From Arcticibacter eurypsychrophilus (GTDB lineage Bacteria; Bacteroidota; Bacteroidia; Sphingobacteriales; Sphingobacteriaceae), in assembly GCF_001730525.1 (NCBI RefSeq), contig NZ_MDFN01000011.1, forward strand, positions 1 to 64,000: a stretch of 64,000 nucleotides of DNA, read 5' to 3'. The notes below the pieces were generated by a model. That model searched no databases. It saw only the letters and a program-made list of their open reading frames with translations, and was not told the origin of the DNA. Both the position numbers and the translations under genes were made by a program. Of the stretch, positions 1-64,000 are shown one piece after another (position 1 is the stretch's first letter; every line of letters begins with the position of its first letter).

Positions 1-106
1 GTCAAGTGTATAGTTATTTTAGGATCTGACAAGTCTTCTAACTGATACTTTCTTACTGGGCGCCAGAACCCTATTGTATTCAATCTCTAAATGAAGAAAA
101 TTATTA

Positions 107-2281
107 TTAGCTTTTAGCAGCAAGTGTGCGGAGAAATTTTCTCACCTCCTTATAATCTTGCAGATAAAAGCGGGCAGCTGAAATATTGCTACCTATTTTA
201 ATGGTGTACGCCTCAGCAGGTAAAACTTTAAACATATCTTCATCGGTCTGGTCATCACCAAGGGCCAGAATGTAATCATATTTGTATTTATCTAGCCATG
301 AGATCACCTTTCCTTTGTTTACTTCATAGTTTTTGATTTCGATCACCTTATTTCCGGCCATCATCTGCAAATTCTTATCATCAGTTAAAAATCGCAGGTT
401 ATTCATCAGCTCATTAGCTCTCAATTCACCTAAGCCTTCTTCTACCTTGCGATAATGCCAAACCAGGGAAAAGCTTTTTTCTTCGATAAAGGATCCCGGT
501 GTGCGGTCTACATACATTTCGAGTACCGGCATCAGGTCTTGTTTCCACTGATCATTCAAACCTGGTAATTTGGTCCAGTCTTCATTTGCATATTTCTGCC
601 ATGCCCCATGTTCGGCAATGATATCAATCTGCATATGTCCAAACCAATCTTCAAGGGTATCGTGGTTCCTCCCGCTTACAATAGCTACATGATTTAAAGG
701 GTCTGCAATCAGTTCGTTAAGTATTTCATACAAGTCATCATCAGGAAAGGCCTGATTTATATTGGTCTTGAAGCCTACTAATGTTCCATCGTAATCCAAA
801 AAGATCAATCGTTGTGATGCTTTTTTGTATTCGTCTTCTAAATAGGTCAGGGTTAAAGGGCCCACGTGTTTAGCTTGCATAGAGGCTTGTAATTCTTTTA
901 CTTCTTTGAGTTGATTCATGTATATTTTTACCCAATGTCTGACGTTAAACTTGGCAACCACCTCTCGCATTGGGATCATTCGGCGATTTTGTTCTTCGAT
1001 TGGCATGCTCAGTGCTTCAATCATGGATCTGTAAAGTTCGCCAACATTGTTTGGATTTACAATTACAGCATCAATCAGCTCTTTAGCAGCACCTGCCATT
1101 TCACTTAAAATAAGGACACCTGTGTTGGCTGTGCGACTTGCCACGTATTCCTTACTCACCAGGTTCATTCCGTCGCGCATAGGAGTAACCAAACACACTT
1201 CTGCTACATGATACAAAGCAGATAACATCTCGATCTCAAAAGACCGGTAATAATAATGTACCGGGATCCAGTTTAAAGTTCGATAGCGAGCATTGATATT
1301 GCCCACTAGTTTATCTATTTCATCGCGAAGTTCTTTATATTGAGGTACGGTGTCCCTGGAGGGTACCACGATCATGTACATAACCACATGATCTATATAT
1401 TCGGGGTTTTTTTGGAGCAGGATGTCGAATGCCTGTAACCGTTGTAAGATGCCTTTGCTATAATCCAGGCGGTCAATGGACAGTATCATCTTGAAATCCT
1501 GAAAGCTCTCTTTTAATAATGCAACATTGTTGAGCACAACCGGATTGACTGTTAGGGTTTCAAATTTCTCTGCGTCTATGCCCATAGGGAAGGCCTCAAC
1601 AACAATTTGACGGTCGTTGTAGTTGATCTGGTTGGCTGTTGCATGAACGGGCAGAATCCGTGTGGTGGAACTAATAAAGTGCCTTGCATCGTCAAAAGTA
1701 TGGAACCCAATTAAATCTGCACCCAGCATATTTTCCAACAGCTCCGCTCTCCATGGTATGAGTCTGAAGAGTTCATACGAGGGGAAGGGAATATGTAGAA
1801 AGAAACCAATTGTAATGTCGGGTTTTTCGGCACGGATTAATCCTGCCAGGAGCAAGAGTTGATAGTCGTGGATCCAAATAATATCCCCGGCTTCAGCTAC
1901 TTTAAATATGGCTTCTTTAAATTTATGGTTGACGGCTAGATAGCTGTCCCAGTAACTTTGTTCATAATGTGCATAAGTGGGATGATAATGGAAAATAGGC
2001 CAGAGCGTTTCATTTGAAAACCCTTCATAGTATAGATTGATCTCATCCTGTGTTAGAAATACAGGAAATAAACTTAAATCTTTTAATTTATCCTTTATTT
2101 CATCTTGTTTTTCGGTGGAAGTGACTTCAAGACCTGGCCAACCCAGCCACATATTATCCCCTTGACGATAGATCGAACCGAGGCCTGTGGCTAGTCCTCC
2201 TTCACTTTGCTTGAACGCTAATTGATCGCCATTTTCTGTGATTTTAACGGGTAATCGGTTCGATACAATAATAGTCTTCAT
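107..2281 (-). CDS. otsAB: bifunctional trehalose-6-phosphate synthase/phosphatase
   Basis: A 724-residue fusion that should make trehalose from UDP-glucose and glucose-6-phosphate in the cytoplasm in two steps. The N-terminal part (about 1-470) is a GT20 trehalose-6-phosphate synthase, opening with SNRLPV and carrying [20 protein letters not shown] and [14 protein letters not shown]. The C-terminal part (about 490-720) is a HAD-type trehalose phosphatase with the nucleophile motif DYDGT near residue 496, the lysine region GNKVIEIK, and the acidic motif [11 protein letters not shown]. Many bacteria carry otsA and otsB as separate genes; the fused form resembles the eukaryotic arrangement and is common in Bacteroidota. 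The gene stands alone on the minus strand. No clear terminator is visible in the 106 bases beyond its stop. Confidence 0.96.
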
Positions 2282-2488
2282 TATTTGTGTTCCTCTTTTT
2301 TTTAAGACAAAAAAGCGTCCTATGTTTCGAATTTTTAAAAAGTACTTAGTTGGTAATATAGTATATATTAATTTGTAACGGCGGTTGTTAACAAAACTTA
2401 TTCACACTTTTTCATTAAAAGGTGTTGATTATTAGGAAGATAATGAATATCTTGTGTTTAATATTAAATTTTTATCCAATTCATTAAA

Positions 2489-2785
2489 ATGCCTTTTATG
2501 ACACATAATAAAGCTTTATTAATTAAAAAATGGATCAAAACTATGGGCTTTAAATTAACCAAATCACATAGTTTGGATCATCATAAAAAAAAAATCAAGT
2601 ATTACACGCTGGGAAATTTTGGAGTTTATGAACAAACCACATTGCTGGGTAGCAAAATGACCAGCAAAATGAAGTTTACAAGCTGGACTCCCTGGGGAGA
2701 AAACATAGAGGTAAATTCGGTTAAAGATCTCTGGCTGGCTTATGAGGATTTTGAAAAATACAACCCCAATTTATTAACAACCTAG
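2489..2785 (+). CDS. small hypothetical protein
   Basis: A 98-residue basic protein I do not recognise. It has no signal peptide or membrane segment. The N-terminal half is rich in Lys and His (including HHKKK); the C-terminal half has aromatic residues (SWTPWGENIEV, LWLAYEDFEKY). It lies between two minus-strand genes with about 200 bases of AT-rich DNA in front of it. A second in-frame ATG at 2498 is an equally good start. Composition looks protein-like rather than a shadow frame, because no long frame opposes it, but function is unknown. Confidence 0.5.
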   Translation: MPFMTHNKALLIKKWIKTMGFKLTKSHSLDHHKKKIKYYTLGNFGVYEQTTLLGSKMTSKMKFTSWTPWGENIEVNSVKDLWLAYEDFEKYNPNLLTT

Positions 2786-2811
2786 TATCAGTATTATCAA
2801 TTAGCATATTA

Positions 2812-3735
2812 TTATCGGATGAATTTTAGTTTTTCGGCAAGTACTTCAGATATTTTACGATATGATTCGACCGTCCAGCCGGCAACATGAGGGCTGAGCA
2901 GCACTTTTTCATTTTCCTTCAGATCATTAAACCATTCTATTTCATCCAATGCCGGGAACTTTTCTACTTCTAATACATCTAAACCTGCACCACGTATTTT
3001 ACCTTGTTTTATAGCACGCAGCAGGGCAGCGGTATTGACAATTTCGCCTCTTGCGGTGTTCAGTAGAATGATGGGCTTTTTAAAATGAAACAAGTATTCG
3101 TCATTCACCATTTGTTGGGTTTCGCGGGTTAATGGAATGTGCAAGCTCAATATGTCGGCATGTTTGACAATTTGCTCCATGCTTACTTCTTTTGCATAGC
3201 GGTTAGAAAAGCCGCTTTTATATTTATCATACGCAATTACCTCTACTTCGAAACCACTGAGCTTATGTGCAAAGCTTTGTCCCATGTGGCCGAATCCTAT
3301 AATTCCGACTGTTTTGTTTTTAAGCTCTAGTCCTCTGTTTCCTTCCCGGTCCCAAATTCCTTCACGTACTTCAATATCGGCCTTTCGTAAATTGGTATAT
3401 AACGAAAGAAGCATGCCAATCGCATGTTCTCCTACAGCATCCTGATTTCCTTCGGGAGCATTGATACAGACGATGTTCCTTGCTTCGGCAGCAGGAAGAT
3501 TGATATTGTCCATCCCTGCGCCGGCACGTGCGATAAATTGGAGTGATGTAGCAGCATCTATAAGTTCCTGGTCAATATTAAATTTGGTACGAATGGCGAT
3601 ACCTGTATAATCGTGAATAATGGCAAGCGTCTCCGCCCTTGTAATTTCGGGCCGGTCATCCACCTGATAGCCTAGTTTTTGTGCTTCTTCTTTAAATATA
3701 GGGTGAAGTTTATCTGCAATCAGTAATTTCTTCAT
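2812..3735 (-). CDS. D-2-hydroxyacid dehydrogenase (phosphoglycerate dehydrogenase-like)
   Basis: A 307-residue NAD-dependent D-2-hydroxyacid dehydrogenase. The Rossmann glycine motif is GIIGFGHMG, the catalytic arginine lies in NTARGEIV, and the catalytic histidine in LLSPHVAG near the C-terminus. RAGAGMDNI is the usual substrate-loop signature. It lacks the C-terminal ACT regulatory domain of long-form SerA. 3-Phosphoglycerate is a plausible substrate, since short SerA-like proteins are frequent in Bacteroidota, but glyoxylate or hydroxypyruvate reduction cannot be excluded. The gene is 43 bases upstream of the ksgA stop on the same strand, so the two may be transcribed with ksgA first. Confidence 0.88.
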   Translation of the reverse strand: MKKLLIADKLHPIFKEEAQKLGYQVDDRPEITRAETLAIIHDYTGIAIRTKFNIDQELIDAATSLQFIARAGAGMDNINLPAAEARNIVCINAPEGNQDAVGEHAIGMLLSLYTNLRKADIEVREGIWDREGNRGLELKNKTVGIIGFGHMGQSFAHKLSGFEVEVIAYDKYKSGFSNRYAKEVSMEQIVKHADILSLHIPLTRETQQMVNDEYLFHFKKPIILLNTARGEIVNTAALLRAIKQGKIRGAGLDVLEVEKFPALDEIEWFNDLKENEKVLLSPHVAGWTVESYRKISEVLAEKLKFIR

Positions 3736-3778
3736 TTTGGGATATTTATTAAATGGATTTGGTTTGAGTGCCGATTGA

Positions 3779-4582
3779 TCACTCAGCTGAACTTGCCGGT
3801 TGATGAATTCCTGTTGTAATCATGTTTGTTAACCGAACAAAATCGGCCACGCTTAGTCGCTCTGCCCGAAGTTCAAAAACCGGATCTTCGGGCATTCTGT
3901 CTTTACTTATCAGCGAGGATAAGGAGTTTCGGAGTGTTTTTCTGCGTTGATTAAAACCTGCTTTTACCACTTTCCAGAAAAGTTTTTCGTCACAATCCAG
4001 CGTTTTTACCTCATTCCTGTTTAGTCGTATGACAGCAGACATTACTTTAGGAGGGGGATTAAAAACACCTGGTTTTACGGAGAATAAATACTGTACGGTG
4101 TAGTAGGCTTGTACAAACACGCTGAGAATTCCATATTCTTTGGTGCCGGGGTGCGCATTGCAACGCTCTGCTACTTCCTTTTGAAACATGCCTACCATTT
4201 CAGGAATCTGGTCGCGGTTATCTAAAATTTTAAACAGGATTTGAGAAGATATATTGTAAGGAAAGTTTCCTATTACTGCTACATTTCCGGGGAAAATAGC
4301 TGGGAAATCAAGCTCCAAAAAGTCGCCTTTTATTAATTTAGTTCCAAGAGCAGGGTATTTCTTATTTAAAAATTCAACTGATTCGGCATCTACATCAATC
4401 ATATAGGTTTCGTATTGGTCGTTTTGAAGCAAAACATCCGACAGTATGCCCATTCCCGGACCTACTTCTAAAACTTGCGAAAAGCGGTTTTCCGGTTTTA
4501 AACTGTCAACGATTTTTAGTGCTATATTTTTGTCAGTTAGAAAGTGTTGACCAAGATGTTTCTTTGCGCGTACGGAACTCAT
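3779..4582 (-). CDS. ksgA: 16S rRNA (adenine1518/1519-N6)-dimethyltransferase
   Basis: RsmA/KsgA dimethylates two adjacent adenines in helix 45 of 16S rRNA during late 30S assembly, using S-adenosylmethionine. Visible signatures are RAKKHLGQHFL at the N-terminus, the SAM motif VLEVGPGMG, the catalytic motif NFPYNIS (a variant of NLPY) and FNPPPKVMSAV. The open frame extends 26 codons further upstream, but the ATG at 4582 gives the conserved start right before RAKKHLGQHF and a normal length of 267 residues. The gene is divergent from pdxA. The ksgA/pdxA neighbourhood is also seen in proteobacteria, although there the two are co-directional. Confidence 0.95.
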   Translation of the reverse strand: MSSVRAKKHLGQHFLTDKNIALKIVDSLKPENRFSQVLEVGPGMGILSDVLLQNDQYETYMIDVDAESVEFLNKKYPALGTKLIKGDFLELDFPAIFPGNVAVIGNFPYNISSQILFKILDNRDQIPEMVGMFQKEVAERCNAHPGTKEYGILSVFVQAYYTVQYLFSVKPGVFNPPPKVMSAVIRLNRNEVKTLDCDEKLFWKVVKAGFNQRRKTLRNSLSSLISKDRMPEDPVFELRAERLSVADFVRLTNMITTGIHQPASSAE

Positions 4583-4746
4583 GAGTATTGGAATTAAAAA
4601 GAAGGCAACAAAACCCGCTATAAATAAGCGCTGTTGGCTGTATACAATCCTTATTTGCAAATTAAGGAATTAAAAGGTAGATATTGTAAGAGAATTTGTC
4701 TGTAAAGTGTTTAATTTGTATGATTACGTTTAAGTAATAGAATGTA

Positions 4747-5811
4747 ATGAACTATATGAGTGAGAAAATAAAAATAGGAATTTCAATTGGGGATGTTAAC
4801 GGAATAGGACTTGAGATAATTTTGAAAACATTGGTTGATCCTTCCATATATGACTATTGTACTCCCATCGTGTACGGCACTACCAAAGTAGCCTCATTTT
4901 ACCGCAAGACATTATCATTAGGAGATTTTAATTTTAATGTAATCAATCAGCCGGATCAGGCGAATCCAAAGCGTGCGAATATGATTAACTGCTGGGAAGA
5001 GGAAGTTAAAATTGAACCGGGAGTAGCAAATGAAATCGGGGGGAAATATGCATTTCTTTCGTTGGACAGGGCTACAAATGATCTTATAGCAGGAAATATT
5101 GATGCTTTGGTGACAGCTCCGATCAATAAACATACGATACAAAACCCAGACTTTGATTTTCCGGGACATACCGAATATATCCAGCATAGGACCGGATCAA
5201 AGGATTCATTGATGTTCCTTATTGGAGAAGATTTAAAAGTAGGCGTGGTTACGGGACATGTTCCGGTTGCTGAAATTGCAAATAATATTACTAAAGAGGT
5301 GATCTTGTCTAAACTAGAGATGATGCGGGATAGCCTAAAAAAGGATTTTTGGGTACAAAAGCCAAAAATTGCTGTGTTGGGACTCAATCCACATGCCGGA
5401 GATAACGGGTTGATTGGTCAGGAGGAGTTAGAAATAATCACACCAGCTATCGATGAAGCGCAGGAAAAGGGCATTTTTGCATTTGGTCCTTATTCGGCAG
5501 ATGGATTTTTTGCTACAGGAGCACACTTGAAATTTGACGCGGTTTTAGCGATGTATCATGATCAGGGTTTGATTCCTTTTAAGTATATCGAGTTTCATAA
5601 CGGAATTAACTTTACAGCGGGGCTTCCGGTAGTACGAACTTCTCCGGATCATGGGACAGGGTATGATATCGCAGGTAAAAACCAGGCTTCAGAGAGCTCA
5701 TTCAGGGAAGCGATGTTTAGTGCCATACATATTGTAAAACGACGCAGAGAGATTGCAGAGTTAACTTCTAACCCATTAAAAATAAATAAACTGACGAAAG
5801 ACAGGGACTAA
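4747..5811 (+). CDS. pdxA: 4-hydroxythreonine-4-phosphate dehydrogenase
   Basis: PdxA oxidises 4-phosphohydroxy-L-threonine in the DXP-dependent route to pyridoxal phosphate; its product is used by PdxJ, whose gene is at 37.2-37.9 kb in this window. The 354-residue protein shows ISIGDVNGIG at the N-terminus, the metal-binding histidines in FPGHTEY, LNPHAGDNG and AMYHDQGLIPFKY, and the C-terminal TSPDHGTGYDIAG. The start could be the ATG at 4747 or the one at 4756 (MSEKIKIGIS); the second matches family N-termini better. It is followed after 82 bases by the fatty-acid cluster on the same strand, which has its own promoter-like element. Confidence 0.95.
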   Translation: MNYMSEKIKIGISIGDVNGIGLEIILKTLVDPSIYDYCTPIVYGTTKVASFYRKTLSLGDFNFNVINQPDQANPKRANMINCWEEEVKIEPGVANEIGGKYAFLSLDRATNDLIAGNIDALVTAPINKHTIQNPDFDFPGHTEYIQHRTGSKDSLMFLIGEDLKVGVVTGHVPVAEIANNITKEVILSKLEMMRDSLKKDFWVQKPKIAVLGLNPHAGDNGLIGQEELEIITPAIDEAQEKGIFAFGPYSADGFFATGAHLKFDAVLAMYHDQGLIPFKYIEFHNGINFTAGLPVVRTSPDHGTGYDIAGKNQASESSFREAMFSAIHIVKRRREIAELTSNPLKINKLTKDRD

Positions 5812-5866
5812 AAGGGGCTGGAGAAACTCTAAATTAAAAAAACTTTTTCCAAGTCATTAATTTCAG

Positions 5867-5874
5867 TAGCTTTG
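5867..5874 (+). promoter_or_regulatory. TAnnTTTG -7 promoter element
   Basis: TAGCTTTG matches the Bacteroidota -7 consensus TAnnTTTG exactly. A T-rich tract lies about 19 bases upstream. It sits 19 bases before the TTG start of the DUF177 gene, so it would give a very short leader. It probably drives the DUF177-rpmF-plsX-fabH unit. Confidence 0.5.
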
Positions 5875-5893
5875 CAGGCTCAATTGCCGTGCT

Positions 5894-6445
5894 TTGAATT
5901 TGTTAAACGAATATAGAATACCCTTTGTAGGATTGAAAATTGGAGAGCATCAATTCAGTTATGAAATTGATGAGCGCTTTTTCAATGAGTTTGAGTATTC
6001 TCTTGTTAAGACTGGGAAAATAAAAGTTGACCTGATACTTAACAAGCTGGAAACAATGCTCATACTGGAGTTTGTTGGGAAAGGTAATATCTTTCTGAGC
6101 TGCGACAGATGTGTGTCTGATTTTCCGATAGAAGTGAATATTAAAGAAAGGCAGATTGTGAAGTTTACCGGAGATGAGAATCTGGAAGATAATACAGATG
6201 ATATCGTCCTATTAGGTAAAAACGAGCATGAGCTGGACGTAGCACCGTTGATATATGAATATATCAATTTAGGTGTACCTTATTTTAATCGCTGTGATGA
6301 ACCGGGAAAGACCGAATGGTGCGATAAAGATATGCTGGATAAGTTAGAAAAGCTTTCTAACCAGTTACCAGAAGAAGAAGAAGAAGAACAAAAGAGTGAG
6401 GCTGACCCGCGGTGGGAAGCTTTGAAGAAGATAAATAACACATAA
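5894..6445 (+). CDS. DUF177 (YceD-like) protein
   Basis: A 183-residue member of the DUF177/YceD family, which sits directly upstream of rpmF in many bacteria and is linked to 23S rRNA or L32 expression. Visible are the pair CDRCVSDF (residues about 80-87) and CDEPGKTEWCDKDMLDKLEKL near the C-terminus, typical of the family, and an acidic tail with a run of glutamates before DPRWEALKKI. The only in-frame start that preserves the N-terminus is TTG at 5894; no ATG lies close. A TAnnTTTG element 19 bases upstream supports that start. The 18-base gap to rpmF indicates co-transcription. Confidence 0.88.
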   Translation: MNLLNEYRIPFVGLKIGEHQFSYEIDERFFNEFEYSLVKTGKIKVDLILNKLETMLILEFVGKGNIFLSCDRCVSDFPIEVNIKERQIVKFTGDENLEDNTDDIVLLGKNEHELDVAPLIYEYINLGVPYFNRCDEPGKTEWCDKDMLDKLEKLSNQLPEEEEEEQKSEADPRWEALKKINNT

Positions 6446-6463
6446 AATAAACAAACCAGGAAG

Positions 6464-6655
6464 ATGGCACATCCAAAACGGAAAATTTCTAAATCAAGAA
6501 GAGATAAAAGAAGAACTCATTACAAAGCTGAGGCCCCTACCTTGTACACCTGTAAAGTTACAGGAGCGGTTCATTTACCACATCATGCTTACAATGTAGA
6601 TGGTAACCTGTACTATAACGGTAAATTAGTTATTGAAAATACCTCTATTGCTTAA
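6464..6655 (+). CDS. rpmF: 50S ribosomal protein L32
   Basis: A 63-residue L32 of the large ribosomal subunit. The start [20 protein letters not shown] is diagnostic. Zinc-binding L32 proteins carry four cysteines (two CxxC pairs); this one keeps one cysteine (YTCKVTG) and has [19 protein letters not shown] in place of the second knuckle, so it is the zinc-free form. It lies between the DUF177 gene and plsX with 15-18 base gaps, the classic rpmF-plsX-fabH arrangement that couples ribosome and lipid synthesis. Confidence 0.97.
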
Positions 6656-6670
6656 GGTAATTTTCGAGAA

Positions 6671-7609
6671 ATGAGAATTGGCTTAGATATAATGGGCGGA
6701 GATTTTGCTCCCGACGCGACAGTGTTGGGTGCAATTGCAGCTTATAAAGCCTTAGAACCACAACAAAAGCTCATACTTATCGGTGATAAAGACCTGGCTC
6801 AGCGTGTTTTTGCTGAGCAAAATTTTAGTCCTGATCTTATTGAGTTCATTCATACTACGGAAACGATTGGTATGGGCGAACATCCTACCAAAGCAATTAC
6901 ACAGAAACCTAACTCCAGTATTGGAATAGGTTTTAGTATGCTAAAAGAGGGAAAGATTGATTCTTTCTCCTCTGCAGGTAATACAGGTGCGATGTTGGTA
7001 GGTGCAATGTTTAGTGTTAAGACTGTTCCAGGTGTCATTCGTCCGGCAATTTCTTCTATTGTTCCTAAGATAAAAAGGGGATATGGAATTATGCTGGATG
7101 TTGGTGCTAATGCTGATTGTAAACCGGATACACTATTGCAATTTGGTGTATTAGGAAGTCTTTTTGCTGAAAATATTCACGGTGTTGCGAATCCAAGAGT
7201 TGGATTAATAAACATTGGGGAAGAAGAAGGGAAAGGCAATATGTTGATGCTTGCAACACATTCACTGATGAAGGAAACGAATATGTTTAATTTTGTTGGT
7301 AATGTGGAGGGTAGAGACCTGTTTTACGATAAGGCTGATGTAATAGTTTGTGACGGGTTCACCGGCAATGTGATTTTGAAACTTGCAGAAACATTTTATG
7401 ATCTTACCAAAAATAAGGGATATGAAGATGAATTTTTCGCGAAGTTTAATTATGAACAATATGGCGGAAGTCCAATTCTTGGTGTAAACGCACCGGTAAT
7501 TATTGGACATGGAATATCAACGCCTGAAGCTATAAAAAACATGGTTCTCTTATCGAGAAGTATGATCACAACGAAGCTAATTGATAAAATCAAAGCTGCA
7601 TTTAAATAA
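6671..7609 (+). CDS. plsX: phosphate acyltransferase PlsX
   Basis: PlsX converts acyl-ACP to acyl-phosphate, the first committed donor for bacterial phospholipid synthesis, at the cytoplasmic face of the membrane. The 312-residue protein begins RIGLDIMGGDFAPDATV, with the conserved MGGD, followed by SAGNTGAMLVGA, MLDVGANADCKP, and VCDGFTGNVILK. Length and motifs are normal for the family. It follows rpmF by 15 bases and precedes fabH by 13 bases. Confidence 0.97.
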   Translation: MRIGLDIMGGDFAPDATVLGAIAAYKALEPQQKLILIGDKDLAQRVFAEQNFSPDLIEFIHTTETIGMGEHPTKAITQKPNSSIGIGFSMLKEGKIDSFSSAGNTGAMLVGAMFSVKTVPGVIRPAISSIVPKIKRGYGIMLDVGANADCKPDTLLQFGVLGSLFAENIHGVANPRVGLINIGEEEGKGNMLMLATHSLMKETNMFNFVGNVEGRDLFYDKADVIVCDGFTGNVILKLAETFYDLTKNKGYEDEFFAKFNYEQYGGSPILGVNAPVIIGHGISTPEAIKNMVLLSRSMITTKLIDKIKAAFK

Positions 7610-7622
7610 TTCATAGAGGATT

Positions 7623-8612
7623 ATGCAAAAAATTAACGCTGCAATAACAGCGGTTCATGGATATGTACCTGATTACATATTGACAAACCATGAATTGGAA
7701 ACGATGGTGAATACCAACGATGAATGGATAACATCTCGTACCGGTATCAAAGAAAGAAGAATATTGAAGGGTGAGGGCCTTGCTACTTCTGATCTGGCAG
7801 TACCTGCCGTATTGGGACTTTTGGAAAAGAGAGGAATAGGTGCAGAAGAAATTGAACTAATCATTTTCTGTACATCTACTCCTGATATGCATATTCCGGC
7901 AACAGCAAATATTCTGGCTCATAAAATTGGTGCAGTGAATGCCTGGGGATATGATCTGCAGGCAGCTTGTTCAGGTTTTCTCTTTGGTTTAACAACCGGT
8001 GCTCAGTTTATAGAATCGGGAAAACACAAAAAGGTTTTAGTTGTTGGTGGCGATAAGATGTCGTCAATAACTAACTATGAAGACCGCTCTACCTGTATAC
8101 TTTTTGGTGATGGTTGTGGAGCTGTTTTGCTTGAACCTAATTACGAAGGAAATGGATTAATTGATTCTATTCTTAAAAGTGATGGATCGGGTGCTCATTC
8201 TTTATACCTGAAAGCTGGTGGATCTTTAAGACCTGCATCTCATGAAACGGTTGATGCTAAAGAGCATTATGCGTATCAGGAAGGGCAAACTGTTTTTAAG
8301 GCTGCTGTAAGAAGTATGGCTGATGTAGCAGGTGAGATTGTGGAACGAAACCATTTGAAACCTGAAGATATAGCATGGCTTGTTCCTCATCAGGCAAATA
8401 AACGGATAATTGATGCTACGGCCAGTCGTGCAGGTGTTTCTCCTGAAAAGGTGATGATCAACATCGAGCGGTATGGTAATACAACAAATGGAACAATTCC
8501 TTTATGTTTGTGGGATTGGGAAAGTAAGCTTAAAAAGGGTGATAATTTAATTATCGCTGCTTTTGGAGGTGGTTTTACATGGGGCTCCATTTATTTAAAA
8601 TGGGCTTACTAA
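7623..8612 (+). CDS. fabH: beta-ketoacyl-ACP synthase III
   Basis: FabH starts fatty-acid synthesis by condensing an acyl-CoA primer with malonyl-ACP. The 329-residue thiolase-fold protein has the full triad: Cys116 in [10 protein letters not shown], His256 in VPHQANKRI, and Asn286 in [12 protein letters not shown]. The C-terminus [15 protein letters not shown] is typical. In Bacteroidota FabH often takes branched primers, but specificity cannot be read here. It is tightly linked to plsX (13 bases) and accB (39 bases). Confidence 0.97.
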
Positions 8613-8651
8613 TGACGAAAAACTTGAATAATAAAAACTTAACCGGTAAAA

Positions 8652-9131
8652 ATGGATATTAAACAGGTTCAGGAACTCATCAGATTTGTCGCAAAGTCGG
8701 GTGTTAATGAAGTTTCGATTGAAGAGAAGGATTTTAAAATCACTATAAAGACAAATCAGCAGCCTACTTATGTAACTGCTGCACCACAGGCCCCTGTTGC
8801 CGTTGCTCAACCTGTACCAGCCGCTCCGGTAGCGCCTGTTATTTCAGCAGCTGATGCGAAAGCGATTGCAGCAGCGGAAGATATGGCTAATTATGTCACT
8901 GTCAAGTCGCCTATGATCGGTACTTTCTATCGTTCTGCAGGTCCGGACAAAACTTACTTTGTAAATGTAGGTGATGAAGTGAAGGCCGGACAAGTGGTTT
9001 GTATCATTGAGGCGATGAAGTTGTTTAATGAAATCGAATCAGAAGTTACCGGAAGGATCGTGAAAATTCTTGTGGATAATTCAAGTCCGGTAGAATATGA
9101 CCAACCGTTATTTCTGGTAGAACCAGCTTAA
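8652..9131 (+). CDS. accB: biotin carboxyl carrier protein of acetyl-CoA carboxylase
   Basis: AccB carries carboxybiotin between biotin carboxylase (AccC) and the carboxyltransferase during malonyl-CoA synthesis. The 159-residue protein has an N-terminal region (1-35), an Ala/Pro/Val-rich flexible linker (about 40-75), and a C-terminal biotinyl domain in which Lys123 of EAMKLFNEIE is the biotinylation site. The thumb-region sequence PMIGTFYRS is also present. The gene for its partner accC follows after 86 bases containing an inverted repeat. Confidence 0.97.
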   Translation: MDIKQVQELIRFVAKSGVNEVSIEEKDFKITIKTNQQPTYVTAAPQAPVAVAQPVPAAPVAPVISAADAKAIAAAEDMANYVTVKSPMIGTFYRSAGPDKTYFVNVGDEVKAGQVVCIIEAMKLFNEIESEVTGRIVKILVDNSSPVEYDQPLFLVEPA

Positions 9132-9140
9132 TTAAATTAT

Positions 9141-9193
9141 AAAACGTGCAAATGTGCAGATGTATATGAATCATCGGTACGTTTGCACGTTTT
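9141..9193. repeat. 12-bp inverted repeat between accB and accC
   Basis: Perfect 12-base arms at 9141-9152 and 9182-9193, extendable inward by a G-U and two Watson-Crick pairs, enclose a loop of about 23 bases. It lies wholly between the accB stop and the accC start. There is no long T tract, so it is not a standard terminator. It could be an attenuator, an mRNA stability element, or one of the GTGCAAAT-type intergenic repeats found in Sphingobacteria. Confidence 0.6.
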
Positions 9194-9217
9194 CATATTT
9201 GTACATTTGAGTAGATT

Positions 9218-10573
9218 ATGTTTAAAAAGATATTAATTGCCAATCGCGGAGAAATTGCTTTACGTATTATTCGTACGTGTAAGGAGATGGGTATTAAGAC
9301 CGTGGCTGTATATTCGACTGCAGACAGAGAAAGCTTGCATGTGCGATTTGCTGATGAGGCAGTATGTATTGGTCCTCCGGCGAGTAAAGATTCTTATCTT
9401 AACATTCCAAATATTATCTCAGCAGCTGAGTTAACGAATGCAGATGCTATTCATCCGGGCTACGGATTCCTGTCTGAGAATGCCAAGTTTTCGGCAATTT
9501 GTCGTGAATACCATATTAAATTTATTGGAGCGACTCCAGAGCAGATCAATGCGATGGGGGATAAAGCTTCAGCTAAAGAAAGTATGAAAAAGGCTGGTGT
9601 TCCAACGATACCAGGTTCTGAGGGATTATTATCCAGTGTGAAGGAAGGTATCGAGATTGCGAATATAATTGGGTATCCAATTATACTGAAAGCAACTGCC
9701 GGTGGTGGTGGACGAGGCATGCGTGTGGTTTGGAAAGATGAAGGTTTTGAAGCGGCATGGGATTCAGCGCGTATGGAATCAGGTGCAGCATTTGGGAATG
9801 ATGGTTTATATTTAGAGAAATATGTGGAAGATCCACGTCATATTGAGATCCAGATTATAGGGGACCAGTATGGAACAGTATCTCATTTATCAGAGCGTGA
9901 TTGTTCTATTCAGCGCCGCCATCAGAAATTAGTGGAGGAATCTCCTTCGCCTTTTATGACCGAGGCTCTCCGTGAAAAAATGGGAGATGCAGCTGTAAAA
10001 GGTGCTGTAGCGGTGCAATATGAAGGTGCTGGAACTATTGAGTTTTTAGTGGACAAACATCGTAATTTCTATTTCATGGAAATGAACACTCGTATTCAGG
10101 TGGAGCATCCGGTTACGGAAGAAGTGATTAATTACGATCTGATTAAAGAGCAAATTCGTGTAGCAGCAGGAGTGCCTATTTCTGGACGTAACTACTACCC
10201 TGCAATGCATGCTATAGAATGCCGTATTAATGCGGAAGATCCTGCAAAGGACTTTAGACCATCACCTGGACGGATTACCATTTTCCATTCACCGGGAGGA
10301 CATGGTGTTCGTGTAGATACCCATGTTTATGCCGGTTATCAGATTCCACCAAATTATGACTCGCTTATTGCAAAGTTAATTTGTACGGGTCAGACACGCG
10401 AAGAAGCGATTTCTACAATGGAAAGAGCGTTAAGTGAATTTGTTATTGAAGGAGTTAAAACAACTATCCCCTTTCATTGTCAACTAATGCGGGATCCAAA
10501 CTTCAGGGCTGGTAATTTTACCACTAAGTTTATGGAAACCTTCGAATATGTAGAAGAGAAAGAAGAGGATTAG
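9218..10573 (+). CDS. accC: acetyl-CoA carboxylase, biotin carboxylase subunit
   Basis: AccC carboxylates the biotin on AccB with ATP and bicarbonate. The 451-residue ATP-grasp protein begins [19 protein letters not shown] and shows the biotin-carboxylase signatures [11 protein letters not shown], the glycine-rich loop [40 protein letters not shown], and [16 protein letters not shown]. Length is as expected. The downstream tatC starts 48 bases later on the same strand. Confidence 0.97.
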
Positions 10574-10621
10574 AATTCGATACCAATTATCAATGATGCC
10601 AGGTTTCATGTTTAAAAGATA

Positions 10622-11488
10622 ATGAGCGAAAATAAAAGAAAGAGTTTAATTGAGTCTATAAAAGATAAAGGTAAAACGATAGAGGCTGAAATGTCTTTCT
10701 TTGATCATCTGGAGGTTTTAAGGTGGCACCTGATCCGTTCAGCTATTGCCATCGTTCTTTTTACATCGCTCTCTTTTATTTATTACGACTTCATTTTCGA
10801 TACGATCATCATGGGGCCTAAGAACCCACAGTTCTGGACGTATCGGATGATGTGTATTGTGGGAGAGAAGTTTAATCTTGGTCCTGATTTCTGTATCAAG
10901 GATATCCCCTTTAATATCATCAATACAGATATGGCGGGACAGTTTACCCTCCAGATGAACTCATCTTTACTAATCGGGTTGATATTCGGCTTTCCTTATT
11001 TGTTATATGAGATATGGCGGTTTATTAAACCGGGTTTAAATCCGAATGAAAAGAATTCAGCAAGTGGTTTTGTGTTTTATGCCAGTATGCTTTTTATATT
11101 AGGAATCCTTTTCGGCTATTATATTATAGCCCCATTATCGATAAATTTTTTAGCTAATTATACCATAAGTTCGATCATTCAGAATCAGATTACGATTGAT
11201 TCGTACCTGTCATCTGTGGCTACATTAACTTTAGGAGCAGGAATTACGTTTGAATTGCCAATCGTTATATTTGTGTTATCTAAGTTGGGTATCATGACTC
11301 CAACGTTTATGCGGGCGACAAGGCGGTATGCAGTGGTTGTTATTTTGATCATAGCAGCAGTTGTAACGCCTACACCAGATATTCTAACGATGCTTACGGT
11401 TAGTTTTCCCCTGTTTTTACTTTATGAAGTCAGTATTGGTGTTTCAGCGCGGGTAGATAAAAAGAGGAACAAGGCAATCGGCTTATAA
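10622..11488 (+). CDS. tatC: Sec-independent protein translocase TatC
   Basis: TatC is the signal-peptide-binding core of the twin-arginine translocase in the inner membrane. The 288-residue protein contains MSFFDHLEVLRWHLIRSAIA at residues 24-43, the conserved cytoplasmic N-terminal motif, and about six hydrophobic segments. FGFPYLLYEIWRFIKPGL is another family signature. A periplasmic insertion (about residues 60-100, with MMCIVGEKFNLGPDFC) is larger than in E. coli and is common in Bacteroidota. No tatA/B gene is in the window. Confidence 0.95.
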   Translation: MSENKRKSLIESIKDKGKTIEAEMSFFDHLEVLRWHLIRSAIAIVLFTSLSFIYYDFIFDTIIMGPKNPQFWTYRMMCIVGEKFNLGPDFCIKDIPFNIINTDMAGQFTLQMNSSLLIGLIFGFPYLLYEIWRFIKPGLNPNEKNSASGFVFYASMLFILGILFGYYIIAPLSINFLANYTISSIIQNQITIDSYLSSVATLTLGAGITFELPIVIFVLSKLGIMTPTFMRATRRYAVVVILIIAAVVTPTPDILTMLTVSFPLFLLYEVSIGVSARVDKKRNKAIGL

Positions 11489-11536
11489 CTGTATAAATCA
11501 TTTTTGAAATAATGTTTTTGAAACCCAACGTATAAA

Positions 11537-11959
11537 ATGACTATAGCAATCGGATCGGACCATGCAGGGTTTGAATATAAAGAGTTAGTAAAAGAATTTT
11601 TAAAGGAGTACGAGGTTAAGGATTTTGGGACATATAGTACTGCATCTGCAGACTATCCTGATTTTGCTCATGCGGTAGCTTTTGCTGTGGAAAAGGGAGA
11701 CTACACTAAGGGGATTCTGATCTGTGGGAGTGCTAATGGAGTAGCGATTACGGCGAATAAACATCAGGGTATTCGGGCAGCAATCTGTTGGACGAAGGAA
11801 ATTGCTGAACTGGCACGGTTACATAATGATGCGAATGTTTTATGTATCCCTGCGCGGTTTATATCTTTGGAGGATACAATGGCTATTGTGACGACGTTTA
11901 TAAATACGGAATTTGAAGGAGGAAGGCATGCTACCCGTGTGGGTAAAATAGCCTGTTAA
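11537..11959 (+). CDS. rpiB: ribose-5-phosphate isomerase B
   Basis: RpiB interconverts ribose-5-phosphate and ribulose-5-phosphate in the pentose phosphate pathway. The 140-residue protein shows IAIGSDHAGFEYK at the N-terminus, the active-site loop ICGSANGVAI with Cys63, NKHQGIRAAIC, and HNDANVLCIPARFI. It is the last gene of the long plus-strand run and ends at a strong terminator hairpin. Confidence 0.95.
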   Translation: MTIAIGSDHAGFEYKELVKEFLKEYEVKDFGTYSTASADYPDFAHAVAFAVEKGDYTKGILICGSANGVAITANKHQGIRAAICWTKEIAELARLHNDANVLCIPARFISLEDTMAIVTTFINTEFEGGRHATRVGKIAC

Positions 11960-11990
11960 CTGGTTCTTTTAAATGAATTGGTTGGTATAA

Positions 11991-12026
11991 AAAAAAGCTG
12001 AATCTTGTGAAAGATTCAGCTTTTTT
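11991..12026. terminator. bidirectional rho-independent terminator
   Basis: Perfect 16-base arms (11991-12006 and 12011-12026) with loop GTGA. The arms carry A6 on one side and T6 on the other, so it can end both rpiB transcription (plus) and the convergent outer-membrane gene (minus). Confidence 0.9.
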
Positions 12027-12039
12027 ATGGCTTTGTTAT

Positions 12040-12519
12040 TTAGAATGTTATTCTTACAGATAAACCTAATCCTTTCTCATCAAATTTGGAATATGGGCTA
12101 AACACCAAAGCGGGTTTCCAATCTAGTGCAAGATTTATAGGAGCATCACTGAATTTATAATCCAGACCTAAAACCCCGTCCACGCTAAATAGAAAGTCGC
12201 TGTTGTCGTTATATTTGTAATTTACATTACCAATGGTAGCACCAGCACCATAATACCATCTCAAACCGGGAAGGTCGTTAATTGGGTTATGCACTTCGTA
12301 TAAACCTGTAAGGCGGAAAAATGATCTGTCATTCTTATTATCATCTTCAAAGTTTAAGATGAAATCAAGTGCCTTGTTTTGTTGAATAAAGGTCTTATAT
12401 GTAATCCCGTTTGCCTTACCAACGCGCACACCTAGTGCATTTTTGTATTGTGCCTGAGCAGTAGTTCCGGCCAATAAAAGAACGCCGCTAATTAAAAATA
12501 ATAATAAAAACTTTTTCAT
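12040..12519 (-). CDS. small outer-membrane beta-barrel-like protein
   Basis: A 159-residue exported protein. Residues 1-23 form a signal peptide (KKFLLLFLISGVLLLAG, then TAQAQ). The mature part alternates short hydrophobic and polar stretches, with GLRWYYGAGATIG, LDYKFSDAPINLALDW and a terminal Phe (LSVRITF), consistent with an eight-stranded outer-membrane barrel. This is inference from pattern only; no specific family is recognised. It is convergent with rpiB and divergent from the FKBP genes. Confidence 0.7.
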   Translation of the reverse strand: MKKFLLLFLISGVLLLAGTTAQAQYKNALGVRVGKANGITYKTFIQQNKALDFILNFEDDNKNDRSFFRLTGLYEVHNPINDLPGLRWYYGAGATIGNVNYKYNDNSDFLFSVDGVLGLDYKFSDAPINLALDWKPALVFSPYSKFDEKGLGLSVRITF

Positions 12520-12550
12520 ACATTCATTAAATTATATTACAATGACAATA

Positions 12551-12579
12551 CTGCTGTCGGTTTGTTTGGTAGACAGCAG
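12551..12579 (-). promoter_or_regulatory. hairpin in the 5' leader of the outer-membrane gene
   Basis: Perfect 8-base GC-rich arms at 12551-12558 and 12572-12579 with a 13-base loop. The structure falls between a minus-strand TAnnTTTG element (12593-12600) and the gene start at 12519, so it would form in the mRNA leader. It may stabilise the message or act as a binding site. Confidence 0.45.
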
Positions 12580-12592
12580 AAATATGTGGTTG

Positions 12593-12600
12593 CAAAAGTA
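12593..12600 (-). promoter_or_regulatory. TAnnTTTG -7 promoter element (minus strand)
   Basis: Read on the minus strand the sequence is TACTTTTG, an exact match to TAnnTTTG. A TTG lies about 16 bases upstream as a possible -33 element. It would drive the small outer-membrane gene with a leader of about 70 bases. Confidence 0.5.
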
Positions 12601-12746
12601 TCAGTTTTTTGTTAATCAACGGATTATAAGTGTAATTCATCTTCATAAATTTTGTATTGAAGGTTGGATGCGTCATAAAAGCACGATTTATTGAAAGCTT
12701 TCTATGGAATAAAATTTAAGATAATAGGATATAAAATTTAATAATA

Positions 12747-12754
12747 TAAATTTG
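12747..12754 (+). promoter_or_regulatory. TAnnTTTG -7 promoter element
   Basis: TAAATTTG matches the -7 consensus, 43 bases before the start of the first FKBP gene. No clear -33 element is visible. Confidence 0.4.
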
Positions 12755-12797
12755 CGGCCGGAAGTCGCCAAAGTAATCATAGGGGCTAATTAATAAA

Positions 12798-13262
12798 ATG
12801 AGAAAAATACTTACGGTTGCAATATTATTCATGGTGATTATCACTTCTTGTAAAAAAGATGAGTATGATCAGGCAAAACAACTTGCGACTGACGAGAAGC
12901 TGATAAACGAATTCGTTGTTGCAAATAAGATAGAAAATGTAAAGCGGACAGAAGATGGTCTATATTACGTTATTATAGAGCCAGGTACTGGTAATGTGGT
13001 ATATAATGCAAATACAGCGATAAATGTGAAATATACAGGACGCTTACTTAACGGTTCTGTCTTTGATTCCGGTGATACTACCATTAAAAATCAGCCATTT
13101 ACTCTTGGAGAACTAATATATGGATGGCAGTTAGGGATTCCCTTGATTCAAAAAGGTGGAAAGATTAGATTGCTGGTACCATCTTACTTGGCATATGGGC
13201 AGAAAGCGGCTGGCTCTATTCCTGCTAATTCAGTATTAGACTTCGACGTTGAATTAAAGTAA
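12798..13262 (+). CDS. FKBP-type peptidyl-prolyl isomerase lipoprotein
   Basis: A 154-residue lipoprotein. The signal peptide ends in a lipobox around Cys18 (MVIITSCKKD), with charged residues directly after. The FKBP domain occupies about residues 45-154, with VKYTGRLLNGSVFDSG, IYGWQLGIPLIQKGGKIRLLVPSYLAYG and IPANSVLDFDVEL, all standard FKBP segments. It should isomerise Xaa-Pro bonds in the periplasm or at the outer membrane. The next gene encodes a related two-domain lipoprotein 57 bases downstream. Confidence 0.9.
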   Translation: MRKILTVAILFMVIITSCKKDEYDQAKQLATDEKLINEFVVANKIENVKRTEDGLYYVIIEPGTGNVVYNANTAINVKYTGRLLNGSVFDSGDTTIKNQPFTLGELIYGWQLGIPLIQKGGKIRLLVPSYLAYGQKAAGSIPANSVLDFDVELK

Positions 13263-13319
13263 GAGTTGTAAGACGTTGGTTTAAAGAAAGAGTAATATTA
13301 ATACATTGTTAAAAAATAT

Positions 13320-14210
13320 TTGATGAATTTAAATAAGAAATCCCCTTACTTCATAGTGCTGTTGTTTATAGTATTAACAGCGGCGTGTACAAAAGAGTAC
13401 GCAACCATTACAGAGGAGGATGATCAGCAGATCCAGGCCTATATCAGCACGAACGGATTAGTCATGCAGAAAAATGATACTACTGGCGTTTACTATTCAG
13501 TTACGCAAGAGAGTAAAGGTCCTGATCTTGACTACACCAAGCAGATTCCGCTGATTTATACGGTAAAATCGTTAGATGGCTCTTATACTAGTCAAGATAC
13601 GTTCGTCAATCATTACGCGTCATTTTTTGGTTATTTTGCTCCGGAAGTCTTGAAAAAAACGATCATGGCTAAGTTGAATAAGGAGGGAGGCACCATACGT
13701 GTTATTGTTCCTTCAAATCTGGCATATGGTAGAAATGGCAGTGGTCCGATTCCCGGAAATGCATGTCTAGAATACACGGTGAAAGTATTGGAAAGATCTA
13801 AGCTGAAGCAGTATGAAGAATCGGTGATTAGGACGTATCTTTCTGCCAACTCCCTTACAGGATTCGCTGAATATGATACTACAGGGATCTATTACAAGAT
13901 AAGTGAAGCCGGTACTGGTACTACTACAATAGGCCTGAATTCTACAATCATCTTTAACTATACTGGGAGACTTTTAAATAGTACTGTTTTTGAAACCAAC
14001 GATGCTGCCACTGCTGTTTTGGGTGCTTATATTCCTTCATGGCAAACTATGATACCATTGATAAAAGAGGGTGGTTCAATCCGTTTTATAGCTCCTTCCT
14101 CATATTCATATGGAATCACAGGATCTGCGGCTACTTCAGTTGGACAAGTTTCAATTCCCCCTTTTGCACCACTTGATTTTGATGTAAAGGTTACAACAGT
14201 ATCCCAATAG
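13320..14210 (+). CDS. tandem FKBP-domain lipoprotein
   Basis: A 296-residue lipoprotein (lipobox LTAACTKEY) with two FKBP-like repeats, about residues 30-158 and 168-296. The second keeps most FKBP features (FNYTGRLLNSTVFETND, WQTMIPLIKEGGSIRFIAPSSYSYG, IPPFAPLDFDVKV). The first is degenerate in its middle: the usual YTGxLxxGxxFDSS segment is replaced by IYTVKSLDGSYTSQDTF, although LRRVIVPSNLAYG-like and IPGNACLEY stretches remain (IRVIVPSNLAYG). Catalysis may thus reside only in the second. It is co-transcribed with the preceding FKBP gene and ends at a terminator hairpin. Confidence 0.85.
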   Translation: MMNLNKKSPYFIVLLFIVLTAACTKEYATITEEDDQQIQAYISTNGLVMQKNDTTGVYYSVTQESKGPDLDYTKQIPLIYTVKSLDGSYTSQDTFVNHYASFFGYFAPEVLKKTIMAKLNKEGGTIRVIVPSNLAYGRNGSGPIPGNACLEYTVKVLERSKLKQYEESVIRTYLSANSLTGFAEYDTTGIYYKISEAGTGTTTIGLNSTIIFNYTGRLLNSTVFETNDAATAVLGAYIPSWQTMIPLIKEGGSIRFIAPSSYSYGITGSAATSVGQVSIPPFAPLDFDVKVTTVSQ

Positions 14211-14225
14211 AAGAATTTTTATAAT

Positions 14226-14266
14226 AAAAAAAGGGCAGCAGATATAACATCCGCTGCCCTTTTTTT
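14226..14266. terminator. bidirectional rho-independent terminator
   Basis: Arms A7-GGGCAGC (14226-14239) and GCTGCCC-T7 (14253-14266), with an inner GAT/ATC extension after one mismatch. It separates the FKBP operon from the convergent M42 peptidase gene. Confidence 0.88.
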
Positions 14267-14301
14267 GTCCTATGAGTAATTGTAACGATTTTGCAATCGA
14301 T

Positions 14302-15414
14302 TTATTTTAATGTACGAAAGTCGTGTTCTGGATCAATAACCAGAAGTGCGTTATAAATCAAACTAATTACATTATCGACATCTTCTTTATGTACCATTTC
14401 AACTGTTGTGTGCATGTACCGGAGTGGTAAAGATATCAAAGCAGATACTACTCCATTATTTGAATAGGCGAAAGCGTCAGTATCAGTTCCTGTCCAACGA
14501 GAAGATGCTTGTCTTTGAAAAGGAATGTTATTATCCTGGGCGGTTTTAACCAACAGCTTATTGAAGTTGATTTGAACAGAAGGAGCATAGGATAAAACAG
14601 GCCCCTTCCCACAAGCCAGATCACCTTGAGCAGCCTTGCTGATCATCGGTGTTTGTGTGTCATGGGTTACGTCAGTGACAATAGCCAGTTGTGGCTTGAT
14701 ACGGTTAGCAATCATTTCTGCACCACGCAAACCTACTTCTTCCTGTACTGCATTCACGATATACAGTCCAAAGGAAAGTTCTTTCTTGTTTTCTTTCAGG
14801 AGTCTTGCAACCTCAGCAATCATAAAACCACCCACCCGGTTGTCTAATGCTCTGCCTAAATAGTAGCGGTCATTTAGAACCATGAATTCATCTTCATAGG
14901 TAATAACGCAACCTACATGAATTCCTAAAGCCTCAACTTCCTGATCAGAGATACATCCGCAATCCAGAAATATATTTTTTAAAGTAGGTGCTTCTTCTTT
15001 ATCTCCACTACGAGTATGAATAGCAGGCCAACCAAATATGGCCTTTACCAATCCTTTTTCGGTATGGATATTGACACGTTTTGAAGGGGCTATCTGATGA
15101 TCAGACCCTCCATTGCGGATCACATAAATTAATCCTTCTTTACTGATGTAATTGACAAACCAGGAGATTTCATCTGCATGTGCCTCAATGACTACTTTAA
15201 ATTCCGCTTCTGGATTGATAATAGCTACCGCTGTGCCATAATTGTCGACAAAGTGGGTATCTGTATAAGGTTTGATATAATCTAACCATAAGCGCTGACC
15301 TTCCCACTCAAATCCTGTTGGAGAGGGGTTGTTGATATAATTTTCTAAAAATTGTAGTGACTGCTCGGTTACCACTGGAATATGTACTATCTTTTTATCT
15401 TCATCCATAATCAT
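14302..15414 (-). CDS. M42 family metallopeptidase (aminopeptidase/endoglucanase-like)
   Basis: A 370-residue di-zinc aminopeptidase of the M42 family. Metal and catalytic motifs are visible in order: AHADEISWFV (first His, Asp), DNRVGGFM (bridging Asp), the catalytic glutamates in VQEEVGLRGAE, VTDVTHD (Asp ligand) and RYMHTTVEMVHKED (last His). M42 enzymes trim peptides in the cytoplasm. There are two start options 6 bases apart (15414 and 15408). It lies downstream of the GNAT gene on the same strand, 50 bases away. Confidence 0.92.
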   Translation of the reverse strand: MIMDEDKKIVHIPVVTEQSLQFLENYINNPSPTGFEWEGQRLWLDYIKPYTDTHFVDNYGTAVAIINPEAEFKVVIEAHADEISWFVNYISKEGLIYVIRNGGSDHQIAPSKRVNIHTEKGLVKAIFGWPAIHTRSGDKEEAPTLKNIFLDCGCISDQEVEALGIHVGCVITYEDEFMVLNDRYYLGRALDNRVGGFMIAEVARLLKENKKELSFGLYIVNAVQEEVGLRGAEMIANRIKPQLAIVTDVTHDTQTPMISKAAQGDLACGKGPVLSYAPSVQINFNKLLVKTAQDNNIPFQRQASSRWTGTDTDAFAYSNNGVVSALISLPLRYMHTTVEMVHKEDVDNVISLIYNALLVIDPEHDFRTLK

Positions 15415-15464
15415 GTCTTTATTGCTGGCAAAATTAGTTAATTGAAATTAGGCAGCAGATTTTT

Positions 15465-15872
15465 CTATAAAAACAACTCTGCTATTACAAAGTCGTACCC
15501 ATCCTGATGATAAGTCTGATTGGTTTCTTTGAATCCAAACTGGGTGTAAAAGCCTAATGCATTTACCCGGGCATTACACCATACGCGGGTGATCTGTTGA
15601 ACCTTACTATATTCGAGGATATGACTTAGTAATTGTTTTCCATATCCTTTGCCTTGCTCTTTTTGAAGGGTAGCAAATTTCCTGAATTGCATGTCATTTT
15701 CCTTTTTAAATAAAGAAACGACAGAAACGAGCTGATGGGCTTGGTCAAATGCTCCCAGATGAATACCCTCATGGTCATGTGGTAAAGTGAGCTCTTCTAA
15801 TGTCTGATCAGGATACATAACTATTTGTCTGATGGGAAGCACTTGCTCAATAGTAATTTCTTTAATAATCAT
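15465..15872 (-). CDS. GNAT family N-acetyltransferase
   Basis: A 135-residue single-domain GNAT protein. The acetyl-CoA-binding motif is LQKEQGKGYGKQLLSHIL (Q/RxxGxG/A), preceded by the beta4 region FRKFATL and followed by RVWCNARVNALGFYTQFGFKE, the usual C-terminal half. Substrate is unknown. The start region is unusual: 21 bases around the ATG are an exact copy of the 3' end of the upstream truA gene, so the translation start lies within a duplicated segment. Of the possible starts, 15872 preserves the family N-terminus (MIIKEITIEQ). Confidence 0.88.
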   Translation of the reverse strand: MIIKEITIEQVLPIRQIVMYPDQTLEELTLPHDHEGIHLGAFDQAHQLVSVVSLFKKENDMQFRKFATLQKEQGKGYGKQLLSHILEYSKVQQITRVWCNARVNALGFYTQFGFKETNQTYHQDGYDFVIAELFL

Positions 15873-15936
15873 TGATGTATGCAGGTTGAATAATCATCGC
15901 TGAAAGGGTATTAAGTTTAATAATCATTGATGTATG
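15861..15936. repeat. 21-bp exact direct repeat across the truA/GNAT junction
   Basis: Copies at 15861-15881 and 15916-15936 are identical over 21 bases, with a third partial match (AATAATCAT) near 15889. One copy contains the truA stop codon; the other contains the GNAT start codon. The 55-base period suggests a local duplication or the scar of an insertion. Confidence 0.85.
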
Positions 15937-16675
15937 GATATTTTACTTCAGTAAGATACAATCCGCAGGCAGGCACAGAGCTGCCGGCGTTTGAACGATC
16001 TTTACTTTTAATGACATCGTGAATGTGCTCGGGACTATCAAGACCTTTGCCTATCGGAACTAACGTCCCCACAATTGCCCTGACCATGTTTCTTAAAAAG
16101 CGATCTGCTGAAATGGTAAATTTTAATCCGGTTTGATGTGCTGTCCATTCAGCCTTAATTATCTTGCAATTATTCGTGAAGACCTGTGTATTGGATTTAC
16201 TAAACGACGTAAAATCGGTATAATTGAGCATCTCTGCAGCCGCCTGATTCATTAGGTTGATGTCGAGCCGGTCAAATAGAAGCCATGAGCGGTTATGCAA
16301 AAACGGATCTTTGTGATGATGGATCAGGTATTCGTAAGAGCGCAGGGTAGCATCATAACGGGCGTGTGCCCGATCATCCACTGGAATAAGTTTTTTAATG
16401 GCGATCTCATAAGGTAAAAGGGAGTTTAAACTTTTAAGAAATCGGGCACTTAACAGGTCATGCTGATGCGAGTGGTCGATTACATCAAAATGAGCATAGA
16501 ACTCTCTGGCATGAACGCCTGCATCGGTACGTCCGCAACCTAGCGTGTCTATTTTTTGGCGAAGTATGATGGATAATGCCTTATCCAGTATTTCTTGTAC
16601 CGTAGTAGCATTTGGCTGGGTTTGCCATCCATGGAAGGGGTTGCCATTATAGGCTAGTTGAACAAAGTAACGCAT
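15917..16675 (-). CDS. truA: tRNA pseudouridine(38-40) synthase TruA
   Basis: TruA converts uridines 38-40 of the tRNA anticodon arm to pseudouridine. The protein begins MRYFVQLAYNGNPFHGWQTQ, the family N-terminus, and has the catalytic aspartate Asp51 in CGRTDAGVHA. DFTSFSKSN and RFLRNMVRAIVG are further signatures. The open frame runs 32 codons further upstream to 16771, but that extension would overlap the divergent DUF4293 gene and lacks family similarity, so the ATG at 16675 (252 residues) is chosen. Its 3' end is duplicated at the GNAT start. Confidence 0.94.
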   Translation of the reverse strand: MRYFVQLAYNGNPFHGWQTQPNATTVQEILDKALSIILRQKIDTLGCGRTDAGVHAREFYAHFDVIDHSHQHDLLSARFLKSLNSLLPYEIAIKKLIPVDDRAHARYDATLRSYEYLIHHHKDPFLHNRSWLLFDRLDINLMNQAAAEMLNYTDFTSFSKSNTQVFTNNCKIIKAEWTAHQTGLKFTISADRFLRNMVRAIVGTLVPIGKGLDSPEHIHDVIKSKDRSNAGSSVPACGLYLTEVKYPYINDY

Positions 16676-16728
16676 ATTCAATTTCAAAATTAATAAATCC
16701 GGCTCTTCATCCTGAAAAAATAAATATG

Positions 16729-16736
16729 TAATTTTG
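16729..16736 (+). promoter_or_regulatory. TAnnTTTG -7 promoter element
   Basis: TAATTTTG matches the -7 consensus, 17 bases before the ATG of the DUF4293 gene, implying a leader of only about ten bases. Confidence 0.45.
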
Positions 16737-16753
16737 GTTAGATATTTATTTAT

Positions 16754-17221
16754 ATGCTTCAACGGATACAAACCTTATGGTTGTTTTTGTCAACCACGAT
16801 GATCTTTGCCTTGTTTTTATTCCCTTATCTGCAAATTTTCAATGCGATGGGGACGCCTAAAGTTATAAAAGTGACTGGTGTTTATGAGAATGTTGGTGGG
16901 CAAATTGTAAAAACAGCTGATTTTACATTAATAACTATTGTAACTGTTTTATTGGCTTTACTGCCTTTCGTTGTTATTTTTTTGTATAAAGAAAGGAAGC
17001 GTCAAATTATATTATGCTATGTCACCATTGCTTTAATTGTGGCCTATAGTTTCTGGCTGGCATCTACAGCACAACAGGTTTTAGGTGATTTGAGATTGCA
17101 ATTTCAGAATTATGGCTTAGGAATTATCTTTTTGCCTCTATCTATTTTCTTTATTATTATGGCTTTAAGAGGAATCAGGAGTGATATTAGGCTGTTAAAA
17201 TCCGCCGAACGTCTAAGATAG
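16754..17221 (+). CDS. DUF4293 membrane protein
   Basis: A 155-residue integral membrane protein of the DUF4293 family, found widely in Bacteroidota. It starts MLQRIQTLWLFLS and has four hydrophobic segments (about residues 8-28, 52-77, 83-103, 119-139) with short loops and a charged C-terminus (RSDIRLLKSAERLR). Function is unknown. It is divergent from truA and precedes the DEAD-box helicase gene by 88 bases, which carries its own promoter-like element. Confidence 0.85.
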   Translation: MLQRIQTLWLFLSTTMIFALFLFPYLQIFNAMGTPKVIKVTGVYENVGGQIVKTADFTLITIVTVLLALLPFVVIFLYKERKRQIILCYVTIALIVAYSFWLASTAQQVLGDLRLQFQNYGLGIIFLPLSIFFIIMALRGIRSDIRLLKSAERLR

Positions 17222-17263
17222 CATGTATTCGCATGTTTAAACGGATTTTGCCGATAATTTTGT

Positions 17264-17271
17264 TACCTTTG
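17264..17271 (+). promoter_or_regulatory. TAnnTTTG -7 promoter element
   Basis: TACCTTTG, followed by GCAGAATA, matches the -7 consensus 38 bases before the helicase start. No convincing -33 element at the usual spacing. Confidence 0.5.
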
Positions 17272-17309
17272 CAGAATACCGTCAATACAGTCGGTTTTTT
17301 ATTGTTATC

Positions 17310-19139
17310 ATGAACCCATTTAGTACACTGGGTATCCGTCATGATATTGTTAATGCCATAACTGATCTGGGATTTGAAACTCCCACGCCAATCCAGGAAC
17401 AATCAATCCCGGTTTTACTTTCAGGCAGCAACGATTTTGTCGGATTAGCCCAAACCGGCACGGGGAAAACTGCCGCGTTCGGCCTCCCCTTATTAGAATT
17501 ATTAGACTTTGACAAAAATTATCCTCAGGCACTTATTTTGTGTCCTACAAGAGAGTTATGTCTTCAGATTACCAACGATCTAAAAAACTATTCGAAGAAC
17601 TTAAGTAATGTAAGTGTAGTTGCCGTATACGGTGGTGCAAGTATTACTGATCAGCTTCGTCAGATTAAACGTGGTGTACAGATCGTTGTCGCTACCCCAG
17701 GCCGTATGCTTGATATTATCAATCGTAAGGCTATTGACTTCTCACAAGTACGTTTCGTCGTATTAGATGAAGCAGATGAGATGCTCAACATGGGTTTCCA
17801 GGAAGATATTGATAGTATACTTTCTACTACCCCTAACGACAAAAAAACATGGTTATTCTCTGCAACTATGCCTGCAGAGGTTCGTCGGATCGCTAAGAAA
17901 TACATGAAGGATCCGCATGAATTAACCATGGGTAAACAAAATACTGGTAATGTTAATATCGAACATGAATATATTATTATTCGTGCCCGTGATAAATATG
18001 CTGCCTTTAAACGTATTGTAGACTTTAATCCAGAGATCTTCGGTATCGTATTTTGTCGTACCAAGCTTGAAACACAAGAAATTGCGGAAGCACTTATTAA
18101 GGACGGTTATAATGCCGATTCTTTACATGGTGATCTTTCTCAACAACAACGTGATAAAGTAATGAAACGTTACCGTGAAAGAGGACTTCAGTTGTTGATT
18201 GCAACGGATGTAGCTGCTCGCGGAATTGACGTAAATGACGTTACTCACGTTATAAATTACTCTCTTCCTGATGAAATTGAGAATTACACGCATAGAAGCG
18301 GACGTACAGGGCGTGCCGGTAAATCGGGTATTTCAATTGCAATCATCAATGCAAAGGAAGTAGGTAAAATCAGACAGATTGAACGTACATTAGGTAAGAA
18401 GTTCACTAAGATTGAAGTTCCAAGTGGATTTGATGTTTGTGAGAAACAACTTTTTGCTCTAATTCATCGTGTTCATAACGTTGAAGTGAATGAAACTCAA
18501 ATGGAGTCTTACATTCAACGCATAATGGATGATCTTTCTGAGATGAGCAAAGAGGAAATAATCAAACGTTTTGCTTCTCTTGAATTCAATCGTTTCCTTG
18601 ATTATTACAAGAATGCCCCTGATTTGAATGCTCCTCTACATGATGATCGTTCAAGTGATCGTGGTGATCGTCCCGAAAGAGGCGAACGTTCTGAAAGATC
18701 AAGTCGTCCGCCTAGTGCTGACTTCACCAGATTGTTTATCAATCTTGGATCTGTAGATGAATTTACCAGAGGCGATATGCTTGGCTTTATTTGTAATAAT
18801 GCCAAGATCAGTGGTAAGTCAATTGGTAAAATCGACTTGAAGGGTGTGTATACATTCTTTGAAGTAGAAAACGCAGTTGCAGAAACCGTTCAACAAAACT
18901 TTAAGTCGGTAGATTTTAAGGGACGTACAGTTCGTATCGAACTTGCTGGTGATCGTGATGGTGGCGGAAGTGGAAGTCGTGAAGGCAGCGGAAGTCGCGA
19001 ACGTCATAGCGGTGGAAGTCATGAACGTAGTGGTGGTGGCGGTGGTTACCGTGATTTTTCTGGCAAACGCAAGGAAGATCGTGGCGGTAGCGGCAGATCT
19101 TCCGGTGGTGGCGATCGTGAACGTCGTAAACGTTACTAA
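17310..19139 (+). CDS. deaD: DEAD-box ATP-dependent RNA helicase (DeaD-like)
   Basis: A 609-residue DEAD-box RNA helicase. Motifs appear in order: Q-motif (FETPTPIQEQSIP), I (AQTGTGKTAAF), Ia (PTRELCLQ), Ib (TPGR), II (LDEADEM), III (SAT), V (ATDVAARGID) and VI (HRSGRTGRAGKSG). A DbpA-type RNA-binding domain follows (about residues 470-545, RLFINLGSVDEFTRGDMLGF), then a Gly/Ser/Arg-rich low-complexity tail (about 548-609) that probably binds RNA non-specifically. Such proteins help ribosome assembly and mRNA decay, often at low temperature. It stands alone between a promoter element and a terminator. Confidence 0.95.
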   Translation: MNPFSTLGIRHDIVNAITDLGFETPTPIQEQSIPVLLSGSNDFVGLAQTGTGKTAAFGLPLLELLDFDKNYPQALILCPTRELCLQITNDLKNYSKNLSNVSVVAVYGGASITDQLRQIKRGVQIVVATPGRMLDIINRKAIDFSQVRFVVLDEADEMLNMGFQEDIDSILSTTPNDKKTWLFSATMPAEVRRIAKKYMKDPHELTMGKQNTGNVNIEHEYIIIRARDKYAAFKRIVDFNPEIFGIVFCRTKLETQEIAEALIKDGYNADSLHGDLSQQQRDKVMKRYRERGLQLLIATDVAARGIDVNDVTHVINYSLPDEIENYTHRSGRTGRAGKSGISIAIINAKEVGKIRQIERTLGKKFTKIEVPSGFDVCEKQLFALIHRVHNVEVNETQMESYIQRIMDDLSEMSKEEIIKRFASLEFNRFLDYYKNAPDLNAPLHDDRSSDRGDRPERGERSERSSRPPSADFTRLFINLGSVDEFTRGDMLGFICNNAKISGKSIGKIDLKGVYTFFEVENAVAETVQQNFKSVDFKGRTVRIELAGDRDGGGSGSREGSGSRERHSGGSHERSGGGGGYRDFSGKRKEDRGGSGRSSGGGDRERRKRY

Positions 19140-19151
19140 TAATATATAGTT

Positions 19152-19184
19152 AAAAAGACCGTTGATTTAATTAACGGTCTTTTT
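19152..19184. terminator. rho-independent terminator
   Basis: 12-base arms (19152-19163 and 19173-19184) with core GACCGTT/AACGGTC, a nine-base loop and a T7 tract. It ends the helicase gene and, from the A tract on the other side, the convergent small membrane-protein gene. Confidence 0.88.
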
Positions 19185-19204
19185 TTATGTTCAATATTTT
19201 TTAG

Positions 19205-19468
19205 CTAATCCGTCAGATAGATGCGTTTGCCAGCAAGGTTTTCATAGAACTGACGATCGTACATATCGATGTAGATGTCTTCGCCATTTGGACCTTTGGC
19301 ATTGTTCAGGAGGTTATCTTTTAGTCTATTGCCGTATCTAATGAGACGGTTCCCTATTCCCTTAGCTGAATTCAGCAATTCGTCAGTCTCGTCTTTTTTG
19401 AGAATAAGAGCAACTATTGTAGCTGCTGCTGCTCCTGCAACTACTCCCCAAATGATCATATTTTTCAT
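19205..19468 (-). CDS. YtxH-like small membrane protein
   Basis: An 87-residue protein with one N-terminal transmembrane helix (about residues 4-24, IIWGVVAGAAAATIVALIL) directly followed by KKDETDELL and an amphipathic segment (GNRLIRYGNRLKDNLLN). This is the layout of YtxH-domain general-stress proteins. The C-terminus is acidic and aromatic (EDIYIDMYDRQFYENL). Family assignment is by layout only. It follows gpsA by 53 bases on the same strand. Confidence 0.6.
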   Translation of the reverse strand: MKNMIIWGVVAGAAAATIVALILKKDETDELLNSAKGIGNRLIRYGNRLKDNLLNNAKGPNGEDIYIDMYDRQFYENLAGKRIYLTD

Positions 19469-19521
19469 GGCTGTATTATTTTTTGAATTAACAATACAGT
19501 CCCTTGTAAGTTTGATAAAAA

Positions 19522-20526
19522 TTAGGAAAGTTGATCTGCCAGCAATTTCATCTCAATAGAAGGAGAATGACCCTCGTATAAAATTGCATAAACTGCTCTG
19601 CAAATAGGCATGTTTACTTTAAATTGCTTGTTGATATAATGTAATGATTTTGATGCATAATAGCCTTCAGCAACCATATTCATCTCCAATTGGGCCGAAC
19701 GTACATTATACCCTTTGCCAATCATATTTCCGAATGTTCTATTTCTACTGAACTGAGAATAGGCAGTAACTAATAAGTCGCCCAAATAAGCTGACTCTTT
19801 AATATCGCGGTCAATAGGATGTACTATATCTACAAAACGACTTATTTCCCTTATTGCGTTTGAGATAAGAACGGATTGAAAATTATCACCATAACCTACA
19901 CCATGACAAATTCCACTAGCCACAGCATAGATGTTTTTTAGTACAGCAGCATACTCTGTTCCATAAATATCATCAGATATATTCGTTTTAATGTATCGTG
20001 TATTTATAAGAGCTGCAAATTGAGTAGCTAATTCACAATTGGGCGAGGCGACAGTTAAATAGGATAATTTCTCTAGTGCCACTTCTTCTGCATGACAAGG
20101 ACCGCTTAGAACGATGATATCCTCAAAAGGAACCTCAAATGTTTTGTTAATAAATTCTCCCACAATCATATTTTCTTCCGGAACAAAACCTTTTATTGCA
20201 GAGATAACCTTTTTTCCTTTGAAGCTGGATGGTGATAAGCAGGAAAGGGCATTTTTTAAAAAGGCAGCGGGGATATTTAACAGGATGATTTCACATTTAG
20301 ATACAATATTGTTTAAATCATTGCTGATATTTTCAGTCGGAACTTTAATTTCAACTGAGCTTAAATAACTTGCGTTATGCTTGTATGTTTTTATATATTG
20401 GATATTTTCCTTGTCCCGCATCCACCAGAATATTTCTTTCGGACTGTGATTATCGGATAGCATTTTAATGTTTGCTGTTGCCCAGCTTCCTCCTCCGATA
20501 ACTGCTATTTTTATAATTTGATCCAT
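19522..20526 (-). CDS. gpsA: glycerol-3-phosphate dehydrogenase [NAD(P)+]
   Basis: GpsA reduces dihydroxyacetone phosphate to sn-glycerol-3-phosphate for phospholipid synthesis. The 334-residue protein opens with the Rossmann motif IAVIGGGSWATA, has LSGPCHAEEVA (the family signature, SGPxxAxE), the catalytic-lysine region EYAAVLKNIYAVASGICHGVGYGDN, and RNRTFGNMIGKGYNV. GGGSWATA matches the usual GxGSWGTA. No close operon partner other than the small YtxH-like gene downstream. Confidence 0.95.
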   Translation of the reverse strand: MDQIIKIAVIGGGSWATANIKMLSDNHSPKEIFWWMRDKENIQYIKTYKHNASYLSSVEIKVPTENISNDLNNIVSKCEIILLNIPAAFLKNALSCLSPSSFKGKKVISAIKGFVPEENMIVGEFINKTFEVPFEDIIVLSGPCHAEEVALEKLSYLTVASPNCELATQFAALINTRYIKTNISDDIYGTEYAAVLKNIYAVASGICHGVGYGDNFQSVLISNAIREISRFVDIVHPIDRDIKESAYLGDLLVTAYSQFSRNRTFGNMIGKGYNVRSAQLEMNMVAEGYYASKSLHYINKQFKVNMPICRAVYAILYEGHSPSIEMKLLADQLS

Positions 20527-20583
20527 AATTGATATACACGCAAGTTTACGAATTATTAGGTATAACTGTAAGCCCTGGTGTTA

Positions 20584-20625
20584 AAGAAAAAGGTACTGTT
20601 TCTTTGGAAACAGTACCTTTTTCTT
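20584..20625. terminator. bidirectional rho-independent terminator-like hairpin
   Basis: Perfect 19-base arms (20584-20602 and 20607-20625) with loop TTTG, bounded by A- and T-rich tracts. It sits between the gpsA start and the end of the efflux-adaptor gene, both on the minus strand, so it most likely ends the adaptor/TolC transcript. Confidence 0.88.
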
Positions 20626-20685
20626 ATTGATCAGCTGAAAATCCAGGTAATTAATAAATATTGAATTAGTATATAGGGGATAAAA

Positions 20686-22026
20686 TTACTTTTTAGCCTC
20701 TCCTTCAAATAATTTATCTTTGCCTACCTTCTCAACAACTATACTATCCTTTAATGTTTTAGATATAGCACTAAAAGGCGCAGAGACAATTTCTTCATTT
20801 CCTTTAAGTCCGGACAATACCTGTATGTAGGTGTCATTCTGAATACCTGTGGTAACAGCAATCTGTCTTACCAGGCCATTTTTATAAACAAACACATATT
20901 CTTTCACATCCGGCTTGTCTTTATCTTTTTTAGCAGTCTTACTGGCATTCATATTTACATCTTCCCTGGTAGTGACCGATTGGATCGGTACGGCAGTCCC
21001 CGATGCTTTTTTTGTTTGAATATCAACAGTAGCTGATAATCCTGGGAGAAAAGGAGATTTCTCTTTATCCCTGTTTCTCATGTATGAAGCGTAAGATTCG
21101 GGCAGGATCCTAATTTTAACACTAAAATTAGTCACCTGGTCTGTGCTTTCACCAACAACATTTGCTGAGCTTGCGATCTCAGTTACCTTTCCCTGAAATT
21201 TCTTTTCTTGAAAAGCGTCGACTTCTATATCTGCAAGGTTGCCAATGGCGACACGGTTAATGTCGTTTTCATTCACATTCACATTTACTTCCATGGAGTT
21301 GAGATTAGAAATACGCATGATTTCTGTACCGGCCATTTGGGCAGTACCAACAACCCTTTCCCCAAGTTCTACAGATAGTTTGGACACCACACCATCTACA
21401 GGAGCATAAATAATGGTACGATCAAGATTGTCAGCAGCCTCTTTAACTACAGCTTGGGACTGTTCAACACCATATTTTGATCCAATAATATTTTGTTTTA
21501 ATGCTTCCAGATTAGCTTTAGCACTTTGGTACTCAGCTAATGCTACATCATTTTCAGCCGCAGAAAGTACTTTTTGTTTATATAACTCAACACTCCTTTT
21601 ATAACTCGCCTGGGTGTTTCTAAAAGTAGCTTCAGCTTGTAAAAGTTGTTGTTGGGCTCCTGCTAGAGAGGCACGCTGTGTATTAAGCGATGCAACTGCC
21701 CGATTGTAACCTGATTGCAAAATATCCGGTCTGATCTTACATAAAAGCTTTCCCTTCTTTACAACATCACCTTCCTTTACTTCAAGTTCCACTATTTCAC
21801 CCGATACTTCAGAGCTTAATTTAACTTCAATTTCAGCTTGTACTTTTCCACTCGCTGATACTGTTTCGGTAATATTTCTTTTTTGCACCTTTTCCGTTGC
21901 AACCATTGTCTTATCACCAGATCCGATCCACCCCATTTTAAAAGCAATTCCTAACACAATGATTAATAGGACAACGCCAATTATTACAAACTTGAGGGTG
22001 TTTTTTTTCTTTTTTTTCTGTTCCAT
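20686..22026 (-). CDS. HlyD/MacA-type efflux periplasmic adaptor
   Basis: A 446-residue membrane-fusion protein linking an inner-membrane pump to TolC. A poly-lysine N-terminus is followed by one transmembrane helix (about residues 11-32, KFVIIGVVLLIIVLGIAFKM). Then come a first biotinyl-lipoyl half (VKLSSEVSGEIVELEVKEGDVVKKGKLL), a long helical hairpin (about 110-200, Gln/Ala-rich), the second lipoyl half (TIIYAPVDGVVSKLSVELGERVVG), and beta-barrel and membrane-proximal domains. The pattern fits MacA-like adaptors of ABC pumps at least as well as RND adaptors. It is 18 bases downstream of the TolC gene; no pump gene is adjacent. Confidence 0.9.
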   Translation of the reverse strand: MEQKKKKKNTLKFVIIGVVLLIIVLGIAFKMGWIGSGDKTMVATEKVQKRNITETVSASGKVQAEIEVKLSSEVSGEIVELEVKEGDVVKKGKLLCKIRPDILQSGYNRAVASLNTQRASLAGAQQQLLQAEATFRNTQASYKRSVELYKQKVLSAAENDVALAEYQSAKANLEALKQNIIGSKYGVEQSQAVVKEAADNLDRTIIYAPVDGVVSKLSVELGERVVGTAQMAGTEIMRISNLNSMEVNVNVNENDINRVAIGNLADIEVDAFQEKKFQGKVTEIASSANVVGESTDQVTNFSVKIRILPESYASYMRNRDKEKSPFLPGLSATVDIQTKKASGTAVPIQSVTTREDVNMNASKTAKKDKDKPDVKEYVFVYKNGLVRQIAVTTGIQNDTYIQVLSGLKGNEEIVSAPFSAISKTLKDSIVVEKVGKDKLFEGEAKK

Positions 22027-22044
22027 TTTTATGGCGTTTCTATC

Positions 22045-23493
22045 TTAAAATGTTAGTGGTTTACCCAGGTAAAAATCTATAATTTTATTTCTAAAGATCA
22101 GATCATATCGTGCCTGAATGACATCAAATTCTTTTTGATTGAGATCTGTTTGAGCTTGATTGAAGTCTAAAGAATTAACCAGTCCTACTCCATATCTCTT
22201 ACTGATGGCATCAAAAGCCGCTTTGGAAGATTCGAAGGCACTGTTAGCTGATTTAAACCTACTATCTGCAGCCCTAAGATCCGTTACTGCCTGATAAATA
22301 ATCTTATTGAAATTATTCCTGGCAAGCTGTTCTGTTACTTGTGCATTTTGATACGTGATTTTTGCTCTCCGTACGTTAATACGGGCAGAATAGCTGTTGA
22401 AAATAGGAATACTGAGTGTGAATCCGAGCGCTTGATTGAAATTTTCATTCAACTGATCATTGAAGTTTGTTCGCTCAAATGTATTATTGAATTCAGGAGT
22501 TAGTATCCTTTGATTCGTTCCTTCCAGAAAGCCGATTACTGTATTTTGGCCGGTTAACTCAGTGCTTACCAGGTGTTGCCGGTTGTTAGAATAGCCTGAT
22601 CCCAGACTTCCCTGAAAGGTAAGGCGGGGATATAAAGCTGCTTTAGCCACATCAACAGACTTAAAAGCAGCAAGAGAGCGATTCTTAGCCAGTTGAATAT
22701 CCGGATAATTGTCAGCCGCTTTAGTGTAAATTTCCGCGGCAGCATAATTGGAGTTAATATCTCCTATTTGATCGATAACTGGCTTTTCTACACTAAAATC
22801 TTGTGCAGGATCCCTTTCCATTAGCTGAGCAAGATTAAGCTTGGCTATATCAAGTTGATTTTTTGCATTGGTTACATTCAATTCAGCTGTAGCAAATTGT
22901 GCTTTAGCCTGCGAAAGATCTGCCAGCGTTTTACTGCCTACCTTAAACTGTTTGTCTTCTCTGTCCAGTTGCAACTGTGATAGCTGCAATTGTTGAATTG
23001 ATGCCTTAAGTAAATCTTCATAACTCAATACCTGCAGGTAAGTGGTAACAACTGTAAGGGAAAGATCGTTCTTGATTTTTCGCGTATTACTTTTATCGGC
23101 CTCTAACTGATATTTAAATTGTGATATTTGATGCCATAACCTGAAACCCTGGAAAATGGGCACTGAAGTGCTAAGTGATCCATTTGAATTGGTGGTTTTC
23201 TGATTGACGAACTGATAAGTCAAAGGGTCTACATTTCGTCCAAAGTTAAAATTTAGATTTGCTCCTCCATTTAAAGTAGGATAAAAATATAACTTTGATT
23301 CAATCAAATCCTCTTTTGATAAAGATTCACTGAGCTGAGCTTGCTTGATTTGTAAATTGTTTTTTAATGTAAGGTCTACGGCCTGTTCCAGTGTAATCTT
23401 TTCCTGGGCGTCGGCAATACCTGAAATAAGCAAACAACATGCAAATGCAAGTGTAGTTATAGGGTGGTTATAGGATTTTTTTTTGATGGTCAT
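22045..23493 (-). CDS. TolC family outer-membrane efflux protein
   Basis: A 482-residue TolC-like protein with a signal peptide (residues 1-29, ending GIADAQ). It has two repeats of the outer-membrane efflux domain: EKITLEQAVDLTLKNNLQIKQAQ at the start of the first, YPDIQLAKNRSLAAFKSVDVAKAALYPRL at the start of the second, the latter with the usual AxxxLYPxL. Long heptad-like helices (QLSQLQLDREDKQFKVGS) are the periplasmic tunnel. It forms the outer channel for the adaptor encoded just downstream. The partner pump must lie elsewhere in the genome. Confidence 0.92.
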   Translation of the reverse strand: MTIKKKSYNHPITTLAFACCLLISGIADAQEKITLEQAVDLTLKNNLQIKQAQLSESLSKEDLIESKLYFYPTLNGGANLNFNFGRNVDPLTYQFVNQKTTNSNGSLSTSVPIFQGFRLWHQISQFKYQLEADKSNTRKIKNDLSLTVVTTYLQVLSYEDLLKASIQQLQLSQLQLDREDKQFKVGSKTLADLSQAKAQFATAELNVTNAKNQLDIAKLNLAQLMERDPAQDFSVEKPVIDQIGDINSNYAAAEIYTKAADNYPDIQLAKNRSLAAFKSVDVAKAALYPRLTFQGSLGSGYSNNRQHLVSTELTGQNTVIGFLEGTNQRILTPEFNNTFERTNFNDQLNENFNQALGFTLSIPIFNSYSARINVRRAKITYQNAQVTEQLARNNFNKIIYQAVTDLRAADSRFKSANSAFESSKAAFDAISKRYGVGLVNSLDFNQAQTDLNQKEFDVIQARYDLIFRNKIIDFYLGKPLTF

Positions 23494-23538
23494 TCCTCAA
23501 CTAATAAATTTGTAGTATTGCACGTATCCTAACATAAT

Positions 23539-24156
23539 ATGTATCTCGTTAAAACTCCTGCCTGGCTAAGATTAATCTATCCTTCTCTAATGTGGAGGAA
23601 GTTAAACGATTCAAATAAAATATATATCACCTTTGACGATGGTCCTATTCCCATTGTTACACCTTTTGTTATAAAAACGCTAAAATTATATAAAGCTCCT
23701 GCTACGTTTTTCTGTATAGGTGATAATATACGTAAGCATCCTGAAGTATTTCAGCAGTTGCTTGATGAAGGATATAGTATCGGAAATCATACCTTTAGTC
23801 ATTTAAAGGGCTGGATCACAGATGATGAGGTGTATCTCCAAAATATAAAGAAATGCAACCTATTAGTGAAATCTAACCTGTTCAGGCCTCCTTATGGGAA
23901 GATAAAAAGGTCGCAGATTGAACTATTGAAAAAAGAATATCCGGATTTAAACATTGTGATGTGGGATATCCTAACGGGTGATTTTGACGAGAACCTAAGT
24001 CCCGAAACCTGCCTCAAAAGAGTGCTACACGCTACCCGACCGGGATCTATTATTGTTTTTCATGATAGTTTGAAAGCTTTGGAGCGACTGCAATATGTAC
24101 TCCCCCGAGCACTTGAATATTGGTCCCAAAAAGGGTATCAATTTGAAAAGCTCTAA
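23539..24156 (+). CDS. polysaccharide deacetylase (NodB homology) family protein
   Basis: A 205-residue carbohydrate esterase 4 enzyme. Motifs: TFDDGP (catalytic Asp and metal Asp), HTFSH (metal histidines), RPPYG, MWDILTGDF and IIVFHDS (catalytic His). It could deacetylate peptidoglycan or a surface glycan. There is no obvious signal peptide; the first hydrophobic segment is weak, so export is uncertain. It is divergent from the TolC gene by 45 bases. The 3' end (tail GYQFEKL) is partly duplicated 66 bases downstream. Confidence 0.9.
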   Translation: MYLVKTPAWLRLIYPSLMWRKLNDSNKIYITFDDGPIPIVTPFVIKTLKLYKAPATFFCIGDNIRKHPEVFQQLLDEGYSIGNHTFSHLKGWITDDEVYLQNIKKCNLLVKSNLFRPPYGKIKRSQIELLKKEYPDLNIVMWDILTGDFDENLSPETCLKRVLHATRPGSIIVFHDSLKALERLQYVLPRALEYWSQKGYQFEKL

Positions 24157-24224
24157 AATAATGGCAGTATGGACATGCTAACTGGGTTGTTTCTATTGAG
24201 GTACCAATTTAAAAAACTCTAAAA
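24134..24224. repeat. imperfect direct repeat of the deacetylase 3' end
   Basis: Bases 24134-24158, which include the deacetylase stop codon, recur at 24200-24224 with 22 of 25 identical; all three differences are transitions. The second copy would read RYQFKKL-stop, a relic of the GYQFEKL-stop tail. Confidence 0.7.
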
Positions 24225-24338
24225 GGAACACTTATTGCCGTATAATCCAAAGAATCAGCTCTAAATATTTCTGTTAACAAGAACTTTTCCAAATAATAAT
24301 TGTCCTATCTGGATGGGTGACCTGTCATCCATTTTTTG

Positions 24339-24372
24339 TAATTTCGCAAGAGCTCAACTCAATGGAGTTGAG
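24339..24372 (+). promoter_or_regulatory. possible promoter and leader hairpin of the aconitase gene
   Basis: TAATTTCG (24339-24346) differs from the -7 consensus TAnnTTTG at one base. A perfect 8-base hairpin follows at once (arms 24353-24360 and 24365-24372, loop AATG), placing a strong stem at the very 5' end of the transcript, 35 bases before the ATG. A role in mRNA stability or regulation is possible. Confidence 0.4.
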
Positions 24373-24406
24373 TTTTAAATGTAAACCCCTTAATAATAAA
24401 CTCACA

Positions 24407-26665
24407 ATGGCATTTGATATAGAAATGATCCAGAAGGTTTACAGCAATTTGGAAAGCCGTATTGAAGCTGCCAAAAAAGTTGTTGGAAAACCCCTTACCC
24501 TAACAGAAAAAATTCTTTATTCGCATCTATGGAGTGGTAATGCCGAAGAAGCTTACGGTCGCGGTACCTCTTACGTGGATTTTGCACCTGACCGTGTAGC
24601 CATGCAAGACGCAACTGCTCAAATGGCTTTGTTGCAATTTATGCAAGCTGGCAGGCCTCAGGTTGCAGTTCCTTCTACTGTGCACTGCGACCATTTGATC
24701 CAGGCAAAAATAGGAGCTACAGAAGATTTAGAAATTGCGAACAATACGAACAAAGAAGTTTACGACTTCCTTTCTTCGGTATGTAATAAATATGGACTTG
24801 GTTTTTGGAAGCCAGGAGCAGGGATCATTCATCAGGTAGTATTAGAAAACTACGCTTTCCCTGGTGGATTGATGATTGGTACTGATTCGCATACCCCTAA
24901 TGCAGGTGGATTAGGCATGATTGCTATAGGTGTTGGTGGTGCTGATGCTTGTGATGTTATGGCTGGCTTCGCCTGGGAGCTTAAGTTCCCTAAACTGATC
25001 GGTGTTAAATTAACCGGTAAGTTGTCAGGCTGGGCATCTGCTAAAGATGTTATCCTGAAAGTTGCTGGTGTGTTAACCGTTAAAGGCGGTACAGGTTGTA
25101 TCGTTGAATACTTTGGAGAAGGAGCACGTTCTTTGTCTGCAACCGGTAAAGCGACCATCTGCAATATGGGAGCTGAAATTGGTGCTACAACATCTGTTTT
25201 TGGATACGATAAAAAAGCGGAAATTTATCTGCGCGGAACAGGAAGGGCAGAAATTGCCGATCTTGCTAACCAGGTAAGCGCCCATTTAACAGGTGATGAT
25301 GAAGTGTATGCTAACCCTGAGCTTTATTTCGATCAGGTAATAGAAATTGACCTCGACACACTTGAACCTCATATTAACGGCCCTTTTACTCCCGATTTAG
25401 CATGGCCTATTTCTCAGTTTGCAGCAGCAGTTAAAGAACATAACTGGCCGGCAAAACTTGAAGTTGGTTTGATCGGTTCTTGTACCAACTCTTCTTACGA
25501 AGATATTACAAGGGCAGCATCTCTAGCTCAACAAGCGGTAGACAAACACCTGATTGCAAAAGCAGAATATACAGTAACTCCTGGATCGGAATTAGTGAGA
25601 TATACCGTAGAGCGCGATGGTTATCTGGATACATTTGAAAAGATTGGCGGTGTAGTATTAGCCAATGCATGTGGTCCTTGTATAGGTCAATGGGCTCGTC
25701 ATACTGATGATCCTACCCGCAGAAACTCCATTATAACCTCATTTAACAGGAACTTCGCCAAACGAAATGATGGTAATCCCAATACACATGCTTTTGTAGC
25801 ATCTCCTGAAATCGTAACAGCTTTGGCTATTGCGGGAGACCTGACATTTAATCCGCTAACAGATTTTCTGATTAATGAAAATGGTGAATCAGTTAAACTG
25901 GAAGAACCTCAAGGTATAGAAATGCCAATTAAGGGATTTGCAGTGGAAGATGCAGGTTACCAGGAACCAGCTGAAGATGGTACTGCTGTTGAAGTACTTG
26001 TTGATGAAAAATCCAGCAGACTGCAACTTCTTGCACCTTTCCCTGCTTGGGAAGGCGTTGATCTTAAAGGGCTGAAATTATTAATTAAAGCAAAAGGCAA
26101 GTGTACTACCGACCATATCTCTATGGCAGGACCTTGGTTGAAATTCAGAGGACACATTGACAATATTTCTAATAATATGTTGATCGGTGCGATGAATTAC
26201 TATACAGATCAAACCGATTCAGTCAAGAATCAACTGACTGGCGTATATGGTCCTGTTCCAGCTACTCAACGTGCTTATAAAGCAGCAGGTATTGGAACAA
26301 TTGTAGTTGGTGATGAAAACTATGGAGAGGGATCTTCACGTGAACACGCTGCTATGGAGCCCCGTCATTTAGGAGTTCGGGTTATATTGGTTAAATCTTT
26401 TGCCCGAATCCACGAAACAAATCTTAAAAAACAAGGAATGCTGGGTATCACGTTTGATGACCCTGCAGATTATAATAAGGTTCAGGAAAATGATGTAATT
26501 GACATTGAGGGATTGACTTCTTTTGCTCCTGAAAAACAACTTCATGTTGTACTTCACCATGGTGATGGAAAGTCTGAGTCTTTTGCTGTTAACCATACCT
26601 ACAATCAACAACAGATTGAATGGTTTAAAGCTGGTGCTGCGCTGAATATCATAAGGATGAAATAA
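24407..26665 (+). CDS. acnA: aconitate hydratase
   Basis: Aconitase isomerises citrate to isocitrate in the TCA cycle through a [4Fe-4S] cluster. The protein shows the cluster ligands in [11 protein letters not shown] (first Cys) and [10 protein letters not shown] (CxxC). It also has [41 protein letters not shown] and the swivelling-domain motif [15 protein letters not shown]. The frame is open for 30 more codons upstream (to 24317), but [12 protein letters not shown] at 24407 gives the family N-terminus and 752 residues. The layout is that of the mitochondrial-type enzyme. The gene symbol is a generic choice. Confidence 0.95.
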
Positions 26666-26695
26666 GAGGTTTAGAATCTTCAGTTAATTCAATAA

Positions 26696-26731
26696 TATAA
26701 AAGTCCCGGTCAATTGACTGGGACTTTTATA
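26696..26731. terminator. bidirectional terminator between aconitase and sucD
   Basis: 17-base arms (26696-26712 and 26715-26731) with core AAAAGTCCCGGTCA and one G-U pair, two-base loop, flanked by AT-rich sequence. The two genes are convergent, so it can serve both. Confidence 0.85.
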
Positions 26732-26777
26732 TTATATAGCTAATTGAAGATTATTATCCAGCTATTGAAAAATTACC

Positions 26778-27656
26778 TTAGCCTAGCTTAGCTAGTTCTT
26801 CAGCCATTGCAGCACCTATTTCAGCAGGTGATTCCACTACGCGGATCCCACATTCTGTCATAATACGCATTTTAGCAGCAGCTGTATCATCAGCACCACC
26901 TACTATTGCACCCGCATGGCCCATTCTACGTCCCGCAGGGGCAGTCTGACCAGCAATGAACCCAACAACAGGTTTAGTGCCATTTTCTTTAATCCACAGA
27001 GCCGCTTCAGCTTCCATTCCGCCACCAATTTCACCAATCATGACGATTCCTTTTGTTTCCGGATCTTCCATGAGCAGTTTAACCGCTTCAACAGTCGGTG
27101 TACCTATGATCGGATCTCCACCAATACCAATAGCAGTGGTGATCCCTAATCCTGATTTGACAACCTGATCTACTGCTTCATAAGTCAATGTCCCTGATTT
27201 AGAAACAATGCCAATTGAGCCTTTTTTGAAGATAAATCCTGGCATAATACCAATCTTTGCTTCGTCAGCTGTTATTATTCCCGGGCAGTTTGGACCAATA
27301 AGGCGACAATCTTTACCCGATATATATTCCTTAACAAGGATCATATCTTTCGTAGGAATACCTTCCGTTATACAAACGATAACTTTAATACCTGCTTCAG
27401 CTGCTTCTAAAATAGCGTCGCCTGCAAAAGCAGGAGGCACAAATATGATAGATACATCAGCACCAGTCTTTTCAACTGCCTCTTTAACAGTGTTGAATAC
27501 AGGTCGGTCCAGATGGGTTTGTCCTCCTTTTCCTGGAGTAACACCACCTACAACCTGTGTTCCGTACTCAATCATTTGGGTCGCATGATAAGTACCTTCA
27601 TTTCCGGTGAAGCCCTGAACAATAACTTTGGAATTCTTATTAACTAATACACTCAT
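26778..27656 (-). CDS. sucD: succinyl-CoA ligase alpha subunit
   Basis: SucD with SucC converts succinyl-CoA to succinate and makes ATP or GTP. The 292-residue protein begins [20 protein letters not shown], has the CoA-binding Rossmann region, the loop [18 protein letters not shown], and the phospho-histidine in [10 protein letters not shown]. Length is standard. No sucC is in the window; separated sucC and sucD genes are common in Bacteroidota. Convergent with aconitase. Confidence 0.96.
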
Positions 27657-27715
27657 TGGTCGGATTTTAAGATATGCAAAACTAAGAGATTAGCTTAATA
27701 AGCCAAACCTTTTTG

Positions 27716-29491
27716 TCAGCTTACCGTAGATTTTTCAATTCCGGCCGAATTAAACTGCAGATCGAACAACCGTTTGTAGAATCCATTGAGCTGTAAAAGT
27801 TCCTGATGGGACCCGATTTCCTGAATCTCTCCCTGATCAAGCACAATGATTTTATCGGCATTCTGCACCGTAGACAGCCTATGCGCAATCACAATAGAGG
27901 TACGACCTTTCACAAGCCGCTGTAGTGTAGATTGAATTAGTAACTCGGTTTCTGTATCTACTGATGATGTTGCTTCATCTAAAACCAGAATTTTAGGATT
28001 GTAAATTAAAGCACGGATAAAAGAGATGAGCTGCGCCTGACCGGCAGAAAGCGTGGAACCCCGTTCCATTACGTTATAATCATACCCACCAGGTAGTCGC
28101 TCAATGAATTCATGGGCTCCTGCCTCTTTAGCAGCTTCAATTACATCTGCTTTCTGGATATTGGGGTCTCCCAAAGTAATGTTATTTTCAATCGTATCCG
28201 TAAAAAGGAAAACATCCTGAATAACAGTGGCTATTTTTGAACGGAGATAAGGTAAGGAGTAATCTCTGATATCATGGTCATCAATTTTAATACTTCCTTT
28301 TCCTATGCTATAAAACCTATTCAGTATATTAATAATGGACGATTTGCCTGCGCCGGTAGCACCCACAATAGCTAACGTTTCGCCTGGTTTTACTTTAAAA
28401 CTGACATCTTTCAGAACCCATTTCTCTTCGGTATAGGCAAACCAGACATGCTCAAAGGATATAGACCCGGTAAAAATCTCCGGACTGTAGTCGCCTGTAT
28501 TTACTTCCTCCTCCTTGCTGTCCAACAAAGTAAATACACGTTCGGCTCCAACCATACCCATTTGAAGAGTGTTAAATTTATCTGCCAATTCACGTATGGG
28601 TCGGTACAATAAATTAATATACATGATAAAAGAAACGATCACACCCGGAGACAGGTTGTTTTCTATAATAGACTTCGATCCATACCATACCAGCAAACCA
28701 ATGGAAAGTGACGATATCACTTCTACAACAGGAAAAAATATGGAATAATACCAGTTTGACCTGATGTTTGCATCTCTGTGTTTAGCGTTAATCTTCTTAA
28801 ACTTGTGCATCTCCTGGTTTTCACGGGCAAAATATTTTATAATGCTCATCCCGGTAATATGTTCCTGCAAAAAGGTATTCAAGTTACTTACCTGACTGCG
28901 GACATCCTGAAAAGCCGATTTTATAGCTTCTTTAAATACATAAGTAGCTAACATCAGCAAAGGCATCGGGGCCAATACAATGAGGGTCAGTTTCCAGTCC
29001 ACGTAAAGCATTACTCCAATGATGGCAAATACTTGCAGGATATCTCCAACAATGACAATCAGTCCTTCCGAAAATATATCAGCAATGGTTTCCAGGTCAG
29101 AAACAGTACGTGTGATCAGTTGCCCGATAGGAGTACGGTCAAAAAAACGAAGTTTAAGTTTGGTGATATGATTAAATACATGAATCCTTAAATCGCGGAT
29201 AGTAGACTGTCCAAGTACGTTGGTTAAATAAGTATGAAAATATTGAATAATCGTTTGCAAAATGAGCAGAACGATCAGTATAATAGTCATGAAAACTAAT
29301 CCCTGAAAATCATTTTCAAATACATAATGATCGAGTGTATATTGAATAAGAAAGGGGCGGAGTGGAGCCACTATGGCCAGAAGTACAGTTAACACCACAC
29401 ACCATACGAACATCTTATGGTAAGGTTTGATATAGAGGTATATCCTTTTTAATAAATTTATATCATATGCTTTTCCGCTAATCTTCGCCAT
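27716..29491 (-). CDS. ABC exporter, fused permease and ATPase (MsbA-like)
   Basis: A 591-residue half-transporter. The N-terminal half (about 1-320) has six transmembrane helices, with the coupling and intracellular motifs FDRTPIGQLITRTVSD. The C-terminal ATPase has Walker A GATGAGKSS, the Q-loop in TVIQDVFLF, signature LSAGQ, Walker B ILVLDEATSS and the H-loop AHRLST. It probably works as a dimer exporting a lipid, peptide or drug. Substrate cannot be read from the sequence. The layout is close to the MsbA/BmrA class. It lies 60 bases before sucD on the same strand. Confidence 0.93.
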   Translation of the reverse strand: MAKISGKAYDINLLKRIYLYIKPYHKMFVWCVVLTVLLAIVAPLRPFLIQYTLDHYVFENDFQGLVFMTIILIVLLILQTIIQYFHTYLTNVLGQSTIRDLRIHVFNHITKLKLRFFDRTPIGQLITRTVSDLETIADIFSEGLIVIVGDILQVFAIIGVMLYVDWKLTLIVLAPMPLLMLATYVFKEAIKSAFQDVRSQVSNLNTFLQEHITGMSIIKYFARENQEMHKFKKINAKHRDANIRSNWYYSIFFPVVEVISSLSIGLLVWYGSKSIIENNLSPGVIVSFIMYINLLYRPIRELADKFNTLQMGMVGAERVFTLLDSKEEEVNTGDYSPEIFTGSISFEHVWFAYTEEKWVLKDVSFKVKPGETLAIVGATGAGKSSIINILNRFYSIGKGSIKIDDHDIRDYSLPYLRSKIATVIQDVFLFTDTIENNITLGDPNIQKADVIEAAKEAGAHEFIERLPGGYDYNVMERGSTLSAGQAQLISFIRALIYNPKILVLDEATSSVDTETELLIQSTLQRLVKGRTSIVIAHRLSTVQNADKIIVLDQGEIQEIGSHQELLQLNGFYKRLFDLQFNSAGIEKSTVS

Positions 29492-29865
29492 CCATCAATT
29501 TTTTCATTGCAAAATTACAATTTTTAGAGTCAACACTATATTAAGACAACTGGGAATTAATTTAAAAAATTCCTGTTCTGCGGTATAGACAGAAGAAAAG
29601 ATAAAAGAAAAGGTTATTCCTGTTAACTAATGCATAAAAATAGAAGATTTAAATTTCACCCTATCCCCACTTAAGTCATATCCTTGTGGAGAAGCTGCGG
29701 AGAAGCTGGGTAGAAAGTGAAGAGGAATTGCACTCTAGTTATATGCCAGCTAATTCTATTTTTAACCGTAATACAGATAGGATTAATTGCTTAACATGAA
29801 TTTAACATTTAGTCTGATAATGTTAAGTAATCTTAATAGTTTTACTTTTTTAAGATTAACTAATA
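29492..29865. other. intergenic region, no gene seen
   Basis: A 374-base AT-rich spacer between the divergent ABC exporter and porin genes. It contains a short direct repeat of GGAGAAGCTG near 29690-29710. I see no convincing ORF, RNA gene or strong hairpin. Confidence 0.5.
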
Positions 29866-31065
29866 ATGCCACAGATTAAGCATACCTTCTTATCCTTTTT
29901 ATTTTTATTTATTACCCATAGTGTCCTTGCCCAAGGTGAAGTGGATGAACGTCCAATGCTTTTCAAAATGAAAGGGTTAGAAGTAGTAACCAAAGATTCC
30001 TCTTTCTATGCCAACTTTCGTTTTAGAATGCAAAACAGAATGGGTTTTTATACAAAAGGTGGCGATGATTTGGGTATCTCAGAGTGGGATGCACGGGTAA
30101 GGCGCCTCCGCCTACGGGTAGACGGCTATGTGCTGAGTCCTAAAATTGGTTATAGTATTCAACTTGCATTCACAAGAAGTGATCAGGACTTTGACAATAC
30201 CGGGATTGCTAATATTGTTCGTGATGCCGTGGTCTTTTATCACTTTACTGATAAATTCTATATCGCTTTCGGGCAGAATAAGCTTCCCGGAAACAGACAG
30301 AGGGTGAATTCATCAGGACAGCTACAGTTTGTTGACCGATCAATAGTGAATGGGATCTTTACAGTCGATCGTGATTTCGGCCTTAAGGCCTATTACAACA
30401 ATACGATTGCCGATATGCCTTACCGTGTCAAAGCGGCAATTACAACAGGCGAAGGCCGTAGTGTAAATGGCACAGACAATGGATTGGCTTACACCGGAAG
30501 AGTAGAGATTCTTCCTTTGGGCCTGTTTAAAAATGATGGTGACTATTCTGAGGGTGACTTGGAAAGAGAGGAAACTCCCAAACTAGCAATAGGAGGAGGG
30601 TACAGTTATAATGTAAAAACAAATCGTACCGGTGGCCAGTTAGGCAAAGAATTATATGCTCAAAGGGATATGGGAACGGCAATATTCGATATAATCTTCA
30701 AATATAATGGCTGGGCCTACCAATCTGAATTTCTTAAACGCAGATCAGTTAACCCCCTTACCTTCAATACAGCAAATGATGTTAGGTATGTATATGCAGG
30801 TTGGGGAAATAATAATCAGGTCTCCTACTTGTTTAAAAATAATATTGAAACCGCATTCCGGTATTCCATTGTTCAGCCTGAACATCAAACCTCTATATAT
30901 GAAAATAGAAAGGAAGTGGCCGAAGCAGGTTTATCTAAATACTTTAGAAATCATCGTATCAAAGCACAATTTAACTTAAATTATAATACGGAAGAAGGTG
31001 ATTGGAACATCCACAATACGAATAATTATTGGGGTGCCTTATTTCAGGTTGAACTAGGAATCTAA
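29866..31065 (+). CDS. OprO/OprP-like outer-membrane porin
   Basis: A 399-residue outer-membrane porin. A signal peptide (1-22, ending VLAQ) is followed by FRFRMQNRMGFYTK and WDARVRRLRLRVDGYVLSPKIG, the N-terminal strands of the phosphate-selective porin O/P family, then FYIAFGQNKLPGNRQRVNSS and alternating strands ending FQVELGI. In this family substrates vary (phosphate, pyrophosphate, other anions). It lies 92 bases upstream of a predicted bicarbonate-uptake unit on the same strand, so an anion role fits, but that is inference from position. Confidence 0.85.
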   Translation: MPQIKHTFLSFLFLFITHSVLAQGEVDERPMLFKMKGLEVVTKDSSFYANFRFRMQNRMGFYTKGGDDLGISEWDARVRRLRLRVDGYVLSPKIGYSIQLAFTRSDQDFDNTGIANIVRDAVVFYHFTDKFYIAFGQNKLPGNRQRVNSSGQLQFVDRSIVNGIFTVDRDFGLKAYYNNTIADMPYRVKAAITTGEGRSVNGTDNGLAYTGRVEILPLGLFKNDGDYSEGDLEREETPKLAIGGGYSYNVKTNRTGGQLGKELYAQRDMGTAIFDIIFKYNGWAYQSEFLKRRSVNPLTFNTANDVRYVYAGWGNNNQVSYLFKNNIETAFRYSIVQPEHQTSIYENRKEVAEAGLSKYFRNHRIKAQFNLNYNTEEGDWNIHNTNNYWGALFQVELGI

Positions 31066-31099
31066 GTTTCATATATAATTTAAGTGTAATTTCCTCGTT

Positions 31100-31150
31100 G
31101 ATAACGATAAAACTAAAAGCTATTTTGTTAGTTTTGCTGTAGATGTTATC
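31100..31150. promoter_or_regulatory. nested inverted repeats over a TAnnTTTG promoter element
   Basis: TAGTTTTG (31129-31136) matches the -7 consensus. It overlaps the right arm of an 8-base inverted repeat (31109-31116 and 31128-31135), itself enclosed by a 6-base pair GATAAC/GTTATC (31100-31105 and 31145-31150). The gene start at 31157 follows. An operator for a dimeric regulator would look like this. Confidence 0.4.
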
Positions 31151-31156
31151 ACACAC

Positions 31157-31483
31157 ATGAGAAAAGCACTTGCCAAAAGACTCTTCAGCATATTTTTCTT
31201 GTCTATCTTTCTAAGTAAGATGGTGATTTCCATCGCACCCCTGATTATTGCTCATCTTGATTCAAAAAGCGTGAATAGTGTGATCATGCAACTGGAGATA
31301 GAGCATCCTAAATCAGTAGATGTTAAGGACTCCGCAATAAAAGAGTTTTTAAATCTTCACACGTTAAGCATTACGCCATTAAATCCTTTATTGATTTTAA
31401 TGCCTGTTATTGTGATATCTGATCATGATAAACATATTAGGTCCTTCTATCCTGTTGTACCTACCCCTCCTCCAAACGTTTAA
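31157..31483 (+). CDS. small hypothetical membrane or exported protein
   Basis: A 108-residue protein I do not recognise. Residues 1-31 form a signal peptide or membrane anchor (RLFSIFFLSIFLSKMVISIAPLII). A second hydrophobic stretch lies at about 78-90 (NPLLILMPVIVIS), and the C-terminus is proline-rich (VVPTPPPNV). It sits directly downstream of a promoter-like element and 88 bases before the SulP transporter gene, so it is probably the first gene of that unit. No cysteine or metal motif is seen. Function is unknown. Confidence 0.55.
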   Translation: MRKALAKRLFSIFFLSIFLSKMVISIAPLIIAHLDSKSVNSVIMQLEIEHPKSVDVKDSAIKEFLNLHTLSITPLNPLLILMPVIVISDHDKHIRSFYPVVPTPPPNV

Positions 31484-31571
31484 TTTTTGCAGTTATCCTA
31501 TATCAGCCATTCTGATATAAATTTTGTTAATAAATACAAATTTACCTTCTTAAACTTAAGCAGATCAAATT

Positions 31572-33146
31572 ATGCCTGCATCAAAGATTTTTGCGAGATA
31601 TTTATCGCCTAAAAATTTAAAAAAAGACCTTCCCGCAAGCTTAGTTGTCTTTCTGGTTGCATTGCCTTTGTGTTTGGGTATTGCCCTTGCATCCGGAGCG
31701 CCACTATTTGCCGGTTTATTAACCGGTATTATAGGTGGAATTATTGTTTCTACCGTAAGTGGATCTCAATTAAGCGTGAGCGGTCCGGCTGCTGGCCTAA
31801 CTGTAATTGTATTCACTGCAATAGCCCAGTTGCAAAGTTTCGACATTTTCTTGCTGGCCGTAGTGCTAGCAGGCATTATTCAGATAATATTAGGTCTTGT
31901 AAAAGCCGGTACAATTGCCAGCTATTTCCCTTCATCTGTAATTGAAGGGATGCTAGCAGCTATCGGAATTATTCTTATTCTAAAACAACTTCCCCATGCA
32001 GTAGGGTATGATAATGATTTTGAAGGTAATGAGAGTTTTGTAGCTGGGGCTAATAATACCTTCTCTGCGTTAAGTGAGGCGTTAAGCCGGATTAGCTATG
32101 GTGCTGTCATTATTAGTCTTATTTCTTTAGCTGTATTGATTTATTGGCCTAAGGTAAAAAAGGTAAACAGTATTCCCGCCCCTTTAATCGTTGTGATTGT
32201 TGGGATCGTTTTAAATATCGTATTCAGTGGAACTTCTTTATCCATCCAAGCTGAACACCTGGTGCGAGTTCCCGTTGTTGAGTCATTCGGTCAATTTACA
32301 AGCTTATTTGTAACACCTGATTTTAGTCAGATTACTAACCCTCTTGTATGGACAGTGGCTTTTACAATTGCAATAGTGGCCAGTTTAGAGTCATTGCTAA
32401 GTTTAGAAGCTGTTGATAAAATTGACCCCTATAAAAGGGTGTCTCCAACCAACCGTGAACTTATTGCCCAAGGAATAGGAAATATGGCATCTGGATTAAT
32501 AGGTGGATTGCCTCTTACAGCAGTAATCGTTCGCTCTTCAGCAAATGTAAATTCGGGAGGTAAGACCAAAATGAGTAGTTTTTTCCATGGTATTTGGTTG
32601 CTAGCATCGCTGCTTCTGATTCCCGGAATAATCAACAGTATCCCACTGTCTTGTCTGGCAGCCGTGTTATTGTTCACTGGTTACAAACTAGCAAACGTTC
32701 ACCTCTTTAAGAAAATGTGGAAAGAGGGAAAGTCTCAGTTTATACCTTTTATAGTAACTATCGTAGCCGTTGTGTTTACCGATTTACTTAAAGGCGTAGC
32801 CATAGGGATGGTTATCGGGATCTTTTATATTCTTCGTAATAATATGCGCAATCCATATTTTTATACCATAAGCAGGGAAGGGGATAAGAAAATAATCCAT
32901 ATTAAACTTTCGGAGGAGGTATCTTTCCTGAATAAAGCAGCAATCTCATATACTTTAAACAATTTACCTAAGGAATCAGACGTTATTATTGACGGAACAA
33001 ATTCCAGATATATCGATCCTGATGTACTCGAAGTTATTCACAACTTCAAGCATTCTGCTTATTCAAAAGCAATAATTGTAAGGCTCATTAATGTCAAAAA
33101 ACAATATGACATTCCACAATTAAAAGATCTGATTTTTAAACCCTAG
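31572..33146 (+). CDS. SulP family inorganic anion (bicarbonate/sulfate) transporter
   Basis: A 524-residue SulP/SLC26 transporter. KDLPASLVVFLVALPLCLGIALASGAP begins the first helix and carries the family's PLxLGIAxASG motif. Ten or more further membrane segments follow, with VSGPAAGLTVIV and an amphipathic SLESLLSLEAVDKID stretch. A C-terminal STAS-like domain (about 430-524) completes the layout. The next gene, 12 bases downstream, is a beta-carbonic anhydrase; this pairing points to bicarbonate rather than sulfate as the substrate, although that is inferred from context. Confidence 0.92.
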   Translation: MPASKIFARYLSPKNLKKDLPASLVVFLVALPLCLGIALASGAPLFAGLLTGIIGGIIVSTVSGSQLSVSGPAAGLTVIVFTAIAQLQSFDIFLLAVVLAGIIQIILGLVKAGTIASYFPSSVIEGMLAAIGIILILKQLPHAVGYDNDFEGNESFVAGANNTFSALSEALSRISYGAVIISLISLAVLIYWPKVKKVNSIPAPLIVVIVGIVLNIVFSGTSLSIQAEHLVRVPVVESFGQFTSLFVTPDFSQITNPLVWTVAFTIAIVASLESLLSLEAVDKIDPYKRVSPTNRELIAQGIGNMASGLIGGLPLTAVIVRSSANVNSGGKTKMSSFFHGIWLLASLLLIPGIINSIPLSCLAAVLLFTGYKLANVHLFKKMWKEGKSQFIPFIVTIVAVVFTDLLKGVAIGMVIGIFYILRNNMRNPYFYTISREGDKKIIHIKLSEEVSFLNKAAISYTLNNLPKESDVIIDGTNSRYIDPDVLEVIHNFKHSAYSKAIIVRLINVKKQYDIPQLKDLIFKP

Positions 33147-33158
33147 AATTAAAAAACC

Positions 33159-33854
33159 ATGACAAAAGAAAATAATGCAGTAGTATCAGATAATGAGCTA
33201 CAGAATACACAAAGATACACATACGAGCAATTACTTGAGGGTAATAAAGTCTTTGTAGAAAATGAATTGAAACAAGATCCCGACTATTTTAAGAAATTGG
33301 CTGCCGGGCAGAACCCAAATGTACTATGGATAGGTTGTTCAGATAGTCGCGTTCCTGCAAATCAGGTTACCAACACTAAACCAGGTGATATATTTGTTCA
33401 CCGTAATATAGCGAATGTATGCGTGCATTCAGACATGAATATGCTTAGCGTGTTGGATTATGCAGTGAATGTATTAAAGGTAAAACATGTTATTGTAGCT
33501 GGCCATTACGGATGCGGAGGAGTGGCTGCAGCGATGACCAATAGACAGTTTGGCTTGATTGATAACTGGCTAAGACATATAAAGGATGTTTACAGACTTC
33601 ATTCCCATGAACTAGATCTAATTACAGATGATAAAACACGCGCCAATCGTCTGGTAGAATTAAACGTAATTGAACAAGTATTCAATTTATGTAAAACTAC
33701 TATTGTGCAAAATGCATGGCGTGAAAGAACTGATTTGGAAATCCATGGTTGGGTTGTCGATATCAGTACCGGGTATGTCAAAGATATGCACGTAAGCTGC
33801 AGTAATTCAGATAATCTTGGTAAAGTATTTGCTCTTAATCAGAACGAAAATTGA
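33159..33854 (+). CDS. can: beta-class carbonic anhydrase
   Basis: Reversibly hydrates CO2 to bicarbonate. The 231-residue protein has all beta-class zinc residues: Cys60, Asp62 and Arg64 in GCSDSR, and His116 and Cys119 in GHYGCGG. The short distance to the SulP gene (12 bases) implies translation from one transcript. Together they could trap or equilibrate inorganic carbon for carboxylases such as the acetyl-CoA carboxylase encoded at 8.7-10.6 kb. No signal peptide, so cytoplasmic. Confidence 0.95.
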   Translation: MTKENNAVVSDNELQNTQRYTYEQLLEGNKVFVENELKQDPDYFKKLAAGQNPNVLWIGCSDSRVPANQVTNTKPGDIFVHRNIANVCVHSDMNMLSVLDYAVNVLKVKHVIVAGHYGCGGVAAAMTNRQFGLIDNWLRHIKDVYRLHSHELDLITDDKTRANRLVELNVIEQVFNLCKTTIVQNAWRERTDLEIHGWVVDISTGYVKDMHVSCSNSDNLGKVFALNQNEN

Positions 33855-33876
33855 AAGAAAAGCAAGCTGTTTAATA

Positions 33877-33961
33877 AAATAAGCTGGTAATATAAAATGA
33901 AATGCCCCCATAAAGTTAGAAACTTTATGGGGGCATTTCATTTTATATTACCAGCTTATTT
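33877..33961. repeat. perfect 41-bp palindrome (hairpin) between carbonic anhydrase and gcvP
   Basis: Arms 33877-33917 and 33921-33961 are perfect reverse complements over 41 bases, separated by only AGA. The core is GC-rich (ATGCCCCCATAAAG), the outer part AT-rich. It lies between convergent genes, starting 22 bases after the carbonic anhydrase stop and ending 14 bases from the gcvP stop, so it very likely works as a bidirectional terminator. The length and perfection far exceed the other terminators here. Confidence 0.95.
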
Positions 33962-33975
33962 AAAATTAAAGTTTT

Positions 33976-36855
33976 TTAAACACTAAGTTCAGCATAAGCC
34001 TCAATAGGAGGACATGAGCAGATTAATGTTCTGTCACCTTGAGTATCATTCACTCTACCTACAGCTGGCCAAAATTTATGTTCGGCTACATAAGGTAATG
34101 GAAATGCCGCTTTATGGCGACTATATGCCTTCTCCCATACATCAGCAGTAACAACCGACGCAGTATGAGGTGCATTTTTTAAGATGTTATCGTGTTTATC
34201 AGCACCATTCATAACCTCATCCACTTCAGCCCGAATAGCGATCATCGCATCACAAAAACGATCAAGCTCATGTTTGGGTTCTGATTCAGTAGGTTCAATC
34301 ATCAACGTTCCAGCTACAGGAAAGGAGACCGTTGGCGCATGAAAACCATAGTCCATCAATCGTTTCGCTATATCAGTCACCTCAACACCATCATGCTTAA
34401 ATGCCCTGCAATCTAAAATCATTTCATGAGCACATCTTCCCTGGCTACCGGAGTAAAGAACAGGGTAATAATTTTCCAATCGTGATTTAACATAGTTAGC
34501 GTTTAATATCGCATACCTTGTTGCATTTGTTAGTCCTTCAGTACCCATCATCGCAATATAGGCATGAGATATAAGAAGGATTGAAGCCGATCCCCAGGGA
34601 GCTGATGATACAGCTGAAATGGAATGCTCATTATTAATGTTTACTACCGAGTGTCCGGGTAAATAAGGTACAAGGTGTTTAGCTACACCAATTGGACCCA
34701 CACCGGGGCCACCTCCACCATGAGGAATACAGAAGGTTTTATGCAGATTCAGATGGCAAACGTCGGCACCAATAGTAGCGGGACTAGTAAGTCCTACCTG
34801 AGCGTTCATATTTGCACCATCCATATAAACCTGGCCACCATTCTGATGAATGATACTACAGATCTCAATAATAGCCTCTTCAAAAACACCATGAGTAGAA
34901 GGATAAGTAACCATCAGTGCGCAAAGATTCTCTTTATATTGAATGGCCTTGGCATTCAGATCTTCGACATCTATATTTCCGTTCTCATCACACTTAACCA
35001 CCACCACTTTCATTCCTGCCATAGAAGCAGAAGCAGGGTTAGTTCCATGCGCAGAAGCTGGGATCAGCACAATATTACGGTGACTCTCATTTCTATCCGC
35101 ATGGTAAGCTCTGATCACCATTAATCCCGAATATTCACCCTGAGCGCCTGAATTAGGCTGAAGGCTCATTTCCGCAAAACCGGTAATCGCACATAACCAC
35201 TCATTTAATTCGGAAATTACCTGCATATATCCACCAACCTGATCGGTGGGAGCAAAGGGATGAATTTTACTAAATTCTGCCCAGGTTACAGGAAGCATCT
35301 CGGTAGTCGCATTCAATTTCATTGTACATGATCCCAAAGGAATCATCGAATGACATAAGGAAAGATCCTTTGCTTCTAATGACTTGATATAGCGAAGCAT
35401 CTCATGCTCTGCATGATGTGAATTAAATATAGGATGAGTGAGATAAGATGAACTTCTTTCCAGTGCAGAAGGAATAGCTGATACAATCTCCTTTTTCAGA
35501 AGATCAGGATTTGCATCATTCAGCTGTTTTCCTTTTACTTTGGCAAAGAACTTAACGATCATTTTTACATCCCCAAGAGATGTTGTTTCATCAATAGAAA
35601 TGGTTACTTCAGAGCCATTGTAGGAAAAGTTAGACTCATTATTAATCGCTTCAGCATGAATTGAAGTACTCAGCTGACCCAGATCAAAACGTATAGTGTC
35701 GAAAAAGGAAATATTAAGTTGTTTATAATCCAGTTTTTCAAGCGATGCTGCAAGCAGTGTAGCCAAACTATGAATTCGTACCGCGATATTCTTAATTCCT
35801 GTAGGGCCATGATATACCGCATACATTCCTGCCATGATAGCAAGTAAAGCCTGAGCGGTACAAATATTGGATGATGCTTTATCTCTTCGGATATGCTGTT
35901 CCCTGGTTTGCAAAGCCATACGGAGCGCATAGTTGCCCGTGTTGTCAATCGTTACACCAATGATCCGTCCAGGGATGCTTCTTTTATATACATCCTTGGT
36001 GGCAAAGTATGCCGCATGCGGACCACCGAAGCCCATAGGTACACCAAAACGTTGAGTTGAACCAACTACCACATCAGCTCCCCATTCTCCCGGAGGAGTC
36101 AGGATAGCTAAACTCATGATATCAGCAACTACAGTTAGTTTAATATTCCGTTCATGAAGCTCAGCAGCAAAGTTAGTGTAGTCATAAATACAACCATTTC
36201 CTGCAGGATACTGAACAATTGCACCAAACATCATCTCGCTCAGCTCAATAGTTTCATGATTACCAATCACTAACTCAATTCCAAACGGTTTAGACCTGGT
36301 CTTCAGTACATCTATGGTTTGAGGAAAAAGATTTTCAGAGACAAAGAAGATATTAGCCTGTGGATTTTTACGTAAACCATATTGCATAAACATCGCTTCA
36401 GCTGCCGCAGTACCTTCATCAAGTAAAGATGCATTGGCAATTTCCATACCTGTAAGGTCAGCAACCATGGTTTGGAAATTCAATAAGGCCTGAAGGCGAC
36501 CCTGAGATACCTCTGCCTGGTAAGGCGTGTATTGAGTATACCATCCTGGGTTTTCAAATATATTCCTTTGGATAACAGGAGGGGTGATTGTATCGTAATA
36601 TCCTTTGCCTATAAAAGACTTAAATACTTTGTTTTTTGATGCAGTCCGCTTTAAATCATTGATATACTCAAATTCGCTCTTAGGTGCCGGAAGGTTCATT
36701 GGGACTTTAAGCCTGATCTGTTCCGGTACAGTCTGCTGAATAAGCTCATCCAGCGAGTTAACACCAATTGTAGCAAGCATTTCTGCTGTTCCTGTACCAT
36801 CAGGGGCTATATGACGCGATTCAAATTTTTCTTTAAAATCAGTATTTAAATTCAT
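33976..36855 (-). CDS. gcvP: glycine dehydrogenase (aminomethyl-transferring), P-protein
   Basis: The P-protein decarboxylates glycine and passes the aminomethyl group to lipoyl-GcvH in the glycine cleavage system, feeding one-carbon folate. The single-chain form has two PLP-type halves: the N-terminal half has [29 protein letters not shown], and the C-terminal half has the PLP lysine in HLNLHKTF followed by [14 protein letters not shown]. The frame is open nine codons further, but the ATG at 36855 ([12 protein letters not shown]) gives a natural start and 959 residues. No glycine riboswitch is evident upstream. gcvT and gcvH are not in the window. Confidence 0.96.
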
Positions 36856-37159
36856 GAAAATGAAGGATAAAAGACAATGCAAAGATAAGAAAATGGCGTG
36901 AATTAAGAGATAGGATGGGTTTTATAAGAGGGAGGAAGAATTTTTACCATCAACAGAATATATTCCTAATTAATGCAGTCACACATTATTATATTATATA
37001 AAAATCAAAAGAAAGGAAACAATAATAGGTTCATAAAGACTTATAAAGACTATTCTTTGGTGAGAATCAGAATGGATTATCCTGAAATAACTCTTGATTA
37101 AAGAAGAATATTATAATTAACTAAAATTTTACGTATAAATACGCTTTAAAACGACCCGT

Positions 37160-37894
37160 TTACCCCTTCAATTGATCTAAATATCGTTGAATGGTAACTT
37201 CAAGTCCCAAATACAGTGCATCACATATCAGTGCGTGACCGATGCTCACTTCAAGTAATCCGGGGATATTTTGAGCAAAATAGCGTAGGTTTTGCAAATC
37301 GAGATCATGACCAGCATTTAAACCCAGAGAAGCTTGTTGAGCCACTTTAGCAGCCTGAAGATAAGGCGTAATAGCCAATTCCTTGTTTAGGCGATAGTTG
37401 CTGGCATAAGATTCAGTATATAACTCAATCCGGTCCGTTCCTGTTGTTGCAGCCGCTTCTACCATTCTAGGATCAGGATCGACAAAAAGAGATACACGAA
37501 TACCCGCATCCTGAAACACTGCAACAATATCTTTCAGATAATCCTGATTTTTAATCGTATCCCATCCATGATTGGAAGTAATCTGTCCCAACGCATCAGG
37601 AACCAGTGTCACCTGAGTAGGCTTATTAGCCAATACCAACTGAATAAACTTCTCTTCCTGACAGTTGCCTTCGATGTTAAATTCGGTAGCAATAGCCGCT
37701 TTTAAATCAAAAACATCCTGATACCGGATATGCCGTTCATCAGGCCTTGGGTGAACAGTGATGCCCTCTGCACCAAAAGATTCACAATTCAAGGCAGTCT
37801 GAACAAGATCGGGGTTATTGCCACCTCTCGAATTACGCAGCGTTGCGATCTTATTAACGTTTATAGAAAGTTTGGTATGTGGAAACTCAGCCAT
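37160..37894 (-). CDS. pdxJ: pyridoxine 5'-phosphate synthase
   Basis: PdxJ condenses the PdxA product with deoxyxylulose-5-phosphate to form pyridoxine 5'-phosphate. The 244-residue TIM barrel shows [41 protein letters not shown] (usually EGNP), [16 protein letters not shown], and the C-terminal [16 protein letters not shown]. With pdxA at 4.7 kb it completes the two dedicated steps of the DXP-dependent vitamin B6 route seen here. It follows ahcY on the same strand, with a hairpin between them. Confidence 0.95.
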
Positions 37895-37904
37895 AAGTAA
37901 GAGT

Positions 37905-37933
37905 AAAGATGCTTACCAGAAGTAAGCATCTTT
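37905..37933. terminator. hairpin between ahcY and pdxJ
   Basis: Perfect 12-base arms AAAGATGCTTAC (37905-37916) and its complement (37922-37933), five-base loop. On the minus strand only TTT follows, so read-through from ahcY into pdxJ may be partial. Confidence 0.6.
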
Positions 37934-37954
37934 TTGAAAATTAAAAACAGACAA

Positions 37955-39271
37955 TTAGTATCTGTATGTTTCTGCTTTATAAGGACCATCAACAGTAACG
38001 CCGATATATTCAGCTTGTTCCTGATCCAGTACATCCAATTCAACACCAATCTTAGCCAGGTGAAGACGGGCAACTTTCTCATCTAAATACTTAGGCAAGG
38101 TATAAACCTTGTTTTCATATGCAGCAGTGTTTGTCCACAATTCAAGCTGAGCCAGTGTCTGATTAGTAAAAGAATTTGACATTACGAAAGAAGGATGACC
38201 AGTTGCACAACCCAGGTTTACAAGGCGACCTTCAGCAAGAACAATCACATCTTTACCATCAATTGTATACTTATCAACCTGAGGTTTGATTTCAATTTTA
38301 GAATCGCCATAGTTACCATTTAACCAAGCCATGTCGATTTCATTATCAAAGTGACCAATGTTACAAACAATCGCTTTGTCCTTTAACGATCTGAAATGCT
38401 CAGCACGAACGATATTGCAATTTCCAGTACAAGTAACTACAATATCAGCTTCTTTAACTGCAGTGCTGAATTTCTTTACTTCAAAACCTTCCATCGCAGC
38501 CTGAAGCGCACATATAGGGTCAATTTCAGTAACAATTACACGAACACCAGCGCTACGTAAAGACTCAGCAGAACCCTTACCTACATCACCGTAACCAGCA
38601 ACAACAGCCACTTTACCAGCCATCATTACATCAGTAGCACGACGAATCGCGTCAACTAATGACTCACGGCAACCGTATTTATTATCAAACTTTGATTTAG
38701 TAACAGAATCATTTACATTGATAGCAGGAATATGTAAAGTGCCATTTTTCATGCGCTCGTATAAACGATGAACACCGGTAGTGGTTTCTTCAGACAATCC
38801 CTTAATTTCAGGAATCAACTCAGGGAACTTATCAAATACCATATTGGTCAAATCACCACCATCATCTAAAATCAATGTTAGCGGTTTACGATCTTCACCA
38901 AAATGAAGCGTTTGCTCAATACACCATTCAAATTCTTCCTCATTCATACCCTTCCAGGCATAAACAGCAACACCTGTAGCAGCAATAGCAGCAGCAGCAT
39001 GATCCTGAGTGGAGAAAATGTTACATGATGACCAGGTTACTTCAGCACCCAGGGCAGTTAACGTTTCAATTAAAACAGCAGTTTGGATCGTCATATGAAG
39101 ACATCCCGCAATACGAGCACCTTTCAATGGCTGTGTTGGACCAAACTCTGCACGAAGTGACATTAAACCAGGCATTTCAGCCTCAGCCAATCCGATTTCT
39201 TTTCTTCCCCATTCTGCAAGGGTAATGTCCTTAACTTTATAAGGAACGTAAGTTGTCTCTACTGATGACAT
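37955..39271 (-). CDS. ahcY: adenosylhomocysteinase
   Basis: AhcY splits S-adenosylhomocysteine into adenosine and homocysteine, relieving product inhibition of methyltransferases. The 438-residue protein contains [15 protein letters not shown], the NAD-binding loop [40 protein letters not shown] (the catalytic lysine and aspartate region), [11 protein letters not shown] and the C-terminal [10 protein letters not shown]. It lacks the internal insertion of plant and some bacterial forms. No SAH riboswitch is evident in the 198 bases upstream. Confidence 0.97.
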
Positions 39272-39469
39272 AGTGATTTTGTTAATTATTTGATTATTAG
39301 TGATTTAAAGTAAGTTATAAATGGTAGGCGCAAATGATTACACAGGCATTATCAAAACTTCCTCTTATTTCGCATCAAAAATAAGCAATACTTTGACTAA
39401 TTTCAAAGGGTATTAATGGTATGACTATCTTGTGATAATGGCATTTGAGTGATATGTTATACTCAATAC

Positions 39470-42400
39470 TCATAGTTGATACTTTATCTGATTTTTCAGA
39501 TACAACTCTTCTAACCAAAAGGTTAACAGTTTAAGATCGATTGGCTTTGACATATAACCATCCATACCCGCCTTAAAGCAAATGTCTTTATCCTCTGTAA
39601 GGGCATTTGCGGTCATCGCTAAAATCATAGGTTTAGTGCCGTAAGTCGTTCGGATTAACTTTGTAGCTTCTAAACCATCAAGATTTGGCATTTGGATATC
39701 CATTAAAATGAGGTCATACTTTTTTGACTCCATCATGCTTAATACTTCCTTGCCATCGTTTGCCAGATCAGGTTGATAACCTAGTTTGCTCAAAACCCTG
39801 ATAATGAGTACTTGATTTATGATATTGTCTTCAGCTACAAGTATTTGAAAAGGATAATTTAAAGCAAACCCTTTGGATAAAAGAGCTTTTTTCGTTTCAG
39901 TGATTAATACACTTTCTTTTTTTAATACTGACTCAATTACATTAAATAAATGCTGTTGCTTAACAGGCTTTATCAGTATGGATTCAAATAGATCCGGAAG
40001 CATCTTTCTGCTTTCATTGCAAACCGAGGTCATTAAAATTAAAGGACTAAAATTTTGTATAGCTCTGATATTAGCACCTAGTGTAGCACCATCCATACCC
40101 GGCATTTCCATATCTGCAATGATCAAATCGAAGACTCTCCCATTTGATAAAAATTCTAGTGCCTCCTTGCCTGAAGTTGCAGCGGTGGTGATCAATTTCC
40201 AATTATTCAATTGAGAATTCAGTATTCTTAAGTTGGTTAAATTGTCGTCAATAATAAGAGCTCTTTTTCCTTCAAAGACAGCCAGATCTGGGAAGAGATT
40301 AGGAGATGTTAAATCAGAGCCTATTTGACATTTAATATTAAAAGTGAATGTACTGCCAACATCCTGTATGCTTTTCACCTCAATATCACCCCCCATTAAC
40401 TTTACCAAACGCTCGCTGATCACCAGTCCCAATCCACTGCCTCCGTATCTTCGCGTTATGGATGAGTCGATTTGGTTGAATGCTTTAAATAAATTAACAA
40501 GCTGGTCCGCCCGTATTCCTATCCCCGTATCTCTTATCTCAAATCGTACATTTAATGTATGATCATATAAAGTAAATCCGGATACATCAAGAAATACCTC
40601 ACCAACAGAGGTAAACTTAACCGCATTGCCAACCAAATTAATCAAAATCTGGCGAAGTCTGGAGCCGTCAGTAAATAGAAATCTGGGAATAGTATCATCT
40701 ATATGATAGACCAGATCGGTTCCGGTTTGTGCTGTTTTAGATGCAAAAAGATCAAATACCTCTTCAATACATTTTCTCAATTCAACATCATGATTATCCA
40801 GCTCGATTTTTCCTGATTCAATTTTGGAAAAATCTAATATGTCATTTATCACAGTTAGTAATGAAACGCCACTAGTTAATATGGCTTCTGTATATTCTCG
40901 TTGTTCAATCCCAAGTTCCGTTTCAGAAAGAAGCGATGCCATTCCAAGCACACCGTTCATTGGTGTACGTATTTCATGACTCATAGTAGCAAGAAAGGTG
41001 CTTTTAGCCATATTCGCCTTTTCTGCTTCAAATTTAGCACTTTCAGCTTCCAGTCTTGCCCTTTGTTCCTTTTCCTTTTGGTTAAATAATTCCTCAGACT
41101 GTAATTTTAACTCCTCTGATTGGGCCTGATACTCCTCAGACTGAACTTGCAGTTCTTCATTCAGGTCTTGAAGATAGCTGGCCTGATTACTTATTTGTTC
41201 AGTGCGATCTAAAACTTGTATTTCCAGCTCTTTCTTTTGTTTTTTAATTAAATAAATTTTTAACTGGTATAAGATATAGAATGCACTAAAAGCCAGAATG
41301 ATAACTAGTGCTCGAAACCACCATGTCATCCAATACGGAGGGGTAATGATTACTCGAACTGAGGTAGCGTTTTTACTCCATACGCCATCATTGTTTGAAG
41401 CTTTGACCCAAAAAGTATAAGTCCCCGGATCAAGATTTGTGTATGTAGTACTTCTTTTGTTTTTATTATACCTCCATTCTGTATCAAAACCCTCAAGCTT
41501 ATAGGCATATTCGTTTTCTTGAGATACCGTATAATCCAGAGCAGCAAATTCAAAAGAGAAAACAGACTGAGAATGATCCAAAATTATTTCTTTTGTAGTT
41601 AAAATACTTTGTATTACCGGAGAGTTTTTCAGATGTATCTGAACCTGTTTGTTGAATAATTCAAATCCGGTTATCCTTACAATGGGTTTATTGTAATTAA
41701 ACTTTAAGTGCGTTGGGTTAACAATATTCAATCCGTCAATACTACCAAATGCAATATTACCATTAGGCAGTTTAACTCCACTTCCTAGATTAAATTCCAT
41801 GTTTTTGATCCCATTGTGCTCATTAAAGTTTCTGTATAATTTCTTTACCGGATCAAATCGTGTTATTCCTTTCAATGAGCTCAACCATAAAAAACCCTGA
41901 GCATCTTCTGCAATATAGTTTACGGTATTATTTATTAACCCATTTTCCTCTGTATAGGCTGACATCTTTCTCGTTTTTAAATTAAAACGGTTAAGACCAC
42001 CTTCCATCGTTCCAATCCACATGTTTCCCTTCTTATCTTCATGGAAATCGCTGATAACATCACTACTAAGGGCACTGTTTTTAGAACTTATCCGGAGGAA
42101 CTTTGCCTTTACAGGATCATAAATACTTACTCCATGCGAGTATCCGCCCATCCATATTTTACCATTTACGTCTTCATACAGAGCTTCTACCGAATTGTCG
42201 CTAATAGTGTTTGGGTTTTTAGGATCATTAGTAAATTTTTTAAATGTTTTTGTTGCAGGGTTAAATACGTTTACGCCACCTCCGCCAGTTGCGATCCAAA
42301 TATTGCCAAGATGGTCCTCCATTAATGAATAAATAGCATTACTGTTCATATCAGTCGTTTTTATACCTGAAGTATAATGAGTAAAGACCCCCGTTTTAGG

Positions 42401-43732
42401 ATTGAAGCAGTCTAGTCCATTACTGTAGGTTCCGATCCAGACCGCACTATTTTTCCTGTTTATTAATATTGAAGAAGTATAGTTACTTGTTAAGCTTGTA
42501 TTTGCGTTGGAGTGATGAGTATAAGATGTAGTAGAACCAGTTGTCGGGTCAAAATAGTCCATTCCGGCATCTGTAGCTAAATAAAGTTTCCCTTTATTAT
42601 CGGCCGCAATACCTCTAATGATGTTTTTAGCAGAAGGATAGTCTTTTTTTGAGGCTTTGAAAGAAGGAAATATATTTAGTGCTTTATCATACTTTAAAAT
42701 ACCTTGGCTTGAAGTGCCTAACCATAAGTTATTGTATCTATCATTCAAAAGTGAATAAATTCCATCATTGGGCATGTCATCATTGTGTGATGTTTCATTG
42801 ATTGCTATAAATGCCTTTGTTTTTATATCAAACAACTGTAGCGTAGTGTTGGTACCCACCCAAAGATGTCCGGCCTTATCGCTTGAAAGAGCGTAAATTG
42901 GATTATATCCAGTTGCAGTGAATTTATCAATCTCATTAGTATAGCTCTGGAATGAATTATTGGTCCTATTAAAAAGATTTAAACCTTTCCTTGTTGCAAT
43001 CCAGAGATTGTGATTTTCATCTTCAGTAATTGCATAAACAAAATCATCGTTTATACTTCTTTTATTTTCGTCATTATGAGTGAAATGCCTGAAAGTATGG
43101 TCGGCATCATTATAAAGATCTAAACCCTTAGTAGTCCCTACCCATAATTTATGCGATCTGTCTTCAAATATGGAGTAAATGTCAGAGTTGCTTAAACTAG
43201 TAAGATCGCCTGGATTATGAAAGAACTGTTTAAATGTATTCGTTTTACTATCAAGAAGATTTAATCCGTTTTCAGTGCCAACCCATATGTTTCCTTTTGA
43301 ATCATTAAGAAGAAAATTGACCGTATTATTAGAAAGAGAATTTGGATTGTCAATGTCAGCTTTAAAATTGATAAAATGATCTTTTTCTCTGTTATACTTA
43401 CTTAAACCGCCTAATCTTGTTCCAATCCATAAATTGCCTTTAATATCTTCACAAATCGCTAAAATATTATTTGCAGTTATACTTTTAGGGTTTTTTGATA
43501 GGTGCTTATAAGTCGTAAAATTATAACCATCAAACTTGTTTAACCCATCCTGTGTTCCAAACCACATAAAACCAAATCTATCCATCAGCATACACTGTAT
43601 ACTGTTTTGAGAAATGTTGTTAGAGCTTTTAAGCCTGGTAAATTGTGGACCAGTGTCTTGAGCAAATAAAAATGCAACCTGACTAACTAGTATTAAGAAT
43701 ACTAATATTAAAACGTTTCTGAAATATTGCAT
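39470..43732 (-). CDS. hybrid histidine kinase with beta-propeller sensor and two receiver domains
   Basis: A 1420-residue inner-membrane sensor. Order: signal peptide (1-25); two seven-bladed Reg_prop propellers (about 35-700, with blades such as [16 protein letters not shown]); a Y_Y_Y domain (about 730-795, ending [10 protein letters not shown]); one transmembrane helix (about 800-828); a coiled coil (about 830-905) with repeated QSEE units; HisKA with the phospho-histidine in [10 protein letters not shown] near 919; an HATPase ([14 protein letters not shown]); a first receiver ([11 protein letters not shown] near 1206); and a second receiver ([11 protein letters not shown] near 1343). It lacks the AraC output domain of classical HTCS proteins, so the signal must pass to another protein. 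It lies 96 bases downstream of an oligogalacturonate lyase gene. Confidence 0.93.
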
Positions 43733-43828
43733 TATTTAACCATATGCTGTAGGTTAGTACTCCCCTAAGGAGGGTGAATTATATCGCGTAAAGATACACA
43801 ATACATAATTCATAAATCACAGGTTAAT

Positions 43829-45061
43829 CTATTCGCTCTTAGCAATCTCTACAGCATAGGTTTGCTTGTTCCCTTCAAAGTTTCCACCAAAAATTATCCA
43901 TTTACCATCAGGAGAAAAATGTACATTCGGTTCCAGACCCCTGTAATTATGATCTTTCATATTGACAAGGCGCTCTGATCTGAAATGATTCTCCTCTGGA
44001 TAAAAGGCATAGATCCACATTCCGTTTTTCGCTTTCGCAACCTGAGTAGAATCACCGCCATCGCCAGCAAACATGTTCTTATCCGGATATACAGCAAAAT
44101 GAATTGACCACTCATCAGCAGTCATTTCATAACTAGCCATTTCCTTTCCCGTGTTCACATCCGCACCAGCAAGATAAAAAGTCTTACCTCTTGGTTTTTG
44201 AAGATCAAACCAAATCACTTTTCCGTCAGGTTGAAAAAACTCATGTCCGGCTATCTCCATAGGCATGGTACGTTTATGCATCAATGTAGTTTCTTCCGTT
44301 TTGATTTTGTACCTCCAAATACGGTCTACTTTATCCCATGGCCCTTCATGGCAAAACATCAGTATGTTTGGATCAGTCGGCGAAAACTGAATATGTCCTA
44401 GCCAATTGTTCTCTTCATGAATCACTTTGAACTTGCCGGTTTTAATATCAACCGTAAAAATGCTGTTCAATAAATGAGCATCGTAAATCCGATTAAAGAA
44501 TTGACTCTTTAATGGGTATTGTTGAAGTATTTTAGCCTGCTCAGGACTCGAATAACTTCCAGCAAATAACGTAGCATCCGCATTGATTGTAGCTATAGCA
44601 CCTTTAGTTCCAGCAGGAAAAACATATAAAAGTCTGGTTTTCTTCGAGTCAATGTTCGTAGCATAGATGCTGTCCGCAGTCTGGTATATAATTTCACGCG
44701 TTTTAGGTGAAGTCATGGAAAGCATTTTCTTTTGAGAAACTCCACTAGTAACTTGCTCTATGCCCTTATCCTTCAAGTTAAGTGTAAAAACCTGGTTATG
44801 CAGCCCATCGGTATCCGAAAATACCATTTTGTCTCCTTCATTCTCCTTTTCCTTTAAGAAAGGATTATTATGGAAATACCAGTTATTAATAGGACCCGTT
44901 TTACCAGATAAGCGAACTATTTTGTGACCTGTATCCTTATCAATCCATTCGGCAGGCATTGGCTTTTGAGAGCCGGTAACTAACACTTGTTGGGCAAGTA
45001 ATTTACTATTGATCATCAAGAGGAAACATCCTGATAGAATCATTGATCTGCTAAGTTTCAT
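43829..45061 (-). CDS. ogl: secreted oligogalacturonate lyase (PL22-like)
   Basis: A 410-residue protein with a signal peptide (1-23, ending LLAQ) and a seven-bladed propeller fold. GHIQFSPTDPNILMFCHEGPW, DRIW and AGHEFFQPDGKVIWFDLQ are strong matches to the oligogalacturonate lyase family, which cleaves short pectic oligomers with a manganese centre. The histidines in CHEG and AGHEFF are the expected metal ligands. It would act in the periplasm. The hybrid sensor gene follows on the same strand, so the sensor may respond to pectin breakdown products. Confidence 0.85.
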   Translation of the reverse strand: MKLSRSMILSGCFLLMINSKLLAQQVLVTGSQKPMPAEWIDKDTGHKIVRLSGKTGPINNWYFHNNPFLKEKENEGDKMVFSDTDGLHNQVFTLNLKDKGIEQVTSGVSQKKMLSMTSPKTREIIYQTADSIYATNIDSKKTRLLYVFPAGTKGAIATINADATLFAGSYSSPEQAKILQQYPLKSQFFNRIYDAHLLNSIFTVDIKTGKFKVIHEENNWLGHIQFSPTDPNILMFCHEGPWDKVDRIWRYKIKTEETTLMHKRTMPMEIAGHEFFQPDGKVIWFDLQKPRGKTFYLAGADVNTGKEMASYEMTADEWSIHFAVYPDKNMFAGDGGDSTQVAKAKNGMWIYAFYPEENHFRSERLVNMKDHNYRGLEPNVHFSPDGKWIIFGGNFEGNKQTYAVEIAKSE

Positions 45062-45157
45062 ATTATTTATGGCCGTAAAATTGGTGCTTCAATTTTACTG
45101 TTTCTCTAACAGAACTTTTGTAACGTTTGTATGGAGATAGGGAGTTCTTACAAATAC

Positions 45158-45210
45158 TAACTTTGCATACCATTTACGATATAATTAAATTAATCGGTAA
45201 ATGGTATGCA
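45158..45210 (+). promoter_or_regulatory. promoter element overlapped by a 14-bp inverted repeat
   Basis: TAACTTTG (45158-45165) matches TAnnTTTG. It abuts the left arm of a perfect 14-base inverted repeat (45164-45177 and 45197-45210, core GCATACCATTTAC) with a 19-base loop. The right arm includes the start codon of the decayed AraC-like gene. It looks like an autoregulated operator left behind. Confidence 0.45.
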
Positions 45211-45519
45211 GAGCCTTAATTCAAATTTGTATCAGGCCGAACATTTCTGTCCATTTCTACAATCCCGATACAATAATTCCGTTATGTGCCAAACCAAAAA
45301 TGGGTTACTTTTTCATCCCTATTGAATCCGGCACCTGCGTTATAGACGACTCTACCCGCTCCTGATTCAAAACTTATTACTAAGCTGCTTCCAATTCAAA
45401 CCCTGATTCAAATCCCAAAAGATGAATTGCAGCATTTAAATCTTTCTGTTAACCAAATGTAGAATGTCCTTAAAGAAGAAGTGATTCTCCAGTCCAATCT
45501 TCTTAACTCTTCTCAATGA
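45201..45519 (+). pseudogene. decayed AraC-family regulator, N-terminal part
   Basis: Too broken for a normal gene call. From ATG 45201 a 54-codon frame reads MVCRALIQICIRPNISVHFY, continues NPDTIIPLCAKPKMGYFF and IPIES, and stops at 45365. The next frame, from about 45345, carries PDSKLITKLLPIQTLIQI and KDELQHLNLSVNQM, with an in-frame TAG at 45460, then NVLKEEVILQSNLLNSS. This resembles the cupin-like N-terminal region of AraC regulators common in Sphingobacteria (FYNP.PY...GYFCIF..ES). The helix-turn-helix half is absent. One frameshift, one stop and a truncation make it a pseudogene. Family match is by eye, so moderate confidence. Confidence 0.5.
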
Positions 45520-45644
45520 AGTATCATTTTGTCTTTTTTAATGCGAATTAGCCGACGGATAAAATCAATCTTTAATTCGCTACATTCGTCTGTGGATATT
45601 TAAGCGAGAAATAAGCTTTTATTTATCCGCCAGGCCATAATGCA

Positions 45645-46658
45645 ATGAAAAAATTCTATACCTTACTTTGTGCTATACTTATCACAAGCATTGTTACCTA
45701 TTCAAAATCAGAGCGAATTGATCCGGCTGCACGAAAAACAGTTATTTCTGAAGTTAACTCGTTAAAACTTCCCAAGATTAACCGGCTTGATATTGGTAAG
45801 TCAGCACCAATCAGAAAACTTGAAATCCCCAGATTAAAACTAAATCAATATGTGATTACACATGCCGCCTATTCACTCTCTTATAATGAGCCAAACGAAC
45901 AAGCAAATTGGGTGGCATATGAATTGACCAGTAAAGAAACTAACTCCACATTTAAACGAACAAACAAATTTAGCATTGATTTACTCGTTAAAACTGGGTC
46001 AGCAGATAATCAGGATTATGCAGAAAGCGGATATGATAGGGGACATCTAGCTCCTGCTGGTGATATGGGTTGGTCATCTACGGCTATGAAGGAATCGTTT
46101 TATTACAGTAACATGTCTCCACAGAACCCTAGTTTCAATAGAGGTGTTTGGAAGCGGGCAGAAGAATTAGTAAGGAGCTGGGCCACTGATTACAAATCTG
46201 TTTATATTGTTACCGGACCCATATTAACCAAAGGTCTTTCTACTATCGGTTACAATAAGGTGGCAGTTCCAAAGTATTTTTATAAAGTAATCCTTGATAA
46301 CAATGCCCCTGGCATTAAGGGAATAGGATTCATTATTCCCAACACCGGATCAAACGAGTCATTGCTAAATTTTGCAGTAAGCATTGACCAGGTAGAAAGA
46401 ATTACAGGAATTGACTTTTTTCCATTACTGCCTGATAAGCAAGAAAATCTGATTGAAAGTAGCTTGAATACTACAGCCTGGATTTGGAAAAGTTCCCCAT
46501 CAAGTAGTAAGAGTAAGTCTGTTAGCAAGCGAAGAGTCAGTTCACTAAAATATAATCGAACTACTACTTATGTTCAGTGCTCCGGGACCACCAAAAAGGG
46601 TTTACGCTGTGGGAATAAAACAAAAAATGCAAGCGGTAGATGTTACCTGCACCAGTGA
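45645..46658 (+). CDS. secreted DNA/RNA non-specific endonuclease with cysteine-rich tail
   Basis: A 337-residue exported nuclease of the beta-beta-alpha metal (NUC1/Serratia nuclease) family. Signal peptide at 1-20. The DRGH motif is intact in YDRGHLAPAGDM, with catalytic His134, followed by SNMSPQNPSFNRGVW, which supplies the metal-binding asparagine. After a Ser/Lys-rich linker (about 283-305) the last 27 residues hold four cysteines and a histidine (QCSGTTKKGLRCGNKTK, then GRCYLHQ), a pattern suited to bind zinc. It may degrade extracellular nucleic acid for nutrients. No immunity gene is adjacent. Confidence 0.9.
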   Translation: MKKFYTLLCAILITSIVTYSKSERIDPAARKTVISEVNSLKLPKINRLDIGKSAPIRKLEIPRLKLNQYVITHAAYSLSYNEPNEQANWVAYELTSKETNSTFKRTNKFSIDLLVKTGSADNQDYAESGYDRGHLAPAGDMGWSSTAMKESFYYSNMSPQNPSFNRGVWKRAEELVRSWATDYKSVYIVTGPILTKGLSTIGYNKVAVPKYFYKVILDNNAPGIKGIGFIIPNTGSNESLLNFAVSIDQVERITGIDFFPLLPDKQENLIESSLNTTAWIWKSSPSSSKSKSVSKRRVSSLKYNRTTTYVQCSGTTKKGLRCGNKTKNASGRCYLHQ

Positions 46659-46740
46659 GATCATTAATTAAACAACACGATCCTTCCACTAATCCTCTTA
46701 AAATGTGACAAATTATTGATCTGCTTTAATTTAGAAGCGT

Positions 46741-46748
46741 TATTTTTG
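46741..46748 (+). promoter_or_regulatory. TAnnTTTG promoter with -33 TTG
   Basis: TATTTTTG matches the -7 consensus, with TTG at 46716-46718 (22-base spacing). It is 22 bases before the bacilliredoxin start. Confidence 0.55.
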
Positions 46749-46770
46749 TAAATCAATAATTTTTAATAAT

Positions 46771-47181
46771 ATGTATCCAGAATATTTAGTTGCCCCAATG
46801 AGGGAAGATCTTACAGTAGCTGGTTTTCAGGATTTAAAATCAGCTGACGAAGTTGCTGCTGCAATTGAGTCTGAAGGGACTGTATTAGTTGTTGTGAATT
46901 CTGTTTGTGGATGTGCTGCTGCTAATGCGCGCCCTGCTGCCAAGCTTGCCGCCGGAAGTGCCAAACATCCTGATAAATTGGTAACAGTTTTTGCAGGCGT
47001 TGAAAAAGAAGCAGTTGATAAAGCTAGAGCATACATGTTGCCTTACCCATCATCTTCTCCTTCTTTAGCCCTTTTTAAAGATGGTAAATTGGTTCACATG
47101 ATTGAACGTCATCAAATTGAAGGACGTCCAGCTCAAATGATCGCTGATAATCTTATCGGTGCGTTCGAACAGTACTGCTAA
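46771..47181 (+). CDS. BrxA/BrxB family bacilliredoxin
   Basis: A 136-residue thioredoxin-fold protein of the YphP/YqiW family. The active-site motif CGC (Cys46-Gly-Cys48 in VNSVCGCAAANARP) is diagnostic. It also has LVTVFAGVEKEAV, YMLPYPSSSPSLALFKDGK and VHMIERHQIEGR. In Firmicutes these proteins remove bacillithiol from modified proteins; in Bacteroidota, some of which make bacillithiol, the same role is likely. It is monocistronic with its own promoter. Confidence 0.92.
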   Translation: MYPEYLVAPMREDLTVAGFQDLKSADEVAAAIESEGTVLVVVNSVCGCAAANARPAAKLAAGSAKHPDKLVTVFAGVEKEAVDKARAYMLPYPSSSPSLALFKDGKLVHMIERHQIEGRPAQMIADNLIGAFEQYC

Positions 47182-47223
47182 AAATATAAAGAGGCTTACT
47201 TGTAGGTCCTTCTTTTAATCATT

Positions 47224-47270
47224 AAATCCTCAAAATTTAAGCTGATCAAAGGTTTACATTTTGGGGATTT
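47224..47270. terminator. possible terminator hairpin
   Basis: 13-base arms (47224-47236 and 47258-47270) with one G-U pair and a 21-base loop, followed by a loose T tract. It lies between the convergent bacilliredoxin and toxin genes. The large loop makes it weaker than the other terminators. Confidence 0.45.
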
Positions 47271-47307
47271 GTTGTTTTTAAAAAAGAATATCCGGATATT
47301 GATCGAG

Positions 47308-47610
47308 TTAAAGAAAACGCCTATTTTTCTTCAAGCTCTGTCTATTATCAATAAAAGTTACTATCTCCAGAGTGTTTTTTCTAGGCTTAACCCGATAAAC
47401 CACAGAAATGTGGGGAATGATTAAACCAATGTGAGTATATTTCGTTTTGAAAGTTCTGCGAGCAATAAAAGGCTCACTGCTTAAAATATCCAAATATTGA
47501 AAGACCCTGGCAATAAACTTATCGACCTCATTCTGAGTCCAATTGTCTTTAAGATAATCAATGTTTCTCTGAAAAGTTTCACCTGCTTTTTCAGACCAGA
47601 TAATCGTCAT
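47308..47610 (-). CDS. RelE/ParE family toxin
   Basis: A 100-residue basic protein of the RelE/ParE toxin superfamily. IIWSEKAGETFQRNIDYLKDNW and the C-terminal PHISVVYRVKPRKNTLEIVTFIDNRQ give the typical layout (two N-terminal helices, then a sheet with VVYRV and the terminal FxDNRQ). These toxins cut ribosome-bound mRNA (RelE) or poison gyrase (ParE); the sequence fits the ParE-like subgroup better, with no clear RelE catalytic set. Its ATG overlaps the antitoxin stop by one base (TAATG), so the two are translationally coupled. Confidence 0.88.
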   Translation of the reverse strand: MTIIWSEKAGETFQRNIDYLKDNWTQNEVDKFIARVFQYLDILSSEPFIARRTFKTKYTHIGLIIPHISVVYRVKPRKNTLEIVTFIDNRQSLKKNRRFL

Positions 47611-47834
47611 TACTTGTAGCCAAATCTTTTCTTTGCATCTTCATGACTGAAAACAGCACCTTTATCTAACTGAGCTAATCCTTCTGTCACATCGTTTTGT
47701 TGAGCCTTACTCAAGTCATCGAACCAATCCATGTCTCTGCTGCTTATCAACATCTTTATATCATTAATAAGGGTGACATCATCAGAATTGATAATATGCT
47801 GCAGTACATTTAGTTTTTCTCCCTGTATATTCAT
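47610..47834 (-). CDS. antitoxin of the RelE/ParE pair
   Basis: A 74-residue acidic protein when started at the ATG at 47834 (MNIQGEKLNVLQHIINSDD). The frame extends 16 codons upstream, but the added sequence is Phe/Tyr-rich and abuts the cdaA stop, so the inner start is chosen. It ends LDKGAVFSHEDAKKRFGYK. The C-terminal HEDAKKRF is like many antitoxins that wrap the toxin. The DNA-binding class is not clear. It lies upstream of and overlaps the toxin gene by one base. Confidence 0.82.
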   Translation of the reverse strand: MNIQGEKLNVLQHIINSDDVTLINDIKMLISSRDMDWFDDLSKAQQNDVTEGLAQLDKGAVFSHEDAKKRFGYK

Positions 47835-47882
47835 ATAAGTAAATTTAACGAAATCTAAATAGAAACGAAAAAAACCAAACAA

Positions 47883-48674
47883 TTATATATCCCTAATCAA
47901 CAACTTCTCCAAATCCTCATACGTCACATCCATTCTTACCCTGCCTTGTTTCGCATAAGCAAGCTGCCCAGTCTCTTCCGAAACAATCACAGCCACCGCG
48001 TCGCTCAGTTCCGTAATTCCAATTCCTGCCCGATGCCTTAACCCATACTGAGCCGGCAGCTTAATATTATCACTCACCGGAAGAATACAGCTGGCACATT
48101 TAATCTTCCCCTCCGAAATAACCATCGCTCCATCATGCAGCGGACTATTCTTCTTAAAGATCGATTCAATGAGCCGTTTAGAAATAAACCCATCAATCGC
48201 CTCTCCCGTATTCTGATAAAACTGATCATCGAAATATTTAGCGAATACAATCAGCGCACCCGTGCGACTATGTTGCATCGTTTTGCAGGCCTCAATAATA
48301 TGTTTTATCGATGGGATATTAATATTCTCAGCCTCTTTATTTCCGGGAATAAACGTCTCCCAGATCTTATTTCGATGTAAAGCCGCATTTTTTCCAATTA
48401 ACAAGAGGAATCGCCTGATCTCTTGCTGGAAAACAATGATCAGCGCCAGAAAACCCACACTCACAAATCCCCCCAGTATATTACTCAGCAAACGCATATG
48501 CAGCTGCTCCGTAACAATATATACGAGGTATATAATGATCAGTCCCAAAACAATATTTACCGCTATTGTACCTCTTATCAGATTGTACAGATAATAAATA
48601 ATGATTGCAACCAGTATAATATCGACGATATCAAGAAAGCGCAAGTGTAAAAAACTAAGATCAAAGCGGTCCAT
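47883..48674 (-). CDS. cdaA: diadenylate cyclase (c-di-AMP synthase)
   Basis: CdaA makes cyclic di-AMP from two ATP at the membrane. The 263-residue protein has an N-terminal membrane part (about 1-85, three hydrophobic segments) and a DAC domain with the catalytic motif LHDGAMVI (DGA) and GLRHRAGIGI (RHR). This membrane-anchored layout is the CdaA class. It follows folP on the same strand by 89 bases, the normal pairing in Bacteroidota. The toxin-antitoxin pair lies directly downstream. Confidence 0.95.
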   Translation of the reverse strand: MDRFDLSFLHLRFLDIVDIILVAIIIYYLYNLIRGTIAVNIVLGLIIIYLVYIVTEQLHMRLLSNILGGFVSVGFLALIIVFQQEIRRFLLLIGKNAALHRNKIWETFIPGNKEAENINIPSIKHIIEACKTMQHSRTGALIVFAKYFDDQFYQNTGEAIDGFISKRLIESIFKKNSPLHDGAMVISEGKIKCASCILPVSDNIKLPAQYGLRHRAGIGITELSDAVAVIVSEETGQLAYAKQGRVRMDVTYEDLEKLLIRDI

Positions 48675-48689
48675 TTATAAATACTTAGG

Positions 48690-48714
48690 GTCCGGATACA
48701 GGATATTTCCGGAC
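48690..48714. repeat. 7-bp GC-rich hairpin between folP and cdaA
   Basis: Perfect arms GTCCGGA (48690-48696) and TCCGGAC (48708-48714) with an 11-base loop. No T tract follows in the direction of transcription, so it may be an attenuator or mRNA element. Confidence 0.4.
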
Positions 48715-48763
48715 GGTTGTGTTGAACCCGAATATAGGAAATTTGTATAAGAAACAGATAAAA

Positions 48764-49621
48764 TTAATGTTTTAAGCAACCTGTCAATTTTACTGCTTCA
48801 ACGGCTTCCTTCACATCATGCACCCGCAAAATCTTAGCTCCTTTCATCAGCGCAATGGTATTAAGCACGGTCGTTCCGTTCAAAGCTTCTTCCGTAGAAA
48901 TATCCAGCGTTTTCCAGATTGTCCTTTTTCTTGATAATCCAACCAAGATAGGTAGGCCGGTCAGTTTAAACCGATCCAGCTGCTTTAGTAATTCAAAGTT
49001 CTGTTCAATGGTCTTTGCAAAGCCGAAACCCGGATCAAGAATGACATCATGGACATGAAGTTCGCTCAACTTTTCCATTTTAGCAGAAAAATATGCAAGT
49101 ATTTCCGCGAACATATCTTCATAGTTCGTCAGTTTATTCATGGTCTGTGGAGTGCCCCGCATATGCATTAAAATGTAAGGAACCTGTAGCTTTGCCACCG
49201 TTTCAAACATCAGAGGATCAAGTTCTCCCCCTGAAATGTCGTTGATTATGTTCGCTCCAGCTTCAATAGATGCCTTGGCAACGGATGACCGGAAGGTATC
49301 AATGGATAATATAGCGTCTGGGAATTCAGAGGTAATTGCCTCAATAACAGGAATTAAACGTTTAGTTTCTTCTTCTTCGGATACTTCCACTGCTCCAGGA
49401 CGAGAGGAGTAGGCCCCAAGGTCCAGCAAGTCTGCCCCCTCGGACAGTAATTGCTCGGTACGGATTAATGCTCGCTCAACTGTTTGCACCCGACTGTCGC
49501 CAAAGAAGGAATCTGGCGTAATGTTCAGGATGCCCATTACTTTAGGGATTGTAAAATCTATGAGACTCCCGCCTGCATTAATGGTATTCTTTTGATGAAA
49601 AAATGTACTTTTATCGCTCAT
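48764..49621 (-). CDS. folP: dihydropteroate synthase
   Basis: FolP joins p-aminobenzoate to the pterin pyrophosphate in folate synthesis and is the sulfonamide target. The 285-residue TIM barrel shows KVMGILNITPDSFFGDSRV, DLGAYSSRPGAVEVSEEEE, ILSIDTFRSSVA, NDISGG, YILMHMRGTPQTM, VILDPGFGFAKT, and ILVGLSRKRTI. Motifs and length are normal. It heads a folP-cdaA unit on the minus strand and is divergent from the DoxX-like gene. Confidence 0.95.
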   Translation of the reverse strand: MSDKSTFFHQKNTINAGGSLIDFTIPKVMGILNITPDSFFGDSRVQTVERALIRTEQLLSEGADLLDLGAYSSRPGAVEVSEEEETKRLIPVIEAITSEFPDAILSIDTFRSSVAKASIEAGANIINDISGGELDPLMFETVAKLQVPYILMHMRGTPQTMNKLTNYEDMFAEILAYFSAKMEKLSELHVHDVILDPGFGFAKTIEQNFELLKQLDRFKLTGLPILVGLSRKRTIWKTLDISTEEALNGTTVLNTIALMKGAKILRVHDVKEAVEAVKLTGCLKH

Positions 49622-49801
49622 TATAAATACAAATTAAAGATTAATTCATTAATTATATGTGTTGGAATAAAATACGTTTAAAGGATAAGATTTAATTTCC
49701 TAAAAGTGCAGCTATTTTTCTCAGGTAATAAACGGGATATTATAGCTCATCCTAAATCTTTAAATTACGTAAAAGCAACGAATTAATTAATATACATACT
49801 C

Positions 49802-50983
49802 ATGTTAAGATCAAATACACGTCCCGATTATTTATTATGGTTTTCCAGAATCTTTGTAGGAGTGCTTTTTATTTTCTCCGGACTAGTTAAAGCAAATGAT
49901 CCACTCGGCTTTGCCTATAAGCTGGAGGAATATTTCGAAGTTTTCCACACTACATTTCTTAACGACTATGCCGTAGCCCTTTCTATTTCCATTTGCGCAT
50001 TGGAAATTATTCTAGGAGTTGCCCTACTCGTTGGTTACCGGGCATTACAAATTAGTTGGGGATTGCTGTTGCTGATCGTGTTTTTTACATTTCTTACCTT
50101 CTGGTCCGCCGCTTTCGATGTCGTTAAAACCTGCGGTTGTTTTGGAGATGCCATTCCTTTAACGCCATGGCAATCTTTTTCCAAAGACCTGATCCTGCTC
50201 ACCCTGATCCTGGTTATTTTCTATAAAAGGAAAATGATTAATCCAATCACAAAATCACACAGGTCAATGCATATTTTAATAGCCGTAGCCGTACTATTCT
50301 CCTTTGGCTTTGGATTGTTTACCTACAATTATCTTCCTGTTGTAGATTTTCTTCCCTATAACATCGGCGCTAACCTTCCTAATAATATGCGGACACCCTC
50401 TTCAGCACCTAAAGATGAATACGTCATTACCTATCAGCTTAAAAATAGAAAAAGTGGCGATACACAGCAAATGACTGATAAGGAGTACCTGAAAACAGAA
50501 ATATGGAAGGACGACAATTGGGCAATCATCGGCGAACCGGAAAATAAACTGGTTAAAAAGGGATATGAACCGAAGATTCGCGATCTTATGATTACCGACA
50601 GTCAGGGGACCAACTATACCTCCGAAATAATTGAAAATCCCTATTATAATCTGATCATTGTAGCCTATAACCTGGACAATGCCAATGAAAAGGGCATAGG
50701 CGATTTAAATGCCATAGCTAGAAATTCTGCGGAAAATTATAACATCCGAACTGTTTTACTCACCTCAAATACGAAAGAATCCACCGATCAGTATATCAAA
50801 AAACATAAGCTCATCATGGAAACCTTTAATGCAGATGCTGTTCCCTTGAAAAGTATGGTTCGCTCCAATCCAGGTTTGCTCTTGCTCAAAAATGGCGTAG
50901 TGATCAATAAATGGCATTTCCACACCTTGCCTTCATACGAGGAGCTCGAATCAAAGTATTTCAGAGATAGTAATTTAAAGTAA
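49802..50983 (+). CDS. BT_3928-like DoxX/MauE membrane protein
   Basis: A 393-residue membrane protein. The first half has a DoxX-type four-helix bundle (RIFVGVLFIFSGLVKANDPLGFAYKLEEYF, ALEIILGVALLVGYR), with VVKTCGCFGDAIPLTPWQSFSKDLILL, a cysteine pair reminiscent of MauE. A further helix (about 158-178) is followed by a periplasmic domain (180-393) with thioredoxin-like elements but no CxxC. This is the layout of the BT_3928 family, conserved in Bacteroidota. A redox or maturation role is possible but not shown. It overlaps nothing; aroK starts 4 bases after its stop. Confidence 0.8.
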   Translation: MLRSNTRPDYLLWFSRIFVGVLFIFSGLVKANDPLGFAYKLEEYFEVFHTTFLNDYAVALSISICALEIILGVALLVGYRALQISWGLLLLIVFFTFLTFWSAAFDVVKTCGCFGDAIPLTPWQSFSKDLILLTLILVIFYKRKMINPITKSHRSMHILIAVAVLFSFGFGLFTYNYLPVVDFLPYNIGANLPNNMRTPSSAPKDEYVITYQLKNRKSGDTQQMTDKEYLKTEIWKDDNWAIIGEPENKLVKKGYEPKIRDLMITDSQGTNYTSEIIENPYYNLIIVAYNLDNANEKGIGDLNAIARNSAENYNIRTVLLTSNTKESTDQYIKKHKLIMETFNADAVPLKSMVRSNPGLLLLKNGVVINKWHFHTLPSYEELESKYFRDSNLK

Positions 50984-50986
50984 AAG

Positions 50987-51493
50987 ATGAAAATTTTCCT
51001 TGTTGGATTTATGGGTTCCGGTAAAACTACCCTCGGTAAAAGGCTTGCTGCAAAGCTCGACTGGAATTTTATTGATCTCGATAAATCAATAGAGCAACAT
51101 ACCGGTCAAAATATTCCCGATTATTTTAAAACCCATGGTGAAACGCTTTTCCGTGAAATGGAACGTGTGGTTTTGCAAACGGAAAAATATCCCGACAACA
51201 CAATTATTGCTACAGGAGGCGGCGCACCCTGCTACTTTGATAATATGAATTGGATGAAAACACAAGGCATAGTCGTGTATATCTCCTTAAGTCCTGCAGA
51301 TTTAGCCGTTCGCTTAGACCGCTCTGAAGAAGAACGCCCCGTATTACAAGGGTATAAAGGAGAAGCACTGGTTGGCTTCATCGCCGGAAAGCTATCTGAA
51401 CGTGAGCCCCATTATCTTCAAGCCAATATCATTATATCGGGTAGGGCACTGAGCGCCACTAAACTTTGGAAGGCTATTGATCAGCACAAATAA
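50987..51493 (+). CDS. aroK: shikimate kinase
   Basis: AroK phosphorylates shikimate in the aromatic amino acid pathway. The 168-residue P-loop kinase has Walker A GFMGSGKTT, FIDLDKSIE (the shikimate/magnesium aspartate), FREMERVVL, ATGGGAPCYF and the lid arginine in EERPVL. It starts only 3 bases after the DoxX-like stop, so they are co-transcribed. Its last 13 bases overlap the end of the convergent phosphoribosyltransferase gene. Confidence 0.95.
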   Translation: MKIFLVGFMGSGKTTLGKRLAAKLDWNFIDLDKSIEQHTGQNIPDYFKTHGETLFREMERVVLQTEKYPDNTIIATGGGAPCYFDNMNWMKTQGIVVYISLSPADLAVRLDRSEEERPVLQGYKGEALVGFIAGKLSEREPHYLQANIIISGRALSATKLWKAIDQHK

Positions 51494-51990
51494 ACCACAT
51501 CTTCTGTATCCGGCTGGTCAGATAAAACGACATCCACATGTTCTTTGGTAATCGTAGAAAGTTCTATACCGGTGTAATCGGGCGATACCGGAAATACACG
51601 GTGACTCCTGTTTACCAACGCAACAGTACGGAGCTTTTTAATAGGAGTATGTAAAAATATCCCTATTCCATGCGCCATTGTGCGGCCCTGATTGACTACA
51701 TCATCCACAAGGATCACCACTTTATTGGTGCAATCTGCTACAGGAATATCCGTCTGAACCGTTAGATCCGAACTGTTTTTATCCAGCATGATTTTCATCA
51801 GCGTGATCCTGATCCCCGAAATTTCCTCCAGCTTCGTTTTAATCCGTCCTGCTAAAATATATCCGAAATCAATAATACCCGCAACAACCATTTCTTTCTC
51901 GTCCAGGTTATCCTCCCAGATCTGATAGGCAATGCGGACTATCTTTTGTTCAATTTGCTTTTGGTTCAGAACGATTATTTGATTGTTCAT
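51481..51990 (-). CDS. phosphoribosyltransferase (PyrR/Hpt-like)
   Basis: A 169-residue type I phosphoribosyltransferase. The PRPP loop is VVILVDDVVNQGRTM, with two acidic residues, a hydrophobic run before it and GRT after. KLRTVALVNRSHRVFPVSPDYTG gives the hood and base-recognition region. Similar Bacteroidota proteins are annotated as PyrR-like regulators or uracil/hypoxanthine transferases; substrate cannot be settled here. Gene order on the minus strand is rlmD, a hypothetical gene, then this one, with 11-14 base gaps. Confidence 0.85.
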   Translation of the reverse strand: MNNQIIVLNQKQIEQKIVRIAYQIWEDNLDEKEMVVAGIIDFGYILAGRIKTKLEEISGIRITLMKIMLDKNSSDLTVQTDIPVADCTNKVVILVDDVVNQGRTMAHGIGIFLHTPIKKLRTVALVNRSHRVFPVSPDYTGIELSTITKEHVDVVLSDQPDTEDVVYLC

Positions 51991-52001
51991 GCTGGTATAC
52001 G

Positions 52002-52400
52002 TTAATGATAAGGGTAAAATACAAAGTTAGCACCTTCGGGCACAATGACGAAGACACAGATAAAATCTTCAGGATTCTTGAACGTTTTAATGAAACGATC
52101 TTTCTTCTCGGGATGGATGATTCCTTTTTTTATAAACTCATCCAGCGTAGAAGCCTGTACCGACCAGCTGGTACCTAAATCAGTCTTGTCTAAAATTAAT
52201 TCACCTATGTTTACCTCATGCTGGTGCGCAATGAAAATAGGATAATCAGAGATCCCTTCGTTTACTATTTCCGCAGATACCTCTTTAATCGACTCACTGT
52301 AAAACTTAAGGTCTTTCTCCAGACTTTTAAGCGGACTTATCTTTTCCGGTTTGTCATTTCCATCTGACTCCGATGCATTAATTAAATCTTTCAGTTCCAT
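52002..52400 (-). CDS. conserved hypothetical protein
   Basis: A 132-residue soluble protein with no recognised domain. The N-terminus is acidic and disordered-looking (about 1-22, ASESDGNDKPEKISP); the rest is compact, with YPIFIAHQHEVNIGELILDKTDLGTSW, a KDRFIKTFKNPEDFICVFVIVPEGANFVFYPYH tail and no cysteine cluster. It lies between rlmD (14 bases) and the phosphoribosyltransferase gene (11 bases), so it belongs to that transcript. It looks like a lineage-conserved protein of unknown role. Confidence 0.65.
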   Translation of the reverse strand: MELKDLINASESDGNDKPEKISPLKSLEKDLKFYSESIKEVSAEIVNEGISDYPIFIAHQHEVNIGELILDKTDLGTSWSVQASTLDEFIKKGIIHPEKKDRFIKTFKNPEDFICVFVIVPEGANFVFYPYH

Positions 52401-52414
52401 ATTAATCTGATCTA

Positions 52415-53839
52415 TTAATTTTCAGTATGAACAACAGGACGCAGGGTCAATAATACCACATTTTCCACATGTTGGGTATGCGGAAACATATCAACCGGTC
52501 TGATGCGTACTGTATCGTACTTTTCCTTCAGTAAAAAGATGTCTCTGGCCTGCGTTGCTGCATTACAACTCACATATACGATCTTAGGCGCTTCCATTTC
52601 CAGCAAACGCTGTACCACATCGGCATGCATTCCTGCTCTTGGAGGATCGGTGATAATCACATCCGGCTTCCCATGTTCATTCGCAAAATGAGGCGTCAAA
52701 ACGTCTTTCATGTCACCAGCATAAAACGTCGTATTGCTGATTCCGTTTAACAAAGAGTTCTCTTTCGCATCTTCAATCGCAGTAGGCACATATTCAATGC
52801 CAATAACATGTTTAACCGAACGGGCAATGAAATTGGCAATCGTTCCAGCTCCCGTGTACAAATCATACACCAGCTCATCGCCTTTAAAGCCTGCAAACTC
52901 GCGGGTTAAACTGTATAACTCATAAGCCTGTAAAGAGTTCGTTTGGTAAAATGACTTTGGGCCAATCTTAAAAGACAATCCTTCCATTTCTTCCAGGATA
53001 TAATCCCTTCCGGAGAATACATGAATCTCCTGATCAAAGATCGTGTCGTTCTTCTTATGATTCACGATATACAGCAAGGAAGTAAGATCACCGAATTGCC
53101 CCTTAATATGCTCCATCATCAGTTGAATCTGTGTTTCTTCCACGTAAGCAAATACGACGATAACCATCACCTCACCCGTTGTCGAAGTGCGGATAATCAA
53201 ATTACGCAAGGCACCTTCATGATTGCGGAGATCATAAAAAGAGATCCCATTTTCGACAGCGAATTTCCTGACACTGTTTCTGATTTCATTGGAAGGACTT
53301 CCCTGCAGATAGCAGGTTTCAATATTCAGGATCTTATCAAAACGAAGAGGCACGTGGAATCCCAGTGCATTCATGTCCTGATGCTCATCCTGAACATCCA
53401 CATCAGTCAGCCAACGTTTATGCGAAAAAGTATATTCCAGCTTATTTCTGTAATACCGGGTTTCAAAGGAAGGAAGAATAGTTTCTGTAGAGCTAGTGTC
53501 GATCTTTGCAATGCGTTCCAGCGCGTCATTAACCGACTTCTGCTTAAACTTCAGCTGTGCTTCATAGGTCATGTGTTGCCATTTACAACCCCCACAAACA
53601 CCAAAGTGCTGACAAAAAGCATCAGTCCTGTGCTCTGAAGGAGTAACAATCTGAATAATTTTAGCTTCAGCGAAATTCTTCTTTTTACGATATATTTCAA
53701 TATCTACTATATCGCCGGGTATTGCTTTTTCTACAAATATGACCAGTTCCTCAGATTTTCCAAGTCCCTTTCCTTCTTCAGCTATATCGGTTATGAGTAC
53801 ATTCTGAACCTGCTTTTTATCAGCCGGAATTTTTTTCAT
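52415..53839 (-). CDS. rlmD: 23S rRNA (uracil1939-C5)-methyltransferase
   Basis: RlmD (RumA-type) methylates 23S rRNA uracil. An N-terminal TRAM domain (about 1-60) precedes the iron-sulfur motif CQHFGVCGGCKWQHM (CX5CX2C, with a further Cys nearby), and the SAM-binding and catalytic part ends with IITDPPRAG and YVSCNAATQ, which holds the nucleophilic cysteine. The frame runs 13 codons further upstream, but MKKIPADKKQ at 53839 is the natural start (474 residues). Exact target uridine is assigned by family. Co-transcribed with the next two genes. Confidence 0.92.
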   Translation of the reverse strand: MKKIPADKKQVQNVLITDIAEEGKGLGKSEELVIFVEKAIPGDIVDIEIYRKKKNFAEAKIIQIVTPSEHRTDAFCQHFGVCGGCKWQHMTYEAQLKFKQKSVNDALERIAKIDTSSTETILPSFETRYYRNKLEYTFSHKRWLTDVDVQDEHQDMNALGFHVPLRFDKILNIETCYLQGSPSNEIRNSVRKFAVENGISFYDLRNHEGALRNLIIRTSTTGEVMVIVVFAYVEETQIQLMMEHIKGQFGDLTSLLYIVNHKKNDTIFDQEIHVFSGRDYILEEMEGLSFKIGPKSFYQTNSLQAYELYSLTREFAGFKGDELVYDLYTGAGTIANFIARSVKHVIGIEYVPTAIEDAKENSLLNGISNTTFYAGDMKDVLTPHFANEHGKPDVIITDPPRAGMHADVVQRLLEMEAPKIVYVSCNAATQARDIFLLKEKYDTVRIRPVDMFPHTQHVENVVLLTLRPVVHTEN

Positions 53840-53902
53840 TGAATTGTCTATGTTAAAAACCAATAAATAAGGTTTCACCTATTACCGGTTTATCAAAATT
53901 AA

Positions 53903-54490
53903 TTAGGCTGTTTCTCTTATGGCAGCCTTAACCAGGTAAGGAAGAATTTCCTTTTGAAAACTAACAAAGTTTTTGCGCACATCCGAATCGCTTACTGAAG
54001 TGAACGCATACGAAAATACAATACTTTTGCTTGCTTTAATTAAAAAGCGAACTCCTCCTGCCAGGTTTTCATTGTTTTTAACAGGGATAGTTTCCTGAAA
54101 GGTCTTGATGAGTAATATTTCAAGATCATCGGATAAAAGTTTTAATAAACCCTGTGAGTTGGCAGATTCCCTGATGAAATCCCAGCCGATAAACTCATTG
54201 CAAATGATGTAGGTGATGCGGCAAGTCTTAAAAATAAGTTTGCTTAAGTAATCCTCCATATCATTTACGTTATACTCCGAATTAATCATCTCGGCTACAC
54301 TATCATGGATGTAATCCATCAAAATATAATGCAGCAACACCTCCTTGCTTTCAAAATATTTATAAATGGTCGCCTTCGCAACCTTTGCTTTTTTTGCTAT
54401 CTCGTTGACACTGGTTTTGTAATATCCATACTTCCGGAATAGCTCCTGAGCCGCCTCTATTATATTCTCCTTTACATTGTCAATTTCCAT
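53903..54490 (-). CDS. TetR/AcrR family transcriptional regulator
   Basis: A 195-residue TetR-type repressor. The N-terminal helix-turn-helix reads NIIEAAQELFRKYGYYKTSVNEIAKKAKVAKATIYKYFESKEVLL. The C-terminal ligand domain is all helical. It starts 4 bases after the stop of the lipoprotein gene and follows pheS, so it is the last gene of a pheS-lipoprotein-TetR unit. The regulated target is not evident; the adaptor/TolC pair is over 30 kb away. Confidence 0.9.
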   Translation of the reverse strand: MEIDNVKENIIEAAQELFRKYGYYKTSVNEIAKKAKVAKATIYKYFESKEVLLHYILMDYIHDSVAEMINSEYNVNDMEDYLSKLIFKTCRITYIICNEFIGWDFIRESANSQGLLKLLSDDLEILLIKTFQETIPVKNNENLAGGVRFLIKASKSIVFSYAFTSVSDSDVRKNFVSFQKEILPYLVKAAIRETA

Positions 54491-54494
54491 TTGA

Positions 54495-54908
54495 TTAATT
54501 GCTTACGGAGATTTGTCCATTACTCTCTGTGACGATATATGTTTTTAGCGGCTTTTTAGCTATATTGTTTTGTGCTGATCCATCTAAGAGCGAAAATATG
54601 GCTCCGCTGCAAGGGTCAGTAGCGGTAAACCTAGTAGTTACATGAACGGCACATTCTTTTTCCGGATTAACAGTACTGCAGCGGTCATAAGCAACCAGCT
54701 TATCAAAAGGTTTTCTATAAATAATCAATCCCGCCACACCATGTCCTGGTACTTCTACGTATCCACCATCTACCGATAACCCACTATATTGAGGATTCCC
54801 GAAAATTGTAGCGCGGAAAGTAAACGATACGTCAGGCACTCCTGAAGGATCTTTCCCACATGAAACAAAAATCAGACAGATTCCAACTAAAAGCGTAATT
54901 CTGTTCAT
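54495..54908 (-). CDS. Rieske-fold-like lipoprotein lacking iron-sulfur ligands
   Basis: A 137-residue lipoprotein (lipobox FVSCGKD, Cys at about 17). The mature part has DVSFTFRATIF, GVAGLIIYRKPFDKLVAYDRC and SGAIFSLLDGS, KKPLKTYIV, a pattern like small Rieske-type proteins of Bacteroidota. A functional Rieske site needs CxH and CxxH; here YDRCSTVNPEKECAVHV and DPCSGAIF keep cysteines but not the required histidine spacing. It is probably not a [2Fe-2S] carrier. Its ATG overlaps the pheS stop by one base (TAATG). Confidence 0.7.
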   Translation of the reverse strand: MNRITLLVGICLIFVSCGKDPSGVPDVSFTFRATIFGNPQYSGLSVDGGYVEVPGHGVAGLIIYRKPFDKLVAYDRCSTVNPEKECAVHVTTRFTATDPCSGAIFSLLDGSAQNNIAKKPLKTYIVTESNGQISVSN

Positions 54909-55942
54909 TATATAATTTCACTTTGAAATTGCTTTAAAAAGCGAACATCATTTTCGGAGAACAGGCGAAGATCTTTAATCTGGTACTTCAGATTAGTAAT
55001 TCGTTCAATACCCATTCCGAATGCATAACCTGTAAATTTGGTACTATCTATACCGCAATTTTCCAAAACATTCGGGTCAACCATACCACAACCGAGTATT
55101 TCAACCCAACCGCTATGTTTACAAAACGCACATCCGTCGCCACCACAGATGGTACATGAAATATCCATTTCAGCAGAAGGCTCTGTAAACGGGAAATAAG
55201 AAGGACGGAAACGAACTTTAGTACCTTCGCCAAACATCTCTTGAACAAAATAAAACAGAGTTTGCTTTAGGTCGGCGAAAGAAACATTTTCATCTATATA
55301 TAAACCTTCAACCTGGTGGAAGAAACAATGCGCACGAGCAGAAATCGCTTCGTTACGGTATACACGACCCGGCATAATAGACCGGAAAGGTGGTTTTCCA
55401 TTTTCCATCATCCGTACCTGTACAGAAGAAGTATGCGTACGAAGAGCGATATCACCGTTCTCCGCATCTTTTTTAATAAAGAATGTATCCTGCATATCAC
55501 GGGCAGGATGTTCCTGAGGGAAATTCAGCGCAGAAAAGTTATGCCAGTCGTCCTCAATTTCAGGACCTTCTGCAACAGTAAAGCCTAATTTCTTAAAGAT
55601 TTCTATAATTTCAGACCTGACCAATGACAACGGATGACGCGATCCATTTTCAAATCCCTCTCCCGGTAAGGTTAAATCCAATTTAGCATCGTCAGCACCG
55701 CTTCCGGATTCAAAAGCATCCTTAAATTGCAAATACCGTTCTTCAGTTGTTTTTTTAAATTCATTCAAAACCTTACCTAGCAGGCGTTTTTCCTCTGGAG
55801 AAACAGCTTTGAATGCATCGAATAAGTCTTTAATGATCCCTTTTGTTCCCAGAAATTTAATTCTGAAGATCTCCAGTTCTTCAGCAGAAGATGGTTCGAA
55901 AGCCAGTATTTCGGAAGTATATTGAGTGATCTGATCCTGCAT
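54908..55942 (-). CDS. pheS: phenylalanine-tRNA ligase alpha subunit
   Basis: PheS is the catalytic subunit of phenylalanyl-tRNA synthetase. The 344-residue protein has the N-terminal coiled coil (about 1-90), then DLTLPGEGFENGSRHPLSLVRSEI, GFTVAEGPEIEDDWHNFSALNFPQEHPARDMQDTFF, class II motif 2 RVYRNEAISARAHCFFHQVEG, and motif 3 GFGMGIERITNLKYQIKDLR-like (YAFGMGIERI). Length is normal. pheT is not adjacent. Its stop overlaps the start of the lipoprotein gene, so the three genes form an operon. Confidence 0.96.
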   Translation of the reverse strand: MQDQITQYTSEILAFEPSSAEELEIFRIKFLGTKGIIKDLFDAFKAVSPEEKRLLGKVLNEFKKTTEERYLQFKDAFESGSGADDAKLDLTLPGEGFENGSRHPLSLVRSEIIEIFKKLGFTVAEGPEIEDDWHNFSALNFPQEHPARDMQDTFFIKKDAENGDIALRTHTSSVQVRMMENGKPPFRSIMPGRVYRNEAISARAHCFFHQVEGLYIDENVSFADLKQTLFYFVQEMFGEGTKVRFRPSYFPFTEPSAEMDISCTICGGDGCAFCKHSGWVEILGCGMVDPNVLENCGIDSTKFTGYAFGMGIERITNLKYQIKDLRLFSENDVRFLKQFQSEII

Positions 55943-56352
55943 TATATCGTATTAAATTTTAAATCTAATGGTTTGAGGGTATTGAAAATCCTAAAAAGAA
56001 TTTAGCCCGTTATAATCTTCAAAATTATAAAAATATAAGTATTTAATGGGTACTTAAAATTGGGTTGTTAGGAATCAATAAAGATTGTTAGTGAATAGGG
56101 GAATAAAGGAGGGATGAGGGTTGCTGATGCAAGGATTTAAAATTAGAAATTGGACGGAAAATGATGATGGGAATATAGGATATGTTAATCCGGTCGGTTT
56201 AGTGTGCTAGTTCAAAGTTAAAATAGATAATGGTTAAGATTGCCTAAGTGTTATAAATTGAAATAATTGTAAATCGATAGTCACTATTTGATTTATTTTG
56301 ATTATTGCACACATTTTTTCAAATTGTTTGTTAAATTTGGTAACCCCAAAAT
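55943..56352. other. intergenic region before the accessory block
   Basis: A 410-base AT-rich spacer between divergent pheS and the Panacea gene. I see no ORF of note or RNA gene. The only element of interest is a promoter-like site at 56332-56339. Confidence 0.5.
56332..56339 (+). promoter_or_regulatory. TAnnTTTG -7 promoter element
   Basis: TAAATTTG matches the -7 consensus, 13 bases before the ATG of the Panacea gene. A start about seven bases downstream of the element would leave a leader of only a few bases. Confidence 0.5.
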
Positions 56353-56946
56353 ATGCAGTTTAAATACAAAAAAGCGGTTCAAGCCTTTAATTACATTGCC
56401 GAAAAAAACAACGGTGAGGTATACAAACTGAAAGCGATAAAGTTGTTATGGCTTGCTGACAGGTTGCATTTAAGGAAATATGGGAGGACCATAACAGGTG
56501 ATAATTATGTAGCGATGCCTTATGGGCCTGTTGCATCTAAGTCTTTGGATATCCTGAATAATCAAACCTCATATGAACCAAATTTGGAGGAAGCGATTGA
56601 ATACGGTAATCATTTTGTTGAGCTAAGCAATGAAATTATACATAGTGTAAATGCCTCTAACCTAAGAGTATTTTCTCAAACAGACATTGAATCACTTGAT
56701 CATGTAATTGCAACTTGGAATCACATAGAAAGATTTGATCTCGCTGATATCTCTCATGAGTTTCCGGAATGGAGCAGGTTTGAAGAAAGATTCAGAATAT
56801 CAACTCAGAAGCGATTCAATATGGATATTTATGACTTCTTCCAAAATGTTGACAAATACGAGATGTTTTCAGATTCAAATGAAGAATTAGAAATTACCAA
56901 AGAAATTTTTTTAGATAGCCAACAGCTTGAAGAAGCTTTAAGTTAA
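56353..56946 (+). CDS. Panacea (SocA-like) domain protein, probable antitoxin
   Basis: A 197-residue protein with the Panacea/DUF4065 domain in its first 130 residues: AVQAFNYIAEKNNGEVYKLKAIKLLWLADRLHLRKYGR, TGDNYVAMPYGPVASKSLDIL, and DIESLDHVIATW. This fold is the recurrent antitoxin domain of a broad class of toxin-antitoxin and anti-phage modules, which pair with many unrelated toxins. The remainder (about 131-197) is acidic and may bind the partner. Its TAA stop overlaps the next ATG by one base (TAATG), so the two proteins are translationally coupled. A TAnnTTTG element lies just upstream. Confidence 0.85.
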   Translation: MQFKYKKAVQAFNYIAEKNNGEVYKLKAIKLLWLADRLHLRKYGRTITGDNYVAMPYGPVASKSLDILNNQTSYEPNLEEAIEYGNHFVELSNEIIHSVNASNLRVFSQTDIESLDHVIATWNHIERFDLADISHEFPEWSRFEERFRISTQKRFNMDIYDFFQNVDKYEMFSDSNEELEITKEIFLDSQQLEEALS

Positions 56947-57389
56947 TGGATCTTCCTGCATCGGTTTTTTCTTCGATGATCAAGGAAAGAGCAATGTATT
57001 ATTTCTCAGCCAAGAAGTTGATAATAACAGATGTTCCTCATCATTTCATCGTGATCAAGAAACTGAGTGGTGGAGTGCTGATTTTATCCTGCTGCACATC
57101 TAAATTCGATACAATCTATAAGTTTATTTCCTTAAAAAAGTTTCCAGAAGAAACAATGGTTACTATTCCAGCTTACACAGAGGATACAAAATTAACCAAA
57201 CACACCTATGTTGACTGCAACAAGTACTTCGAGTATACCATTAGGGAATTCGAAATCTTATACAAAAAAGGTGGTATAAAATGTACCGGTACTCTTCCTG
57301 AAGAATATTACGAAAAGATTGTCTATGGGATGATTGTCAGTCCTGAAATTGAAGAAGAATTAAAAGATGAGCTAAAAAAAGGAATTTGA
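56946..57389 (+). CDS. unknown partner of the Panacea protein, candidate toxin
   Basis: A 147-residue protein with no family I can name with confidence. The middle is beta-rich: KLIITDVPHHFIVIKKL, GGVLILSCCTSKFDTIYK, TYVDCNKYFEYTIREFEI. The layout (PxHxIVI near the start, a VDCN-type strand in the middle, then a short helix with EEYYEKIVYGMIVSP) recalls the SH3-like barrel of MazF/PemK toxins, but the similarity is weak. Positional logic (second gene, TAATG overlap with a Panacea gene) makes it a candidate toxin. A catalytic site cannot be assigned. A conserved structural or regulatory protein is the alternative. Confidence 0.65.
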   Translation: MDLPASVFSSMIKERAMYYFSAKKLIITDVPHHFIVIKKLSGGVLILSCCTSKFDTIYKFISLKKFPEETMVTIPAYTEDTKLTKHTYVDCNKYFEYTIREFEILYKKGGIKCTGTLPEEYYEKIVYGMIVSPEIEEELKDELKKGI

Positions 57390-57593
57390 GTTCTTTATTC
57401 CCTTTATTCGTACCGTATAAGAATTGGTATGAAAAAAGACTTCACAATTCTATAAATATTCCTTTTATCTATTTCAAACTGAAAAGATGCCTCCTATACA
57501 GTTGCTGTCATTCGTTCACCTATTTTTAGTTTCACTGATGCTTCTTTATTTTCTCAAAATAAACTTTTATATTTAAAGTATAATCTATTAAAT

Positions 57594-57971
57594 ATGAAAA
57601 AGGTAAGCAGATTTCTTATACCACTTTTGCTTTCAGTCCTGATTATAGCCTTTTTATTATTCCTTTTTAAACCCTCTAAGCTCTCTAAAGAGAATAGTAA
57701 GCAATTGAAGGGTGTTGTTAGTGTAGTCGATATTGGAGGCAAAGGGGATATTATTGTGAGCATTGAAGGAGTTCGTGGAATTCAATTTATAAGTAATGGT
57801 ATTAAAAGAGGGATCAACGTTGATCTTTTAAAAAAAATACTGATTAACAAGCAGGTGACATTGTATTATTCTAAACCAAGCTTTTGGACCAAATTAAGCC
57901 CGGTGACCGATACAAGAAGAATTACAGAACTGAAACTTGGTCAGGAAACTGTATTTACTGAGTTTCAGTGA
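57594..57971 (+). CDS. small membrane-anchored hypothetical protein
   Basis: A 125-residue protein with one N-terminal hydrophobic segment (about residues 6-24, RFLIPLLLSVLIIAFLLFLF) and a basic start, so exported or membrane-anchored. The rest is beta-rich and lysine-rich (GVVSVVDIGGKGDIIVSIEGVRGIQF, LYYSKPSFWTKLSPVTD). No family is recognised. It lies 204 bases downstream of the Panacea pair; co-transcription is possible but a gap of this size argues against tight coupling. Confidence 0.55.
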   Translation: MKKVSRFLIPLLLSVLIIAFLLFLFKPSKLSKENSKQLKGVVSVVDIGGKGDIIVSIEGVRGIQFISNGIKRGINVDLLKKILINKQVTLYYSKPSFWTKLSPVTDTRRITELKLGQETVFTEFQ

Positions 57972-58336
57972 GAACTCAAGGGGAAAAAACTATTCTATAT
58001 GTGGGAGGGGGCTTTGCATAAATGCTTTGAGGTCTTGATATATGGTTGGAGGGACTGGTTCGCAGGGTGTTTAAATGGTACCCTGATTTTAAAAGATTCG
58101 GGTAAGAATGCAGTAAGAATGCAAAATGAGTCCAATTGTGGATAGTTTAAGTCGGACTCAAACTAGTACTTTGTTGCTTTGTTTTTACTTTTAATTACAG
58201 TCATTTAAACTATTGTTCTATCCTATCTGCCTTTTATTGTCATATCATGACGTTTCCGAGAACATTTGAGAAGATTTAGCATTTGTTTCGTGCTTAAAAT
58301 TTTTTAGTGATTACTTTACCGGATAACATCAAGATT
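57972..58336. repeat. intergenic region with an 11-bp tandem duplication
   Basis: A 365-base spacer. GTAAGAATGCA occurs twice head-to-tail at 58102-58123, and a 7-base inverted repeat TGAGTCC/GGACTCA (58127-58133 and 58154-58160) follows. I see no gene or clear promoter. Confidence 0.5.
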
Positions 58337-59299
58337 ATGGCTACAATAGACAATAAAGGAATGGTACATGGAACCGTAGGTTCTGTAATTTATCGAGCTT
58401 ACAGAGGAAAGAACATCATTCAGGGTAAAGCAAAGGCATTTAAACAAACCGAAAAAACGATTAGGAGTGCTACTGAGTTTGGACTGTCAAGTTCTTCGGC
58501 GGCAGTTATCCGGACTGCGTTTGAACCAGCTTATTTTTTTAAGGATGGGACGGCAGCTTACAGGAGTACGCAACTGGTGTACCAGTCGATATTAAATAAT
58601 GTGAGAGGAGAGAAAGGAAAAAGGGATTTGCATGACGGGGACCTTTCTTTTTTACAGGGATTGGATTTTAATGCGAACAGTAAATTGCATGAAGTGCTGC
58701 AGATGAGCCACTCGGTAAGAAAAAGTGCAGAAGGTTTGGTAAGTGTTACACTCGGTTCCTTGAACACTCAAACAGACATAAAAAGGCCTAAAGGGGCAAG
58801 CGGTGCTTATATGAAACACCGGATACGGTTGATGCTGGTTGTATTTAACTTCAGGGAAGAGTATTATGAAAACCTGGGCTTTCAGGATTTGGATCTAGAA
58901 GGGTATCAAAATTTCGAAGGACAAGTCATCACTTTTACAGAAAAAGTTCCTGAAGACTGCCTGGCACTTGTAAGTATGTCGCTGATGCTGTACTCCACAA
59001 TCGCTCAAACCAACGAAAGTATCTTGTTGAACAGCGCGGCGTTCAGTCCCTGTGCAATTATTGGTGCTTTCCAATCAGAAAATCCATCAAATTACCCTGT
59101 AAAAGAGGTTTTTATGCGACCTTGTGATTATCGGGGTATGGAAGAGAAGATCAAAGAAATGTTTTATAAAGGAAATCTCCTGATGTTGGGCCTTCCTAAC
59201 CGCATAACTAAACAAGCCGATAGGAGTAGCAGAAAAGTGCTTGAAAAGCAGGTTAGTCAGCATCTAATCCCAATTGGGCGGGTGTCGTTCAAGCACTAA
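58337..59299 (+). CDS. hypothetical protein of a Sphingobacteria-type family
   Basis: A 320-residue protein. It opens MATIDNKGMVHGTVGSVIYR, then AYRGKNIIQGKAKAFKQTEKT, a pattern (GTVGxVxYRxxRGKxxxQ) like the N-terminus of DUF6266 and related families found in many copies in Sphingobacteria, whose role is unknown. No signal peptide. A GTG in frame at 58307 could extend it by ten residues, but the ATG at 58337 keeps the conserved N-terminus. It may be an isolated member of an expanded family, perhaps structural. Confidence 0.6.
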   Translation: MATIDNKGMVHGTVGSVIYRAYRGKNIIQGKAKAFKQTEKTIRSATEFGLSSSSAAVIRTAFEPAYFFKDGTAAYRSTQLVYQSILNNVRGEKGKRDLHDGDLSFLQGLDFNANSKLHEVLQMSHSVRKSAEGLVSVTLGSLNTQTDIKRPKGASGAYMKHRIRLMLVVFNFREEYYENLGFQDLDLEGYQNFEGQVITFTEKVPEDCLALVSMSLMLYSTIAQTNESILLNSAAFSPCAIIGAFQSENPSNYPVKEVFMRPCDYRGMEEKIKEMFYKGNLLMLGLPNRITKQADRSSRKVLEKQVSQHLIPIGRVSFKH

Positions 59300-59607
59300 A
59301 AGGTATTAATATTGGAAATGGAGACTTAAATTAACTAAAGACAAGTTGCTTAACCTGTCTGATAACCAATATCAATGATATTTGAAAATCAAATAGAGAA
59401 AATTCCCCTGAAGGAAAATGTATTGTGTAATCTATTTGGTAATTCTGTAGAATAAGTTGACCCAATTTTCTTAGGGTCTACCGTTGTTATTATTCATGCA
59501 GTGTTGGATTTCAAACAGTTTTTGGCAAAGAGAATAGATATTCAGGTGTAATAATTGATGCCTGCATGAATCTATAATAATTAGATTATAGTTACATAAA
59601 CTTTTGT
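59300..59607. other. intergenic region, no gene seen
   Basis: A 308-base AT-rich spacer between the hypothetical gene and a gene fragment. No ORF, RNA gene or strong hairpin is evident. Confidence 0.45.
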
Positions 59608-59844
59608 ATGTTTACGTTAGCAGTACACGTCACGCTACCCATAGGAACAGCGTCCCAAGGCGTGTCTTTTGCTTTTATACCTTTTGTAAACCTTAATTCT
59701 GTGTACATTAAAGCTGCTTTGACTGTCCGGCAACAAATTGATCAGCTCACTGAAAGAGGATTGATAATAAGTCCTGAAGACAATGTGATCCATTTTTTAA
59801 ACCATATTAGTTTCAGGATTTGTCTATATTCCAAAATACAATAG
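59608..59844 (+). pseudogene. truncated Abi_2 (AbiD/AbiF-like) fragment
   Basis: A 78-codon frame whose second half reads AALTVRQQIDQLTERGLIIS and PEDNVIHFLNHISF. This matches the N-terminal signature of the Abi_2 phage-resistance family (T.EQQI..L..RGL.I.DE..A..FL..I.YYRLS). A full Abi_2 protein is about 300 residues; here the frame ends after RICLYSKIQ, where YYRLSxYxYPF would be expected. The first half (MFTLAVHVTLPIG) is not recognised. I read it as a remnant of a lost abortive-infection gene. Confidence is moderate because the similar stretch is short. Confidence 0.45.
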
Positions 59845-60084
<240 letters not shown>

Positions 60085-60143
60085 ATATTAAAATCAACAA
60101 GTTTGCCGCTCTTACGTTAGGCTAAGAGGGCAAACCTGTTATG

Positions 60144-63100
60144 TTATATGTCAGCTTTCAAATTACTCAGATAAACAGAAGGACTTATTCCAAATTGTTT
60201 CTGAAAATCCCTTGAAAAGTTAGTTGGTAAACTGTACCCTACCATGTTAGCTATTTCGTTTATTTTGTAATTGCCCTCAGCAAGTAATTCAGCTGCTTTC
60301 TTCAGTCTGGATAAGCTAATCAACTCATGGGGCGTGAGATTTGATAAGCCCTTAATTTTCCTGTATAGCGTTGGCCTGCTCATATTCATCAAGTTTGATA
60401 ACTGATCGACATCTAAGTCCATGTCGCTGATCTGATCATAGATGACAGTATTCAGTTTTTCAAGAAAGTCTTTATCTGCTTTTGAATAGGCAATTCCTTT
60501 GATATGAGTGAGAGGGGAACGGGCAAAGTGCTCTTTAATGATGTTTCTATTAAGGAGTAAGTTGCTCATTTGTGCCAATAGATGTTCAAATGAGAATGGT
60601 TTTTCGATGTAGGCATCTGCACCGACATCAAGACCCTCAATTTTGGAGTTAAGTGAGTTTTTTGCTGTTAAGAGAATAATGGGAATATGACTATAATTCA
60701 GATCATTTTTAAGCTTTCTGCAAAGCTCGATACCATCCATAACAGGCATCATAATATCACTGATAATCAATTGAATATTATCTTTCAGAAGAGCTTCTAT
60801 CGCTTCATGCCCGTTACCTGCTTGCTTGATATTATAATTTACGTTTAGCTCTTTACTTAAATAATTTAAAATCTCCTTATTGTCTTCAACAAGGAGTATA
60901 AATGGCTTTGAGTGGTTTATCTCTGGCACTCTTTCAGCGTTTAAGATAGCCGCAGTATCATCTTCTCTATATTCTTTCAAATTTATTTCTGTATCCTGAT
61001 GAATCGGCATGGAAAGAAGAAAGATATTCAAGTCAGTATCAGAATCTTTATATTGCAATTGACCTTTATGCAATTCCGCAAGGGAACGGGCGAAGGGTAG
61101 ACCTATACCTGTGCCAGCTTCTTTAGTGGTTTCGATACGGTAAAAAGGCTCAAAAATTTTATGCTTGTGTTCATTGGAAATTATTGATCCATCGTTTCTG
61201 AATTCGATATTGAAATTATCATCATCACTACTAAATGGTAGTAACTTAACAATAACGGTCTTATCGGAATATTTAATAGCATTGTTAAACAAATTGCTGA
61301 TTATTTTTTTAAAGGCTTCAGCATCTACATAGGCATGCAGGGTAATACGTGGTAAGTCCAGCCTGTAAATTAGTTCTCTTTGCTCAGCTATCGGTTTGAA
61401 TGTTGCATATACGTCATTCAGTATCTCATTGATATCTGTATTAATAAAATTAAGGTTTAACTTATTCGCTTCTGCTTTTCTAAAATCAAGTAATTGGTTG
61501 GTTAGATCAATAAGCCTGTTTGTGTTTTTTCTCATCATGTTTAAGCTTTCTTGTGTATCCGGATCATCGATTTGTTTGGTTATTAATTTGTCAAGTGGCA
61601 TTTTAATCAGCGTTAAAGGCGTCCTTATTTCATGAGCAACATTAGTAAAGAACTCAATCTTGGCGTTATAAATTTCGCGTTCCTTGTTGATTTCCAAAAT
61701 ATCTATTTTACGTCTGTTCTTCTCATTGAGCGCTAAGTAATAATACCAGAATATAATGAAGATGATGCTTGTTATAATAATGGTATAGAATAAGTAAGCC
61801 CAAGGCTTTGCCCAATAAGGAGGCGTAATGATTATGCTGAGCTGAGTTACTTTATCGTTCCATATTCCCTCACTGTTTGAACCTTTCACTTCAAAGGTGT
61901 ACTTGCCGGGTGGAAGTTTAGTGTAGAAAATTTTCCTGTTGTTTTTTAAACTGATCCAGGTTTTATCCAGTCCTTCCATCTTGTATTGATATTCATTTCG
62001 TTCTGGAATGATGTAGCTTAAAGCAGCTATATCGAAATTTATGTTGGCTTCATCATAAGGAAGTACCAGCTCTTTGGTATAAATAATAGCTTTCTTAAGC
62101 GGCGAGGTCTCTCCTTTGATTAATACATCTTTATTGTTAATCTGTAATCCGGTGATATAAACCGGAGGTATAAAGTGGTTTGTAATCAACTCAGAAGGTT
62201 TAAAGCTGATTAGTCCTTTTATGGTTCCAAAGAATAAAGTGCCATCCGTGTTTTTAAAGGCAGAATTATAATTAAATTGTTCTGTAGGGAGCCCATCAGA
62301 GCCATGATAATTATTGAAGCGGAGAGTGGCCTGATTATAATTGCTTAAGCCTCTTGCCGTTGAAATCCAATATTTGCCGCTATCGTCTTCCAATATTCGA
62401 AAGATCTGATTGTCTGGAAGTCCATTATCTGTTGTGAAACTGATTATCTTACCAGTAGAAACAGCGTAATGGGATAAACCACCTTCTGTACAGAACCAAA
62501 CGTTCTTTTTGCTGTCCAGATACACATTATTTACATAGTTATTGATCAGGCCTGATTTAATCCCGGGCTTATATATAATATGACCTCTTTTGTTTTTAGC
62601 TTCATTAGCGTAATATGCGCCGTTTCCGTAAGTGCCTACCCATAAAGTTCCTTCGGCATCTTCACTGATCGTTTGGATATGTCCATAAAAGAATGGAATC
62701 AGGGAGAAATTATCTGTTTTTCTATTATACTTAAATAGCCCATTCCAGGTACCTATCAGGATGTCGCCGTTTTTTCTTTTATAAAGAGAAACGATAAAAT
62801 CACTTGTAAACGAGGTTGAATTTTGGGCCGCATTGTAATGCCGGATAATTTTATTGGTTCTTAAATCCATCACATCAAGGCCATGTTCAAGCGTTCCAAT
62901 CCAAAGTTCGTCATTAACGGCAATCAGCCCATGGATGTTATGGTAGGAGATACTGCCTGGTTTTTTATCAGGTAAAAAGTTTAGGAACTTTCCGTTCGCT
63001 AAATTCAATTGATTGAGTCCGGCGTCTTCTGTTCCTATCCAAATCTTACCATACTTATCCCTGCAGATTTCATGTGCAATATTACCGCTTAAACTGGTTT

Positions 63101-64000
63101 TTGCGGACTTGGGGAAATACTTACTGAAATTATTAGATTGTTTGGAGTAATAGTTGATTCCACCAAAGAATGTGCCTATCCATGTGCCACCTTCCCTGTC
63201 CTTATGCATCGTGTAAATCACATTATCAGTGATCGAATAAGGGTTTCCTGCTTCATTTTCAGCTGTTTTATAGCTGTCATTTGCTAGGTTATATATGAAC
63301 AATCCGGCTTCTGTACCTATCCAGAATTCATTGTAGGATTTTTTAGATATGGTATGTACAAATGTACTCTGATTTTTAACGATGTTCTTTACGGAAGAAT
63401 TCTTCAGGTTTACAAGTAATGTCTGCGTAACGGTGCCTACCATGATTGCTGTGTCACCTATTGAATAGATGTATTTAATCTGAGCTAGATTTTTTCCATA
63501 TATTTTTGAAATATTAAAGGCAGTAAACTGATTGCTTTTGGCAATGTATTTTTTTATTAGCCCTGTATTTGTAGCTATAAGCACAGTCCCTTTTTGTGAA
63601 ACATGTAAGGCAATGGTTTGCTGCTGTCGAATTGGGTATACGGTGATCTTGTGTGTTAATTGGTTGAATTTATAGAGTATATAGTTTGATATGACCCAAA
63701 TATTGTGTTGACTGTCGCCCTGAATAAATCGTATTTCACCGGGAGGTATAAATTTAAACAACTTGAAATTTTCATTTACAGGGTTATAGATATAAATTCC
63801 TCTATAAGTACCGACCCATAACTGCTGTTTCTCATCTTCATGTAAGCTAAGTATGGAATTACTTCCTAGACTGGTTGGATCTAACAGTTTATTTTTGAAC
63901 ACTTTAAATTTGTTCCCGTCAAAGCGATTTAATCCATTGCGGCTACCAAACCACATAAAGCCCTTTTTATCCTGAGTAATGGCTGTTATGGTGTTGCTTG
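60144..64000 (-). CDS. hybrid two-component system regulator (HTCS), partial
   Basis: A one-protein sensor, kinase and transcription factor of the HTCS class that controls polysaccharide use in Bacteroidota. The frame stays open through the window end: SNTITAITQDKKGF precedes the first internal Met at 63956, so the N-terminus is missing. Order (from Met 63956): Reg_prop propeller blades (about 1-600, such as GKIWIGTEDAGLNQLN), Y_Y_Y (about 625-690, ending LSIIITPPYW), a transmembrane helix (about 700-725), HisKA with AHEIRTPLTLIK near 770, HATPase, a receiver (IISDIMMPVMDG near 1067), and an AraC-type helix-turn-helix (about 1160-1265, MSRPTLYRKIKGLSNLTPHE, then EIANMVGYSLPTNFSRDFQKQFGISP). 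Its target locus is probably beyond the window or partly lost, since only a GH97 remnant lies next to it. Confidence 0.94.
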   Translation of the reverse strand, partial: SNTITAITQDKKGFMWFGSRNGLNRFDGNKFKVFKNKLLDPTSLGSNSILSLHEDEKQQLWVGTYRGIYIYNPVNENFKLFKFIPPGEIRFIQGDSQHNIWVISNYILYKFNQLTHKITVYPIRQQQTIALHVSQKGTVLIATNTGLIKKYIAKSNQFTAFNISKIYGKNLAQIKYIYSIGDTAIMVGTVTQTLLVNLKNSSVKNIVKNQSTFVHTISKKSYNEFWIGTEAGLFIYNLANDSYKTAENEAGNPYSITDNVIYTMHKDREGGTWIGTFFGGINYYSKQSNNFSKYFPKSAKTSLSGNIAHEICRDKYGKIWIGTEDAGLNQLNLANGKFLNFLPDKKPGSISYHNIHGLIAVNDELWIGTLEHGLDVMDLRTNKIIRHYNAAQNSTSFTSDFIVSLYKRKNGDILIGTWNGLFKYNRKTDNFSLIPFFYGHIQTISEDAEGTLWVGTYGNGAYYANEAKNKRGHIIYKPGIKSGLINNYVNNVYLDSKKNVWFCTEGGLSHYAVSTGKIISFTTDNGLPDNQIFRILEDDSGKYWISTARGLSNYNQATLRFNNYHGSDGLPTEQFNYNSAFKNTDGTLFFGTIKGLISFKPSELITNHFIPPVYITGLQINNKDVLIKGETSPLKKAIIYTKELVLPYDEANINFDIAALSYIIPERNEYQYKMEGLDKTWISLKNNRKIFYTKLPPGKYTFEVKGSNSEGIWNDKVTQLSIIITPPYWAKPWAYLFYTIIITSIIFIIFWYYYLALNEKNRRKIDILEINKEREIYNAKIEFFTNVAHEIRTPLTLIKMPLDKLITKQIDDPDTQESLNMMRKNTNRLIDLTNQLLDFRKAEANKLNLNFINTDINEILNDVYATFKPIAEQRELIYRLDLPRITLHAYVDAEAFKKIISNLFNNAIKYSDKTVIVKLLPFSSDDDNFNIEFRNDGSIISNEHKHKIFEPFYRIETTKEAGTGIGLPFARSLAELHKGQLQYKDSDTDLNIFLLSMPIHQDTEINLKEYREDDTAAILNAERVPEINHSKPFILLVEDNKEILNYLSKELNVNYNIKQAGNGHEAIEALLKDNIQLIISDIMMPVMDGIELCRKLKNDLNYSHIPIILLTAKNSLNSKIEGLDVGADAYIEKPFSFEHLLAQMSNLLLNRNIIKEHFARSPLTHIKGIAYSKADKDFLEKLNTVIYDQISDMDLDVDQLSNLMNMSRPTLYRKIKGLSNLTPHELISLSRLKKAAELLAEGNYKINEIANMVGYSLPTNFSRDFQKQFGISPSVYLSNLKADI

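Follow-up and report, generated by a model that had tools for sequence, protein, structure and literature searches.

In the nearly precise excision of Tn10, short direct repeats close to either end of the element serve as deletion endpoints; the process is aided by the inverted repeats and leaves a short palindromic stump behind. Palindromic DNA can also be the target of mobile elements: in the available part of one report, IS1397, ISKpn1 and ISPsy8 are described as IS3-family elements targeting REP palindromes, with ISPsy8 inserting at the symmetry axis of the predicted hairpin and producing a 3-bp duplication (PMC1525189). The SPRITE elements of Streptococcus pneumoniae are, in the accessible text of their description, small interspersed repeats which resemble a Rho-independent terminator, are enriched near gene 3′ ends and are possibly co-opted as terminators (PMC3049150). 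With regard to the origin of perfect stems, a single template-switch event can create or repair a perfect stem or paired changes, as stated in the part of the literature source drawn on here (PMC8794818).

The locus compared here with these systems lies in a 64,000-nucleotide stretch of Arcticibacter eurypsychrophilus DNA (contig NZ_MDFN01000011.1, positions 1 to 64,000; hereafter the window), which belongs to a draft genome of 4.69 Mb in 93 contigs (G000). Positions 33877–33961 form a perfect inverted repeat with 41-bp arms and the 3-base loop AGA, and the original prediction was correct in that all 41 of 41 pairs are complementary. The palindrome is the longest perfect hairpin of the window, the runner-up having 19-bp arms, while the longest perfect arm per window in first-order Markov sequences of the same length and dinucleotide make-up (n = 20) was 8–13 bp; perfect arms of 41 bp are far beyond chance. 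The + strand is predicted to fold at −65.7 kcal/mol and the − strand at −64.4 kcal/mol; for neither strand did any of 200 shuffles give a comparably stable fold. Further copies of the arm, which had been proposed as a point to check, were searched for in the 4.69-Mb draft genome, and no second copy of the outer 24-bp arm was found with up to 3 mismatches allowed. The fetched DNA, approximately 1.6 Mb, is a biased sample whose loci overlap in part and were chosen around gcvP and IS ends; it contained six distinct perfect hairpins with arms of at least 24 bp. The window palindrome was the longest of these, and stands at the top of a thin tail of long perfect hairpins without being unique. Elsewhere in the window (26661–26766), an imperfect inverted repeat of 53 bp (77%) was seen, with no spacer separating the arms.

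Table 1. Coordinates of the palindrome, its putative component parts and the adjoining genes in the window
Feature	Position	Strand	Observation
Carbonic anhydrase gene (Pro_CA)	33159..33854	+	Stop codon 22 bases from palindrome
Palindrome left arm	33877..33917	+	41/41 pairing
Outer stem, left half	33878..33889	+	Aligns with left half of G004 terminator: AAGGCCGGTA in G004, AATAAGCTGGTA in window
Terminator-like hairpin followed by T-rich stretch	33896..33942	both	
Putative IS3-family solo remnant, 43 bp, ends TGAAA...TTTCA	33898..33940	+	Boundary placed by comparison with intact and solo relatives
IS leader-hairpin core	33903..33935	+	31/33 positions equal to left-end leader of intact copies such as L134 and L140
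Loop AGA, 3 bases	33918..33920	.	
Palindrome right arm	33921..33961	−	41/41 pairing
Outer stem, right half	33949..33960	−	Aligns with TACCGGCCTT of G004 terminator; two-sided changes preserve pairing
gcvP, glycine dehydrogenase	33976..36882	−	TIGR00461, 1472 bits; stop codon 14 bases from palindrome

The palindrome is located within the 121-bp gap separating the stop codons of two converging genes, those of carbonic anhydrase (+) and gcvP (−), and a SulP-type transporter gene lies upstream of the former (Table 1). The gcvP open reading frame is listed from a TTG, the likelier start being the ATG at 36849, and the gene is 73–79% identical to gcvP of Mucilaginibacter, Daejeonella and Pedobacter. 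Read from either strand, the inner stem is rich in GC and leads into a T-rich stretch, and on both strands this arrangement is positioned 3′ of the end of a converging gene. Because the T-rich strand follows the GC-rich stem in both directions and the position is that between converging genes, the palindrome, in line with one option of the original prediction, most likely acts as a bidirectional intrinsic terminator which would end both transcripts. A promoter reading was also considered and set aside; two sigma-70-like matches occur in 33840–33990 vs 0.5 in shuffles, a result that is not interpretable in this phylum.

The carbonic anhydrase/gcvP spacer repeatedly carries long terminators in the genus. 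At the same spot, the perfect palindrome of G002 (L005 1671–1734) measures 30 bp and its core is unrelated, G005 has a long imperfect palindrome lacking the window core (L007 near 1430–1490), and G001 has a 13-bp terminator, also without the window core. The best same-genus match over the gcvP/carbonic anhydrase stretch was G004, in which the gene pair is kept and the terminator is a plain 10-bp one (AAGGCCGGTA...TACCGGCCTT). Compared with its stem halves, the outer arms of the window palindrome show matching changes on both sides (AAGCTGGTA / TACCAGCTT), with the extra length located in the loop; judging by position and over a short stretch, the outer arms are probably homologous to the two halves of the G004 terminator. 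The window core is absent from the same-spot spacers of all four of these genomes (G001, G002, G004 and G005), and the recent origin that had been suggested for the palindrome is supported to this extent. Each of the four spacers nevertheless contains some terminator-like hairpin, which suggests that function has been kept, and not sequence. In G003, which was read in part, other sequence follows carbonic anhydrase, and the core pattern was matched just once, with 1 mismatch, at a site elsewhere. A likeness between the outer arm of the window and the G005 arm (TAATAT followed by an A-rich stretch), judged by eye, was discarded as too A-rich to argue from. In the 170 bases after gcvP in the 12 closest of 80 named loci, where the neighbouring gene may differ from carbonic anhydrase, there were plain hairpins or none, and the IS core was absent by eye. 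Two Hymenobacter genomes have perfect terminator-like palindromes right after gcvP, of 35 bp (L076 8887–8960) and 29 bp (L046 8933–8994).

The middle of the palindrome is a different matter. It agreed at 31 of 33 positions with the leader of an insertion sequence (IS) in the form seen in L134 and L140, vs 21/33 for the next-best place in the window; eight chosen sequences were also aligned. BLAST and pattern searches of the genus recovered the inner unit in G002, where it is found inside the loop of a different terminator, in G004, and at a second site in G000. Across the bacterial family, an 18-base half of the core (up to 1 mismatch) was matched in at least 85 of 301 genomes, own genome included. 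Among the matches listed, a number were situated at contig ends or occurred as inverted pairs approximately 1.4 kb apart, thereby indicating an insertion sequence. The IS elements read at core matches carry orfA and orfB, and copies with both ends placed measure 1412–1447 bp, with the motif at the left end. In the one copy that was scanned (L140), orfB matched the NCBIfam IS3 transposase model NF033516 (329 bits, E 3e-98). Pfam domains in this copy were rve, rve_2, HTH_21 and HTH_Tnp_1, with rve and HTH_21 in orfB and HTH_Tnp_1 in orfA, i.e. the HTH and DDE integrase core expected of an IS3-family orfA/orfB pair. Other IS copies were identified through tblastn searches using L136, L138 and L140 proteins as queries.

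In a typical left end of this IS (TGnAnTGCCCCCAAAAAGTTAGACACTTTATGGGGGCATTTTTATG), a short loop separates the left terminal repeat from its complementary arm, after which come a T run and the start of orfA. In 28 of 36 left ends with a downstream orfA, no fewer than 11 of the 14 leader-arm positions were complementary, the eight misses being six G286 copies with a different leader (8/14), L138 (10/14) and L207 (9/14). Terminal inverted repeats with TG...CA-like ends are present, in the window as TGAAATGCCCCC...GGGGGCATTTCA; ends of intact copies are mostly TGnAnTGCCCCC on the left and GGGGGCAnTnCA on the right, and some start with TA or end with TA. A tandem pair of IS left ends, 24 bp apart, was observed in G280 (L137 563–604). 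The element in the window consists of the 43-bp remnant alone and carries no transposase genes, and tblastn queries with the orfA and orfB products from three copies gave no match in the window. The window element therefore appears as a relic of an IS3-family insertion sequence and not as a member of the group. Taken together with the outer arms, the palindrome looks composite, with an IS-leader-like middle and outer arms derived from an older terminator, a feature that the original prediction had missed. An earlier suspicion that it might be a mobile-element scar is strengthened by the IS3-family leader hairpin forming its core.

The landing sites of intact copies were analysed among 130 motif matches, examined after merging duplicates among the matches listed and including some chance matches. 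Both ends were placeable for 21 intact copies, six of which come from one genome, G286, whose sites share sequence. Identical 3-bp duplications flank 14/21 of the intact copies (mixed-flank control 0.031; binomial 7e-17), and nested complementary stem halves (score of at least 8) surround 15/21 (mixed-flank control 0.226, random positions 0.057). Once joined, the flanks of 11/21 copies have fold energies at the 5th percentile of the background or lower, vs 0.08 for mixed flanks. A run of A leading into a GC run was present in 62 of 128 distinct flanks vs 0.122 of 1150 random 30-mers. The mixed-flank control is high, here and below (0.226–0.281), which is a point against the explanation by an IS scar; the reason is that flanks look like halves of terminators even when taken from different sites, and this resemblance is itself in favour of terminators as the sites. 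The six intact copies not nested by score are four of the six G286 copies, L134 and L218. The G286 copies (L136, L186–L190) have a different leader and occupy sites sharing sequences such as AAGTCCTCGCTGCG and CGCTGTGGGCTTT, so that they possibly target a repeat family.

The pattern of flanks suggests that this IS3-family group, in the bacterial family studied, prefers terminator loops as landing sites. A broader proposition, to which we would give an even chance, is that the group uses intrinsic-terminator loops generally, recognising the shape or A-stem-T layout and not the sequence, that its own leader would replace the broken terminator, and that it would collapse to a solo terminator kept by the host.

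Collapsed copies were collected as solo hairpins. A strict rule that required an IS-type right tip gave 16 solos including the window copy, dropping L130, L150, L151, L154, L160, L181, L182 and L185; the IS-type tip is no independent evidence, as it forms part of the selecting rule. Units of approximately 43 bp were nested in a stem in 12 of the 15 non-window strict solos (mixed control 0.271, random positions 0.057), a 3-bp duplication was kept in 4/15, and the right arm starts as a leader arm does (GACACT or GATACT) in all 15. In a looser set of 24 solos, window included, 14/24 were nested (mixed control 0.281), 4/24 had duplications (control 0.060) and the joined flanks, i.e. the empty sites, folded at or below the 5th percentile in 8/24 vs 0.04 for mixed flanks. 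Left-end relics running into the orfA region (35 rows) were nested in 3/35 cases (mixed control 0.094) and had duplications in 0/35, which is as expected if half an IS is left and lends no support to terminator nesting. The group scored as having no transposase was defined by tblastn with three query pairs at 1e-3, so some of its rows may hold diverged IS copies. In intact copies, the leader arm and right end share the direct repeat TGGGGGCA exactly in 8 of 21 and have 4–7 bp in common in the others. As a leader-type inner arm combined with an IS tip is the expected product of deletion, the solos may be read as natural near-precise excision stumps. At L150 (starting at 1801), what was the left half of a terminator (AAAAGCAAAGCCCCC) is now the pairing partner of the IS hairpin's right arm (GGGGGCTTTGCTTTT), possibly as the product of a template switch or a deletion.

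The window copy itself has the solo form (TGAAA, core, TTTCA). A 3-bp target duplication was not found at the window site, where the flanks are AAA / TTT, and the idea that an insertion with its duplication is still visible there was dropped. The flanks are in fact inverted copies (AAAA / TTTT), so that no direct trace of the proposed insertion is seen at this site, which counts against the explanation by an IS scar. One loop-side base of the window core departs from the leader (A for C), in the direction that makes the arms pair, and a similar though less perfect state was seen at L194. No intact IS of the group was found in the own genome: two orfB matches were just 36% and 31% identical, and the one orfA match had 31% identity and three stops. 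The core-pattern search of this genome (1 mismatch) returned the window site and one decayed left end, with the reversed control pattern also returning one match. At this decayed left end (L105; L139 1732–1749, G000:C93:63231–63248), a remnant orfA start is legible and an apparent terminator left half lies beside it, from which it would follow that the IS group was once present in the own genome.

Based on comparison of sequences, we consider it probable that the palindrome arose by IS insertion into a terminator loop, loss of the IS body and template-switch correction of the arms, giving a rebuilt bidirectional terminator. The history would start with an ordinary terminator between the converging carbonic anhydrase and gcvP genes, into the loop of which an IS3-family element of the terminator-loop-preferring group would have inserted. 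The inserted IS would have brought its own terminator-like hairpin, situated before orfA and with the left terminal repeat as one of its arms. Loss of the IS body would then have occurred by deletion between the inner arm of the leader hairpin and the right terminal repeat, which sometimes share the short direct repeat TGGGGGCA, leaving a hairpin of approximately 43 bp with the left end joined to the right tip. At least one template-switch (quasi-palindrome correction) event would subsequently have copied one arm from the other, erasing the target duplication and making all 41 pairs perfect. What is observed directly is the composite likeness, the existence of both intact and collapsed relatives, the way in which these sit nested in terminator stems, and the many 3-bp duplications. 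We infer the order of events, the excision route and the template switch. Arm homogenisation at the window site is an added assumption; a template-switch correction would jointly explain the perfect arms, the lost duplication and the paired changes of the outer stem.

Several other explanations were weighed against this history. That the 43-bp unit is a mobile mini-element (MITE), moved in trans by an IS3 transposase and inserted as such in the terminator loop, we regard as improbable. It would account for the 3-bp duplication retained in 4/15 solos, and G176 carries three solos (L111, L144, L145), whereas its only match to an IS3 transposase is remote, at 36% across part of the protein; in a search of nine genomes for the transposase, three had a match of at least 50% identity, three had remote matches and three had none (G175, G139, G033). 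However, the three G176 solos differ from one another, the leader-type inner arm of all 15 non-window solos is what deletion of an IS would be expected to produce, and approximately 43 bp is very short for transposition. An ordinary intrinsic terminator could also have been extended stepwise by template-switch mutation, with no mobile element involved and the likeness to an IS leader coincidental. Long perfect terminator palindromes without an IS core do exist, at the same gene pair in G002 (30 bp) and in the two Hymenobacter genomes (35 and 29 bp), G005 has a long imperfect one, and such palindromes, at the same spot and elsewhere, count against the explanation by an IS scar. Nevertheless, the agreement of the core with the IS leader, which includes the loop side and has no near equal in the 64 kb, makes a purely stepwise origin very unlikely. 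The very stable predicted fold would also suit a hairpin that serves a purpose besides termination, as a stable processed RNA or as a protector of the 3′ end. However, the four same-genus genomes read do not retain this sequence at the corresponding position, and when the entire window was scanned against Rfam at the gathering threshold there was no match; the processed RNA raised in the original prediction thus finds no support, and we hold it to be highly improbable.

An assembly or library artefact, in the form of a fold-back join, deserves mention since the draft genome is in 93 contigs, but it is extremely unlikely, because the outer arms match their own sides of the G004 terminator and the flanking genes are in the expected order, each arm running into its correct neighbour. 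In addition, similar palindromes exist in other genomes, and 85 bp is shorter than common short reads. A rival of another kind concerns the excess of terminator loops among the landing sites, which may reflect selection keeping harmless insertions after wide landing, and not target choice. Insertions in genes would be lost, and selection against them could produce part of the excess; loop-centred insertion with matching stem halves, seen in 15/21 intact copies vs 0.057 at random positions, would not readily come from selection alone. We therefore consider this explanation rather unlikely, and the excess is more plausibly a sign of targeting than of selection. Even if selection were responsible, the reading of the window palindrome as an IS scar would be left intact.

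The IS-scar history would explain in concrete terms how a perfect hairpin of such unusual length came about, and it draws attention to a mobile element group which seemingly targets transcription terminators as a low-harm landing site. If true, the solo hairpins would constitute a terminator class of transposon origin, left behind by a low-harm targeting strategy as nested terminators across many genomes, and their nested anatomy would allow insertion, collapse and arm correction to be traced at many sites. They would also provide natural test cases for the origin of perfect stems by template switching.

With Tn10 excision, the proposed origin of the solos shares the deletion route and the palindromic stump; it differs in that the stump would be the solo hairpin of an IS3-family element, and in that the relics are natural and not the outcome of a laboratory event. 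Like the REP-targeting elements, as far as these are characterised in the part of the source available (PMC1525189), the group analysed here belongs to the IS3 family and has an extragenic palindrome as its target. In contrast to them, its apparent targets are the loops of individual, unrelated terminator-like hairpins and not one repeat family, and the IS has a leader hairpin of its own. SPRITE elements are unrelated in sequence, and insertion into terminator loops is not described for them in the accessible text (PMC3049150). Template switching was studied in RNA genes, according to the portion of the source used (PMC8794818), whereas here it is proposed for a terminator with an IS relic. 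Among the literature matches listed, with subscription journals mostly outside coverage, there was neither an IS that targets intrinsic terminators in general nor an IS3 group that combines terminator targeting, a leader hairpin and solo stumps. The window palindrome looks like what is left of a familiar type of element at a familiar type of site, and what appears to be new is the combination of the two.
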